Assembly (NCBI GenBank): GCA_017379935.1 | Contig: JAFNVC010000036.1 | Location: forward strand, 1-46,415 | Length of the DNA: 46,415 nucleotides | From: Clostridia bacterium | GTDB taxonomy: Bacteria; Bacillota; Clostridia; Oscillospirales; Acutalibacteraceae | Reading direction: 5' to 3' | In this document: in pieces, positions 1 to 46,415 of the stretch | Numbering within the stretch: position 1 is the first letter of the stretch | How the letters are laid out: each line of letters opens with the position of its first letter | Position numbers and translations under genes: made by a program | Notes under the pieces: generated by a model | The model's database searches: none | What the model saw: only the letters and a program-made list of their open reading frames with translations | Told to the model about the DNA's origin: nothing

Positions 1-10
1 AGCAAAAGAC

Positions 11-112
11 GGAGGGATATATTAACAAAGTTTCTTTACTGCTATATCTTTTTCCGTGTCACAAACTATCCCTCCACCACTTCGTGGTCCCCCTCCCTTT
101 AGGCAAGGGAGG
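11..112. repeat. Intergenic inverted-repeat unit (GGAGGG/CCCTCC type)
   Basis: GGAGGGATA at 11-19 is the reverse complement of TATCCCTCC at 67-75. Next to it are two tight hairpins: CCAC-TTC-GTGG (77-87) and CCTCCCTT-TAGGC-AAGGGAGG (92-112). No open reading frame fits here. Units with the CCACTTCGTGG and CCCTTTAGGCAAGGGAGG flavour resemble dispersed intergenic elements I recall from Oscillospiraceae genomes. That identity is from memory, and only one copy lies in this window. Confidence 0.55.
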
Positions 113-166
113 CTGGGTTTGTGCGTCATTTAAGACACCCCAATAAATTAAAATTCACTTATAACA

Positions 167-233
167 GCAGGGATAAATCCCTGCCCTACAACATAATGAC
201 GATGTTATCGTAGGGAACGCATTGATGCGTTCC
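167..233. repeat. Intergenic repeat with three consecutive hairpins
   Basis: Three self-complementary segments follow each other: GCAGGGAT/ATCCCTGC (167-184); CCCTAC...GTAGGG (184-215) with an inner AACAT/ATGTT; and GGAACGCA-TTGA-TGCGTTCC (214-233). The 'GTAGGGAACGCATTGATGCGTTCCG' style of wording is typical of short non-coding repeats scattered in clostridial gut genomes. Whether it is a mobile miniature element or a transcribed structure cannot be told here. The rest of 1-361 holds nothing else I can name apart from the terminator at 316-339. Confidence 0.55.
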
Positions 234-310
234 GCAGATAGTGAGACAAATTAAAATTTATTACCATTCAAAAATCGGGGATTTGGGGATAAGGCTGAAA
301 GGTGAAAAGG

Positions 311-339
311 AAAAAGGGTTGCGTGTTTCCACGCAACCC
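311..339 (-). terminator. Rho-independent terminator of the FIVAR-repeat gene
   Basis: On the minus strand GGGTTGCGTG-GAAA-CACGCAACCC (339 to 316) forms a 10-bp stem with a GAAA tetraloop, followed by a run of five T (315-311). It lies 23 bases past the stop codon at 362. Confidence 0.9.
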
Positions 340-361
340 TTAAGTTTAGAATTAGGTTGGA

Positions 362-3300
362 TTATTCAACTGTGTAGTCAAATGAGCTCATCTCTACCCA
401 AGCACCGTTAACCTTAACCTTAACGATGATTGTGTTAACGCCAGCATCGTTAGCCCAAGCATTACCTACGAACTGAAGGTCACCGTTATCAAGAACTGTA
501 GCCTTATCAGCTGAGTAAGTTGTTGTTGTGCCGTTAGCCATTACGAATCTGATAGCCTGTGCGTCAGGACCAACAACTACTGTTGTTGAAACTGCACCCT
601 TCTTGCCTGATGTAGCAACAGGAGTGATTTCACGGATATCAGCGTCGAATGTGGGCTCTACGAACTGAAGCTCGAATGAGTATCTCTCTGTCTCCCAGAT
701 GTACTGGTTGCCAACGAGGTACTTTGTACGTACTTCAACGTTCGGTCCGATGAGGTTTGTGTTGATTGTCCAGATTTCATAAGCAACGTCACGGCTGAGT
801 GAGTTAACAACTTCGCCTGCTGCATTGTAGCTAACGATTGTAACGTTCTTATTGTATCTGTCATAAGTTCTTGTACCACCGTCTTCTTCGATGAACTGAA
901 CCATAGCCATTCTGCCGTTTACAACAACGTCGAATGTGTTATGAGTATCTTCTGCCGGAGTGTATGTGATTGTTGAGATGCTTGAAACAACTTCCTTAGC
1001 AACGAGCTTGCCAAGTGCATCTGTGATAGCTGCTGCTGCTGCATCGATTGTATCCTGAGCGCTTACGCCAAGGTTTCTGTCGATTTCAGCTGCTTCTGCA
1101 AGAGCTGCATCAACTGCTGCCCATGTGTCAGCTGTCCATGCGTTCTTGTCATATGTGCCAGCTGTACGGATAGCTGCGTCAAGAGCTGTGTAATCAGCCT
1201 TGAGCTCAAGAGCTGCCATAGCTTCGTTAAGAGCGTCAGCTGCTGCGTCAACCTTAGCCTGATCGTCGATTGTGAGATCACGAGCAACGTTATTAGCTGC
1301 TGCAAGAGCTGCTGCAACGTCTGCGAAAGCTACATAATCATCAGCTTCGAGAGCCTCAGCTGCTGCGATAGCCTTATCAAGTGCATCATAATCAGCGGGT
1401 TCAACAACGATTTCTACAAGAGCTGCTGTAGCTGCGATGATGTCTGCTGCATACTTGTCAACTACATCCTGCTTGTTCTCGTTGAGGTTCCAGTCGATAG
1501 TATCGATGATAGCGTTAACTGCATCGATACCGTCCTGCTCGTACTCTGCTGCTGCGATCTTAGCTTCGAAAGCGTCGATAGCATCGTTAACTGCTGAGTA
1601 GTCAGCTGCTGCAGCTGCTGCAACTGTAATCTTGAGGAAGTTATTCTGCTGGAACATTGCTAAGCCGTACTGCTCATATGTGTAATCCCATACAAGAGCG
1701 TTCTTAGCTGCAAGGTATGCTGCATATTCGTCAGCATCATAGTAATCTACTGCGTTAGCTTCGATCTCTGCGATCTTAGCTCTGATTGCTGAGTAATCCC
1801 AAGCGCGGAACTCAGCTGTTGAAATAGCTGCATTGATAGCTGCTGCCATTGCGTCAACCTTAGCCTGATCCTTCTTCTTGAGACCTGTTTCAACTGTAGC
1901 GAGAGCTGCGTTGATAGCTGCAAGAGTATCGTCTGAATAGCTGTTTACGCCGTCGTCCTTCTTGTTAAGGATAGCGTTTGCTGCTGCTGTAGCAGCTGTA
2001 ACCTTGCTGTAATCAGCGTCTGCTTCTACAAGAGCGCCCATAGCGTTAACAAGAGCTGCTGTAGCTGCATCGATTACATCCTGGTCGTTTGCTGTGAGGT
2101 TCTTGTCAACGTTCTCTGCTGTTGCAAGAGCTGCTGCAACGCCTGAGAAGTCAACATAGTTATCAGCTACGAGAGCCTTAGCTTCTGCAATAGCTGCGTT
2201 AAGAGCATCGTAGTTAGCTGCGCCAGCGGGAACGAGAGCCTTGATAGCTGCATCAAGAGCATTTGCTGCTGCATCGATAATAGCCTGATCTGAGATCTTA
2301 AGATCACGAGCTACAGCCTTAGCTTCGTCATACTTAGCCTTTGCAGCTGCGTATGAGTCAGCAGTCCAGTTCTTCGGATTTACAAGTTCGAAAGATCCGA
2401 TCTGTACATCAAGAGCTGAGTAATCAGCATCCTTCTCAGCGAGAGCTGCGAAAGCGTTTGTAAGAGCTGCAAGAGCATTGTTGATTTCAGCCTGATCAGC
2501 TGCATTCTCGTTAGCAACGAGGCTCTGAGCTGTTGCAAGAGCTGCATTGAATGCGCCTGCTGTTGCATCTGTGTAGATAGATGTGTCTGTACCAGCTACC
2601 TCTGCAACCTTAGCTGCGAGTGCTGAGTAATCAAGTGCGGGAACAAGGTCAGCGATAGCTGCTGCAAGTGAGTTAGCTGCTGCGTTAACCTTAGCCTGAT
2701 CAGCTTCGTTTGTCTGATCGATAGCTGCTGCTGTTGCATAAGCTGCTGCTACAGCTGCCCAAGATGCATCTGTCCAATCAGCCTTGTTAAGAGCTGCATA
2801 ATCAGAAAGAGCCTTGTTGAGAGCTGTGAAATCTGCAAGATTCTTAGCTGCTGCGATAGCTGCTGTAAGAGCCTCTACTGCTGCATCAACAGTAGCCTGA
2901 TCCTCAGATGAAAGAGCTGAATTACCAGCTGTGATAGCTGCATTAAGAGCTGCCTTTGAATCAGCTGTGATGTTGCCTGCAAGAACAATTGCTGCATCAG
3001 CAAGAGCCTTTTCAAGTGCTGTGTAATCTACTTCGGGCTCTGAAGCGCCGGGGATCTGAATTGTAAGAGTAGCTTCTGAATAGTCAAAGTACTGATTGTC
3101 GTCAGCGTACTGCATGTTGTACTGAGTCTGTGCAATTGTATCAACATAGGGGCCGGGTTCTGACTCGCCGTCACAAATACCGATCTCAGTAAGTCTTGTT
3201 GAACCACCCTTCTTAGCTGAACGCTGCTCAAGGCCTTCGGGAATTGTTACATAGTATGTTGAGCCGGGCTCTGCATCTGCGGGAATCTTAACCGGCATCA

Positions 3301-3925
3301 TGATAAGATGAGTTGAATCATCTTCCCAAATACAAGTCTCACCTGAAACGTTCTCGTTTGCAAGGTTCATGATACGGTTCCATTTCCAATCAGCTGTGTT
3401 GAAGAGGTTGTTACCTGCATCATCTGTCGGCCAGTTTTCAGCAACATTGTACTTAGCATCTTCACCCTGGAGTGTCCAAGCATTCTGAGCTGAGTAACCT
3501 GTACCAGACTGCTCTACCCACAAATGTGCTGTATTCCAAATGTGAACCTTTTTGAGGTAAGCAGCTGTAATAGCTTTACCTCTCTGTGCCTGATAATCCT
3601 CAGCAGCATCAATAAGATCTGCTGAATAGAAGAGGTTTGTCTGGAACAAACCAACATAGTAGTTGTTTGTTGCATAAAGACGAACAAAAATTGTGTCTCC
3701 CGGCTGTGCTTCGATTGTAGCACCGGGTTCGGATTCTTCGCCTTCTGTTAATTTTACAGCTGCATTAGTTGTCCATTTAACTGTACCAACTGAACCTGTA
3801 AGCCAAATCTTAGCCTGATACTTAGCAGTATCGGGGTTACCGTTAGCTGAGGCTGCAACTGCGAAAGCGCCGAGTGCGATTGCAAGAGCAAGAACAACAC
3901 TCAAAACTTTTTTTGCGAGTTTCAT
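362..3925 (-). CDS. Secreted FIVAR-repeat protein with N-terminal cohesin-like domain
   Basis: A 1187-residue exported protein of unknown role. Residues 1-27 are a signal peptide (KK near the start, a hydrophobic core, then AAASA-type small residues). Residues about 65-290 contain the pattern 'QPGDTIFVRLYATNN' followed by a beta-rich stretch, which resembles cohesin-like or carbohydrate-binding beta-sandwiches. From about residue 299 to 980 there are ten tandem helical repeats of about 67 residues. Each opens with D-Y-x-A-L and carries a D-Q-x-x-[IV]-D-A-A-x-x-A-[LI] signature, typical of FIVAR modules; the seventh is divergent. The last about 200 residues are a beta-rich region with no dockerin or sortase motif. 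A GGAGG site precedes the ATG. It is the last gene of a three-gene minus-strand group of secreted proteins. FIVAR arrays usually act as spacers or binding modules on surface proteins. Binding to glycan or host ligand is inference. Confidence 0.85.
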   Translation of the reverse strand: MKLAKKVLSVVLALAIALGAFAVAASANGNPDTAKYQAKIWLTGSVGTVKWTTNAAVKLTEGEESEPGATIEAQPGDTIFVRLYATNNYYVGLFQTNLFYSADLIDAAEDYQAQRGKAITAAYLKKVHIWNTAHLWVEQSGTGYSAQNAWTLQGEDAKYNVAENWPTDDAGNNLFNTADWKWNRIMNLANENVSGETCIWEDDSTHLIMMPVKIPADAEPGSTYYVTIPEGLEQRSAKKGGSTRLTEIGICDGESEPGPYVDTIAQTQYNMQYADDNQYFDYSEATLTIQIPGASEPEVDYTALEKALADAAIVLAGNITADSKAALNAAITAGNSALSSEDQATVDAAVEALTAAIAAAKNLADFTALNKALSDYAALNKADWTDASWAAVAAAYATAAAIDQTNEADQAKVNAAANSLAAAIADLVPALDYSALAAKVAEVAGTDTSIYTDATAGAFNAALATAQSLVANENAADQAEINNALAALTNAFAALAEKDADYSALDVQIGSFELVNPKNWTADSYAAAKAKYDEAKAVARDLKISDQAIIDAAANALDAAIKALVPAGAANYDALNAAIAEAKALVADNYVDFSGVAAALATAENVDKNLTANDQDVIDAATAALVNAMGALVEADADYSKVTAATAAANAILNKKDDGVNSYSDDTLAAINAALATVETGLKKKDQAKVDAMAAAINAAISTAEFRAWDYSAIRAKIAEIEANAVDYYDADEYAAYLAAKNALVWDYTYEQYGLAMFQQNNFLKITVAAAAAADYSAVNDAIDAFEAKIAAAEYEQDGIDAVNAIIDTIDWNLNENKQDVVDKYAADIIAATAALVEIVVEPADYDALDKAIAAAEALEADDYVAFADVAAALAAANNVARDLTIDDQAKVDAAADALNEAMAALELKADYTALDAAIRTAGTYDKNAWTADTWAAVDAALAEAAEIDRNLGVSAQDTIDAAAAAITDALGKLVAKEVVSSISTITYTPAEDTHNTFDVVVNGRMAMVQFIEEDGGTRTYDRYNKNVTIVSYNAAGEVVNSLSRDVAYEIWTINTNLIGPNVEVRTKYLVGNQYIWETERYSFELQFVEPTFDADIREITPVATSGKKGAVSTTVVVGPDAQAIRFVMANGTTTTYSADKATVLDNGDLQFVGNAWANDAGVNTIIVKVKVNGAWVEMSSFDYTVE
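985..3030 (-). repeat. Ten tandem FIVAR-like repeats within the coding region
   Basis: The DNA is dominated by in-frame AGC/GCT-rich codons for alanine and repeats about every 200 bases. The protein repeats diverge enough from each other (for example 'NLTANDQDVIDAATAAL' versus 'NLGVSAQDTIDAAAAAI') that they are not a recent homogenised array. Boundaries are approximate. Confidence 0.8.
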
Positions 3926-3974
3926 GAATAATCCTCCTAAATTAATATTACCAAATAATCAGTCTTTCGGCTAA

Positions 3975-5051
3975 TTAGTATGGATTAGTTTGATCAATAA
4001 CGAGTGTCGCTGAAGCTACAGCAAGATAAATCGGAAGATCAATAGAGTCAACAAGACCGTCACCTGATAAATCTCCTGCAAAAATCAACGTCGGATCACT
4101 ACATACTGAGCTTGCACTTGCATAGGAAAGAATCGTACCTAAATCAGTTGAGTCACAGTATGCATCGCCATTGATATCACCAAAAATTATAACTGTATAA
4201 CTCTTTACAGGAATTGCATCAATATTGAGTGAAGCAATTGTGCCTGTACCATAACCAATATCTGTTCCCGTTGAACGGATAACAGCTTTACCTGTTGCCT
4301 TAACATATTCCTTGAGTTCGGCGTTACCTGAAAGACCGATGGGAAGACCGTAGATGAAACGGTTTTCTTCATCGATAACAGCGGGTGTACCGAAATCCTC
4401 GTTAGGAACAAGGCTTACCTGCTCACCTACGACCATTGCATTTGCCGGAACAAATGACATTGCGCAGGTTTCTGCATTAAGATAATAGAAAGAAGTTGCA
4501 TCTGCGGGATTTTCAATCGCCTGATAGTAGAAAAGATCGGACTCTTCGGGAATGAAGATTGTGCCGGTCTTACCGACTGCAGATGACTTTGTTCTGAGCT
4601 CGAATGTGAAAGCGAGCTCACCTGCTTCATTATTGATGTGGCCAACCTCACCGCCTGTTACGGATGCAGTCCACTGGAAGAGGATGCAGCCGAAGGCTGA
4701 CGGATCATAAGCCTCAGGAATAAACTGAGCAGTATCTGCCGTATTGTAGCTCATTGTACCTGCTGAAGCACAAGTATTATAAGCCTTAACACCGGGAATG
4801 ACGGGAAGCTCGTAAACTTCTGTGTCAAACATAATCGGGAAACGGAAGGACGGAACATTATAGTTACTTGAGATTGTAACGCGAACCTGAACAGCAGAGT
4901 TAGCTTCGTATGTTTCGTTATCCGTTGTGATAGTTACTGTCATTGCTTCTGCGCCTGTGGGAGTACCTGCAGCTGAAGCTGAGATAGCAAACACGGAGAA
5001 AGCAAGAATTGCAGCAAGAAGAATAGTAAGAATTTTCTTTGAAATTTTCAC
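3975..5051 (-). CDS. Secreted cohesin-like/dockerin protein
   Basis: A 358-residue exported protein. It has an N-terminal signal peptide ending near ASAAG. A beta-sandwich region (about residues 35-200) has 'YEANSAVQVRVTISSNYNV' then 'FRFPIMFDTEVYEL', like the opening strands of cohesin-like domains. The C-terminal dockerin (about residues 285-350) has two calcium-loop repeats, GDINGDAYCDSTDL and GDLSGDGLVDSIDL. Dockerins normally plug a secreted protein into a cohesin on a scaffold or cell surface. No catalytic domain is visible, so this may be an adaptor or structural component. The start codon appears to be GTG, preceded by AGGAGG. It lies between two other secreted proteins on the same strand. 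The stop is 49 bases from the next start, so co-transcription is likely. Confidence 0.82.
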   Translation of the reverse strand: MKISKKILTILLAAILAFSVFAISASAAGTPTGAEAMTVTITTDNETYEANSAVQVRVTISSNYNVPSFRFPIMFDTEVYELPVIPGVKAYNTCASAGTMSYNTADTAQFIPEAYDPSAFGCILFQWTASVTGGEVGHINNEAGELAFTFELRTKSSAVGKTGTIFIPEESDLFYYQAIENPADATSFYYLNAETCAMSFVPANAMVVGEQVSLVPNEDFGTPAVIDEENRFIYGLPIGLSGNAELKEYVKATGKAVIRSTGTDIGYGTGTIASLNIDAIPVKSYTVIIFGDINGDAYCDSTDLGTILSYASASSVCSDPTLIFAGDLSGDGLVDSIDLPIYLAVASATLVIDQTNPY

Positions 5052-5111
5052 TTTATATTCCTCCTGTTAGTTATTTTTTTACACGGCATAGAGCTGACCT
5101 CTCGCCGTTTC

Positions 5112-5137
5112 CCCTCAGAGGCTTCCGCCTCCGAGGG
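5112..5137 (-). terminator. Strong hairpin between the two dockerin genes
   Basis: On the minus strand CCCTCGGAGGC-GGAA-GCCTCTGAGGG forms an 11-bp stem with one G-T wobble and a GGAA tetraloop, 15 bases after the stop of the upstream gene. No T-run follows, so it is more likely an mRNA-stabilising or processing stem or a weak terminator than a full one. A second, weaker ACGGC/GCCGT stem follows before the next ribosome binding site. Confidence 0.5.
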
Positions 5138-5152
5138 ATATTATTATTTAAA

Positions 5153-8100
5153 TTAGCCGATCACAAGAACTCTATCCATTGAGTTAACTGTTGCAGTAGC
5201 TGATGCAACTGCAAGGAAGCTAGCAAAGTCTGTTGAGTCAGCCATACCGTCAAGGTTAAGGTCTGCAGCAACAGTTACGATACCATCAGGAACCATTGTA
5301 GCAGATGAAATAGCAAGAGCGGAACTCAAGTCTGTTGAGTCAGCATAAGCATCACCAGTGATATCACCATAAACAGCGATTGTGTAAGTAGCAATAACAT
5401 CACCCGTAGCTTCATTTACGATTTCAACAACAGCACCTGTAGACATTTCGCCTGAAGCGTTAGGCTTTGCATTGACATAGCAGCCTTCGCAAGCGAAGTA
5501 ATCTTCAATAGCGAAATCACCATCGTTAGCGTTACCGATACCTGTGATAACTGTTACGCCACCATCAGCTTCGATAATCTCCGGAATAGCGTCGCCGCCA
5601 TCGGGGTTAACCGGCTCAAATGTTACGTCGCCGCCAACTTCGCCGCCGCCTTCACCAGCTGCAACAAGTCTCTTCTCTTCCTCGAGAAGGTTACGGTATG
5701 CTGCCTTAACCTTTGTCGGGTTAGCATCATCATCGTTAAGTGTTGCAAGAGCGAAGTCACGTGCTACTGTGTAGTTGTACCATGACTCTTCTGAATACTC
5801 TGACTTATCACCGATTTCACGTGACGGGTTGTTAAGCTCTCTCTCAAGGTGTGTCTTAACAACGTTATCAACCTCAATAAGTCTGCCGAAGTAGAGCTCG
5901 AACTTGTGCTCTCTGTAAGCCTTATCAAGCTCGTTAACTACTGCAACCTCACCAGTCTCCTCGTCGGGAGTTGTTGCCCAGTAGATCATATCTTCAAGAG
6001 CTCTCAACTCGTCGCGGAAGTTGTAGTATGTGTACGGAACATAGTCCGAAACGCCCTGGTGGATGTAAGCGGGATCATAGTAAGCAAGATCCTCGGGATT
6101 TGACGGATAGCACTTATCGATCAGTGCCTGTGATGAAGCTACACCAGCTGAAAGAACCTGTGCATCAAGCTCTTCGATAGCCTTTGAAAGGTTATCGTAA
6201 GCGGGCTTGTAAAGGCTGTGCTTACCTGCTATTGTGTAGAATGTTGTGTTACGGAAACAGCTGTAAACTGCCTTTGAAGCATCAATCATAGCCTGGTTGT
6301 AAGCTTCCCAAACTGACATACCAGCGAATACTGTTGAGTCAGCTGTTGCATAAGCTGATGCCTGACGGTGCTTGCCCATTTCTGACTCAAGCATTCCGGG
6401 AAGACCGTAGTCTCTGTAAACATATACAACAGCTGCATTAGAAACTGTTGTTGAACCGTTGATCTTTGCACCAACAGTGAGCTGTGCTCTCGGGTAACTC
6501 GTAAGGGCACCGGTTCTCGGGTTATAAACCATACCGTACTCAACAATATCGTCCCAAAGAGTTTCTCTCTGCTCGTCTGTAAGATTTGCATAAGCCTCTG
6601 TTGTTTCAAAGAGCTTCATGTTTGCAACACCGGGAGCGTCTTCAACCTGCTGCATAATTGCAGTCTCTTCTGTACGAAGCTGAAGGAGTTTGATAGTATC
6701 GTTTGTTGCCTCTGTCGTATTATCGGGCACCAAGCCGAACTTTCCGTTAGTTGCCTGTGTCATATAAGGAACAGCAGTCGCTGCGTTTGCAGTTGTGTTC
6801 TGAAGAGTGATTGCGTAATCCTCAAGATCGTCGAAGCTGTTAGCATAGAGATACTTCGGACCGTCGATAATCTTGAAGCTTGTACCAGCCTGAAGCGGGT
6901 TGGTATCGTCAGGCTGCTCGTTGTAAGCAAGGTATGAATAGATCGTCTCAGTGATGGGCTCATCTGTAAGCGGTGAGCCGTCCTCAGTAAGAACGTCGTA
7001 TGTCATTGTAACAACGAGGGGTGTTGATTTATTTACACCGCCCTTGAAGAGCAATTCTGCTGTCTGACCACCGGCAATTTTGCCTGAGAAGGTCGTAGAA
7101 ACACCTGAAACGTTTGTTGTTACAGACTTGACATCATAGGTGTAGAGCTGATCCTGATGGAATACACCGTTCTTATCCGTGTAACCTGTGTTGATACCCG
7201 TTGAACCGTTACGAACCATAAGCTTAACGTTAACTGAACCGGCTGTACGGATTGAGTTACCTTCAACGTTAGCGTCTGACGGGTCCCAAGTAAGCTCGGG
7301 GAACTCGAATTCCTGGTCGTTTGTAAGATCAAGGATGCTACATACGATCGGAAGAGCAACCTTTGCAAGATTTGCCTTGAAGTTCCAGAGAGCATCGAAG
7401 ATAGCTCTTACTGTACCTGCAAGTGCCTGATTTGTAACAAGAGCATCAAGAGTTGTAGCCGGCTTGAAAGCATCCGGGAAGATGATGTTAACAACGCGAG
7501 TTACAAGATTGATGATAACCTGCTTCGGAGCCTTCTGAAGCTCTGAATCTGCACGATACTCGAAGAGCTCGAAGAGAGCCTCGAAATCGAGAGCAGCGAT
7601 TGTTTCAATGAGATTGAAGATGAATGTCTTAAGGTCATTGTTTGCAGAAGCCGGAAGCCAGTTTGAAGGAATGATTGCGAAGAGCAATGTGTTGAGGTTT
7701 TCCCATGCTGATGCTGTTTCGCTGAACTTGATACCGTTCAGAACGCCTGCATAGTTGTCAACTGCATAGTCCATTGCCTTCTTAAGCTGAGCCTCTACGC
7801 CGTCCATTGTATAAACATACTCAAGACCCATATCAAGCTCTGAGCTTACAGAGTAGATAGCGTAGTTGATACCCATGATAACAAGTGAATCTGTGCTGTT
7901 CGGATCGAGGTCTGAGAAGTCAAGCTCCGGAATGTCAGTTGCAAGAACCTGCTGAAGAGCAAGGAATGCGAACTCGTGGATTGTGTCTGTCTCAGGAACA
8001 TACATACCGAAGGATGAGCTGTTGATGATAGCACGAACTGCATAGATAACAAGTTCTTCAGCTGTCATAGCTTCGATCTCTTCCTCAGTAGCAAGCTCGA

Positions 8101-9241
8101 TGTAATCAGCAAAGAGCTCGTCGCCTGCGTTAACAAGAAGCTGCTTAGCAACGTTTACAAGGTTACCCTTGAATGCTGTCTTGTCACCAGCCTGCCATAC
8201 CATTACAGCGGGATTGATGAGAGCATCAAAGATTGACTTGATGATGTTGTTACCCTGTGAAATGAATGTATCATTTGTGAAGGTATAAGTCGGAACAACA
8301 TAGTCAACGTTGAGAAGGTTTGCATACTCGTTAAGGCCTGAACGATCTTCTGTAACTTCACCAGTAGCTTCGTCTGTGATGTATACGATACCGCAGAACT
8401 TCTGGATTGTGCTCTTAAGCTCTGAGTTCATAAGAGGAACAAGAAGCTCATTGTAGAGAACCTTGATTACGTTATCGATGAAAGTATACATTGTGCCTGT
8501 TGAGATGTTTGTCTGACCCTTGAGTGCGGGAACGAGGGGCTCTACAAACTCTTCGCCATCCATATAGCCGTCAGTAACGTACTTATCGATGAGAGTCTGA
8601 GCCATAGCGTCAACAGAAGAAGCAGCTACCTGCTCATCTGTACCTTCAACGCCGTAAGCAAACTCATAAAGAAGACCCTTGAGGAGCTTATTAACATCCA
8701 TAAACTCGCTGAGGTCGACGAGAGCGCCAAGGATTGAACCCGGATCAAGCTCGCCTTCTACGAATGAAACGAGAAGGTCTGTGTTGTCGTGCAAGAACTG
8801 GAAGACAGCGTAGAAGATGTCAAGGTCAGTCTTGCCTGCTGTGTCTCTACGAACACCACCCTTGTCAGGTGTTTCGAATGCATCAGCATTCAAATACTGA
8901 AGGTCACCGAGCATACCCTTCAATGATGAGAAGAGTGCGCCGTCGATGATGGTGTCGACAGAGTCGAAAGCTGCGTCAACAGATGTAAGGTCGATATCAC
9001 CAACGATGATGTCTTCCTTTGTGAACTTGAGCTGCTCTTTGTTAAGCATACGGTCAAGCTCATCCATTGCTGCAGATGCATACTGCTCTGTTGTAAGAAC
9101 TGCCTTATCGAGAGCGTTGTACTGATCGATAATTGCGCCGTCCTTATAAGCAACGTATGCAGCGTTTGCGCCGATTACGAGTGTTGAGCACATCATTACG
9201 ATTGCAAGAATAACACTCAGAAATCTTTTTGCATTACTCAT
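5153..9241 (-). CDS. Large secreted dockerin-containing protein, unknown function
   Basis: A 1362-residue exported protein. The ATG at 9241 is chosen because GGAGGTG (9257-9251) sits 9 bases before it. An ATG at 9259 would overlap that site and add only MEVQSK. Residues 1-28 are a signal peptide (FLSVILAIVMMCSTLVIGANA). The long middle (about 30-650) is helical and acidic, with no family I recognise. A beta-rich segment follows ('GSVNVKLMVRNGSTGINTGY'). Near the C-terminus are FIVAR-like helices (YSEESWYNYTVARDFAL). A dockerin closes the protein with repeats GDITGDAYADSTDL and ADLNLDGMADSTDF. The dockerin shares the unusual D-S-T-D wording with its neighbour's, suggesting recognition of the same cohesin. 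It is the first gene of the three-gene secreted cluster and lies directly downstream of a candidate structured RNA. Confidence 0.82.
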   Translation of the reverse strand: MSNAKRFLSVILAIVMMCSTLVIGANAAYVAYKDGAIIDQYNALDKAVLTTEQYASAAMDELDRMLNKEQLKFTKEDIIVGDIDLTSVDAAFDSVDTIIDGALFSSLKGMLGDLQYLNADAFETPDKGGVRRDTAGKTDLDIFYAVFQFLHDNTDLLVSFVEGELDPGSILGALVDLSEFMDVNKLLKGLLYEFAYGVEGTDEQVAASSVDAMAQTLIDKYVTDGYMDGEEFVEPLVPALKGQTNISTGTMYTFIDNVIKVLYNELLVPLMNSELKSTIQKFCGIVYITDEATGEVTEDRSGLNEYANLLNVDYVVPTYTFTNDTFISQGNNIIKSIFDALINPAVMVWQAGDKTAFKGNLVNVAKQLLVNAGDELFADYIELATEEEIEAMTAEELVIYAVRAIINSSSFGMYVPETDTIHEFAFLALQQVLATDIPELDFSDLDPNSTDSLVIMGINYAIYSVSSELDMGLEYVYTMDGVEAQLKKAMDYAVDNYAGVLNGIKFSETASAWENLNTLLFAIIPSNWLPASANNDLKTFIFNLIETIAALDFEALFELFEYRADSELQKAPKQVIINLVTRVVNIIFPDAFKPATTLDALVTNQALAGTVRAIFDALWNFKANLAKVALPIVCSILDLTNDQEFEFPELTWDPSDANVEGNSIRTAGSVNVKLMVRNGSTGINTGYTDKNGVFHQDQLYTYDVKSVTTNVSGVSTTFSGKIAGGQTAELLFKGGVNKSTPLVVTMTYDVLTEDGSPLTDEPITETIYSYLAYNEQPDDTNPLQAGTSFKIIDGPKYLYANSFDDLEDYAITLQNTTANAATAVPYMTQATNGKFGLVPDNTTEATNDTIKLLQLRTEETAIMQQVEDAPGVANMKLFETTEAYANLTDEQRETLWDDIVEYGMVYNPRTGALTSYPRAQLTVGAKINGSTTVSNAAVVYVYRDYGLPGMLESEMGKHRQASAYATADSTVFAGMSVWEAYNQAMIDASKAVYSCFRNTTFYTIAGKHSLYKPAYDNLSKAIEELDAQVLSAGVASSQALIDKCYPSNPEDLAYYDPAYIHQGVSDYVPYTYYNFRDELRALEDMIYWATTPDEETGEVAVVNELDKAYREHKFELYFGRLIEVDNVVKTHLERELNNPSREIGDKSEYSEESWYNYTVARDFALATLNDDDANPTKVKAAYRNLLEEEKRLVAAGEGGGEVGGDVTFEPVNPDGGDAIPEIIEADGGVTVITGIGNANDGDFAIEDYFACEGCYVNAKPNASGEMSTGAVVEIVNEATGDVIATYTIAVYGDITGDAYADSTDLSSALAISSATMVPDGIVTVAADLNLDGMADSTDFASFLAVASATATVNSMDRVLVIG

Positions 9242-9281
9242 TTTGGATTGCACCTCCATTAAAATTTAATACTATAAATAT

Positions 9282-9309
9282 AGTATAAGTTTTGCACGCT
9301 TTTAGTCAG
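9282..9309 (-). promoter_or_regulatory. Possible sigma-A promoter of the large dockerin gene
   Basis: Minus strand CTGACT (9309-9304), 16-base spacer, TATACT (9287-9282), about 40 bases before the ATG at 9241. The -35 element is imperfect. An AT-rich palindrome, ATACTATAAATATAGTAT, overlaps the -10. Confidence 0.35.
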
Positions 9310-9525
9310 CTGTGCACCGCTGATGCGACATTATTACGTTATGTAACCTCTGCCTTCGGAACGAACCGCCGTCCGCCGCCTAAAACCTTCCCGCTTCAGC
9401 AGCGTGTCGGGTCAGCACCGAGGGTTGCGATTACCACGTCAATACGACGCAATTTTAAACCAGACGGGTGTCACAGCATAGCGTTGCTGACATCAGGGCA
9501 GACTAGCCCTAATGACACCACTCTT
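9290..9525 (-). ncRNA. Candidate structured non-coding RNA (possibly raiA-motif-like)
   Basis: Reading the minus strand from about 9525: GTGTCA (9518-9513) pairs with TGACAC (9473-9468) and encloses two hairpins, AGGGC-TAGTCT-GCCCT and CAGCA-ACGCTA-TGCTG, giving a clean three-way junction. CCGTC (9467-9463) pairs with GACGG (9373-9369) around a second domain containing TTGCG/CGCAA and CCCG/CGGG stems. A TTCG-TTC-CGAA hairpin, a TTACATAACGTAA hairpin and a CAGC/GCTG stem follow. GC content is well above the AT-rich flanks, and no credible reading frame with a ribosome binding site exists on either strand. It has its own promoter. Of the large clostridial RNA classes I know, the raiA motif fits best in size, but I cannot confirm it. 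The 3' end is not defined. It could also be a long leader of the downstream dockerin gene. Confidence 0.6.
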
Positions 9526-9531
9526 ATGGTT

Positions 9532-9560
9532 AGTATAAATATAAACCTTTTTACAGTCAA
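9532..9560 (-). promoter_or_regulatory. Sigma-A promoter of the candidate ncRNA
   Basis: Minus strand TTGACT (9560-9555), spacer of exactly 17, TATACT (9537-9532). The predicted start near 9525 falls about 7 bases before the first stem of the three-way junction. That placement supports a dedicated transcription unit. Confidence 0.7.
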
Positions 9561-9681
9561 AGTCAATAAATTTTCGTCGATTATTTATAATTTGTACATA
9601 TTTCACAGTATTTGATATCATTTTTTTACAGACCGGAATCACGGCGGAATTATTAAGCTTTTACGCTTTTTACAAAGTGTA

Positions 9682-9717
9682 AAAAAAGAAAAAACGGCAC
9701 AGATTTGCTCTGCGCCG
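9682..9717 (-). terminator. Rho-independent terminator of truB
   Basis: Minus strand CGGCGCAGA-GCAAA-TCTGTGCCG (9717-9695) with one G-T wobble, followed by six T. It lies about 65 bases past the truB stop. Confidence 0.85.
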
Positions 9718-9782
9718 ATTGCGTGTTTTTTGTGCCGGATTCCCTATATATATAAAATGTATACGGATTTTGCGTTTTTTGC

Positions 9783-10673
9783 TCAATAAACGAGGATTTT
9801 TTCGACCGCAAGAGTGCCTGCTTCCCTGTCAATTCTGCCGAGTCCCGCGAGCCTTCCCTCAGGTGACTGAACGCGGCAGATTCCGACCGTCTGCTTATCC
9901 CTGACACGCATAAGATCAAGCGTGCCTCCGTTTGAGAAATAGAACACCTGCTTCTCGCTGACAGTTACCGCGGGATACGCCGAAAGCATCTCATCACACG
10001 GAGCGATCAGCTCCTCTGCCCTGTCCTCTGAGACAGCCTTTTCAAGCTCACCAAGGGTGATGGTTCTCGAGATATCGATACCGTTTGCATTGGTTCGGCG
10101 AAGGGAGGAAATCGTTGCGCCGCAGCCGAGCTTTTCACCAATGTCCGATGCGAGCGAACGGATGTACGTGCCTGCTGAGCAGGATACGTCGATTTCGAAT
10201 TCGTTGTTTTCAAGTGCAGAGACGATTGTAATCGAGTAAATCGTGACGTCCCTTGCTTCGCGCTCAATCTCAATACCCTGACGCGCAAGCTTGTAAAGAC
10301 GAACACCGTCCTTTGAAACAGCAGAATACATCGGGGGGAGCTGTTTGATGCTGCCGACAAACGACATAACAGCTGCTTCAAGCTCTTCGGAGGTTACATT
10401 CACTTCTCTTTTTTCAAGTACTTCACCCGTTGTGTCGAGGGTATCCGTAATCGTTCCGAGCAGGATTCTTGCACGGTAGGACTTGTCGTGCACGGGAAGA
10501 TACTGTGAAAACCGAGTTGCCCCGCCAAGCATAATCGGCAGCACACCCGTTGCCATCGGGTCGAGTGTTCCCGTGTGCCCCGCCTTTTTAACACCGAGTA
10601 TACGGCGCGTTTTATTGACCGCGGTGAACGAGGTTATTCCTTCGGGTTTGTCAAGAAAAATGAAGCCTGTCAT
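9783..10673 (-). CDS. truB: tRNA pseudouridine(55) synthase TruB
   Basis: This enzyme converts U55 in the T-loop of tRNAs to pseudouridine. At 296 residues it has the usual length. The N-terminus GFIFLDKPEGITS is the family opening. The HTGTLDPMATGVLP motif at about residues 33-46 carries the catalytic aspartate. The RNA-binding CSAGTYIRSLASDIGE segment is near residue 165. The C-terminal about 80 residues fit the PUA-like tail. TAGGAGGC sits just ahead of the ATG. In many Firmicutes truB is followed by ribF and preceded by rbfA; neither is here. The gene is flanked by the candidate RNA and a divergent sigma factor, so it is monocistronic. Confidence 0.96.
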   Translation of the reverse strand: MTGFIFLDKPEGITSFTAVNKTRRILGVKKAGHTGTLDPMATGVLPIMLGGATRFSQYLPVHDKSYRARILLGTITDTLDTTGEVLEKREVNVTSEELEAAVMSFVGSIKQLPPMYSAVSKDGVRLYKLARQGIEIEREARDVTIYSITIVSALENNEFEIDVSCSAGTYIRSLASDIGEKLGCGATISSLRRTNANGIDISRTITLGELEKAVSEDRAEELIAPCDEMLSAYPAVTVSEKQVFYFSNGGTLDLMRVRDKQTVGICRVQSPEGRLAGLGRIDREAGTLAVEKILVY

Positions 10674-10790
10674 CCGTTTCGCCTCCTAAAAATCCACTTA
10701 ATTATAACCCAGAATCGCTATAATTTCAAGCGTTAAAAATCATTCGGATAATTGTCGATTTTGTGCAAAAAACATATTTTTTGGTAGAAG

Positions 10791-10826
10791 GGTTAAAAAT
10801 AGTCTGTATTTTTAACCAAAAACAGA
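10791..10826. promoter_or_regulatory. Overlapping inverted repeats between truB and the sigma gene
   Basis: GGTTAAAAATA-GTCTG-TATTTTTAACC (10791-10817) is a perfect 11-bp inverted repeat. Its loop GTCTGT (10802-10807) is itself complementary to ACAGAC (10821-10826), so two alternative pairings exclude each other. It lies upstream of both divergent genes and about 40 bases before the plus-strand promoter. No T-run follows. It could be an operator, a small structured leader or a remnant. Confidence 0.4.
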
Positions 10827-10866
10827 CACCTTTATTTGGTGTAAACGGAGAAATAGCCGAATTTAA

Positions 10867-10895
10867 TTGACTTTACAAATTTTATCAGCTATTAT
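10867..10895 (+). promoter_or_regulatory. Sigma-A promoter of the small sigma-factor gene
   Basis: TTGACT (10867-10872), 17-base spacer, TATTAT (10890-10895). A GTGAGG ribosome binding site follows 7 bases before the ATG at 10928. Confidence 0.65.
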
Positions 10896-10927
10896 GATAA
10901 TGTATCTTAGTCCTGTGAGGTGTCCGT

Positions 10928-11485
10928 ATGGGTAAATTCTCAATTGAAGAGAATCTGCTTAATGCGGCGCGGAACGGCGATAACGGTGCTATGAACGAGC
11001 TTGTAACCGCACTTGCCCCTACTGTTGAAAAGATTGCTTCCGCTTATGTGGGACGCTCCCCGTTGGCACGTGGCGATCTGATTCAGGAGGGAATGATCGG
11101 TCTTTTAAGCTCAGTTTACGGTTATTCGTCAGGCGGAGGTGCAGAGTTTTATACATACTCTGTCAAGTGTATTTCCAACCGTATTATGAGTGCGGTTCGA
11201 AATCAACTGCGCAATAAACACACACCACTCAACTCATACGTGCTTATCGACAGTATTGACCTGGCCGACGGTCAGGCGAACCCCCAGACTGTTATTGAGA
11301 TGCAGGAAAGAATGAATCTTTTGCATCAGAAAATCAAGACGGAGCTTACCGATCTTGAAAGAGATGTTCTCAAGCTTCATATTTCCGGTCACAACTACAG
11401 TTCTATTGCCGAAATCCTTTCTGTCAGCGCTAAAACCGTTGACAACGCTTTGCAAAGAGCAAGAAAAAAACTCAAGGAAAAATGA
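10928..11485 (+). CDS. Sigma-70 family RNA polymerase sigma factor (SigH-like)
   Basis: A 185-residue sigma factor. Region 2 includes RGDLIQEGMIGLLSSVYGY (core binding and -10 recognition, about residues 48-66) and FYTYSVKCISNRIMSA. Region 4 is a helix-turn-helix near the C-terminus (LTDLERDVLKLHISGHNYSSIAEILSV... with the AKTVDNALQRARKKL recognition helix). There is no region 1.1 or region 3 of housekeeping sigma. The length and wording resemble SigH-type factors of Firmicutes, which drive transition-state and sporulation genes, rather than ECF factors. No anti-sigma gene is adjacent. The name sigH is not assigned because paralogues are common. The product may control genes outside this window. 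Confidence 0.85.
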   Translation: MGKFSIEENLLNAARNGDNGAMNELVTALAPTVEKIASAYVGRSPLARGDLIQEGMIGLLSSVYGYSSGGGAEFYTYSVKCISNRIMSAVRNQLRNKHTPLNSYVLIDSIDLADGQANPQTVIEMQERMNLLHQKIKTELTDLERDVLKLHISGHNYSSIAEILSVSAKTVDNALQRARKKLKEK

Positions 11486-11569
11486 TACCTTCGGCACTTG
11501 TGAAATATTCGCGCGCAGGTGTCCGCGGCTTGTACAGGCCGCAAAATAATTTAAGTGAGGTAAAAACTT

Positions 11570-11848
11570 ATGTACGAAGACAAGACTTTAATTTGTAAGG
11601 ATTGCGGTGAGGAATTCATCTTCTCAGCAGGCGAGCAGGAATTTTATGCTGAAAAAGGCTTTGTAAACGAGCCCCAGCGTTGTAAGGCTTGCCGTGATGC
11701 AAGAAAGAACGCTGTTCGCGGTGAGCGCGAGCTTTTCGATGCAACATGCGCTAATTGCGGCGGCGTTGCAAAGGTTCCCTTCCGTCCCCGTGAGGACCGC
11801 CCTGTTTACTGCAGCGAGTGCTTCGCAAAGATGAAGGAAGAGGCATAA
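11570..11848 (+). CDS. Double zinc-ribbon protein (CxxC-x17-CxxC type)
   Basis: A 92-residue protein built of two zinc-ribbon units. The first has CKDC, 25 residues, CKAC (residues about 10-42). The second has CANC, exactly 17 residues, CSEC (about 60-84). These match the 'probable zinc-ribbon' and CxxC-x17-CxxC small-protein families, whose biochemical role is not established. A basic linker (DARKNAVRGERE) joins them and could contact nucleic acid. It has a GTGAGGT ribosome binding site and a strong terminator right after, so it is a stand-alone small gene, 84 bases after the sigma factor. Confidence 0.85.
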   Translation: MYEDKTLICKDCGEEFIFSAGEQEFYAEKGFVNEPQRCKACRDARKNAVRGERELFDATCANCGGVAKVPFRPREDRPVYCSECFAKMKEEA

Positions 11849-11863
11849 TTTAAGTTAAAAGTC

Positions 11864-11892
11864 AACGAGGTTGCTGACGCAACCTCGTTTTT
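11864..11892. terminator. Strong bidirectional terminator
   Basis: AACGAGGTTGC-TGAC-GCAACCTCGTT is an 11-bp perfect stem followed on the plus strand by a T-rich tail. It ends the zinc-ribbon gene. It also abuts the stop of the convergent FkbM gene at 11891, serving both. Confidence 0.9.
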
Positions 11893-12955
11893 ATTTTGCT
11901 ATACAGTAAAAGTTGGATTCCCACGCAGGGATATACGGATGGTGGCAGAAATATACCCGATAGCCTTCGCAAAGCTCATTGATTTTAAGCGGGAGACGGT
12001 ACATATCGGAGTTGCGGTGATAAGCGCAGACATAAAGCTTCGGTCGGTGCTTCTTGATAGTATTTCTTGCACCGTCAAGCGCCTTTTCCTCACTGCCCTC
12101 AATATCCATTTTAAGCACGGTTATACGCTCACCTGCGAGGATATTGTCAACGCTGTCCGCCTGCACCTCGACCTGACCTGATGATGACAGCTTCGAATTT
12201 CTGCCCTTTTTCTTTTCGAAGAAAAGGGTCTCTTTTTTGTCCCATACTGCAAGATTATGGGTGGTGATATCCCTGACATCAGCAGTTTTATCGGTGAGCT
12301 TGCGGTAATTTTTCTCATCGGCTTCAACGGCGATAATTTTTTCGTATTCACCGCCCGTCGCCTGAAGAAATTCACGGACGGTATCGCCGTCATAAGCGCC
12401 GAGATCCATAAAGACCTCATCCTTACTGAGCTGAAGGTATTCGGAATAAATTTCCTCCTTCTTCTTTTCGCACCTAAAAAGATATTCAACCTTGCCGCTG
12501 ACCTTGAAGTTAAGCACATCAATAAAGCTCCGACGCGAAAAATCGTCGGCAAGCAGACTGTAGGCACGCTCGAATTCCTCATCGTGCTCCTCAATAAACT
12601 CACGGGTGAAAACGCCGTCGTTTACAATCGGCACATTCGGTGCAAAAAGAGTATGCTTTTCGGAAAGCGCCTTTATTTTGTCAAGCATTGGTCTGTCGTG
12701 CACGGCAAAGCAGACAACAATCACAAAATCATCATATTTTTCGCACACGTCGGAATATTTAATCACCTTATATCCACGGAAGGAATGTCCGCGCACAAAT
12801 TCGTCGGAGGCAAAGACCTCCACTGCGGTCACTCCGATTTCTCCGAGCTTTTCAATTACCATATCCGTGCCGTTACCCATACCGTAAAGTGCAATCGGCA
12901 GCTCCGTTTCCTTAAGGTAGTCCCAGACATTTCGTTCTTTTATGCGTTCAATCAT
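11891..12955 (-). CDS. FkbM-family SAM-dependent methyltransferase
   Basis: A 354-residue protein. Residues about 1-150 form a nucleotide-binding-like domain (PIALYGMGNGTDMVI at 20-34, glycine-rich). The C-terminal half is an FkbM methyltransferase: motif I VFMDLGAYDGDTVREF near residue 183, acidic EADEKNYRKL, then VLKMDIEGSEEKALDGA near residue 289. FkbM enzymes O-methylate sugars or small molecules. The N-terminal fusion is the form often found in glycan-related loci of Clostridia and Bacteroidetes. The ribosome binding site is weak (GAAAGCGA). It is a solitary gene, convergent with the zinc-ribbon gene and divergent from the GH20-like gene. Its substrate is unknown. Confidence 0.85.
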   Translation of the reverse strand: MIERIKERNVWDYLKETELPIALYGMGNGTDMVIEKLGEIGVTAVEVFASDEFVRGHSFRGYKVIKYSDVCEKYDDFVIVVCFAVHDRPMLDKIKALSEKHTLFAPNVPIVNDGVFTREFIEEHDEEFERAYSLLADDFSRRSFIDVLNFKVSGKVEYLFRCEKKKEEIYSEYLQLSKDEVFMDLGAYDGDTVREFLQATGGEYEKIIAVEADEKNYRKLTDKTADVRDITTHNLAVWDKKETLFFEKKKGRNSKLSSSGQVEVQADSVDNILAGERITVLKMDIEGSEEKALDGARNTIKKHRPKLYVCAYHRNSDMYRLPLKINELCEGYRVYFCHHPYIPAWESNFYCIAK

Positions 12956-12972
12956 ATTTTTTTCGCTTTCTG

Positions 12973-13002
12973 TTGTTTTTAAATATATAAGTATGATATA
13001 CT
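12973..13002 (+). promoter_or_regulatory. Possible promoter of the GH20-like gene
   Basis: TTGTTT (12973-12978), 18-base spacer, TATACT (12997-13002), 33 bases before the proposed start. The -10 overlaps a short palindrome AGTATGATATACT in this divergent intergenic region. Confidence 0.4.
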
Positions 13003-13034
13003 AAATTATCATAATAATCAAGGTTGTGATTGAA

Positions 13035-15218
13035 TTGAAATTTGATTTTACCGGTTTAAAAATAGTTGCTGCGGATAAAATCACTCTTCAGGCGGCTGAT
13101 ATGTTCGCTGAAGAAATCGAAATCCGCACAGGCCTCAGACCTGAAATTGTATCTGACTGCGACAGTGCTTTTGTTGCGCTGCGTATCGCTGATACAAGTG
13201 ACAGCGAGGAATATATCATTGAGCATAACGATAATAAAATCGTTATCACCGCTCACCGTCTGCGCGGACTTCTTTTCGGCTGCGGCGAATTTATAAAAAA
13301 GGCTGTTTTTGACGGTAGAAAAATCAGTCTTGTTAAAAACATTAGTATGACGAGGGTGCCGTCGATGAAAATCCGCGGTCATCAGCTCAGCTATACAGAT
13401 ATGAACAACACCGTTGACAACTGGGACAAGGCACAGTACGAGCGTTACATCCGCGACCTCGTGCTTTTCGGAATGAACACCGTCGAGGCTGACTCAGGTG
13501 TACGCGAGGAAAAGAGCACGCTTATGAGATTTTCACAGAAGGAAATGCTCGTTGCGATGTCCGAAATATGTGTAAAATGCGATATCGACCTTTCCGTATG
13601 GCATGAGCTGTGGTCGAAGGATTCCGACGAGGAAACCATCGAAAAGATGCACCGCCTTTATGACGATTTACCGAAGCTCGATATCCTCTTCCCTCCCGGA
13701 GGAGACCCCGGTGATATGCAGGGCGAGGCTTTCGTTCAGCGTTGCGCGCTTATGAATCGTGAGATGAAGAAGGTTTTTCCGAACATTCAGATGTGGCCCT
13801 CCGCTCAGGCTCCGCACGAATATCCCGATTGGGGCGAGCGTTTCGCAAAGGAAATGGCAAAATGTCCTGAGGAAATCGACGGCGTTATCTACGGTCCGAA
13901 CCACGCGATGCCGCTTGACGAATTGCGCAGAAAAATTGACAGCCGCTATCCCTTCCGACTCTATCCCGATATCGGACACAACGTGCGCTGTGAAACTCCC
14001 GTTCACTTTGACCGCGATGACTGGCACTACTCACTCGCCGCAACCTTAAGCCGTGAGGCGGTAAATCCCCGTCCGTCGGAATACAGACTCTACCACAGAC
14101 AGACGAGACAGTACGTTGACGGAAGCGTTACATACTCCGAGGGTGTGAACGATGACCTTAACAAGTTCGTGTGGAGCGCAATGGACCTTGACTGTGAGAG
14201 CGACCTTCGCGAGAACGTGCTCGATTACTGCCGTGCGTTCTTCATCGGTGCGGATGCCGAAAAGCTCGCCGATATGCTCATCGCCTTTGAGCACAGCTGG
14301 GAGGGCGACCCTGTCGAGAATGTAAACATTCAGACAAACTACGAAGCATTCGTAAAAATGGCGGATGAAAAGCCCGGACTGATGCAGAACTGGCGCTTTG
14401 TGCTTCACCTTTTCAGAGCATACTGCGACAAAATCGTGCGCGACAGAAGAATTTTTGAGCTCGGTCTTATTGACGAGGCAAAATCACTTGTTTATCTCGG
14501 CAAACCCGAAAAAGCGCTTGAAATTCTAAAGACAGATTTCTGTGATGAATATAAGGAAATGCGGGCAAAAATTGACGAGCTTGCAGAAATTCTCTTTAAC
14601 CTTATCGGTATTCAGCTCGACGTCGAGCATTACCACGGTATGAAATGGGAAAGAGGCTGTACGCTAATGACGATTGATAATCCTGTCACTGACAGACGCT
14701 ATCTCGTCAATAAAATGACAGCGGATCCCGACTTTGCAGTTAAATATTTTGAGAGAAACAAGGTCGAACACGACGAGTATTATTTCTCCTTCGCTGAGCA
14801 CGGCTTTGAGGTCTGCGGTAAGCAGAAGGGTGAATATTATATGAATTTCCGCGGTGATATGAACTTTAATGCGGAAATGCCTGTGTGCATCACCAAGGTT
14901 TTTGACCATTTCAACTTCGATTGCCGCGTTTCGGGACTGACCGCGGGCGACTATAAGCTGCGTATGACCTACAAAACCAACCCGAACGATGAAATCAGCC
15001 ACCATAAGGTGACAATAAACGGCAACGTCATCCACGACGGCAAGCAGTACGGCGGTATAAGAGACGAGGATTTTGAAAAGCTTCACCTCGCCGACGGCTT
15101 TGTAAGCGTCGTATATGACATACCTGCCGGATATATTGAAAACGGCTGTGCCGTGCTCGAAATCACGGAGCCGATTGACGGATTTATGATAAGCGAATTC
15201 TGGTTTACGAAAGCATAA
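13035..15218 (+). CDS. GH20-like glycoside hydrolase, probably cytosolic
   Basis: About 727 residues with no signal peptide. The start is uncertain. A GTG at 13026 has AAGG only 2 bases away, while the TTG at 13035 has it 11 bases away, matching the arrangement at galE, so TTG is preferred. Residues about 5-105 look like the GH20b/zincin-like fold that precedes GH20 catalytic barrels (HRLRGLLFGCGEFIKKAV). A TIM-barrel-like region follows (MKIRGHQLSYTD; YIRDLVLFGMNTVE; LDILFPPGGDPGDMQG; YPDIGHNVRCE). The C-terminus is helical and then a beta domain. The classical GH20 catalytic D-E pair is not evident, so activity on N-acetylhexosaminides is not assured. It might be a hydrolase for uronic or amino-sugar glycosides taken up by the cell. 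No transporter is adjacent. Confidence 0.65.
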   Translation: MKFDFTGLKIVAADKITLQAADMFAEEIEIRTGLRPEIVSDCDSAFVALRIADTSDSEEYIIEHNDNKIVITAHRLRGLLFGCGEFIKKAVFDGRKISLVKNISMTRVPSMKIRGHQLSYTDMNNTVDNWDKAQYERYIRDLVLFGMNTVEADSGVREEKSTLMRFSQKEMLVAMSEICVKCDIDLSVWHELWSKDSDEETIEKMHRLYDDLPKLDILFPPGGDPGDMQGEAFVQRCALMNREMKKVFPNIQMWPSAQAPHEYPDWGERFAKEMAKCPEEIDGVIYGPNHAMPLDELRRKIDSRYPFRLYPDIGHNVRCETPVHFDRDDWHYSLAATLSREAVNPRPSEYRLYHRQTRQYVDGSVTYSEGVNDDLNKFVWSAMDLDCESDLRENVLDYCRAFFIGADAEKLADMLIAFEHSWEGDPVENVNIQTNYEAFVKMADEKPGLMQNWRFVLHLFRAYCDKIVRDRRIFELGLIDEAKSLVYLGKPEKALEILKTDFCDEYKEMRAKIDELAEILFNLIGIQLDVEHYHGMKWERGCTLMTIDNPVTDRRYLVNKMTADPDFAVKYFERNKVEHDEYYFSFAEHGFEVCGKQKGEYYMNFRGDMNFNAEMPVCITKVFDHFNFDCRVSGLTAGDYKLRMTYKTNPNDEISHHKVTINGNVIHDGKQYGGIRDEDFEKLHLADGFVSVVYDIPAGYIENGCAVLEITEPIDGFMISEFWFTKA

Positions 15219-15252
15219 AATTCTGAGTAACATTAGAAAAGGAGGAAATAAA

Positions 15253-16197
15253 ATGAAACAAACTGTTAAAAAATCCCTTTGTTCGCTGCTTGTCCTCATT
15301 ATCGTCATTACATCATCATTAACAGCTTTCGCTGTAACATCAGGAGATGTTAATTCTGACGGAAAGGTAAACTCAATAGATGCACTTTGCGTTTTAAGCC
15401 ACGCTGTCGGAATAACGCCGCAAAAGTTTAATAAAGCTGTTGCAGATATGAATAATGATAACAAAATCAACTCAATAGATGCTCTTATGATTCTTAATAT
15501 TGCAGTTGGCAATCTCACCACAGACACAGACTCTTCAGGCTCATTAAAAAATGCATCTGAGATTACAGATTACTATAACAAAGCAATCAATAAAGTGATT
15601 TCTTCAAAAGCAGGCTTCAAAAAAGACCGTGAAACCGTATTGCATAGTTTGGACGGTGGTGCATTATTAAAAATTCAACTCGTTGTAGATATGGTTCACA
15701 ATTTTCTCGGCGTAGGAACAACACAGTGGGATAATACAAAGGGTAAGCAAACCAATTTGTGTAAAGCCTCGCTTACAGCTGATGATATCAAGCAAGCAAC
15801 CTGTGTAAATAATAACGGAATTTATACCATTACAATGACCTTAAGAGGCAGTACTAATTCAGCAAATTCATCCGCCTCCTATGATAACTCACCACTCCTG
15901 AGATCAGGTGTTTATGCAGGAAAAGGTGACAAAATTGCCTATGACTATAAAAATTCAGATAACATCTACACTGCCATTAACGGGGTTGATAATTGCAAGA
16001 CTGATTCAGTTTCCGAAAATATAACAAACGCAAAAATTATTGCTGTTATTAACTCAAAGACAGGTAACCTTCAATCATTGACCGTGTCGTGGGACTGGTC
16101 AGTTGAGCTTACCAATGTTAAATATACAATCGTCGGCATCAAACAAGCCAAGGGTAATGCAACTACCACTGTCAGTCTTTACGATGTCCGTTTTTAA
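15253..16197 (+). CDS. Secreted protein with N-terminal dockerin
   Basis: A 314-residue protein with signal peptide SLCSLLVLIIVITSSLTAFA (about residues 9-28). A dockerin follows immediately, with repeats GDVNSDGKVNSIDALCVL and ADMNNDNKINSIDALMIL (about residues 32-92). The rest (about 100-314) is a domain I do not recognise, with alternating beta strands and YDNSPLLRSGVYAGKGD and WDWSVELTN segments. Similar unassigned domains follow dockerins in Ruminococcus-type proteins, but I cannot name a family. AAAGGAGG precedes the ATG. The coding sequence is more AT-rich than its neighbours. The N-terminal dockerin position contrasts with the C-terminal ones at 3975-9241, and its N-S-I-D loops differ from their D-S-T-D loops, so partner specificity may differ. 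Confidence 0.8.
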   Translation: MKQTVKKSLCSLLVLIIVITSSLTAFAVTSGDVNSDGKVNSIDALCVLSHAVGITPQKFNKAVADMNNDNKINSIDALMILNIAVGNLTTDTDSSGSLKNASEITDYYNKAINKVISSKAGFKKDRETVLHSLDGGALLKIQLVVDMVHNFLGVGTTQWDNTKGKQTNLCKASLTADDIKQATCVNNNGIYTITMTLRGSTNSANSSASYDNSPLLRSGVYAGKGDKIAYDYKNSDNIYTAINGVDNCKTDSVSENITNAKIIAVINSKTGNLQSLTVSWDWSVELTNVKYTIVGIKQAKGNATTTVSLYDVRF

Positions 16198-16213
16198 TTT
16201 TGATTATACAAAA

Positions 16214-16243
16214 ACAGAGCAATGCGTGGCATTGCTCTGTTTT
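16214..16243. terminator. Terminator shared by the dockerin gene and rsmA
   Basis: ACAGAGCAATGC-GTG-GCATTGCTCTGT, a 12-bp stem followed by TTT, 17 bases past the dockerin gene stop. On the minus strand it also follows the rsmA stop (16251), so it likely works in both directions. Confidence 0.85.
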
Positions 16244-16250
16244 ATCAATT

Positions 16251-17111
16251 TTATATCAACTTATAAAGCTCCTCGCATAGCACGCCGAGCTGTTCCATCG
16301 TCAGACTTTCGGCGCGTACGGTTGAGGGAAGTCCCGCATTTTCAATTGCGGCTATAACCGTCTGCTTATTCATTCCGAGTCCCGAGCTGATTCCGTTTGA
16401 TGCCGTTTTTCTGCGCTGGCTGAAGGCTGAACGCACCATCGAGAAGAAAAACCTTTCATCCGTTATGTCTATCGGCACATCCTTACGGATATCAAGGCGG
16501 ATAACCGCGCTGTCAACGTTCGGTGCCGGCATAAAAGATCCGCGCGAAACATCAAAAAGCTTGTTGGCATCCGCATAAAAATCAACCGCTACCGTTACAG
16601 CCCCCGAATCTCTGCTTCCTACATCGGCACAAAGTCTGACCGCCGCCTCCTTCTGCACCATTACGGTGATTGATTCGATATTCAGCCTTTCCTCAAGCAG
16701 GCGCATAATAACGGGAGATGTGATATAATACGGCAGATTTGCGCAAACTATTACGGGCATATCGCCGAACTCTTCTTCAAGAATCTTATGCAGGTCAACC
16801 TTGAGAATATCGCCGTTGATGATTTTGATATTATCGAAATCCGCAAGAGTTTCATCAAGCACAGGCAGAAGCCTTGTATCAAGCTCAACGCAGACAACCT
16901 TATCCGCGCGCTTTGCAAGCTCAGCCGTAAGAACACCGATTCCTGCTCCGACCTCGAGCACGCCGACTCCCTCGCGCGCTCCGCCCTCCTCCGCGATTCG
17001 CGGACAAACTGACGGATTGATGATAAAATTCTGACCGAGCGCCTTCGAAAATGTGAAGCCGTGACGCTGTAATACGCTTTTTATAACTCCGATATCTGAT
17101 AAATTACTCAT
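16251..17111 (-). CDS. rsmA: 16S rRNA (adenine1518/1519-N6) dimethyltransferase RsmA/KsgA
   Basis: This enzyme dimethylates two adjacent adenines in helix 45 of 16S rRNA during 30S maturation. The 286-residue length is typical. Visible motifs: the FSKALGQNFIINP opening; motif I VLEVGAGIGVLTAELA near residue 50; VCVELD; NGDIL; the hallmark NLPYYITSP near residue 125; and the C-terminal FSQRRKT helix. The ATG at 17111 is preceded by ATGAGGTTATT. It is divergent from galE. In Firmicutes it often neighbours rnmV; that is not so here. Confidence 0.97.
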   Translation of the reverse strand: MSNLSDIGVIKSVLQRHGFTFSKALGQNFIINPSVCPRIAEEGGAREGVGVLEVGAGIGVLTAELAKRADKVVCVELDTRLLPVLDETLADFDNIKIINGDILKVDLHKILEEEFGDMPVIVCANLPYYITSPVIMRLLEERLNIESITVMVQKEAAVRLCADVGSRDSGAVTVAVDFYADANKLFDVSRGSFMPAPNVDSAVIRLDIRKDVPIDITDERFFFSMVRSAFSQRRKTASNGISSGLGMNKQTVIAAIENAGLPSTVRAESLTMEQLGVLCEELYKLI

Positions 17112-17129
17112 AATAACCTCATTTGTTAT

Positions 17130-17158
17130 TGCAATTTCTTTTTAAAACAATTATAATT
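17130..17158 (+). promoter_or_regulatory. Sigma-A promoter of galE-hflX
   Basis: TTGCAA (17130-17135), 17-base spacer, TATAAT (17153-17158), 40 bases before the galE ATG at 17199. Confidence 0.55.
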
Positions 17159-17198
17159 ATAGAGTATAGGTGAAAATTTGTCAATTGGAGTGATTGAA

Positions 17199-18209
17199 AT
17201 GAAAATTTTAGTTACAGGCGGCGCAGGCTACATCGGTTCACATACCTGCGTTGAGATGCTTGATGCAGGTCACGAAATCGTTATTGTGGATAATTTCTAC
17301 AACAGCTGTCCCGAGGCACTTAACAGAATCAAGGAGCTTTCGGGTAAGGATTTCAAGTTCTACGAATGCGACATCCGCGACAGAGAGGGTCTCGATAAGA
17401 TTTTTGCAGAAGAAAAAATCGATGCGGTTATCCACTTTGCAGGTCTTAAGGCTGTCGGCGAAAGCTGTGCAAAGCCGCTTGAATACTACGAAAACAACGT
17501 AGGCGGTACAATCACGCTCTGCGAGTCTATGCGCGACGCAGGCTGTAAGAGAATTGTTTTCAGCTCATCTGCAACGGTTTACGGTGAGAACAATCCCTCT
17601 CCCCTTAACGAGACAATGAAAATCGGCGGAACAACCAACCCCTACGGCACAACAAAATATATGATCGAGCTCATCCTCCGCGACCTCTGGGCTTCAGATA
17701 ACGAGTGGAGCATCGCTATCCTTCGTTATTTCAACCCCATCGGCGCTCACAAGAGCGGAAGAATCGGTGAAAATCCGAACGGAATCCCGAACAATCTTAT
17801 GCCGTACATCACTCAGGTTGCTGTCGGCAAGCTCCCCTGTCTGAGCGTTTTCGGTGACGATTACGATACTCACGACGGCACGGGTGTCCGCGACTACATC
17901 CACGTTGTTGACCTTGCACTCGGCCACGTAAAGGCTGTCGAAAAGGTTCTTTCAGGCACGGGCGTTGACGCTTACAACCTCGGTACAGGTAAGGGCTACA
18001 GCGTTCTTGACATCGTACACGCATTTGAAAAGGCTTGCGGCAAGCCTCTTAACTATAAAATCGTTGACCGCCGTCCCGGCGACCTTGCAACCTGCTATTC
18101 TGACCCGTCAAAGGCTCTTGAAGCACTCGGCTGGAAGGCTGAAAGAGGTCTTGACGAAATGTGCGAGGACTCCTGGAGATGGCAGAAGAATAATCCCGAA
18201 GGATATTGA
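17199..18209 (+). CDS. galE: UDP-glucose 4-epimerase GalE
   Basis: Interconverts UDP-glucose and UDP-galactose (NAD-dependent), for galactose use and surface polymer synthesis. It has 336 residues from the ATG at 17199, which has GGAGTGA 6-12 bases upstream; an in-frame TTG at 17178 is an unlikely start. The Rossmann motif [11 protein letters not shown] is at residues 6-16. The catalytic YGTTK (Tyr-x3-Lys) is near residue 150, preceded by SSSATVYG. The [10 protein letters not shown] and [11 protein letters not shown] segments are characteristic of GalE rather than other SDR epimerases. hflX starts 3 bases after the stop, so the two genes are co-transcribed. The pairing is positional, not functional. 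Confidence 0.95.
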
Positions 18210-18212
18210 TTT

Positions 18213-19463
18213 ATGGAATTTTACGAAAACAGTCAGTCACCTGAGCTCGCGATGCTCGTCGGCATAGACACGGATGCTTATGATGCCGAGGTCTCGATTG
18301 ATGAGCTTGAGGAGCTCGCGCGCACGGCGGGTGCGGTTGTATGTGCAAAGACCCTGCAGAAGCGTGACAGACCCGACTCGGCAACCTATGTCGGCAGCGG
18401 TAAGCTTGAGGAAATCAAGGAATTTGCCGAAGCAAACGACGTTGACCTGCTGATTTTTGACGGCGAGCTTACTCCGTCACAGCAGAGAAACATCGAAAGA
18501 GAAACCGACATCCGCGTTATCGACAGAACAACGCTTATTCTTGATATTTTTGCCGCACGCGCAAGAAGCGGTGAAGGTAAAATTCAGGTTGAGCTCGCAC
18601 AGCTTAAATATTCACTCCCCCGTCTCGGCGGTAAGGGCACACAGCTCTCGCGTCTCGGCGGCGGTATCGGTACGAGAGGACCGGGTGAAACAAAGCTTGA
18701 AAGCGACCGACGCCACATCCGCAGAAGAATCCAGAGCCTTGAAGAGGATCTCAGGGAAATTGCAAAGCGCCGAGAGCAGCTGCGCACAAGACGAGAAAAG
18801 GACGGCGTTGAGACCGTTGCAATCGTCGGCTACACCAACGCGGGTAAATCCACGCTGATGAATGCGCTGACGGATGCAGGCGTGCTTGCAGAAAACAAGC
18901 TTTTCGCAACGCTTGACCCGACCTCAAGAGCGCTCACTCTCCCCGACGGCAGAAGCGTTATGCTCATCGACACGGTCGGACTTGTCCGCAGACTTCCGCA
19001 TCATCTTGTTGAAGCCTTCCGCTCAACGCTCGAGGAGGCGGCATCCGCAACGGTTATCCTTAACGTCTGCGATGCTTCGGACGATTGCTGTGCCGAGCAT
19101 CTTGCGGTAACAAAGAGCCTTCTCAATTCACTCGGCTGTGAGGGTAAGCCGATCGTTTCCGTGCTTAACAAATGCGATCTTTGCGACAATTCATTCATAC
19201 TGCCCACGGATGACAAATTCGTTATGATATCGGCACTCAACAGCAGAGGACTTGACAATCTGCTTGCGCAGATTCAGCTCGCACTTCCGCTGACAAGAAA
19301 GAAAGCAGAGCTGCTTATCCCCTATTCCGACGGCGGACTTGTCAATTACATCCGCGAGGACGGAGTTCTTCTTGAGGAGGAATACCGCGGCGACGGAATT
19401 TATATCAAGGCGGTTGTCGATATAATCTTCCTTGAAAAACATAAGGATTATATTATAGGATAA
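18213..19463 (+). CDS. hflX: Ribosome-associated GTPase HflX
   Basis: A 416-residue GTPase that splits stalled 70S ribosomes under stress. The N-terminal HflX domain (SATYVGSGKLEEI; ELTPSQQRNIERE) precedes the glycine-rich GGKGTQLSRLGGGIGTRGPGETKLE linker, which is diagnostic. The G domain has G1 GYTNAGKS (about residue 206), G3 DTVGLVRRLP and G4 NKCD. The C-terminal domain is normal. It is the second gene after galE, with its ribosome binding site inside the galE end (GAAGGA). It fits the stress-proteostasis content of the window. Confidence 0.96.
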   Translation: MEFYENSQSPELAMLVGIDTDAYDAEVSIDELEELARTAGAVVCAKTLQKRDRPDSATYVGSGKLEEIKEFAEANDVDLLIFDGELTPSQQRNIERETDIRVIDRTTLILDIFAARARSGEGKIQVELAQLKYSLPRLGGKGTQLSRLGGGIGTRGPGETKLESDRRHIRRRIQSLEEDLREIAKRREQLRTRREKDGVETVAIVGYTNAGKSTLMNALTDAGVLAENKLFATLDPTSRALTLPDGRSVMLIDTVGLVRRLPHHLVEAFRSTLEEAASATVILNVCDASDDCCAEHLAVTKSLLNSLGCEGKPIVSVLNKCDLCDNSFILPTDDKFVMISALNSRGLDNLLAQIQLALPLTRKKAELLIPYSDGGLVNYIREDGVLLEEEYRGDGIYIKAVVDIIFLEKHKDYIIG

Positions 19464-19468
19464 AAATT

Positions 19469-19505
19469 ACACCACACTTCAAAAAGGTTGAAGTGTGGTG
19501 TTGTT
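19469..19505. terminator. Bidirectional terminator between hflX and the HAD gene
   Basis: ACACCACACTTCAA (19469-19482) pairs over 14 bp with TTGAAGTGTGGTGT (19488-19501). T-rich flanks lie on the plus side and an A-rich run (T on the minus strand) on the other. It ends both hflX and the heat-shock operon. Confidence 0.9.
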
Positions 19506-20147
19506 TTATATATTCAGAATTTCGTCCGGTGTATGTGCGATATATTCTGCGCCGCTTGCGAGGAGGACATCCTCGTCGCGGTTGCCCCACGTTACGCCGA
19601 TGCAGGGAAGTCCCGCGTTATGCGCCGTAAGCACGTCGACGTCGGAATCGCCGATATAAACGCTTTCCTCTGCCGTGACGCCGAGCGTTTTCATCGTATA
19701 GAAAAGCGAATCGGGCTCGGGCTTGGTGGGGAATTCGTCCATTTTTCCGACAACCATATCGAAAATATCACCGAAAAAGTCCTTCACAACCGCCTGCGCG
19801 GCGAAATGTGCCTTATTCGAAAGCACGGCAACCTTGCATCCGCGTTGCTGAAGCGTTTTTACAACGTCAATCATTCCGTCGTACGGCTTCGTGTAATCCG
19901 CGATATGCTCAAGGTAATATTTAGTGAAAATCGCGAGTGCTTCCTCGTAATCGTCATTGCTTGTACCTTCGGGAACAGCGCGCTTTATAAGCACCCTGAT
20001 GCCGTTGCCGATGAAGCCTCTGACCTCCTGCACAGTTCTTTCGGGATAGCCCTTCGCGCGCATCGCGTAATTGACCGCATTTGCGAGGTCAAGGAGCGTA
20101 TCAAGAAGAGTGCCGTCAAGATCGAAAATATATGCCTTATACTTCAT
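19506..20147 (-). CDS. HAD-superfamily phosphatase (phosphoglycolate-phosphatase/PpaX type)
   Basis: A 213-residue HAD-IA hydrolase. Motif I FDLDGTLLDT (residues 8-17) carries the nucleophilic aspartate. The helical cap follows, motif II is VAVLSNKAH, motif III lies near KPEPDSLFY, and motif IV is VYIGDSDVDVLTAHNAG. The size and cap resemble Gph/PpaX-type enzymes acting on phosphoglycolate or pyrophosphate. The substrate cannot be fixed. The ATG directly follows the dnaJ TAA (TAAATG), so the gene is translationally coupled as the last cistron of hrcA-grpE-dnaK-dnaJ. This is an uncommon fifth member, suggesting heat-shock co-expression. Confidence 0.85.
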   Translation of the reverse strand: MKYKAYIFDLDGTLLDTLLDLANAVNYAMRAKGYPERTVQEVRGFIGNGIRVLIKRAVPEGTSNDDYEEALAIFTKYYLEHIADYTKPYDGMIDVVKTLQQRGCKVAVLSNKAHFAAQAVVKDFFGDIFDMVVGKMDEFPTKPEPDSLFYTMKTLGVTAEESVYIGDSDVDVLTAHNAGLPCIGVTWGNRDEDVLLASGAEYIAHTPDEILNI

Positions 20148-21308
20148 TTATCTGCGCTTCTTTCCGAAAAAGCCCTTTTTGTCATCTGCCTCAGGCTTAT
20201 CACCGCCCATTGCTTCGTTGAATTTAAGGAGGGCTTCCTTCTGCTCTGCATTGAGCTTAGTCGGAACATCAACGATAATACGTACAAGCTGATTTCCGCG
20301 CACCTTTGTGTGTATGTTCTGGATACCCTTGCCCTTGAGGACGTAAACAGCACCCGGCTGTGTGCCTGCAGGGATATCGTACTTGACCTTTCCGTCAAGA
20401 GTCGGCACCATAAGCGTATCACCCATAGCCGCCTGAACGAAGGTTACGTGAACGTCGCACCATACGTTGAAGCCGTCACGCTCGAAGAAGGGATGCGGAC
20501 GGACATTGACATTAACGTGAAGGTCACCTGACGGACCTCCGTTGATGCCCTTGTTTCCCTCGCCTCTTACGTTGAGAATCTGACGGTCGTCGATACCTGC
20601 GGGAATGTTGACCTCAAGTGTGCTGTGCTTTGAAACACGGCCTCTGCCGCGGCATTTCTGACACGGATTTTCGATAATCTTACCCTTACCGCCGCATCGT
20701 GAACAGGCGCGCTGAGTCTGAATAACACCGAAGGGTGTTCTCTGCTGTGCCATCACCTGACCTGAGCCGTGACATTCGGGACAGGTTGTCGGTGATGTGC
20801 CCTTCTGTGCGCCCGAGCCGTTACAGTCGGGACAGACATCAACACGATTGACATCTACCTTACGCTTACAGCCCTTCGCCGCCTCCTCAAACGAGATTGT
20901 AACGGTTGACTGTAAGTCCTCACCGCGTCGGGGTGCATTCGGGTTAGCGCGTCTGCCGCCGCCTCCGAATCCGCCGCCACCGCCGAAGAAGCTTGAGAAG
21001 ATGTCGCCAAGGTCGATATCGTCACCGAAACCGCCGAAGCCGCCGCCAAATCCGCCGCCTGCGCCTGCACCGTAATTCGGGTCAACACCTGCGTGGCCGA
21101 ACTGATCATAGCGAGCCTTCTTCTGGTCATCGCTGAGGACCTCATAAGCCTCGTTGGCTTCCTTGAACTTTGCTTCAGCTGCCGCATCACCGGGATTAAG
21201 GTCGGGGTGGTACTGCTTTGCCTTTTTTCTGTATGCTTTTTTTATTTCATCGGCACTCGCGCTTTTTTCAACGCCGAGCACCTCGTAGTAGTCTCTTTTA
21301 TCAGCCAT
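20148..21308 (-). CDS. dnaJ: Co-chaperone DnaJ (Hsp40)
   Basis: A 386-residue type I J-protein that stimulates DnaK ATPase and delivers substrates. The J domain has HPD in YHPDLNPG (about residue 33). A Gly/Phe-rich region spans about 75-125. The zinc domain has four CxxCxGxG repeats: [24 protein letters not shown] and CQKCRGRG. The C-terminal substrate-binding domains are complete. It follows dnaK after 66 bases; the spacer contains a weak GC-rich inverted stretch. The HAD gene follows without a gap. Confidence 0.97.
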
Positions 21309-21374
21309 AATTCAAGCCCCTGACTTGGAAACAAGGGTTGCGGCAAAATACCGCAAGCCCTTTTCCCTTCAAAA

Positions 21375-23222
21375 TTATTCGTCGTCTGTTACGTCAGTGT
21401 AATCAGCCTCGTAGAAGCCGTCATTACCGCCGTTCGGAGCACCGCCCATATCACCCATATCGGGTGCGCCCTGTGCGCCTGCTGCAGCCTGAGCTGCCTT
21501 ATAAATCTTCTCTGAAACCTCGTAGAACTTAGCCTGGAGAGCCTCCTGCTTATTCTTGATGAGGTTGATGTCATCACCCTTGAGAGCTTCCTTGAGTGCT
21601 TCGATTTCTGTTGTGAGAGCTGCCTTATCCTCCTCGGGGAACTTGTCGCCTTCCTCAGAAATCATCTTCTCGCACTGGTAAACCATCTGGTCTGCGTTGT
21701 TTCTTGTGTCAACCTCTTCACGGCGCTGCTTATCTTCCTGTGCGAACTGCTCAGCCTCGTGAACTGCCTTCTCGATGTCCTCCTTGGACATATTTGTTGA
21801 AGATGTGATTGAAATTGACTGCTCCTTGTTTGTGCCGAGATCCTTTGCAGAAACGTGAACGATACCGTTAGCGTCGATGTCGAAGGTTACTTCGATCTGC
21901 GGAACACCGCGGCGTGCCGGCATAATGCCGTCAAGGTGGAAGATACCGAGAGTCTTGTTATCCTTTGCGAACTCTCTTTCACCCTGAAGAACGTGAACCT
22001 CAACAGAAGGCTGATTGTCAACTGCAGTTGAGAAGATCTGGCTCTTCTTTACGGGGATTGTTGTATTTCTTTCGATAATCTTTGTATTGATACCGCCCAT
22101 TGTCTCGATACCGAGTGACAGCGGAGTAACGTCGAGAAGAAGGAGACCCTTAACCTCACCGCCGAGAACACCTGCCTGAAGTGATGCACCGATTGCTACG
22201 CACTCGTCGGGGTTGATGCCCTTGAACGGATCCTTGCCGATAAACTTCTTGATTGCTTCCTGAACAGCAGGAATTCTTGAAGAACCGCCGACCATAAGAA
22301 CCTTGTCAATCTCGTTTGCTGAAAGACCTGAATCCTTCATAGCCTGACGCACGGGAACCATTGTTGCCTCAACAAGGTCTGCTGTAAGCTCGTTGAACTT
22401 TGCTCTTGTAAGAGTCATCTCAAGATGCTTCGGGCCTGTTGCATCAACTGTGATGTAGGGAAGGTTGATGTCTGATGATGTAACGCCTGAAAGCTCAATC
22501 TTTGCCTTTTCTGCAGCTTCCTTGAGTCTCTGCATAGCCATCTTGTCAGCGCGGAGATCAATACCGCTTGACATCTTGTATTCGTTTACGATCCAGTCCA
22601 TAACTCTCTGATCGAAGTCGTCACCGCCGAGACGGTTGTTACCTGCTGTTGCAAGAACCTCTTGAACGCCGTCGCCCATCTCGATGATTGAAACGTCGAA
22701 TGTACCGCCGCCGAGGTCATAAACCATAACCTTCTGATCGTCTTCCTTGTCGATACCGTAAGCAAGAGCTGCTGCTGTGGGCTCGTTGATGATTCTCTTA
22801 ACCTCAAGACCTGCAATCTTACCTGCGTCCTTTGTTGCCTGACGCTGTGCGTCTGTGAAGTATGCGGGAACTGTGATAACAGCCTCTGTTACTGTGTCGC
22901 CGAGGTATGCTTCTGCGTCTGTCTTAAGCTTCTGAAGAATCATTGCGGAAATTTCCTGCGGAGTGTACTTCTTGTCGTCGATTGTAACCTTATAATCTGT
23001 ACCCATCTGACGCTTGATTGAAGCAACTGTTCTGTCGGGGTTTGTGATAGCCTGTCTCTTTGCAACCTGACCGACCATTCTTTCGCCGTTCTTGCCGAAG
23101 CCGACAACTGACGGAGTTGTTCTTGCGCCCTCTGCGTTTGCGATAACAACGGGCTCGCCGCCTTCAATAACTGATACACATGAGTTTGTTGTACCTAAGT
23201 CGATACCGATAATCTTTGCCAT
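21375..23222 (-). CDS. dnaK: Chaperone DnaK (Hsp70)
   Basis: A 615-residue Hsp70. The N-terminal ATPase starts [13 protein letters not shown] and includes [13 protein letters not shown] and the [16 protein letters not shown] signature near residue 330. The linker ([17 protein letters not shown]) and substrate-binding domain follow. The C-terminal tail ends in acidic DVTDDE after a Gly/Ala-rich stretch. The length is typical for Firmicutes DnaK. GGAGGAAA precedes the ATG. It is the third cistron of the CIRCE operon, 35 bases after grpE. Confidence 0.98.
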
Positions 23223-23257
23223 AATAATTTTCCTCCAATATGTTTATTTGTTGATTT

Positions 23258-23788
23258 TTAGTTTGCAACCGCTACCATAGCGGGGCGGATAACCTTGTCG
23301 CCGAGCTTGTAGCCTTTGACAAGTACGTTTGTGATTGTATTCTCGCCGACCGAGTCATCCTCGGTGTGCATTACAGCGTTATGGAAATTCGGGTCGAATT
23401 CCTCGCCTACCTCACCGAAGACTTCAATACCGAGGGTTTTGAAAACATCGCTGAACTGCTTGAATGTCATTTCAACGCCCTTTTTGTAATCCTCGAGAGT
23501 TCCGTCGGGATTAGCAAAAATACGGTCGAAATTATCTGCCACGGGCAGAAGCGCATTGACAACCGATGCTTTGCATTCTGCATAAAGTGCTTCCTTCTCT
23601 CGCTGTGAACGCTTGCGGAAGTTATCGTACTCTGCAAGTGTTCTGAGAAGCTGATCATTTTTTTCGTCGAGCTGCTTTTGAAGCTCCTCTTCCTTGGAGG
23701 GCTCTGCCTGAACAGCCTCTTTTTCTTCAATTACTTCTTCTTCGGCATTCTTTTTCTTATCCTTTGCCAAAAAACTCATTCCTTTCAA
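23258..23788 (-). CDS. grpE: Nucleotide exchange factor GrpE
   Basis: A 176-residue exchange factor for DnaK. The acidic N-terminus (NAEEEVIEEKEAVQAEPSKEE) leads into a long coiled coil (LDEKNDQLLRTLAEYDNFRKRSQREKE) and the beta-wing (GEEFDPNFHNAVMH; VLVKGYKLGDKVIRPAMV). The start is taken as TTG at 23788: AAGGG at the end of hrcA lies 7 bases upstream. The alternative ATG at 23779 has GAAAGGA abutting it with no room. It follows hrcA by 4 bases. Confidence 0.95.
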   Translation of the reverse strand: MKGMSFLAKDKKKNAEEEVIEEKEAVQAEPSKEEELQKQLDEKNDQLLRTLAEYDNFRKRSQREKEALYAECKASVVNALLPVADNFDRIFANPDGTLEDYKKGVEMTFKQFSDVFKTLGIEVFGEVGEEFDPNFHNAVMHTEDDSVGENTITNVLVKGYKLGDKVIRPAMVAVAN

Positions 23789-23792
23789 TCAT

Positions 23793-24824
23793 TTACCCTT
23801 CATTAAGCGTCTGTGTAAGAAGCTCACCGACAAGGTCGGTCAGGTATCTTACACTCGGTATAAGACTTGCATAGTCAATTCTTGTCGGGCCGATTATACC
23901 GATCGAGCCGCGATTGTCGCCGTCTATGTTGTAGTGTGCCATTATCACGCTGGAATTTTCAAGCTGCTTGAACTTGTTTTCGCCGCCGATTTTAACATCG
24001 AAATCCTCCTTGCTGTTTGCAAGAAGCTGGCTGATAGGCTCACCGCGTCTTAAGAAATCCATAAGCTCGTAAGCCGTTGTTCCGTAATCCTCACGGTAGC
24101 GCAGGATGTTCGACTGACCGCCGAGCATAACCATCGTCCGCATTGCCTCCTGTGCAAGCTCGGAAACCGCAGAAACGAAGGGTATCATCGTCAGCGCATC
24201 CGCTCCCATTGAAGCGACAAGTGTCTGAAGCGTTGCCGTGTCAATATCATCGAGCGGCAAGCCGAGGAACGAGGATTTGACGATATTATAGAACTTTTCA
24301 ATCATTGAAGAGTTCAGGTCAACGTCACTCCTGCAGACCTTGCTTTTGATAACTCCCGTTGATGTAAGCAGGACTATCATTCCCGTTCTTGTACCAACCG
24401 GTACAAACTCGATGCGCTTTATCGTCGCATTCTCACCCGACGGGGTTGTTGACACCGCCGCACAGTCCGTCATATCGGCAAGAAACTCGCTCGCCTTCGC
24501 GAGGATTGCCTCGGGGCTTGCATTTTTTAAGGAAACGCCCGCTTCAATCTGCCTTTTGACCGATTCGTCAAGAGGACGGACACCCATAAGGTTATCGACA
24601 TAATAGCGGTAGCCTTCGTTCGTCGGGATTCTGCCCGCCGAGGTGTGAGGCTGTTCAAGGTAGCCGAGAGCCGCAAGCTCCGCCATCTCGTTTCTGATAG
24701 TTGCGCTGGAAACCGTAATATCGAGCGCAGACAGAAGAGTTTTGGAACCGACGGGCTCACCCGTTTTTATATAATGCTCTACAACAGCAGCGAGTATTTT
24801 TTCTTTTCTCTGACTGAGTTCCAA
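23793..24824 (-). CDS. hrcA: Heat-inducible transcription repressor HrcA
   Basis: A 343-residue repressor that binds CIRCE and whose activity depends on GroE in studied Firmicutes. The N-terminal winged helix (LSQRKEKILAAVVEHYIKTGEPVGSKTLL; VSSATIRNEMAELAALGYLEQPHTSAGRIPT) is diagnostic. The GAF-like and dimerisation parts follow (GSIGIIGPTRIDYASLIPSVRYLTD near the end). It is the first cistron of its own heat-shock operon, with the operator just upstream, so autoregulated. Confidence 0.97.
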   Translation of the reverse strand: MELSQRKEKILAAVVEHYIKTGEPVGSKTLLSALDITVSSATIRNEMAELAALGYLEQPHTSAGRIPTNEGYRYYVDNLMGVRPLDESVKRQIEAGVSLKNASPEAILAKASEFLADMTDCAAVSTTPSGENATIKRIEFVPVGTRTGMIVLLTSTGVIKSKVCRSDVDLNSSMIEKFYNIVKSSFLGLPLDDIDTATLQTLVASMGADALTMIPFVSAVSELAQEAMRTMVMLGGQSNILRYREDYGTTAYELMDFLRRGEPISQLLANSKEDFDVKIGGENKFKQLENSSVIMAHYNIDGDNRGSIGIIGPTRIDYASLIPSVRYLTDLVGELLTQTLNEG

Positions 24825-24850
24825 TCTCTCACCGCCTTACTTTAGCACCG

Positions 24851-24877
24851 TTAGCACTCTTTTGCTATGAGTGCTAA
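24851..24877 (-). promoter_or_regulatory. CIRCE operator (HrcA binding site)
   Basis: TTAGCACTC-N9-GAGTGCTAA, a perfect match to the CIRCE consensus with spacer 24860-24868. It lies between the -10 element and the hrcA start, so HrcA would block initiation. It predicts heat induction of hrcA-grpE-dnaK-dnaJ-HAD. Confidence 0.98.
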
Positions 24878-24888
24878 CCTGTATCTAT

Positions 24889-24917
24889 AATATACAACCG
24901 ACGGCAGAATTTGTCAA
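24889..24917 (-). promoter_or_regulatory. Sigma-A promoter of the hrcA operon
   Basis: Minus strand TTGACA (24917-24912), 17-base spacer, TATATT (24894-24889). The start would be near 24882, immediately upstream of CIRCE. Confidence 0.9.
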
Positions 24918-24998
24918 CAGTTTATTTATGAATTCTTTGTTAACTTTGCGGTATTTTTCCTTTTTTCTTATTTTGTCATTATTATTGGCTCTAAGTTG

Positions 24999-25027
24999 TT
25001 GAATAAAACAAGTGATTGTGTTAAAAT
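24999..25027 (+). promoter_or_regulatory. Sigma-A promoter of the heptose operon
   Basis: TTGAAT (24999-25004), 17-base spacer, TAAAAT (25022-25027), 27 bases before the first gene start at 25055. Confidence 0.55.
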
Positions 25028-25054
25028 GTAGTATATATGTTCAGAGGTGGCAGT

Positions 25055-25936
25055 ATGTATATCGTTGTCGGCGCAAACGGATTTTTAGGGTCTTACGTTG
25101 TAAAAAGTCTTGTCAGTAACACGGACGAGGAGATAATCGCAACGTATCACGGCAAGAAGGAAAGCTTATATTCTCCGAGGGTGAATTGGGTAAGGCTTGA
25201 CGTGACGGATGCAGAAAGTATTGAAAGCCTTAAAAAAACTGCAGGAAACACGGCTGAGTGCCGTATCTTCTACCTCGCCGCCTGCCACAACCTCGACCTT
25301 GTAAAGCGCGAGCCCGAATTCGCAGAGAATATCAACATTACCGCGCTTAAGAATTTTCTTGAAAGCTTCAGGGACGCTGAAAGCTTCTGGTTTTCATCTA
25401 CCGACTGTGTCTATGGTGAAAATACGGATGAGTTCCCCTCTTTCAAGGAAACCGACCCCACCTGCCCTGTCAGCGAATACGGCAGACAGAAGCTTCGCGC
25501 AGAGGAAATTGTCAGAAGCCGCGGCTTCAACGTCGCAAGGCTTCCGTTTATGATAGGTGCATCGCTTTTAGAAAACAAAAAGCATTTTTATGACAACATC
25601 GTAGAGAAAGCAACGCAGGGGCAGGACATCACCCTTGCAGACGGACTGTGGCGCTCCGCACTTGACTACGAAAGCGTTGCAGACATACTTGTTAAGCTGA
25701 GTATGCTTAAGAACGTACCGCAGACTCTCAACCTTTGCGGTGACGATTCTTTAAGCAAATACGATGTCGGTGAGATGATTGCCAAAAAGCACAATCTGCC
25801 GATGAAGCATATTATAAAAACTCCCGAAGAGGAGATTATGAAAATTTTTGACGAAAGACGGACATCCTCAACGGCTATGGATAATTCACTCCTTAAGTCT
25901 GTGCTGGGTGCCGACGAAATAAAAATCCGTATCTGA
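25055..25936 (+). CDS. NAD-dependent SDR, RmlD-like sugar-nucleotide reductase
   Basis: 293 residues from the ATG at 25055; AGAGGTGG (25043-25050) is its ribosome binding site, and an in-frame ATG at 25037 would precede that site. The Rossmann motif VVGANGFLGSYVV is at residues 3-15, SSTDCVYGENTDEFP near 112, and the catalytic Tyr-x3-Lys is YGRQK near 140. The overall layout resembles dTDP-4-dehydrorhamnose reductase-type SDRs. As first gene of the heptose operon it probably reduces or epimerises an activated heptose or hexose intermediate. The exact substrate is inference. Confidence 0.75.
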   Translation: MYIVVGANGFLGSYVVKSLVSNTDEEIIATYHGKKESLYSPRVNWVRLDVTDAESIESLKKTAGNTAECRIFYLAACHNLDLVKREPEFAENINITALKNFLESFRDAESFWFSSTDCVYGENTDEFPSFKETDPTCPVSEYGRQKLRAEEIVRSRGFNVARLPFMIGASLLENKKHFYDNIVEKATQGQDITLADGLWRSALDYESVADILVKLSMLKNVPQTLNLCGDDSLSKYDVGEMIAKKHNLPMKHIIKTPEEEIMKIFDERRTSSTAMDNSLLKSVLGADEIKIRI

Positions 25937-25950
25937 CGGCGGTGAAGCAA

Positions 25951-27222
25951 ATGAAAGCAGTTATTATGGCGGGCGGCTTCGGCAAGAGATTGCAGAAGCT
26001 CTCGGGTGACAGACCGAAGCCGATGGTGGAAATCAGCGGCAGACCCGTGCTCGAATATCAGATAGAAAACCTGCGCCGTTTCGGCATTACAGATATCATC
26101 ATCGTTGTGCATCATCTTAAGGATAAGATTATGCGCTATTTCGGTGACGGAACGCTGATGAATGTAAATATCAGCTATTACGAGGAGGAGTCACCCCTCG
26201 GCACGGCAGGTGCACTTTTCAAAATAAAGGATCAGCTCACGGACGATTTTCTGCTTATCAACGGCGACCTTATTTTCAGCGTTGATTTCAGCAGAATGAT
26301 TGAATTTCATAAAAGCCGCGATGCATTCGCAACGCTTTTTGTTCATCCCAATTCGCACCCGTATGACAGCGAGCTGGTTGTCTGCAATAAAGAAAATACC
26401 GTAACCGACTGGTTCAAAAATGACGGCCGCGGAAATTACGTAAACTGCGTTAACGCGGGTATTCACATTCTTTCAAAAAAGGTTCTCGATTACCCCCACA
26501 AGGAAGAAAAGCTCAACCTTCGTGCAGATGTGCTTGAGCCGCTTATCCCGACAGGCAGAATTTTCGCCTACCGCTCCGCTGAATACGTTAAGGATATGGG
26601 CACATCGGACAGGCTTCGTCACGTGACAGCGGACGTCGAAAAAGGAATCGTCCTCGGCAAACGCGCCGATAAGAAGCAGAAGGCGGTTTTCCTCGATCGC
26701 GACGGCACAATCAATAAATACAAGGGTTATATCACATCCCCGAATCAGCTCGAGCTGATAAACGGCGCCGCTGAAGCAATAAAGAAAATCAACCGCAGCG
26801 GCTATCTTGCGATAGTGGTAACGAATCAGCCGTCAATCGCGATGGGACGTATGTCCTACGCCGTGCTTGACGAAATCCACGCGAAGCTCGACACCCTCCT
26901 CGGCGAAGAGGGCGCGTATATTGATGCACTTTACTTCTGCCCGCACCATCCCGACAGCGGCTTTGAGGGTGAAATCAGTGAACTTAAGAAAAAATGCGAC
27001 TGCCGCAAGCCCTCGGGCGGTATGATAAAGCAGGCGGCAGAGGATTACAATATCGACCTTTCACGCTCGTTTATGGTCGGTGATTCCGAACGCGACGCGC
27101 TCGCAGGTATTGATGCGGGCTGTACTCCGATATTCCTGACAAGCAGTGACAATACACTGAGCGTAAGAAACGTAAAAAAATATAAATCGCTTGCAGATTT
27201 TGTAAAGAAAGAGATTGATTAA
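25951..27222 (+). CDS. Fused heptose-1-phosphate nucleotidyltransferase / GmhB-type heptose bisphosphatase
   Basis: A bifunctional protein of 423 residues from the ATG at 25951 (GGTGA upstream; the in-frame GTG at 25942 overlaps it). Residues 1-235 are a sugar-1-phosphate nucleotidyltransferase: MAGGFGKRLQ with DRPKPMVEI. They also have LINGDLIFSVDF and VNAGIHIL. Residues about 245-423 are a HAD phosphatase of the GmhB/histidinol type: FLDRDGTINKY, VVTNQPSIAMG, and a zinc loop with CPHHP...CDCRKPSGG. The last HAD motif is MVGDSERDALAGIDAG. In the D,D-heptose pathway the phosphatase (1,7-bisphosphate to 1-phosphate) and the nucleotidyltransferase (HddC, to GDP-heptose) act in succession. The neighbouring HddA kinase supports the assignment. 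Its TAA is directly followed by the next ATG. Confidence 0.85.
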   Translation: MKAVIMAGGFGKRLQKLSGDRPKPMVEISGRPVLEYQIENLRRFGITDIIIVVHHLKDKIMRYFGDGTLMNVNISYYEEESPLGTAGALFKIKDQLTDDFLLINGDLIFSVDFSRMIEFHKSRDAFATLFVHPNSHPYDSELVVCNKENTVTDWFKNDGRGNYVNCVNAGIHILSKKVLDYPHKEEKLNLRADVLEPLIPTGRIFAYRSAEYVKDMGTSDRLRHVTADVEKGIVLGKRADKKQKAVFLDRDGTINKYKGYITSPNQLELINGAAEAIKKINRSGYLAIVVTNQPSIAMGRMSYAVLDEIHAKLDTLLGEEGAYIDALYFCPHHPDSGFEGEISELKKKCDCRKPSGGMIKQAAEDYNIDLSRSFMVGDSERDALAGIDAGCTPIFLTSSDNTLSVRNVKKYKSLADFVKKEID

Positions 27223-28203
27223 ATGTTTACAACCAGAACACCCTTCAGAATGTCGTTCCTCGGCGGAGGAACTGATTTTCCTGCGTATTTCAACGAATAC
27301 GGCGGGTGTGTTCTGTCTGCAACCTTTAATAAATACTCCTACGTTACGGTAAGAAAGCTGCCGGCACTTTTCGATTATAAAAACCAATTTACATATTCCA
27401 AAATTGAGCGCTTCAACTCCCCCGACGAACTCGAGCATCCGCTCGTGAGGGAAGCGCTGAAATATATGAGCATCGACCGTATTCAGATAGCATACGATGC
27501 CGATCTGCCCGCAAGGTCAGGCATCGGCTCAAGCTCATCGTTCGCGGTAGGTCTTCTCAACGAGCTTCATATTCTTAAAGGAGAGCAGCTCGGCAAAATG
27601 GAGCTTGCAAAAGAGGCAATATACCTTGAGCGCGTGCTTTGCAACGAGGCAGGAGGCGTTCAGGATCAGCTCGCGGTAGCCTTCGGCGGACTTAACAGAA
27701 TCGACTTCACCGCAGACGGCTATTTAGTCAATCCGATTGACATTTCAGCTCAGAGAAAAACACAGTTCAATAAAAATCTTCTGCTTGTTTTCACGGGATT
27801 TTCGCATTTTTCGGGCGAGGTTGCCGTGACACAGCAGAACAATATACCCCAAAGACTCGCGGAGCTTCATGAGATGAAGAGCCTTGTTGCAGAGGGTGAA
27901 AAAATACTCACGTCAGGCACAGACCTTGATGAATTCGGCAGACTTCTTGACTACACCTGGCAGTTAAAGCGTACGCTTTCTGACAGGATAAGCACGCGTG
28001 AGATTGATGAAATCTACGAAAGTTCAAAAAAAGCCGGTGCTATCGGCGGAAAAATCCTCGGCGCGGGCAGCGGCGGATTTATGCTGCTTTACGTCCCCGA
28101 GGACAGACAGCAGAACGTGCTGAAGCTGTTTGAGGAATCCAAAATTATTCCCTTTGAATTTGAGGAAGACGGCACAAAACTGATTTACGGCGGAGGTAAA
28201 TAA
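27223..28203 (+). CDS. hddA: D-glycero-alpha-D-manno-heptose-7-phosphate kinase (HddA-like GHMP kinase)
   Basis: A 326-residue GHMP kinase. The N-terminus has TPFRMSFLGGGTDFPAY, the HddA-type substrate motif. The ATP motif is PARSGIGSSSSFAVGLL near residue 92, and the C-terminal glycine motif is GGKILGAGSGGFMLLYV. This N-terminal GGGTDFP wording is typical of heptose-7-phosphate kinases as opposed to galactokinases. The enzyme would make heptose-1,7-bisphosphate, the substrate of the upstream GmhB domain. ATG immediately follows the preceding stop. No gmhA isomerase is in the window, so it must be elsewhere. Confidence 0.85.
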   Translation: MFTTRTPFRMSFLGGGTDFPAYFNEYGGCVLSATFNKYSYVTVRKLPALFDYKNQFTYSKIERFNSPDELEHPLVREALKYMSIDRIQIAYDADLPARSGIGSSSSFAVGLLNELHILKGEQLGKMELAKEAIYLERVLCNEAGGVQDQLAVAFGGLNRIDFTADGYLVNPIDISAQRKTQFNKNLLLVFTGFSHFSGEVAVTQQNNIPQRLAELHEMKSLVAEGEKILTSGTDLDEFGRLLDYTWQLKRTLSDRISTREIDEIYESSKKAGAIGGKILGAGSGGFMLLYVPEDRQQNVLKLFEESKIIPFEFEEDGTKLIYGGGK

Positions 28204-28204
28204 A

Positions 28205-29137
28205 ATGAAAATTGCAATTACAGGAGGCGCGGGCTATATCGGCAGTGTGCTTGTCCCCGAGCTTCTGAAGCTCGGCCATATGGTCAGCGTGCTTGATAAC
28301 TTTTATTTCGGCCAGACATCGCTTCTCGACTGCTGTGCCGATAAGAATTTTTCCGTAATCCGCGGTGATGCGCGCGACAAAGACACGCTCGCAAAATTCA
28401 TCGACGGTGCGGATTTCATCATTCCGCTCGCGGCGCTTGTCGGCTTTCCGCTTTGCGATTACGACAAAATCGCGGCAAAAACAACAAATCTCGATGCAAT
28501 CCTCACTCTTCTTGAAATAAGAAGGCCTGAGCAGAAAATTATCTTCCCCTGTACTAACAGCGGCTACGGCACATCCGACGGCAGCATCTACTGCACGGAG
28601 GAAACACCGCTTAATCCTATCTCACTTTACGGCACAACGAAGGCAGAGGCCGAAAAAGCCATACTTGAGGCAGGCAATTCGCTGACCTTCCGCTTTGCCA
28701 CCGTTTTCGGCGCATCGCCGAGAATGAGGCTTGACCTTCTCGTCAACGATTTCGTTTACCGTGCAGTCAACGACAGGACGATGATTATTTTCGAGGGACA
28801 TTTCAAACGCAACTTTATCCATATCCGCGATGTTGTCGGCGCTTATATCCACGCTATAAATAACTTTGAGGCAATGAAGGGCAAGGCTTACAACTGCGGA
28901 CTTTCCGACGCCAACCTTTCAAAAATCGAGCTGTGCGAAAAAATCAAAGCACACCTTCCGCAGTTCACCTTCTTCGAGTCTGAAATCAATTCCGATCCCG
29001 ACAAGAGAAACTATATCGTCTCCAACGAGAGACTCGAAAGCACAGGCTGGAAGCCCAAATACAGCCTCGATGACGGAATCGAGGAGCTTATCAGAACCTA
29101 TTCGATTATCAAAAATAACTCTTACGCTAATATTTAA
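28205..29137 (+). CDS. NAD-dependent epimerase/dehydratase
   Basis: A 310-residue extended SDR. It has [13 protein letters not shown] at residues 4-16, a DNFYFG segment, PCTNSGYGTSDG near 120, and YGTTKAEAEKA with the Tyr-x3-Lys pair near 143. The C-terminal GWKPKYSLDDGIEELI is as in GalE/Gmd-like enzymes. It starts one base after the hddA stop. In the operon it likely oxidises, epimerises or dehydrates the nucleotide-activated heptose. Whether it is a 4-epimerase or a 4,6-dehydratase is not decidable from motifs. Confidence 0.78.
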   Translation: MKIAITGGAGYIGSVLVPELLKLGHMVSVLDNFYFGQTSLLDCCADKNFSVIRGDARDKDTLAKFIDGADFIIPLAALVGFPLCDYDKIAAKTTNLDAILTLLEIRRPEQKIIFPCTNSGYGTSDGSIYCTEETPLNPISLYGTTKAEAEKAILEAGNSLTFRFATVFGASPRMRLDLLVNDFVYRAVNDRTMIIFEGHFKRNFIHIRDVVGAYIHAINNFEAMKGKAYNCGLSDANLSKIELCEKIKAHLPQFTFFESEINSDPDKRNYIVSNERLESTGWKPKYSLDDGIEELIRTYSIIKNNSYANI

Positions 29138-29146
29138 GGTGAGATT

Positions 29147-29518
29147 ATGCTCGAAATATTAAAACCCGATTTTGAATTCAATGATGAGCGCGGACGGCTG
29201 ATGCAGCTTATACACGGCGACTGCGCTCAGGTGAATTTTGTCACATCAAAGCCATCCAGCCTTCGTGGAGGTCATTACCACAAGCAAAACCGCGAGATTT
29301 TTTTCATCATCGACGGCGAGGTTGAGGTGACCGTCAAAAAGGACGGCAGAAAAGAAGTATATCACTTCAGCAACGGAGATATGTTCGCAATAAACAAAAA
29401 CGTTATCCATTATTTTGACTATAAAAAGGAGTCATCGCTGATTGTAGTTTACGACAAGGGCGTTGAAAACTCTGACGGCACAAAAGATATTTACCCTGAG
29501 GAGACGGCAGATGCTTAA
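29147..29518 (+). CDS. Cupin, sugar-nucleotide epimerase/isomerase-like
   Basis: A 123-residue single-domain cupin. The cupin motif HYHKQNREIFFIIDGE follows HxH-x4-E-x6-G (about residues 45-60). The second motif is in FAINKNVIHYF. The start FNDERGRLMQL is like RmlC/FdtA-type keto-sugar epimerases and isomerases. Such cupins act on 4-keto sugar nucleotides made by dehydratases, which fits the preceding SDR. The last codons overlap the next gene by 8 bases. Confidence 0.72.
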   Translation: MLEILKPDFEFNDERGRLMQLIHGDCAQVNFVTSKPSSLRGGHYHKQNREIFFIIDGEVEVTVKKDGRKEVYHFSNGDMFAINKNVIHYFDYKKESSLIVVYDKGVENSDGTKDIYPEETADA

Positions 29519-30659
29519 AAAGGCTTTTGAAAAAACTAAATATGAGCTCTGCATACTTGTCTTTCTGCTCTTGCAGGTGTTTGCCTTCACTCCGCCGACC
29601 GACGGGATGACGGTATGGCAGATGCTGACCTACCTCGGCGATTACAGCCACGGATATATGCCGCGAGCCTTCCTCGGCGAGGTTATCTCGTGGTTCACTC
29701 CGACTGTTTCGCTTGAGCTTTTATGGGTAATGTCCGTTGCAGTCATCGTTATTATGAGCATTACGATAGCCTTACTCTGCGGTCAGATTATAAAAAAGGC
29801 AGAAAATAAATCAGCGGTCGTTTCCGTTATCGCGGTTATGCTGCTCTCCCCGATTTTCATGCCTCTTTTTTCAAGCTGGCTCGGCATCGTTGATATCTAC
29901 CTCATCACGCTTACGCTTTTTGCATTCATCCTCAACGAGAACAGATTCCTGCGTTATCTCGTGCCCGTAATTATGCCCATCTGTGTTGCGATTCACCACG
30001 CATATATGTTCCTTTATATGGTGCCGCTTGCAATCGCGTTGCTTTACGATTGCATCAGAAACAAAAAATATATCCGCGACGGCATTTTCTGCGGTATCAC
30101 ATACATTTCGTTGATTGCTTTTGCGCTGTTCACGGTTATGAACAGGACGGCATCGGGCTTCGGTTCCTTGGACGAAATGATTGATTTTATGATAAACAAG
30201 GCGGATTTCGCCCTTAACAAAGATTGGCTCGCCACACTCGTCCCGAACGAATATTTCACGGGCACCGATTATGTTGCAAACACAATCACGAAGATGATGT
30301 CGCCCGCAAATCTGCTCGGAATTATCGTTGTTTTCTCCCCCGTTTTCGTCACCCTTGCTTACGGCTGGATAAAGGCGATAAAGCACAGCGATAAAAAAGA
30401 AGAGAGGCTTGTCCTCTCCCTTTGTCTTATTCATCCGCTGTCCGCCGTTCCCGCCTACGTTTTCGGTCTGAACTGGAACCGCTGGACATCCGCAATAATC
30501 ACAAGCCAGTGCATACTTTATCTTTTTATGCTTTACAGAAAAAACAATTCCGTTTCCCTTGCGGTGAACGAAATTGTCGGAAAATATAAAAAGCATTTTA
30601 TCATCGTCGTTTTCTACCTTATTTACTACGCTTCCTTTGCGAAGCTTTTAGGAATTTAA
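29511..30659 (+). CDS. Polytopic membrane protein of the heptose operon
   Basis: 382 residues from the ATG at 29511, which overlaps the cupin stop (ATGCTTAA) and has GAGGAG upstream. Starting at the in-frame ATG 29463 would place 16 basic residues over the cupin and is less likely. About 9-10 hydrophobic segments are visible, for example CILVFLLLQVFAF, MSVAVIVIMSITIALLC, and IIVVFSPVFVTLAYGW. The loop WQMLTYLGDYSHGYMPRAFLGE after the first segment resembles the D-Y-x-x-G-x-x-x-R-x-x-x-G loop of uncharacterised glycan-locus membrane proteins. It could be a polymerase or a GT-C-like transferase using a lipid-linked heptose donor. Function is inferred only from context. Confidence 0.7.
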   Translation: MLKKAFEKTKYELCILVFLLLQVFAFTPPTDGMTVWQMLTYLGDYSHGYMPRAFLGEVISWFTPTVSLELLWVMSVAVIVIMSITIALLCGQIIKKAENKSAVVSVIAVMLLSPIFMPLFSSWLGIVDIYLITLTLFAFILNENRFLRYLVPVIMPICVAIHHAYMFLYMVPLAIALLYDCIRNKKYIRDGIFCGITYISLIAFALFTVMNRTASGFGSLDEMIDFMINKADFALNKDWLATLVPNEYFTGTDYVANTITKMMSPANLLGIIVVFSPVFVTLAYGWIKAIKHSDKKEERLVLSLCLIHPLSAVPAYVFGLNWNRWTSAIITSQCILYLFMLYRKNNSVSLAVNEIVGKYKKHFIIVVFYLIYYASFAKLLGI

Positions 30660-30660
30660 A

Positions 30661-31596
30661 ATGAACATCAAGGCTTTATCAGACAAAAACAAATATGCGC
30701 TTTCCGCCTTCGTTCTGCTTGCAGGCTTAACGCTGATTTACGACGGCTTTACAAGTGCGCCGTTATTCGCGTGCAGACTTTTGCTGTGCGCCACCGCCTC
30801 ATTGTTTTTGTCGCCCGCTCTGACGAAGGAAGTAAAAACAGAAAAGGCGATTTTCCCTGCATTTTCCATAGTAAGTCTCATATCATGCAACGTGATTTTC
30901 TTGACGGCAGACGTGCATATCCTTCTCTCGCTTTCAGCTTTCTTCCTCGCGTTATTCTTCAGCTCAAAGCAGAAAGTTTTAACCCCGATTTTTGCAGGGC
31001 TTTGCGTACTTGCACAACCGCTGACATTGCTCTCCCTCGTGCCGACGGTCGTTACTGTTCAGCTTGCAAAAAAGCAGAAGCTTTTCGCTGTTATCAGCGC
31101 GGTAATCGGAGGTGCGGCTTTTGTTGTAACAAAGCTTCTTGAAAGCATTGATTTTTACGCTGACCAGTTCAGCTCATACTATCTTTCACTGCACATCTTT
31201 CATCTTTCAACAACTCACAAGGAAATTCTCGGGCAGTATTTACTGTGCAGTATTCCGCTTATGCTCATCGGTGCCGTTTATCTCGTAAAAGCACTCATAA
31301 ACGGCAAAAAAACAATCAGCATTTCACTGTTGATTGCCGTTTTTCTTGCATTTTTCGGATTTATGCTGAGCAAAAATATTCAGACTGTGATTATGATTAC
31401 GGTTCCGCTTTTCGCCGCTGTTGTTGCAATTAACGATAAGACGTGCGAGGAAATCAGCCGATTTTTTGCAAAGCATATATTCTTGTTTATGCTTGCCGTA
31501 GCTTTCGTCGCAGGCGTACCGATGCTCCTCGGAACACTGCCGTATGATTCAGAGCTGTTTTCAAAAGCAACATTTATAATTTTCAGAGAACAATAA
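30661..31596 (+). CDS. Polytopic membrane protein of the heptose operon
   Basis: A 311-residue membrane protein with about 8-9 hydrophobic helices (ALSAFVLLAGLTLIY; LLCATASLFLSPAL; YLLCSIPLMLIGAVYLV; FLMLAVAFVAGVPMLLG). It is basic between helices and has few conserved polar motifs. It starts one base after the preceding stop, so it is translationally coupled and is the last gene before a terminator. I do not recognise a family. It may be the partner of the neighbouring membrane protein in glycan transfer or export. Confidence 0.68.
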   Translation: MNIKALSDKNKYALSAFVLLAGLTLIYDGFTSAPLFACRLLLCATASLFLSPALTKEVKTEKAIFPAFSIVSLISCNVIFLTADVHILLSLSAFFLALFFSSKQKVLTPIFAGLCVLAQPLTLLSLVPTVVTVQLAKKQKLFAVISAVIGGAAFVVTKLLESIDFYADQFSSYYLSLHIFHLSTTHKEILGQYLLCSIPLMLIGAVYLVKALINGKKTISISLLIAVFLAFFGFMLSKNIQTVIMITVPLFAAVVAINDKTCEEISRFFAKHIFLFMLAVAFVAGVPMLLGTLPYDSELFSKATFIIFREQ

Positions 31597-31601
31597 ACAA
31601 C

Positions 31602-31636
31602 AGGCTGTAAAACTCCCGTTTTACAGCCTTTATTTT
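31602..31636. terminator. Terminator of the heptose operon
   Basis: AGGCTGTAAAAC-TCCC-GTTTTACAGCCT, a 12-bp stem followed by TTATTTTTATT on the plus strand. It is also convergent with the clpC stop at 31636. Confidence 0.85.
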
Positions 31637-34083
31637 TATTCGGATGTGAATACAAATTGGTCTTCACTATACCTGCAGGTGTATTTCTCACCTGCTTTTA
31701 TTTTGCCTTCAAGCATTTCTTCACTCAGCTTATCCTCAATCTGCGATTGGATTGCGCGCTTCAGCGGTCGCGCACCGTAGACGGGATCAAAGCCCTCATC
31801 GGCAATTTTTCCGATTGTAGATTCGTCAAAATCAAGCTCTATTCCCATTTCGCCAACGCGCTTTGTAAGAATTGAGAGAAGTCTTTTTGCAATCTCTTTT
31901 ATATCGTCCTTTTTAAGCTGTTCAAAGACGATGATATCATCAACACGGTTAAGAAATTCGGGACGGAAGCACTTTTTCAGCTCGCCCATTACCGCCTCGC
32001 GGATCGCCGTCTGACTCATCACACCGCCGTTTTCATCGGCAGTAAAGCCGAGAGCCTTTGCGCCCGTGTTACTGATAAGCTTTGCGCCTACGTTGGAGGT
32101 CATAATCACGATGCTGTTCTTGAAATCGACCTTTCTTCCCTGCGAATCGGTCAGCACACCGTCATCAAGAATCTGCAGAAGCATATTGAAAACATCGGGA
32201 TGCGCCTTTTCGATTTCATCAAAGAGAACCACACTGTAAGGCTTACGGCGGATTTTCTCCGTCAGCTGACCACCCTCGTCGTAGCCGACATAGCCCGGAG
32301 GTGAGCCTACAAGGCGCGAGGTATTGTGCTTCTCCATATATTCGGACATATCAAGACGAATCATTGCGTTCTCGTCACCGAAAAGCGTTGCGGCAAGGGT
32401 TTTACAAAGCTCGGTTTTACCGACACCCGTAGGACCAAGGAAAATAAATGAGCCCGTCGGACGGTTGGGATCCTTGAGTCCCACTCTGCCGCGGCGGATA
32501 GCTTTTGCAACTGCCGTGACCGCCGTATCCTGACCGACGATGCGTCGGTGAAGCTCATCCTCCATATTAAGAAGCCGCTGACTTTCCTCCTGAGTCAGCT
32601 GAACGACGGGAATGTGCGTCCATTCGGAGACTATTGCCGCAATTTCGTCAGGAGTGACCTCTCCGTTCGTTTCCGTGTTCTGCCTTTTCCAGTCCTCCTT
32701 AAGCTCGGCAAGCTTTGTCTGAATGCCCTTCTCCTCATCGCGCAGGGCAGCAGCACGCTCGAAATCCTGTCCGTTGACGGCAGATTGCTTTTCTTCGGCA
32801 ATATGCTTTAATTTTTCTTCAAGCTCGCGCACCTCCTCGGGCGGAGTGTATGCACGGAGCCGTACCTTCGACGCCGCTTCGTCAACAAGGTCAATCGCCT
32901 TATCGGGAAGGAAGCGGTCACCGATATATCGCGCAGACATTTTTACCGCAGCAGCAATTGCCTCATCGGTGATTTTCACCTTGTGATGCGCCTCATATTT
33001 ATCGCGCAGCCCCTTGAGTATTTCTACCGCCTCCTCCTGACTCGGCTCGCCGACAACTACGGGCTGAAAGCGTCGCTCGAGTGCAGAATCCTTCTCGATA
33101 TTTTTGCGGTATTCCTCAAGCGTTGTTGCACCGATAACCTGCATTTCTCCTCGGGCAAGGGCAGGCTTAAGGATATTCGCGGCATCCACCGCGCCCTCGG
33201 CCGAGCCTGCACCGATGAGTGTATGCACCTCGTCGATAAAGAGGATGATATTCGTCGCCTTCGACACCTCGTCAATTGCCGATTTGATGCGCTCCTCGAA
33301 GTCACCGCGGTATTTTGTGCCTGCAACCATACCGGTCAGGTCAAGGGCAATAATTCTTTTATCGCGCAGAAGCTCGGGCACCTCTCCCGAAGAAATTTTG
33401 AGCGCGAGTCCCTCTGCAATTGCGGTTTTGCCGACACCCGGCTCACCGATAAGGCAGGGATTATTCTTTGTCCGACGGCTTAAAATCTGAATAACACGGT
33501 CGATTTCCTTCTGTCTGCCGATCACGGGATCGATCTTGCCCTGCTTTGCAATCTGAGTCAGGTCTCTGCCGAACTGATCGAGCGTAGGCGTTTCTGCACT
33601 CTTTGTATTCTTTTGCGCCGATTTCGTCTGCGATGAGCTTTGCGTGCTAGTAAAGGTACGGACAATCTCGTTTGCGACGTCGTTCGCATTAACACCAAGC
33701 TCCTCGAGCAGACTGACGCCAAAGCAGCTCGTATCGCGCACAAGCGAAAGTAATATATGCTCCGTGCCGACAAAGCTCTGACCCATTCCCCTTGCCGCCG
33801 TAACCGCGGTTTCGATAATATTCTTGCTCCTGGGTGTAAAATCGTTCGGAGAAAGCACCGTCGGCGTACCGATGCCGACACTCGTTCGGATTGCATTTTC
33901 GATGCCGTCCGCACTCACGCCCTTTGAAGCGAGCGCCGTTGCAGCAATGCTGGAATCCGACGCAACAAGTCCGTAGAGCAGATGCTCACTGCCGATATAG
34001 GTGTGGCCGAGATTTTCGGCAAAGCTTATTGCCGAATTGAGCGCGATGTTTGCCTTCTGTGTAAAGCCTGTGAATTTATACAT
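31636..34083 (-). CDS. clpC: ATP-dependent Clp protease ATPase ClpC
   Basis: A Hsp100 unfoldase of 815 residues that feeds ClpP and recognises arginine-phosphorylated proteins. The Clp_N repeats open with [15 protein letters not shown] and [13 protein letters not shown]. The first AAA+ domain has [18 protein letters not shown]. The central M region has a UVR-like motif ([16 protein letters not shown]). The second AAA+ domain has [19 protein letters not shown] and [11 protein letters not shown]. The second ATG (34083) is preferred because GGGAGG lies 8 bases upstream; the first ATG (34089) is only 2 bases from it. It is the last cistron of the CtsR operon, separated from mcsB by a terminator-like hairpin. 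Confidence 0.97.
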
Positions 34084-34098
34084 TTTCATTTCCTCCCA

Positions 34099-34127
34099 AT
34101 AAAAAAGCTCCGTAAAAACGGAGCTTT
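34099..34127 (-). terminator. Terminator-like hairpin inside the ctsR operon, ahead of clpC
   Basis: Minus strand AAAGCTCCGT-TTTT-ACGGAGCTTT (34127-34104) is a 10-bp stem followed by TTT A TT. It lies 6 bases after the mcsB stop and about 10 bases before the clpC ribosome binding site. No room exists for a separate promoter between them, so it may tune clpC relative to mcsAB. Confidence 0.7.
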
Positions 34128-34132
34128 AAATC

Positions 34133-35140
34133 TTATTCCAATGCCTCTCTTACCCATATTGCACGGAGAATATCTCTCTGCTGTGACGAAAGCTCCTTGC
34201 CCTCGGCGGCGTTGATCGTTGCCGGCTGAACACGGATTGTCAGCTCATTGAGCTTTGCAATATCGTAATCGATAGCCTTATTAGAGATACCCATTCTGAC
34301 AAGTGACGAAAGCTCCATAAACTCGTCACCGCTGAGTACCCTTGCGTTTTTGAGTATGCCCCATGCGCGGAAGATTCTGTCCTCCTCGACGGGATTTTCG
34401 ATAAGCTTTTCTGCCGCCGCCCTTTCCTGCGCGACGAGCTGAAGTGTGATTGACTGAAGATTGTTGAGCGCAGACTCCTCGGAAATTCCGAGCGTAATCT
34501 GGTTGCTCAGCTGATAAACATCGCCTCTGGGTGAGCTTCCTTCGCCATAAGCGCCGCGGATAACAAGGCCGAGCTTTGATACGGTTGAAGCAAGCTTTCC
34601 GATCTGTCCGCAGCGCGTAAGTGCAGGCAGATGAAGCATAACCGATGCTCTCATTGCCGTACCGAGATTGGTCGGACACTGGGTGAGATAACCGATTCTG
34701 TCATCATAAGCATAGTTAAGCTTCGACGAAATTATGTTGTCGATTTTATCAGCAACGCTGAAAGCCTCCTTGAGTGCGAGTCCTGACATCATAACCTGCA
34801 GACGGATATGATCCTCCTCGCAGAGCATAATGCTAACCGCCTCATCATCAGTAAGAAGAAGTGCTCTTCCTGCACGGTCGGATGCGAACTCGGGACTGAT
34901 AAGATGTCTCTCGGCGAGCGAAACCGCCTGAGCGCGTGTAAAATCCTTCATCTGAGTGTAGCCGAAGCCCCAGCTGTCATCAGAAAGGATTGCATTTTTG
35001 ATTTCCTCACAAACCTTTTCCTTACCCTTGACCGTCAGACGGCACGGGAAGGGATAATCCTCAAGGTTTCTTGCAAGACGGACACGGGTGCTGATGACGA
35101 TATCACCCTCGTTGCCGTTTTCAACATACCACTTATTCAT
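34133..35140 (-). CDS. mcsB: Protein arginine kinase McsB
   Basis: A 335-residue kinase that phosphorylates arginine on CtsR and aberrant proteins, marking them for ClpCP. The phosphagen-kinase catalytic domain has ISTRVRLARNLEDYPF near the N-terminus. CPTNLGTAMRASVMLHLPAL (about residues 178-197) carries the conserved cysteine loop. The C-terminal RDILRA matches the RDxxRA phosphoarginine pocket known from McsB. It overlaps mcsA by 8 bases, which suggests translational coupling of activator and kinase. The ATG lies within the end of mcsA. Confidence 0.96.
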   Translation of the reverse strand: MNKWYVENGNEGDIVISTRVRLARNLEDYPFPCRLTVKGKEKVCEEIKNAILSDDSWGFGYTQMKDFTRAQAVSLAERHLISPEFASDRAGRALLLTDDEAVSIMLCEEDHIRLQVMMSGLALKEAFSVADKIDNIISSKLNYAYDDRIGYLTQCPTNLGTAMRASVMLHLPALTRCGQIGKLASTVSKLGLVIRGAYGEGSSPRGDVYQLSNQITLGISEESALNNLQSITLQLVAQERAAAEKLIENPVEEDRIFRAWGILKNARVLSGDEFMELSSLVRMGISNKAIDYDIAKLNELTIRVQPATINAAEGKELSSQQRDILRAIWVREALE

Positions 35141-35642
35141 TCTTGTCCGCCTCCATTTCTTTTATTCTGTCACGAAGCACTGCGGCTTCTTCAAAATTCT
35201 GCTCTTCGATAGCCTTCTGCAAATCCTCCTTAAGCTTTGCAACGGGATTTATCTTCGGCTCGGAGCTCATCTGCACGGGCACCATAGCCTGCTTACCCGT
35301 GTGCTTTATCTTGCCGTGAATACGCTGTAAGGACGGCAGAAGCTTATCATAAAACTTGCGGTAGCAGTCCGCACAGCCGAGCTTTCCGCTCTTTGCGATG
35401 TCCGAGAAGGTATAGCCGCACTTGGGACATTTCTCCTCACGCTCTGCGCCGAGAAGCGGCATTGTTTCGCCTAAAAGTCCGCCGAAAAATCCGTCGAGAT
35501 TGAATCCGAAGCCCGAAAACATATCACCGTAGCCGAGATGCTCCGCGCAGGATACGCAGAGATGAGTCTCCGCAGTCTCGCCGTTGACAACACGCTTGAT
35601 GTGAGTTGTCGCTTCATTTTTTCCGCAATTCTGACACAACAT
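35133..35642 (-). CDS. mcsA: McsB activator McsA (UVR-motif zinc protein)
   Basis: A 169-residue zinc protein. Two CxxC pairs lie at the N-terminus (CQNC near 3-6, CVSC near 29-32) and two in the middle (CPKC, CADC about 73-96). A C-terminal UVR helical hairpin follows (LKEDLQKAIEEQNFEEAAVLRDRIK, near 135-160). McsA activates McsB. The gene starts 6 bases after ctsR and overlaps mcsB. Confidence 0.95.
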   Translation of the reverse strand: MLCQNCGKNEATTHIKRVVNGETAETHLCVSCAEHLGYGDMFSGFGFNLDGFFGGLLGETMPLLGAEREEKCPKCGYTFSDIAKSGKLGCADCYRKFYDKLLPSLQRIHGKIKHTGKQAMVPVQMSSEPKINPVAKLKEDLQKAIEEQNFEEAAVLRDRIKEMEADKNE

Positions 35643-35648
35643 ATATAA

Positions 35649-36098
35649 TCATCCTTTCACGTTTAATAGCATTTGCTTAAAGATTGTAGCGCGCACCCTG
35701 TCACGAAGCGGCGGCGGCAGCTCGCGGAAGCATTTGTCGCTCGTTGCCGTGAGCATCAGCCGTGCCGAATCCGTCGGGAGAATCTCCTGATAATTGAGAT
35801 TCTGTATATGCGCTCTGCAGGTTGCCTCATCGATTGCAGTACCGACATTGTTTACAACGTGCATAAGCATTGCGCTCTTATCATATTTTATGCGCGCGAT
35901 ACGGATATAACCTCCGCCTCCCCTGCGGCTTTCGACCGTATAGCCCTGCTCGGGGGTGAATCGCGACGATATAACGTAATTTATCTGGCTCGGAACACAG
36001 CCGAGAGTCTGCGCAAGCTCGTTACGCTGAATTTCGGTCTCGCCCGCATCCTGCATCATTTCGAGTATCATCTGCGCGATGACGTTACTCATACTCAT
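35649..36098 (-). CDS. ctsR: Transcriptional repressor CtsR
   Basis: A 149-residue repressor of class III heat-shock genes. The N-terminal winged helix (LAQTLGCVPSQINYVISSRFTPEQGY) ends in the tetraglycine wing RRGGGGYIRI, the thermosensing loop whose arginine is the McsB target in studied species. The C-terminal domain contacts McsB/ClpC. The start is ATG 36098 (MSMSN) or 36092. It is the first cistron of ctsR-mcsA-mcsB-clpC and represses its own promoter. Confidence 0.95.
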   Translation of the reverse strand: MSMSNVIAQMILEMMQDAGETEIQRNELAQTLGCVPSQINYVISSRFTPEQGYTVESRRGGGGYIRIARIKYDKSAMLMHVVNNVGTAIDEATCRAHIQNLNYQEILPTDSARLMLTATSDKCFRELPPPLRDRVRATIFKQMLLNVKG

Positions 36099-36117
36099 AT
36101 CATCATCTTCTTTCGTT

Positions 36118-36140
36118 TTTGACTTTGACTTTCTTTGACC
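36118..36140 (-). promoter_or_regulatory. CtsR operator 1, downstream of the -10
   Basis: Minus strand GGTCAAA-GAA-AGTCAAA (36140-36124) matches the CtsR heptad pair, followed by another GTCAAA (36123-36118). It lies between the transcription start and the ctsR ATG. Confidence 0.93.
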
Positions 36141-36151
36141 TTTCTGCCATA

Positions 36152-36180
36152 ATTATAGACCTTCTTTGACCTTTCGTCAA
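36152..36180 (-). promoter_or_regulatory. Sigma-A promoter of ctsR operon overlapped by CtsR operator 2
   Basis: Minus strand TTGACG (36180-36175), 17-base spacer, TATAAT (36157-36152). GGTCAAA-GAA-GGTCTAT (36171-36155) lies across spacer and -10, a heptad pair with a degenerate second half. Confidence 0.9.
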
Positions 36181-36181
36181 A

Positions 36182-36198
36182 GGTCAGAAAAGGTCAGA
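36182..36198 (+). promoter_or_regulatory. Possible CtsR operator 3, upstream of the -35
   Basis: GGTCAGA-AAA-GGTCAGA on the plus strand is a heptad pair with A-to-G at position 6 of each half. It faces opposite to the other two boxes. The remaining part of 36199-36408 is AT-rich and shows only the promoter at 36353-36382. Confidence 0.6.
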
Positions 36199-36352
36199 TT
36201 TGTTTTTTAGTTCACTGATTTTTAAAAATATTATGCGTTTTGCTCCGTTTTTCTACGATTTTTAAGATTTTTCTCTCGTTTTCTCGGGTTTTGCAAGTAT
36301 TTAATGGTCTTCAAAAATAAATAACATATCATTTTTAACATTTTCAAAACAG

Positions 36353-36382
36353 TTGATTTATCAAATTATTATATGATATAAT
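36353..36382 (+). promoter_or_regulatory. Promoter of the MBOAT-SGNH pair
   Basis: TTGATT (36353-36358), 18-base spacer, TATAAT (36377-36382), 27 bases before the ATG at 36409. A GAAGGTG ribosome binding site lies between. Confidence 0.6.
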
Positions 36383-36408
36383 GTTAAAAAAATCTTGAAG
36401 GTGCAAAA

Positions 36409-37890
36409 ATGCTTTTTAATTCTTATATTTTTGTTTTTCTGTTCTTCCCTATAGTTATTCTGGGATATTTCTTGCTTAACCGTTTTAAGAAATTTGAATT
36501 TGCAAAAATCTTCCTTACGGTTGCATCGCTATATTTTTACGGTTATTTTAATTGGGCATATTTGATAATTATAGTTTCTTCAATTATAGTCAACTATATT
36601 TTTAGTGGCATTCTTCTTTCACATAAGGCTAGTTATGTTTTTAAGCAACTTATTTTCATTGTAGCCATGTGCCTGAATATAGGCAGTTTAGGAATTTTTA
36701 AATATTATGATTTCTTTATAGAAAATTTCAACACCATTTTCAGTACTTCTCTCCCCTTGTTAAATCTCTTGTTGCCGTTAGGAATCAGCTTTTTTACCTT
36801 CCAACAATTATCGTACATAATAGACAGCTATAAAGGTGATGTGTCTAAATACTCATTTTTTGATTATGCTTTGTTCGTAACATATTTTCCTCAGCTGATT
36901 GCCGGTCCGATAGTTACGCACGATGAAATGGTTCCTCAGTTCGCAGACCTTTCCAAAAAAAAATTCAATATAGATAATTTTTCAGCCGGTTTATACGGAT
37001 TTGCTTTGGGTTTAGGCAAAAAAGTGATTATTGCGGACACATTGGGTCTAGTTGTTGATTCTGCGTTTACTGACGTCACAAACTTAGGCACAACAAATGC
37101 TCTTTTAATTATGTTTGCATATACATTCCAGATATATTTTGATTTTAGCGGATACAGCGATATGGCTATGGGAATCGGAAAAATGATGAATATAGATATC
37201 ATACAGAATTTCAATTCACCATATAAAGCGATCGGAATCGTCGACTTTTGGAAAAGATGGCATATCACACTCACAAGATTCTTCACAAGATATATTTATA
37301 TCCCTCTTGGTGGCAATCGAAAAGGTGAGTTCAGAACATATATTAACATTACGATAGTTTATCTTGTAAGCGGTATATGGCATGGAGCAAACTGGACGTT
37401 TATTCTTTGGGGAATTTTGCACGGATTTGCATCTATCACAACAAGATTAATCGACAAGAAATTCGGATTATTTTCACAAAACAAATCAAAATCACTTAAG
37501 GCCATTTTATGGGTCTTGACATTTGCTTTTTTGAATCTTACTTGGGTAATGTTCAGAGCAGATTCGATTGAACAAGCATTTACTTTTTATAAACAGCTAT
37601 TCAGTTTCAATTTCATTGAAATAAATACTGAATATCTTGAATTAATGCAGATAGATGGTCTTAAAATATTAGCAGATATGATTCCTTTTGTGGGCGATTA
37701 CATTAAAACATACGCCTATATAATCATATTCTTATCGGCCTTTATATTATCCGTTTTCGCCAAAAATGTTAGTTTTCGAATTAAGAGTTTTCAGGCTAAG
37801 TGGTACCATCCGATTGTTACTGCCGGCATACTGTTTTGGTGTATTATGTCATTTGCAGGTGAATCATCATTTTTGTATTGGAATTTCTGA
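36409..37890 (+). CDS. MBOAT-family O-acyltransferase (AlgI/DltB-like)
   Basis: A 493-residue polytopic membrane enzyme, probably 11-12 helices, that moves acyl groups across the membrane to a surface polymer. Conserved MBOAT blocks are visible: GISFFTFQQLSYIIDSYKGD near 125; YFPQLIAGPI; YFDFSGYSDMAMGIG. Further on come FWKRWHITLTRFF and the catalytic-histidine block VSGIWHGANWTFILWG near 324. It is followed after 8 bases by an SGNH-like protein, the usual partner that loads the acyl group in the AlgI-AlgJ/X or DltB-DltD type. Base composition is much more AT-rich than the window average. The coding style suggests recent acquisition of the pair. Confidence 0.92.
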   Translation: MLFNSYIFVFLFFPIVILGYFLLNRFKKFEFAKIFLTVASLYFYGYFNWAYLIIIVSSIIVNYIFSGILLSHKASYVFKQLIFIVAMCLNIGSLGIFKYYDFFIENFNTIFSTSLPLLNLLLPLGISFFTFQQLSYIIDSYKGDVSKYSFFDYALFVTYFPQLIAGPIVTHDEMVPQFADLSKKKFNIDNFSAGLYGFALGLGKKVIIADTLGLVVDSAFTDVTNLGTTNALLIMFAYTFQIYFDFSGYSDMAMGIGKMMNIDIIQNFNSPYKAIGIVDFWKRWHITLTRFFTRYIYIPLGGNRKGEFRTYINITIVYLVSGIWHGANWTFILWGILHGFASITTRLIDKKFGLFSQNKSKSLKAILWVLTFAFLNLTWVMFRADSIEQAFTFYKQLFSFNFIEINTEYLELMQIDGLKILADMIPFVGDYIKTYAYIIIFLSAFILSVFAKNVSFRIKSFQAKWYHPIVTAGILFWCIMSFAGESSFLYWNF

Positions 37891-37898
37891 GGTGAAAA

Positions 37899-38948
37899 AT
37901 GAACAGCAAAAAAATGGTTATAACAACATTATCATTGTTGTTAAGTGCGTTATTGGTTGTAGGAACCATTAATTTCGCTATAGATCCACTATTTCAATAT
38001 CACAAACCCTGGTTTGGATTGAAACCGGTTATTACAAACGAAAGATATCAAAATGCAGGCATTGCTAGGAATTTTGATTTTAAAAACGTCATAATCGGTA
38101 ATTCTTACTCTGAGAATTTTATTATTTCTGATGTAGAGGATGTTTTTGAAGGCAAAACCGTTAAATTAACCGCTTCGGGTTCTCATATTTTAGATTGGAC
38201 ATATGTCCTGAAAATTTTGAACGAGCGTGAAACTCCTCCTGTAAACATACTGTTCAATCTTGATACAGGTTTCATCGATTTTTCAGATAAACAGACAAAA
38301 CACGAAATGCCTGTTTTTTTATATGACAACAACTATTTTAATGACGTCGAGTATCTTTTTAATTTTACACTTACAAGAAACTATACTTTTTCGACAATAA
38401 AATCCAATATCAAGAACGAGATTCCCGATTATAATACTGCATTTGTTTGGTTTGACGAAAAAGAAAGTGGCAAAGAATATGTAATTAAAAATTATGTTGC
38501 GTCAAAAGAAAAAGAGAAAATAAATATTCAAAAGATATTTTATACCGACGAAAATCTCAGACTTCTAAGCAAATATATTGAGTCAATGTCTAATACAGAG
38601 TTTGTTTTCTTCTTTTCTCCTTTTAGTGTGCTATATTGGAAGGATATTGTTGAAACAGGATATCTTGATGAGTATAAAAAAGAATTCGAAAAAATATTTT
38701 CATTTATGTCGCAGTATGATAACGTTTCTGTGTATTTTTGGACAGATACTGAAATGCTGAAAATAATCAGTGATCTTAACAACTATAAAGATACATCTCA
38801 TTATAAACTACAAATAAACAAATATATTTTAAAAAGAATTAATAGCGGCATAGGAATTCTTCCCAAAGAAGAATCCAAATGGATGACTTTACTAGATATT
38901 TATTTCGATTATCTCAAAAACTTTGATTACACAATCCTGTTCACTTAA
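37899..38948 (+). CDS. SGNH-like acyl-transfer partner of MBOAT protein
   Basis: A 349-residue membrane-anchored protein. One N-terminal helix (MVITTLSLLLSALLVVGTINFAI) anchors an extracytoplasmic domain. IIGNSYSENF near residue 65 is a GNS variant of the SGNH GDS block with serine nucleophile. DTSHYKL near residue 293 supplies the usual catalytic Asp-x-x-His block. The length and architecture resemble DltD/AlgX-type partners. It is AT-rich like the MBOAT gene and separated by 8 bases with GAGGTG before the ATG. It would transfer an acyl (acetyl-like) group onto the surface polymer. The polymer is unknown. Confidence 0.75.
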   Translation: MNSKKMVITTLSLLLSALLVVGTINFAIDPLFQYHKPWFGLKPVITNERYQNAGIARNFDFKNVIIGNSYSENFIISDVEDVFEGKTVKLTASGSHILDWTYVLKILNERETPPVNILFNLDTGFIDFSDKQTKHEMPVFLYDNNYFNDVEYLFNFTLTRNYTFSTIKSNIKNEIPDYNTAFVWFDEKESGKEYVIKNYVASKEKEKINIQKIFYTDENLRLLSKYIESMSNTEFVFFFSPFSVLYWKDIVETGYLDEYKKEFEKIFSFMSQYDNVSVYFWTDTEMLKIISDLNNYKDTSHYKLQINKYILKRINSGIGILPKEESKWMTLLDIYFDYLKNFDYTILFT

Positions 38949-38957
38949 CACCTGAAA

Positions 38958-38991
38958 ATGCCTCTTACCAAATCGGTAGGAGGCATTTTTG
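38958..38991. terminator. Terminator after the SGNH gene, shared with GH5 gene
   Basis: AATGCCTCTTACC-AAATC-GGTAGGAGGCATT is a 13-bp stem with one wobble, followed by TTT, between convergent genes. On the minus strand it sits 10 bases past the GH5 stop (38999). Confidence 0.85.
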
Positions 38992-38998
38992 ACTTTCA

Positions 38999-40462
38999 TT
39001 ATTTAACCTTGACCTTTACGCTATGCTTACCTGCCGGCGTATTGACGTAAAGCTCGTTATTTTCACACTCAACGGGATAATCGACGCCGTCAACGGTTAC
39101 GCTTTCGATTTCAAAGGGTGTACCGATGATTGTCTCGCCGCAGGCGTTTTCGTCCTGAGTAAAGCTGAGGGTAAACAGCTTTGCTTCCACATCGTAATGA
39201 TAGCTGTCAATCGCGCCCGAAACAGCCTTCGGGAACGGACGGCGGAAAACCTTCATAAGGCGGTTTTCAAAAAATCCTTCGATGTAGCACCAATATGTAT
39301 GGCTCCACTTGTATTTTTCAAACACACCGAAAAGATGATTGATATGCGGAAGCCAATCGTCTGTCTCGTCGCCGAAGCTTCCCCACTCGCCCACGATCAC
39401 GGGAACATCAAGCCTCTGCTGACTGTTTCTGTGCTCACCGAAGATGCCTGCAACTCTGCCGTTGTGTGCAAACTTATATGACGGGGTATCAACCATAAGA
39501 TCATACGCGTGAGGTGCGAACACCTGATTATCATCCTTCTTACCGTCAACCGTTACCGGCGGCGCGCAGAACGGAATGCCGAGGTTTGAGTAGTAGCAGT
39601 TGTTCATAAGAATAAGCTTATCGCTGACCTGACGCATTCTCGTTGAAACCTTTGCGATAAACGGGCCGTAAACCTTGGTGTCAAACTCACGGATAATTTC
39701 TTCCGCGGATTTTGTTATTCTGTGGAACGGTGAATATTCAATATGAGTAAGCACTCTGCCGATAGGATCCTCTTTATCGAAAAGAGCCTTGATAAGGTCA
39801 AGTCGCTTAACCTCCTTATCGAAGAGGATTGTCTTGACCGCACCTGCGACAATTCTCTTGAATACCTTTCCGCCGGGTGTGCCGGGGAACGGCTCATTCA
39901 TAATATCATAGCCGATAACAGCGGGCTTATTGCCGAGCTTTTCAATAACATGTGCCCAACAATCGGCATAGTAATCCTGAAGTCCCTTGCCGTTGACCTT
40001 TCTGTTTGCCCAGAAGTTGTCAAATGCTGTGTGGCAGGCTTTACCCCAGAAATAACCCTCTGCCCATACAAACCTTGTCGGCTTGACCTCAACACCGTCG
40101 AGAATAACAGCCCACTCGGGTGCGCCGTCGGCATTTGTTTTTGAGGAATATAAGTCCTGATGCATATCGAGGAAAGCATAAATATTATACTTTTCAAGAA
40201 GATCAAGAACCTCGCCCATCGCATCGATATAAGCGTCATTATACTCGCCCGGCTTCGGCTCCATCGTAGCCCATGTAAAGCCGAAACGGATAAGGTTGAC
40301 ACCGTTCGCGGCGATTTTCTTTATCATTTCCTCGTCAAGGTCAGGCACCTTCTGCTCTCCCGGGATATAGTCGCTTTTATTAACAAAGTTTACGCCGTGG
40401 AAAATTCGCTCTCTGCCCTTGTCATCAACAAGCATCTGCTTATAAGCCTTGATTTTGTCCAT
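38999..40462 (-). CDS. Glycoside hydrolase family 5, endoglycosylceramidase-like
   Basis: A 487-residue TIM-barrel hydrolase without a signal peptide, so intracellular. IFHGVNFVNKSDYIPGE opens the barrel. FLDMHQDLYSS lies near residue 97. The acid/base glutamate is in YDIMNEPFPG near 190 and the nucleophile glutamate in VIVGEWGSFGDE near 365. A small beta domain is at the C-terminus. The FHGVNFVNKS / DMHQDLYS pair is characteristic of the endoglycoceramidase-like GH5 group (hydrolysis of glycolipid or beta-glycoside linkages) rather than cellulases. Without export the natural substrate is unclear, perhaps imported glycosides. It has GTGAGG ahead of the ATG and a good divergent promoter. Confidence 0.85.
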   Translation of the reverse strand: MDKIKAYKQMLVDDKGRERIFHGVNFVNKSDYIPGEQKVPDLDEEMIKKIAANGVNLIRFGFTWATMEPKPGEYNDAYIDAMGEVLDLLEKYNIYAFLDMHQDLYSSKTNADGAPEWAVILDGVEVKPTRFVWAEGYFWGKACHTAFDNFWANRKVNGKGLQDYYADCWAHVIEKLGNKPAVIGYDIMNEPFPGTPGGKVFKRIVAGAVKTILFDKEVKRLDLIKALFDKEDPIGRVLTHIEYSPFHRITKSAEEIIREFDTKVYGPFIAKVSTRMRQVSDKLILMNNCYYSNLGIPFCAPPVTVDGKKDDNQVFAPHAYDLMVDTPSYKFAHNGRVAGIFGEHRNSQQRLDVPVIVGEWGSFGDETDDWLPHINHLFGVFEKYKWSHTYWCYIEGFFENRLMKVFRRPFPKAVSGAIDSYHYDVEAKLFTLSFTQDENACGETIIGTPFEIESVTVDGVDYPVECENNELYVNTPAGKHSVKVKVK

Positions 40463-40493
40463 ACTTAAACCTCACTTTTTCACTAATAAAAGA

Positions 40494-40522
40494 ATTATAA
40501 CATTTTTTTGCACAGAATGCAA
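40494..40522 (-). promoter_or_regulatory. Sigma-A promoter of the GH5 gene
   Basis: Minus strand TTGCAT (40522-40517), 17-base spacer, TATAAT (40499-40494). Confidence 0.6.
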
Positions 40523-40535
40523 TATTATCCTTTCG

Positions 40536-40564
40536 TTGACAAAATCACCGCAAAATGCTAGAAT
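40536..40564 (+). promoter_or_regulatory. Sigma-A promoter of the FAD oxidoreductase gene
   Basis: TTGACA (40536-40541), 17-base spacer, TAGAAT (40559-40564). The predicted start is near 40571, giving a leader of about 70 bases. Confidence 0.8.
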
Positions 40565-40586
40565 AGATTGTAATGAGATTGAAATT

Positions 40587-40631
40587 GCTGATGTCAGTCC
40601 TTTACGGATGTGCATCAGCTTTTTATTTTTT
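40587..40631 (+). promoter_or_regulatory. Attenuator-like terminator hairpin in the leader of the FAD gene
   Basis: GCTGATG (40587-40593) pairs with CATCAGC (40613-40619); an inner CA-TCC/GGA-TG stem with a bulged G caps a TTTAC loop. TTTTTATTTTTT follows, ending at the GGAGG ribosome binding site (40632-40636). It sits wholly between promoter and start codon, as a transcription attenuator would. Confidence 0.55.
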
Positions 40632-40643
40632 GGAGGTTGTTTT

Positions 40644-42034
40644 ATGAAAACTGACGTTGTTATCATCGGCGCAGGCCCTGCGGGTATCTTCACGGCACTC
40701 GAAATGATCCGTAACGGCACCAAAAAGCATATCACAATTATCGAAAAGGGACAGTCCGTTGAAAACAGACACTGTCCGAAAGCAAAGACAAAAAAATGCG
40801 TCAGCTGTAAGCCCTATTGCCACATCACGACGGGCTTTTCGGGCGCAGGTGCATTCTCTGACGGAAAGCTTTCACTAAGCTACGAGGTCGGGGGAGACCT
40901 TCCGTCACTCATCGGTGAGATCAAGGCACAGGAAACTATCGATTACACGGATAAAATATATCTCGAATTCGGAGCAGACACCAAGATCGAGGGTATCAGC
41001 AACCCCGACGCAGTGAAGAGAATCCGCGCCCGTGCGATTCAGGCGGGACTTAAGCTCGTCGACTGTCCTATCCGACATCTCGGCACGGAAAGGCACAGGA
41101 TATCTACCTTGCGATTGAAAAATATCTCATCGCAAACGGCGTCGACATTATGTTCGGCTGTGAATGTGCCGATATTATTCTCGAGGGTAAAAAGTGTAAC
41201 GGTGCAATCATCCGCGATAATCATGGTAAGGAATTTGAGATTTTTGCCGAAAAAACTATTGTTGCAACAGGTCGCAGAGGTGCCGAATGGCTTGAAAAAA
41301 TCTGCGGTGAGCACGATATCGCCCACCTTCCCGGCACGGTTGACATAGGCGTGCGCGTTGAGGTTCGTAACGAGGTTATGGAGGAGGTCAATGATGTGCT
41401 TTACGAGTCAAAGCTCATTGGCTATCCCCGCCCGTTCAAAAACAAGGTGCGTACCTTCTGCCAGAATCCCGGCGGCTTCGTCAGTCAGGAGAATTACGAT
41501 AACAACCTCGCAGTTGTTAACGGACATTCGTATAAGGAGCTCAAATCAGACAACACTAACCTTGCTATTCTCTGCTCGCACAATTTCTCACATCCGTTCA
41601 ATCAGCCGATTTCTTATGCACAGAAGGTCGGCGAGCTGACAAATATGCTCGGTACGGGACACATACTCGTCCAGCGCTTCGGCGATATTCTTGACGGCAA
41701 GCGCACATGGGAAAAGGAGCTTTATTTCTCCAACCTCAAGCCGACACTCCCCGATGCCGTTGCAGGCGACATCACTGCGGCAATGCCTTACAGAGCTATG
41801 ACGAACATCATCGGCTTTATCCAGGCGGTCGACCACGTTGCACCCGGCTTCGCATCGTACGAAACTCTGCTCTACTCCCCCGAGTTGAAATTTTACAGCA
41901 ACAGAGTCAAGATGGACAGCGATTTCAACACGAATGTAGAAAATCTCCATTGCCTCGGCGACTCGAGCGGTTGGACAAGAGGCCTGATGATGGCATCCGT
42001 TATGGGTGTTCTGATGGGCAGAAAAATATATTAA
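40644..42034 (+). pseudogene. FAD-dependent oxidoreductase, frameshifted
   Basis: Family COG2509-like NAD/FAD-dependent oxidoreductase. The first part, from ATG 40644 with GGAGG 7 bases upstream, has DVVIIGAGPAGIFTALE (FAD Rossmann motif) and cysteine-rich KKCVSCKPYC. Reading continues in frame to about 41090, then the homologous sequence moves to the next frame. That frame encodes AQDIYLAIEKY..., FEIFAEKTIVATGRRG and, at the end, NLHCLGDSSGWTRGLMMASV. One base, an A in GGAAAGG (41088-41093), seems to be missing (GAAAAGG would restore both halves). All sequence on both sides is intact with no other stop, so the loss is recent, a strain variant, or a sequencing/assembly error. If restored, the protein is about 464 residues. 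Confidence 0.85.
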
Positions 42035-42045
42035 ATAAAAAAGCG

Positions 42046-42096
42046 CAAACCAACGGTCGATTTCTCCCCGCTCAACCGTTGGTTTGTAGATTTTTT
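42046..42096 (+). terminator. Terminator after the FAD gene
   Basis: CAAACCAACGG (42046-42056) pairs with CCGTTGGTTTG (42076-42086) over 11 bp with a 19-base loop, followed by TAGATTTTTT. A related AACCAACAACGG sits just downstream (42099-42110). Confidence 0.75.
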
Positions 42097-42136
42097 GAAC
42101 CAACAACGGTAAAATATAATCGAAAGGAGGCACACG

Positions 42137-42748
42137 ATGAACCAGATTAAAATCGGCAGATTCATCGCCGAAAGAAGAAAAGCCAATAATCTTACACAGC
42201 TGCAGCTGGCAGAAAAGCTTAATATCACAGACAGAGCCGTGTCTAAATGGGAAAACGGAAAATCCTTGCCTGACTCTTCGATTATGCTCGAGCTTTGTGA
42301 GATTCTTAAAATCAGCGTTAACGATTTATTAAGTGGGGAGGTTGTAACAATGGAGAACTACAACAAGAATTCAGAAGAAAAATTATTGGAAATGGTGAAG
42401 GAAAAACAGAAGGCAGACAAGCGGCTGCTTCAGATGGAGGTGTTCGCAGGGGTGATGGCAGGAATACCCTTTGCAGTTTGTGCTGTTATAGGTCTGACCG
42501 TACCTATGGAAGAGTGGAAGCAGGCAGTGATAGTTCTGTCAGGTATAATACCGTTGCTCACGGCAATTCCGTTCTTGCTTCGAATCGAGCAGGTTGCAGG
42601 CTTTTACGAATGCCGTCATTGCCGCCACCAATATGTGCCCGAGTATAAACCCGTATTCATGGCACCTCATATCGGCAGAACGAGATATATGCGATGCCCC
42701 GAGTGCCGTAAATATTCGTGGCAGAAGAAGGTTGTAAGTAAGGATTGA
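42137..42748 (+). CDS. XRE-family regulator with membrane helices and zinc ribbon
   Basis: A 203-residue protein. The N-terminal HTH (IGRFIAERRKANNLTQLQLAEKL, NITDRAVSKWENGKSLPD) is residues about 5-60. Two hydrophobic segments follow (FAGVMAGIPFAVCAVIGLTV near 97; AVIVLSGIIPLLTAIPFLL near 125). A zinc ribbon is at the C-terminus (CRHC about 154, CPEC about 190). AAGGAGG sits before the ATG. The layout suggests a membrane-tethered transcription factor that senses an envelope or metal signal. Target genes are not obvious. XRE-plus-membrane-helix proteins are common in Clostridia. Confidence 0.82.
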   Translation: MNQIKIGRFIAERRKANNLTQLQLAEKLNITDRAVSKWENGKSLPDSSIMLELCEILKISVNDLLSGEVVTMENYNKNSEEKLLEMVKEKQKADKRLLQMEVFAGVMAGIPFAVCAVIGLTVPMEEWKQAVIVLSGIIPLLTAIPFLLRIEQVAGFYECRHCRHQYVPEYKPVFMAPHIGRTRYMRCPECRKYSWQKKVVSKD

Positions 42749-42858
42749 CCTCCGCTTGTCTTTAAACGGTGTTCCGTAAAATCTGATAATTGACTAAACA
42801 CTTAAGTCTGAATGATAACTGCATCCTTATGATTGAACAAATCTCAACTGCTTTAAAG

Positions 42859-42887
42859 TTGACTAAAGCTTAATAAAATGCTATACT
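42859..42887 (+). promoter_or_regulatory. Sigma-A promoter of the Lgt-like gene
   Basis: TTGACT (42859-42864), 17-base spacer, TATACT (42882-42887). Another TTGACTAAA sits about 70 bases upstream near 42790. The intervening spacer after the XRE gene is AT-rich with no other signal. Confidence 0.65.
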
Positions 42888-42909
42888 TATCTCGAAAGAA
42901 GGTGTTTAT

Positions 42910-43734
42910 GTGTATATGTACTTATGGAATACTGATATCGAGATGTATGGATTTTTTAATACCATGTCTCAAATTTTTGTTTTTATTTTTAACTTGATTT
43001 TCTGGAGCAAAAAAAGTAAAATTCTCGGCCGAGGATCTTCGCTTTTAGCTAAAGCTTTTTCACGAAAAGATGTAAAAAAACAGCAAGTTGCATCAGTGTT
43101 TTTTACTTTGACAGAAATTTTATTCATCACATATATGCAATATGTTTTGGCCGGTAGTTTTAACCGCTATTTCGGAGATTGGGTCGGAACCGGTTTTAAC
43201 TATTATGGACTTGCCCTGTTTTCTCCCATCCTTGTAAGTCTTTCTTGCTTTTTGTTAGGAATAGACATCTTCAAACAAATGGATTTAATCACCCCGGCGT
43301 ATCCCTTCGGACTCATTTTTGTAAAACTAGCTTGTTTTTGCCAAGGCTGTTGTAAAGGAATGGTATGTCCTTCTTTTGGCCTTTACAACAATCTGACGAG
43401 ACAAATAGAATTTCCCGTACAGCTTGTAGAAATGACTTTAGCTGCGATTATTTTTGTTTTCTTGATGTGTAATCGCAAGAAGTTTAAAGAAGGCACTATG
43501 TTCCCGATATATCTTATCATTTATAGTGCTACCAGATTCTTCAGCGAGTTTTTGCGACAGGAAGAAAATGTATTCTTCATACTCAAGAAATATCACCTGT
43601 TATGTCTTATGGGTATTGTGGTAGGTCTTTTGGAGTTATTTATCGTTAATAAGTATAAGGATAAAATACAAAAATACTGTAGTCTTTATTTTGATTTTAT
43701 TGAAAAAACTTTCAATAAAATTGTTAAGCATTAA
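42910..43734 (+). CDS. Lgt-like membrane protein (prolipoprotein diacylglyceryl transferase paralogue)
   Basis: A 274-residue polytopic protein, about 7 helices. The GTG start at 42910 has AGAAGG 7 bases upstream. LACFCQGCCKGMVC near residue 140 corresponds to the G-C-F-x-x-G-C-C-Y-G signature of Lgt-like paralogues. FPVQLVEM follows near residue 160, and YSATRFFSEFLRQEE matches the C-terminal R-F-x-x-E-x-x-R block of Lgt. The canonical GRxGNFINGE loop of true Lgt is absent, so transfer of diacylglycerol to lipoproteins is doubtful. It is strongly AT-rich, unlike its neighbours, and stands alone; it may be horizontally acquired. Confidence 0.7.
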   Translation: MYMYLWNTDIEMYGFFNTMSQIFVFIFNLIFWSKKSKILGRGSSLLAKAFSRKDVKKQQVASVFFTLTEILFITYMQYVLAGSFNRYFGDWVGTGFNYYGLALFSPILVSLSCFLLGIDIFKQMDLITPAYPFGLIFVKLACFCQGCCKGMVCPSFGLYNNLTRQIEFPVQLVEMTLAAIIFVFLMCNRKKFKEGTMFPIYLIIYSATRFFSEFLRQEENVFFILKKYHLLCLMGIVVGLLELFIVNKYKDKIQKYCSLYFDFIEKTFNKIVKH

Positions 43735-43832
43735 TTTCTCGGTTCGGCATAAATTGCTTGTGCATATTCCCGATATTTTTAAAACGCCGTCACTTTTTTG
43801 AACACAATCCAGTAAAACTTAATACACTTTTA

Positions 43833-43859
43833 GGCAGAGAGAAATCTCTGCCTTCTTTT
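43833..43859 (+). terminator. Terminator after the Lgt-like gene
   Basis: GGCAGAGA-GAAA-TCTCTGCC, an 8-bp stem with GAAA tetraloop, followed by TTCTTTTTT. It lies about 100 bases past the stop. Confidence 0.85.
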
Positions 43860-43912
43860 TTCGGATAAATATCGTTTTTAACGACTCTAATAAAATCATT
43901 TCGATATCCCTC

Positions 43913-43941
43913 TTTACTTTTAAGGTTTAATGTGCTAAAAT
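43913..43941 (+). promoter_or_regulatory. Promoter of the yerC-like gene
   Basis: TTTACT (43913-43918), 17-base spacer, TAAAAT (43936-43941), 31 bases before the ATG at 43972, with GGAG ahead of it. Confidence 0.55.
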
Positions 43942-43971
43942 GTCTATATTAAATCTGACGGAGATGTTGAG

Positions 43972-44268
43972 ATGAGTAATAAATTTAATGACGAAAACAT
44001 TGACCTTCTTTTTAAGGCAGTGCTCGAATTGCGTGATTATGACGAATGTTGCAACTTTTTTGACGACCTTTGCACAGTTACAGAATTAAAATCCATTTCA
44101 CAGAGAATCAGAGTGGCAAAGATGCTTCGCGACAAGTGCGTTTACAGCGAAATCGTCGAAGCAACGGGCGCAAGCACAGCAACAATCAGCCGTGTTAACC
44201 GTTCTTTACAGTACGGCAGCGACGGCTATGAGGTTCTTTTCCAGAGGATAGAAGCTAAAAATGAGTGA
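43972..44268 (+). CDS. YerC/YecD family TrpR-related protein
   Basis: A 98-residue all-helical protein with a TrpR-like helix-turn-helix. FFDDLCTVTELKSISQRIRVAKML is followed by YSEIVEATGASTATISRVNRSLQYG, the family signature. These proteins are homologous to the Trp repressor, but the ligand is not known to be tryptophan. Overlap with the next gene by 8 bases (ATGAGTGA) suggests translational coupling to a methyltransferase. Confidence 0.9.
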   Translation: MSNKFNDENIDLLFKAVLELRDYDECCNFFDDLCTVTELKSISQRIRVAKMLRDKCVYSEIVEATGASTATISRVNRSLQYGSDGYEVLFQRIEAKNE

Positions 44269-45058
44269 GTATAACGCATTTGCCGAGGTCTATGACAGGC
44301 TGACGGGAAATATTGAATATTCAAAGCGTGCAGAGTTTATCCGCACGCTTCTTAATCGTCACGGGGTAAGCGACGGCGCTATTGTGCTTGACCTTGCTTG
44401 CGGCACGGGAAGTCTTACCGCAGAGCTTGCGAAGCACGGCTACGATATGATCGGTGTTGATAACAGTCCGATGATGCTCTGCGAGGCGCAGAACAAGATG
44501 TATGACAGCGGAATAAATATGCTGTTTTTGTGCCAGAGCATGCCCGAGCTTGACCTTTTCGGCACGATTGATGCGGCTGTCTGCACTCTCGACAGTCTCA
44601 ATCACCTTGACACCCCCGAAGAAATCGAAGAGACAATCGCAAAAGTCGGTTTATTTATGAACCACGGCGGTATATTTATTTTTGATGTGAATACAATATA
44701 TAAGCACCGTGAAATTTTAGGTAACAACACCTTTGTCTATGACTGCGAGGATGTTTACTGCGTGTGGCAGAATCAGCTTTGTGACGACGACAGCGTCGAG
44801 ATAAGCCTTGATATTTTCGAGCAGGAAGACGGCGCTTATTTCAGAGAAAGCGAAGGCTTCAAGGAAATCGCCTGCCCGATCGAGGACTACAAAAAATGGC
44901 TCGCGCAGGCAGATTTCGAGATTATTGATATATACGATGAAATGACGTTCAATCCACTTTGCGACACAACTCAGAGAGCAGTTTTTGTCGCAAGGTATAA
45001 CGGTAAGTTGGCGACAGCCGAACCCTGCACGGTTTTGGAAGACAAATTCCCGCTCTGA
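44261..45058 (+). CDS. Class I SAM-dependent methyltransferase
   Basis: A 265-residue enzyme. The SAM-binding motif I VLDLACGTGSLTAELAKHG (about residues 43-61) and motif II IGVDNSPMML are clear. The later DAAVCTLDSLNHL and FIFDVNTIYKHRE fit small-molecule methyltransferases of the 'Methyltransf_25' kind. The start overlaps the regulator gene upstream. The substrate is unknown; a link with the YerC-type regulator is plausible by position. Confidence 0.85.
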   Translation: MSEYNAFAEVYDRLTGNIEYSKRAEFIRTLLNRHGVSDGAIVLDLACGTGSLTAELAKHGYDMIGVDNSPMMLCEAQNKMYDSGINMLFLCQSMPELDLFGTIDAAVCTLDSLNHLDTPEEIEETIAKVGLFMNHGGIFIFDVNTIYKHREILGNNTFVYDCEDVYCVWQNQLCDDDSVEISLDIFEQEDGAYFRESEGFKEIACPIEDYKKWLAQADFEIIDIYDEMTFNPLCDTTQRAVFVARYNGKLATAEPCTVLEDKFPL

Positions 45059-45303
45059 CTGCGGAAAAGCCTTTTGCAATACGGCAGTATTACTGCAAGT
45101 CTTTTTCTTGTCAGAACAAAAATTTTTGTCTTACAAAACTGCTTTGCACCTAAAATTCTAAAGATTTTGGTGTAGCAAGGTGTTTTGAGTCGCCGACATA
45201 CGCGCGTATTTCAAGACGATTAAACGGCTTGATACGCCGGAAGGTTTAAATTTTAGGCGTACAGTGTTCGATTGTCGCCAACTTAAAGCGGAGGAATAAT
45301 AAA
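45059..45303 (+). other. Structured intergenic element before hslO
   Basis: 245 bases with no gene. CACCTAAAATT near 45148 can pair either with the nearby GATTTTGGTG (a short hairpin with a TAAA loop) or with AATTTTAGGCGT near 45252-45263, closing a domain of about 110 bases. Inside lie TTTTGA/TCAAGA around the palindrome TACGCGCGTA, and CGGC/GCCG. The GC-rich insert contrasts with AT-rich flanks. The ribosome binding site GGAGG follows. It may be a cis-regulatory leader of hslO or a dispersed intergenic repeat of the lineage. Confidence 0.45.
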
Positions 45304-46182
45304 ATGGATAAACTTGTCAGATGTATTTCAACGGACGGTACGCTCGTTATGATGGCTGCCGAAACAACAGATATGGTAGAAAGAGCACAGCAGATTCACG
45401 AGACATCTGCCGTTACATCGGCGGCGCTCGGCAGACTTCTGACCGCTTCGAGCCTTATGGGCAGTATGCTCAAGGGCGACAGCGAATCCGTTACACTCCG
45501 AATGAACGGCGGCGGTCCTGCCGGCACGGTTATGGCTGTTTCCGACTGCTGGGGTAACGCGAGAGGCTATGTGCAGAATCCCGTTGTTGAAATTCCGCTC
45601 AATTCCAAGGGTAAGCTCGACGTGGCAGGTGCAATCGGCACGGACGGCTCACTCGTAGTCATCAAGGACCTTAACCTCAAGGAGCCATATATCGGTCAGA
45701 CACCGATCATTTCGGGTGAAATCGCAGAGGACCTTACAAGCTACTACGCAATCAGCGAGCAGCTTCCGTCAGTATGCGCGCTCGGCGTTCTTGTAAATTC
45801 CGACCTTTCAATCAAAAAAGCCGGCGGATTTATCATTCAGCTCCTGCCGACGGCGTTTGACGATACAATCGATGCGGTCGAAAGATGTATCACAGGTATC
45901 CCCTCCGTTACACAGATGCTTTCCGACGGTATGACACCCGAGGAAATCTGCCACAGAGTTCTTTCCGAGTTTGAGCTTGAGGTGCTCGACGAGTCCAACC
46001 CCGTTTATAAGTGTAACTGCTCAAAGGAACGAGTTGAGGGTGCGCTGATTTCGACAGGACTCAAGACTCTTCAGGAGCTTGCTCTCGAGGAGAAGACTGA
46101 GGTTAACTGTCAGTTCTGCGAGAAAAAATATGTCTTTACGGGCAATGATATCAGCGAGCTGATAAAGAAAGCAAAAAATTAA
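45304..46182 (+). CDS. hslO: Redox-regulated holdase chaperone Hsp33
   Basis: A 292-residue Hsp33, activated by oxidation when its zinc is released. The N-terminal LVRCISTDGTLVMMAAETTDMV and RMNGGGPAGTVMAVSD blocks are typical. The C-terminal redox switch has CNC (about residues 239-241) and CQFC (about 272-275). All four cysteines are present, so the switch should work. GGAGG lies upstream and tRNA genes follow. Confidence 0.96.
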   Translation: MDKLVRCISTDGTLVMMAAETTDMVERAQQIHETSAVTSAALGRLLTASSLMGSMLKGDSESVTLRMNGGGPAGTVMAVSDCWGNARGYVQNPVVEIPLNSKGKLDVAGAIGTDGSLVVIKDLNLKEPYIGQTPIISGEIAEDLTSYYAISEQLPSVCALGVLVNSDLSIKKAGGFIIQLLPTAFDDTIDAVERCITGIPSVTQMLSDGMTPEEICHRVLSEFELEVLDESNPVYKCNCSKERVEGALISTGLKTLQELALEEKTEVNCQFCEKKYVFTGNDISELIKKAKN

Positions 46183-46201
46183 AAAAAGTTTAAGAAAACT
46201 A

Positions 46202-46229
46202 TTGACAAACTGAAAAGTTGTTGTATAAT
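46202..46229 (+). promoter_or_regulatory. Sigma-A promoter of the tRNA genes
   Basis: TTGACA (46202-46207), 16-base spacer, TATAAT (46224-46229), about 50 bases before tRNA-Val. This is the strongest consensus match in the window, as expected for stable RNA. Confidence 0.9.
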
Positions 46230-46278
46230 AGTGGATGTCGCTGCGATATCAGCAACGGCAAAGAAAATGGCGACGTAT

Positions 46279-46354
46279 GGGAGCATAGCTCAGCTGGGAG
46301 AGCATCTGCCTTACAAGCAGAGGGTCACAGGTTCGAGCCCTGTTGTTCCCACCA
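46279..46354 (+). tRNA. tRNA-Val (anticodon UAC)
   Basis: 76 bases with the CCA end encoded. The acceptor stem GGGAGCA pairs with TGTTCCC. The D-arm GCTCAGCTGGGAGAGC is present. The anticodon arm TCTGC-CTTACAA-GCAGA carries TAC. The T-arm has GGTTCGAGCC. Confidence 0.97.
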
Positions 46355-46357
46355 TAC

Positions 46358-46415
46358 GGCCCGGTAGTTCAGTTGGTTAGAACGCTAGCCTGTCACGCTA
46401 GAGGTCGACGGTTCG
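46358..46415 (+). tRNA. tRNA-Asp (anticodon GUC), cut by the window end
   Basis: The acceptor 5' side GGCCCGG, D-arm GTTCAGTTGGTTAGAAC, and anticodon arm CTAGC-CTGTCAC-GCTAG with GTC are present, followed by the start of the T-arm (GACGGTTCG). The 3' part lies beyond the window. It starts 3 bases after tRNA-Val, so a tRNA operon continues. Confidence 0.95.

What the first reader, a model, noticed from the sequence alone, without database searches (positions are those of the whole stretch)
9290..9560. Promoter-driven structured RNA upstream of the secreted dockerin cluster
A TTGACT-N17-TATACT promoter on the minus strand points into a GC-rich block. That block folds into a three-way junction (GTGTCA/TGACAC enclosing AGGGC/GCCCT and CAGCA/TGCTG) and a second closed domain. 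No coding frame is credible. It may be a raiA-motif RNA, another known clostridial large RNA, or a new class. Its position before a 1362-residue secreted protein also allows a leader role.
Basis: partly seen in the sequence, partly recalled or inferred. Interest (0 to 1): 0.78.

Follow-up and report, generated by a model that had tools for sequence, protein, structure and literature searches.

The report
Knotted RNA leader of secreted protein
The messenger RNA of a large secreted protein in uncultured gut bacteria starts with a 290-base folded leader, probably of an undescribed RNA family, whose shape, including a pseudoknot before the ribosome site, is kept in evolution while its letters change; it probably protects or controls that message.

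Summary
The block is a real structured RNA, but it matches no Rfam family, raiA included. It is the 5' leader (about 9531 to 9242, minus strand) of the 1362-residue secreted-protein gene. The leader is seen in 17 of 18 genus genomes, always before this gene. I compared 41 leaders from related Clostridia.

I assign it to 22 of 41 leaders, 20 of them at P<=0.05 singly. Its stems change freely and its third loop is A-rich. The central domain and pseudoknot covary within the genus.

The gene has ribosomal-protein-like codon bias. My best guess is an mRNA-protecting leader: an occluded 5' end plus a pseudoknot roadblock to RNase J, which the genome encodes. Confidence in the mechanism is only about 0.45. 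There are no transcript data here, and a short-leader paralogue has similar codon bias.

The parts
9591..9598 (-). TGTACAAA half-site upstream of the -35, possible operator (palindrome TTTGTGCACAAA in one relative)
   Evidence: TG[CT]ACAAA (either strand) in 23 of 41 promoters, 1.3 expected from shuffles; start at -67 in 11 and at -78/-79 in 9. Pattern chosen after looking.
9538..9566 (-). promoter TTGACT-N17-TATATT
   Evidence: kept in relatives
9242..9531 (-). structured 5' leader RNA, 290 nt; start inferred from the promoter
   Evidence: seen in 17 of 18 genus genomes upstream of the same gene; mean identity 0.70-0.87 per 50 nt in 7 close genomes against 0.37-0.42 in the spacer just upstream
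9458..9531 (-).
   Evidence: P2-like pairing in 35 of 41 leaders, mean 0.84 vs 0.39 in shuffles; P1-like pairing 21 of 41, 0.51 vs 0.35; alternative 5' hairpin in full-length folds
   Evidence: 42 of the 52 pairs counted; covariance model R1 finds untrained L011 at 57.0 bits (48.2 by sequence alone) and L056 at 31.6 bits (not found by sequence alone); L010 not found
9374..9404 (-). hairpin CGCUGCUGAA / UUUUAGGCGGCG with conserved loop GCGGGAAGG (9394-9386)
   Evidence: 94.4% of cells paired, 2 pairs with changes on both sides (helix 5); loop letter-perfect in 10 of 12 genus leaders (L005 and L056 differ)
9293..9323 (-). H-type pseudoknot: S1 UCAGC/GCUGA (9323-9319 with 9310-9306), S2 UGCAC/GUGCA (9316-9312 with 9297-9293), A-rich loop 3
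   Evidence: helices 6 and 7
9269..9286 (-). A/U-rich hairpin AUACUAU/AUAGUAU between pseudoknot and ribosome site
   Evidence: seems to covary in relatives by eye, not counted
9253..9257 (-). Shine-Dalgarno GGAGG of the gene
5153..9241 (-). secreted protein, 1362 aa, weak C-terminal dockerin-like match
   Evidence: CAI 0.802, third of 29 window genes
9695..9717 (-). terminator-like hairpin after the upstream truB gene; separates the transcription units

Best explanation
It is a cis-acting, structured 5' leader RNA of a highly expressed secreted-protein gene, of a family not in Rfam. Shown by sequence comparison: one leader per genome before the same gene, a 5' domain closed by a long-range stem, a covarying central domain in the genus, and an H-type pseudoknot about 50 nt before the start codon in about half of the leaders. 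Inferred: transcription starts near 9531. The leader's main job is to keep the message alive and its start site open. The 5' domain hides the 5' end from 5'-dependent decay, and the pseudoknot stalls the 5'-3' exonuclease RNase J before it reaches the ribosome site.
For: Leader in 17 of 18 genus genomes, always before the orthologue. Covariation 0.206 against 0.160 in shuffles (0 of 500) and at most 0.077 when slid. Pseudoknot with 12 distinct S1 and 16 distinct S2 helices among 22 leaders, 20 of them ending 48-56 nt before the start codon, loop 3 56% A. No fixed letters in its stems suits a mechanical block better than a ligand pocket. Gene CAI 0.802 against a mean of 0.729 for 18 ribosomal proteins (leave-one-out). 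RNase J is in the genome, 640 bits. Precedents read as passages: occluded 5' ends stabilise Bacillus messages (PMC3997798); SD-like STAB-SD blocks RNase J1 (PMC4113751); a folded viral RNA halts RNase J1 in vitro (PMC5760640).
Against: No transcript, half-life or nuclease data. A paralogue with a leader of only about 90 nt has CAI 0.766, so a long leader is not needed for high expression. The pseudoknot is lacking in 19 of 41 leaders, among them the whole clades C, D, F and G. In an unconstrained search the window's own best pseudoknot was a different one. The 5' end is only modestly more paired than in shuffles (0.62 vs 0.53; long-range 0.51 vs 0.35). The STAB-SD-like element is absent in the window (longest match 5 nt, P = 0.91). 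A 290-nt conserved RNA is more than simple protection needs.
Confidence: 0.45

Rival explanations
1. A regulatory leader: a metabolite, ion or protein binds the folded RNA and sets translation or stability of the secreted-protein message (riboswitch or protein-binding leader).
For: Large ornate fold, alternative pairings at the 5' end, a nearly fixed loop GCGGGAAGG in the genus and a purine-rich motif in 32 of 41 leaders, 7.7 expected. Many riboswitches use pseudoknots (recalled).
Against: No Rfam riboswitch match. No fixed nucleotides in the pseudoknot across clades. The ribosome site is not paired into a conserved helix and no intrinsic terminator was found inside the leader. CsrA, a possible binder of a GGA loop, is not found in the genome.
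Confidence: 0.28
2. A separate or processed small RNA that also acts in trans, with the gene transcribed by read-through.
For: Own promoter, compact fold, conserved purine-rich loop that could pair with targets.
Against: No terminator-like site between leader and gene. Always fused to the same gene, and leader and Shine-Dalgarno spacing are kept together.
Confidence: 0.1
3. A leader-peptide device: a short upstream ORF is translated and its ribosome controls the fold.
For: Eight of 41 leaders have an SD-like stretch at P <= 0.02, some followed by a start codon. Six of the eight closest genus leaders share an ORF start ATGTCGCATCAG at the pseudoknot (read).
Against: None of those eight leaders is from the window's genus. 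In the window the SD-like match is at chance level (P = 0.91) with no start codon behind it. Peptides are not conserved between leaders.
Confidence: 0.07

Closest known systems
mRNA-stabilising 5' leaders of Firmicutes (aprE, ermC, cryIIIA STAB-SD)
   Same: 5' leaders of abundant messages; 5'-end occlusion; RNase J as the opponent (PMC3997798, PMC4113751, passages only)
   Different: Those are short or simple. This one is 290 nt with a multi-helix domain and a pseudoknot, and in the window it has no STAB-SD-like stretch. Stabilisation is untested here.
raiA motif RNA (RF03072, ModT)
   Same: about 200-300 nt, structured, Clostridia
   Different: No covariance-model match at the block up to E = 10
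Exoribonuclease-resistant RNAs (flaviviral xrRNA)
   Same: A pseudoknot-containing fold can stop RNase J1 in vitro (PMC5760640, passages)
   Different: xrRNAs are ring folds in viral 3' regions; this is an H-type pseudoknot in a bacterial 5' leader, and resistance is untested
preQ1-I and other H-type pseudoknot riboswitches
   Same: H-type topology with an A-rich third loop (recalled)
   Different: No Rfam match; no conserved pocket letters

Membership tests
raiA motif (RF03072) | match to the Rfam covariance model | tested here: not met
   no match up to E = 10 in 9200-9780; none in the own genome, but no control genome rang
any Rfam 15 family | score above the gathering threshold | tested here: not met
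   window: only two tRNAs; 15 relatives: none; 13 relatives at E <= 5: three weak unrelated hits below threshold
STAB-SD leader | strong SD-like sequence near the 5' end, without a start codon | tested here: not met
   window longest anti-SD match 5 nt, P = 0.91; P <= 0.02 in 8 of 41 other leaders, all outside the genus
5'-occluded stabiliser (ompA/aprE type) | 5' end sequestered in a stem | tested here: inconclusive
   nt 3-4 long-range paired 0.73 in the window vs 0.29 in shuffles; 21 of 41 overall; any pairing 0.62 vs 0.53
5'-occluded stabiliser (ompA/aprE type) | longer mRNA half-life | not testable with these tools
   needs a reporter or RNA decay assay
H-type pseudoknot | two crossing helices kept by compensatory change | tested here: met
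   22 of 41 leaders, 20 at P <= 0.05 singly; helices 6 and 7 84.5% and 90.9% paired with 2 and 4 doubly changed pairs
exoribonuclease-resistant RNA | stops a 5'-3' exonuclease | not testable with these tools
   needs an RNase J1 assay
preQ1 and other listed riboswitches | match to the Rfam model | tested here: not met

The most novel reading that the evidence does not exclude
A new family of bacterial leader RNAs whose pseudoknot is a natural exoribonuclease roadblock: its shape and its distance of about 50 nt from the start codon are kept while nearly every base pair has been replaced. It lets the gut Clostridia hold a large secreted, dockerin-type protein message at ribosomal-protein levels.
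Probability: 0.25. Interest if true: 0.75.

Novelty: new variant of a known kind. Interest (0 to 1): 0.56.

Why it matters
It adds what looks like an undescribed, fast-evolving structured leader family, tied to one gene in uncultured herbivore-gut Clostridia. If the roadblock reading is right, it would give a cellular bacterial counterpart of exonuclease-resistant RNAs and a ready-made message stabiliser. The pseudoknot is small (about 31 nt) and can be tested in one in-vitro assay.

Tried and rejected
raiA and every other Rfam family: rejected for the window and for the relatives searched. STAB-SD as a general feature: SD-like stretches are significant in 8 of 41 leaders only, none in the window's genus. 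Leader peptide or hidden gene: small indels, no conserved frame. CsrA binding of the conserved loop: no CsrA in the own genome; the control rang in 3 of 14. The long-range stem UGCG..CGCA against a local hairpin in the same stretch: both fit parts of the genus, left open. 5'-hairpin pattern as a family marker: in 398 family genomes 8 matched; the three outside the genus lie in unrelated contexts. GCGGGAAGG alone is not specific: 23 places in the own genome. Covariance model of the central domain: finds L011 and L056 but not L010 or any other genus; it also gives a weak antisense match in the window, E 0.0099.

How the 41 leaders were chosen: 12 genus leaders plus 40 further loci, minus 2 without a strict promoter match (L034, L077) and 9 duplicates. 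Of the 29 loci L022-L050 printed, five gave no start (L036, L044, L047, L048, L050) and seven weaker homologues (L037-L042, L045) were left out; several were duplicates of L051-L079. The set is thus biased to loci with an obvious leader, and close relatives are not independent. Pseudoknot geometry, purine motif and half-site pattern were defined after looking. Three other leaders reach P <= 0.05 with a different geometry (L028, L033, L069) and were not counted as members; two of my 22 (L012, L060) are at P 0.12-0.17.

Full report
What is there. A promoter TTGACT-N17-TATATT (9566-9538) precedes it and is the member of an overlapping pair that relatives keep. The upstream truB gene ends in a terminator-like hairpin at 9717-9695, so the leader begins a new transcription unit. 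The start at 9531 is inferred; no transcript data were available.

It is not coding and not in Rfam. Inside the leader the longest sense ORF has 18 codons, and small indels separate it from its three nearest relatives. The window gave only tRNAs at Rfam gathering scores. The block gave no meaningful hit up to E = 10. Fifteen relatives gave none, and thirteen more gave three weak unrelated hits at E <= 5. The minus strand folds better than 200 of 200 shuffles (z -3.35); the plus strand does not stand out.

Distribution. A DNA search found the block in 12 of 60 relatives, all of the own genus, one place each. A protein search then gave the remaining orthologues, so the leader is seen in 17 of 18 genus genomes; the 18th, 61% complete, showed only a paralogue. 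Homologues of the protein's first 400 residues are in 38 of 300 family genomes, 20 of 135 genera, and at 29 named loci, all MAGs of Clostridia and mostly, by their titles, from ruminant or horse gut. Upstream of most of those examined lies a long leader directly after a -35/-10 pair, but its sequence is very different from genus to genus. The paralogue printed from nine genus genomes has only a short leader.

Selection. In seven close genomes the leader is 0.70-0.87 identical per 50 nt, while the spacer just upstream of the promoter region is 0.37-0.42. On a plain MAFFT alignment of 12 genus leaders, 52 pairs (42 central, 10 pseudoknot) form in 84.6% of cells. Seventeen pairs have changes on both sides, against 8.7 in shuffles (0 of 500). 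The covariation score is 0.206, against 0.160 in shuffles and at most 0.077 when slid; the count of further pair types is not above shuffles (287 of 500). The structure came from one of the sequences, and with nine closer sequences the signal is weaker: score 0.143 vs 0.125 (6 of 500), doubly changed pairs 4 vs 2.2 (42 of 500). A covariance model from those nine finds untrained L011 at 57.0 bits (48.2 by sequence alone) and L056 at 31.6 bits (missed by sequence alone). It misses L010 and all other genera tested.

5' domain. Counting any partner at least 35 nt away, nt 13-16 are paired with probability >= 0.5 in 35 of 41 leaders, mean 0.84 against 0.39 in shuffles that keep the first six letters. 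Pairing of the very 5' end is weaker: long-range 21 of 41, 0.51 vs 0.35; any pairing 0.62 vs 0.53. Full-length folds without pseudoknots prefer a local 5' hairpin in the window, so two 5' states compete.

Pseudoknot. The window has UCAGC-GG-UGCAC-A-GCUGA-CUAAAAGC-GUGCA at 9323-9293. Searching each leader for an H-type pseudoknot ending 40-75 nt before the start codon gave P <= 0.05 against 200 shuffles in 23 of 41. I count 22 leaders as members by geometry (20 of them at P <= 0.05; L012 and L060 are not), and leave out three others that are significant with a different geometry. Members have 12 distinct S1 and 16 distinct S2 helices; loop 3 is 56% A against 27% in the leaders; 20 of 22 end 48-56 nt before the start codon. 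In an unconstrained search the window's best pseudoknot was another one. Clades C, D, F and G lack it.

Gene. The 1362-residue protein has a signal-like N-terminus, no confident family and a sub-threshold dockerin match at its C-terminus. Its CAI against 18 ribosomal proteins is 0.802, third of the 29 window genes I scored. The two ahead are a gene I recognise as dnaK-like (0.861) and a secreted-protein gene of the same cluster (0.846); the ribosomal proteins average 0.729 (leave-one-out). The short-leader paralogue scores 0.766.

Mechanism. Shown: conserved structured leader, 5' domain, pseudoknot, high codon bias, RNase J in the genome. Inferred: transcription start, folding in the cell, protection from decay. 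A stem set whose letters drift freely while shape and distance to the start codon stay is what a mechanical element would look like; a ligand pocket should fix letters. Against this stand the nearly fixed loop GCGGGAAGG in the genus, the purine-rich motif (32 of 41 leaders, 7.7 expected) and the paralogue. Passages of reviews describe occluded 5' ends and SD-like blocks as stabilisers in Bacillus (PMC3997798; PMC4113751; PMC7509114), and one passage set shows a folded viral RNA stopping RNase J1 in vitro (PMC5760640). That this leader does so is my proposal.

Novelty. Searches for an earlier description listed no paper that by title or abstract start describes this leader; supplements could not be read. 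A catalogue of candidate RNAs from human microbiomes (PMC8040213, listing only) could hold a relative. I rate it a new variant of a known kind (structured cis-acting leader).

Noticed in passing
window 9591-9598 (-) and 23 of 41 leader promoters: Half-site TG[CT]ACAAA (full palindrome TTTGTGCACAAA in L032) upstream of the -35 in 23 of 41 promoters against 1.3 expected. It starts at -67 in 11 and at -78/-79 in 9, about one helical turn apart, and occurs in 1 of 9 paralogue promoters. Looks like a transcription-factor operator.
   Followed up: partly
G000:C18:17196 and L096-L109: Every genus genome examined for it but a few carries a second, shorter paralogue of the secreted protein (open frames about 1110-1250 aa) with a quite different short leader.
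   Followed up: partly
L046, L049, L069, L072-L075, L035: In these other-genus leaders an 8-9 nt perfect anti-SD match (AAGGAGGU) sits 98-129 nt before the gene, P <= 0.02; it may be a STAB-SD or a leader-peptide start.
   Followed up: partly
window 362-3922 (-): 1187-residue secreted-protein gene downstream in the same cluster with CAI 0.846, second of 29 genes scored; FIVAR-like repeats only below the cut-off.
   Followed up: no
L076, L078, L079: Leaders of a further clade with a long conserved GC-rich stretch (GGCGACGACGUUGGC.., GGGAGGUCAGUCGCGGCGAGCG) and no pseudoknot at the usual place; structure unexplained.
   Followed up: no
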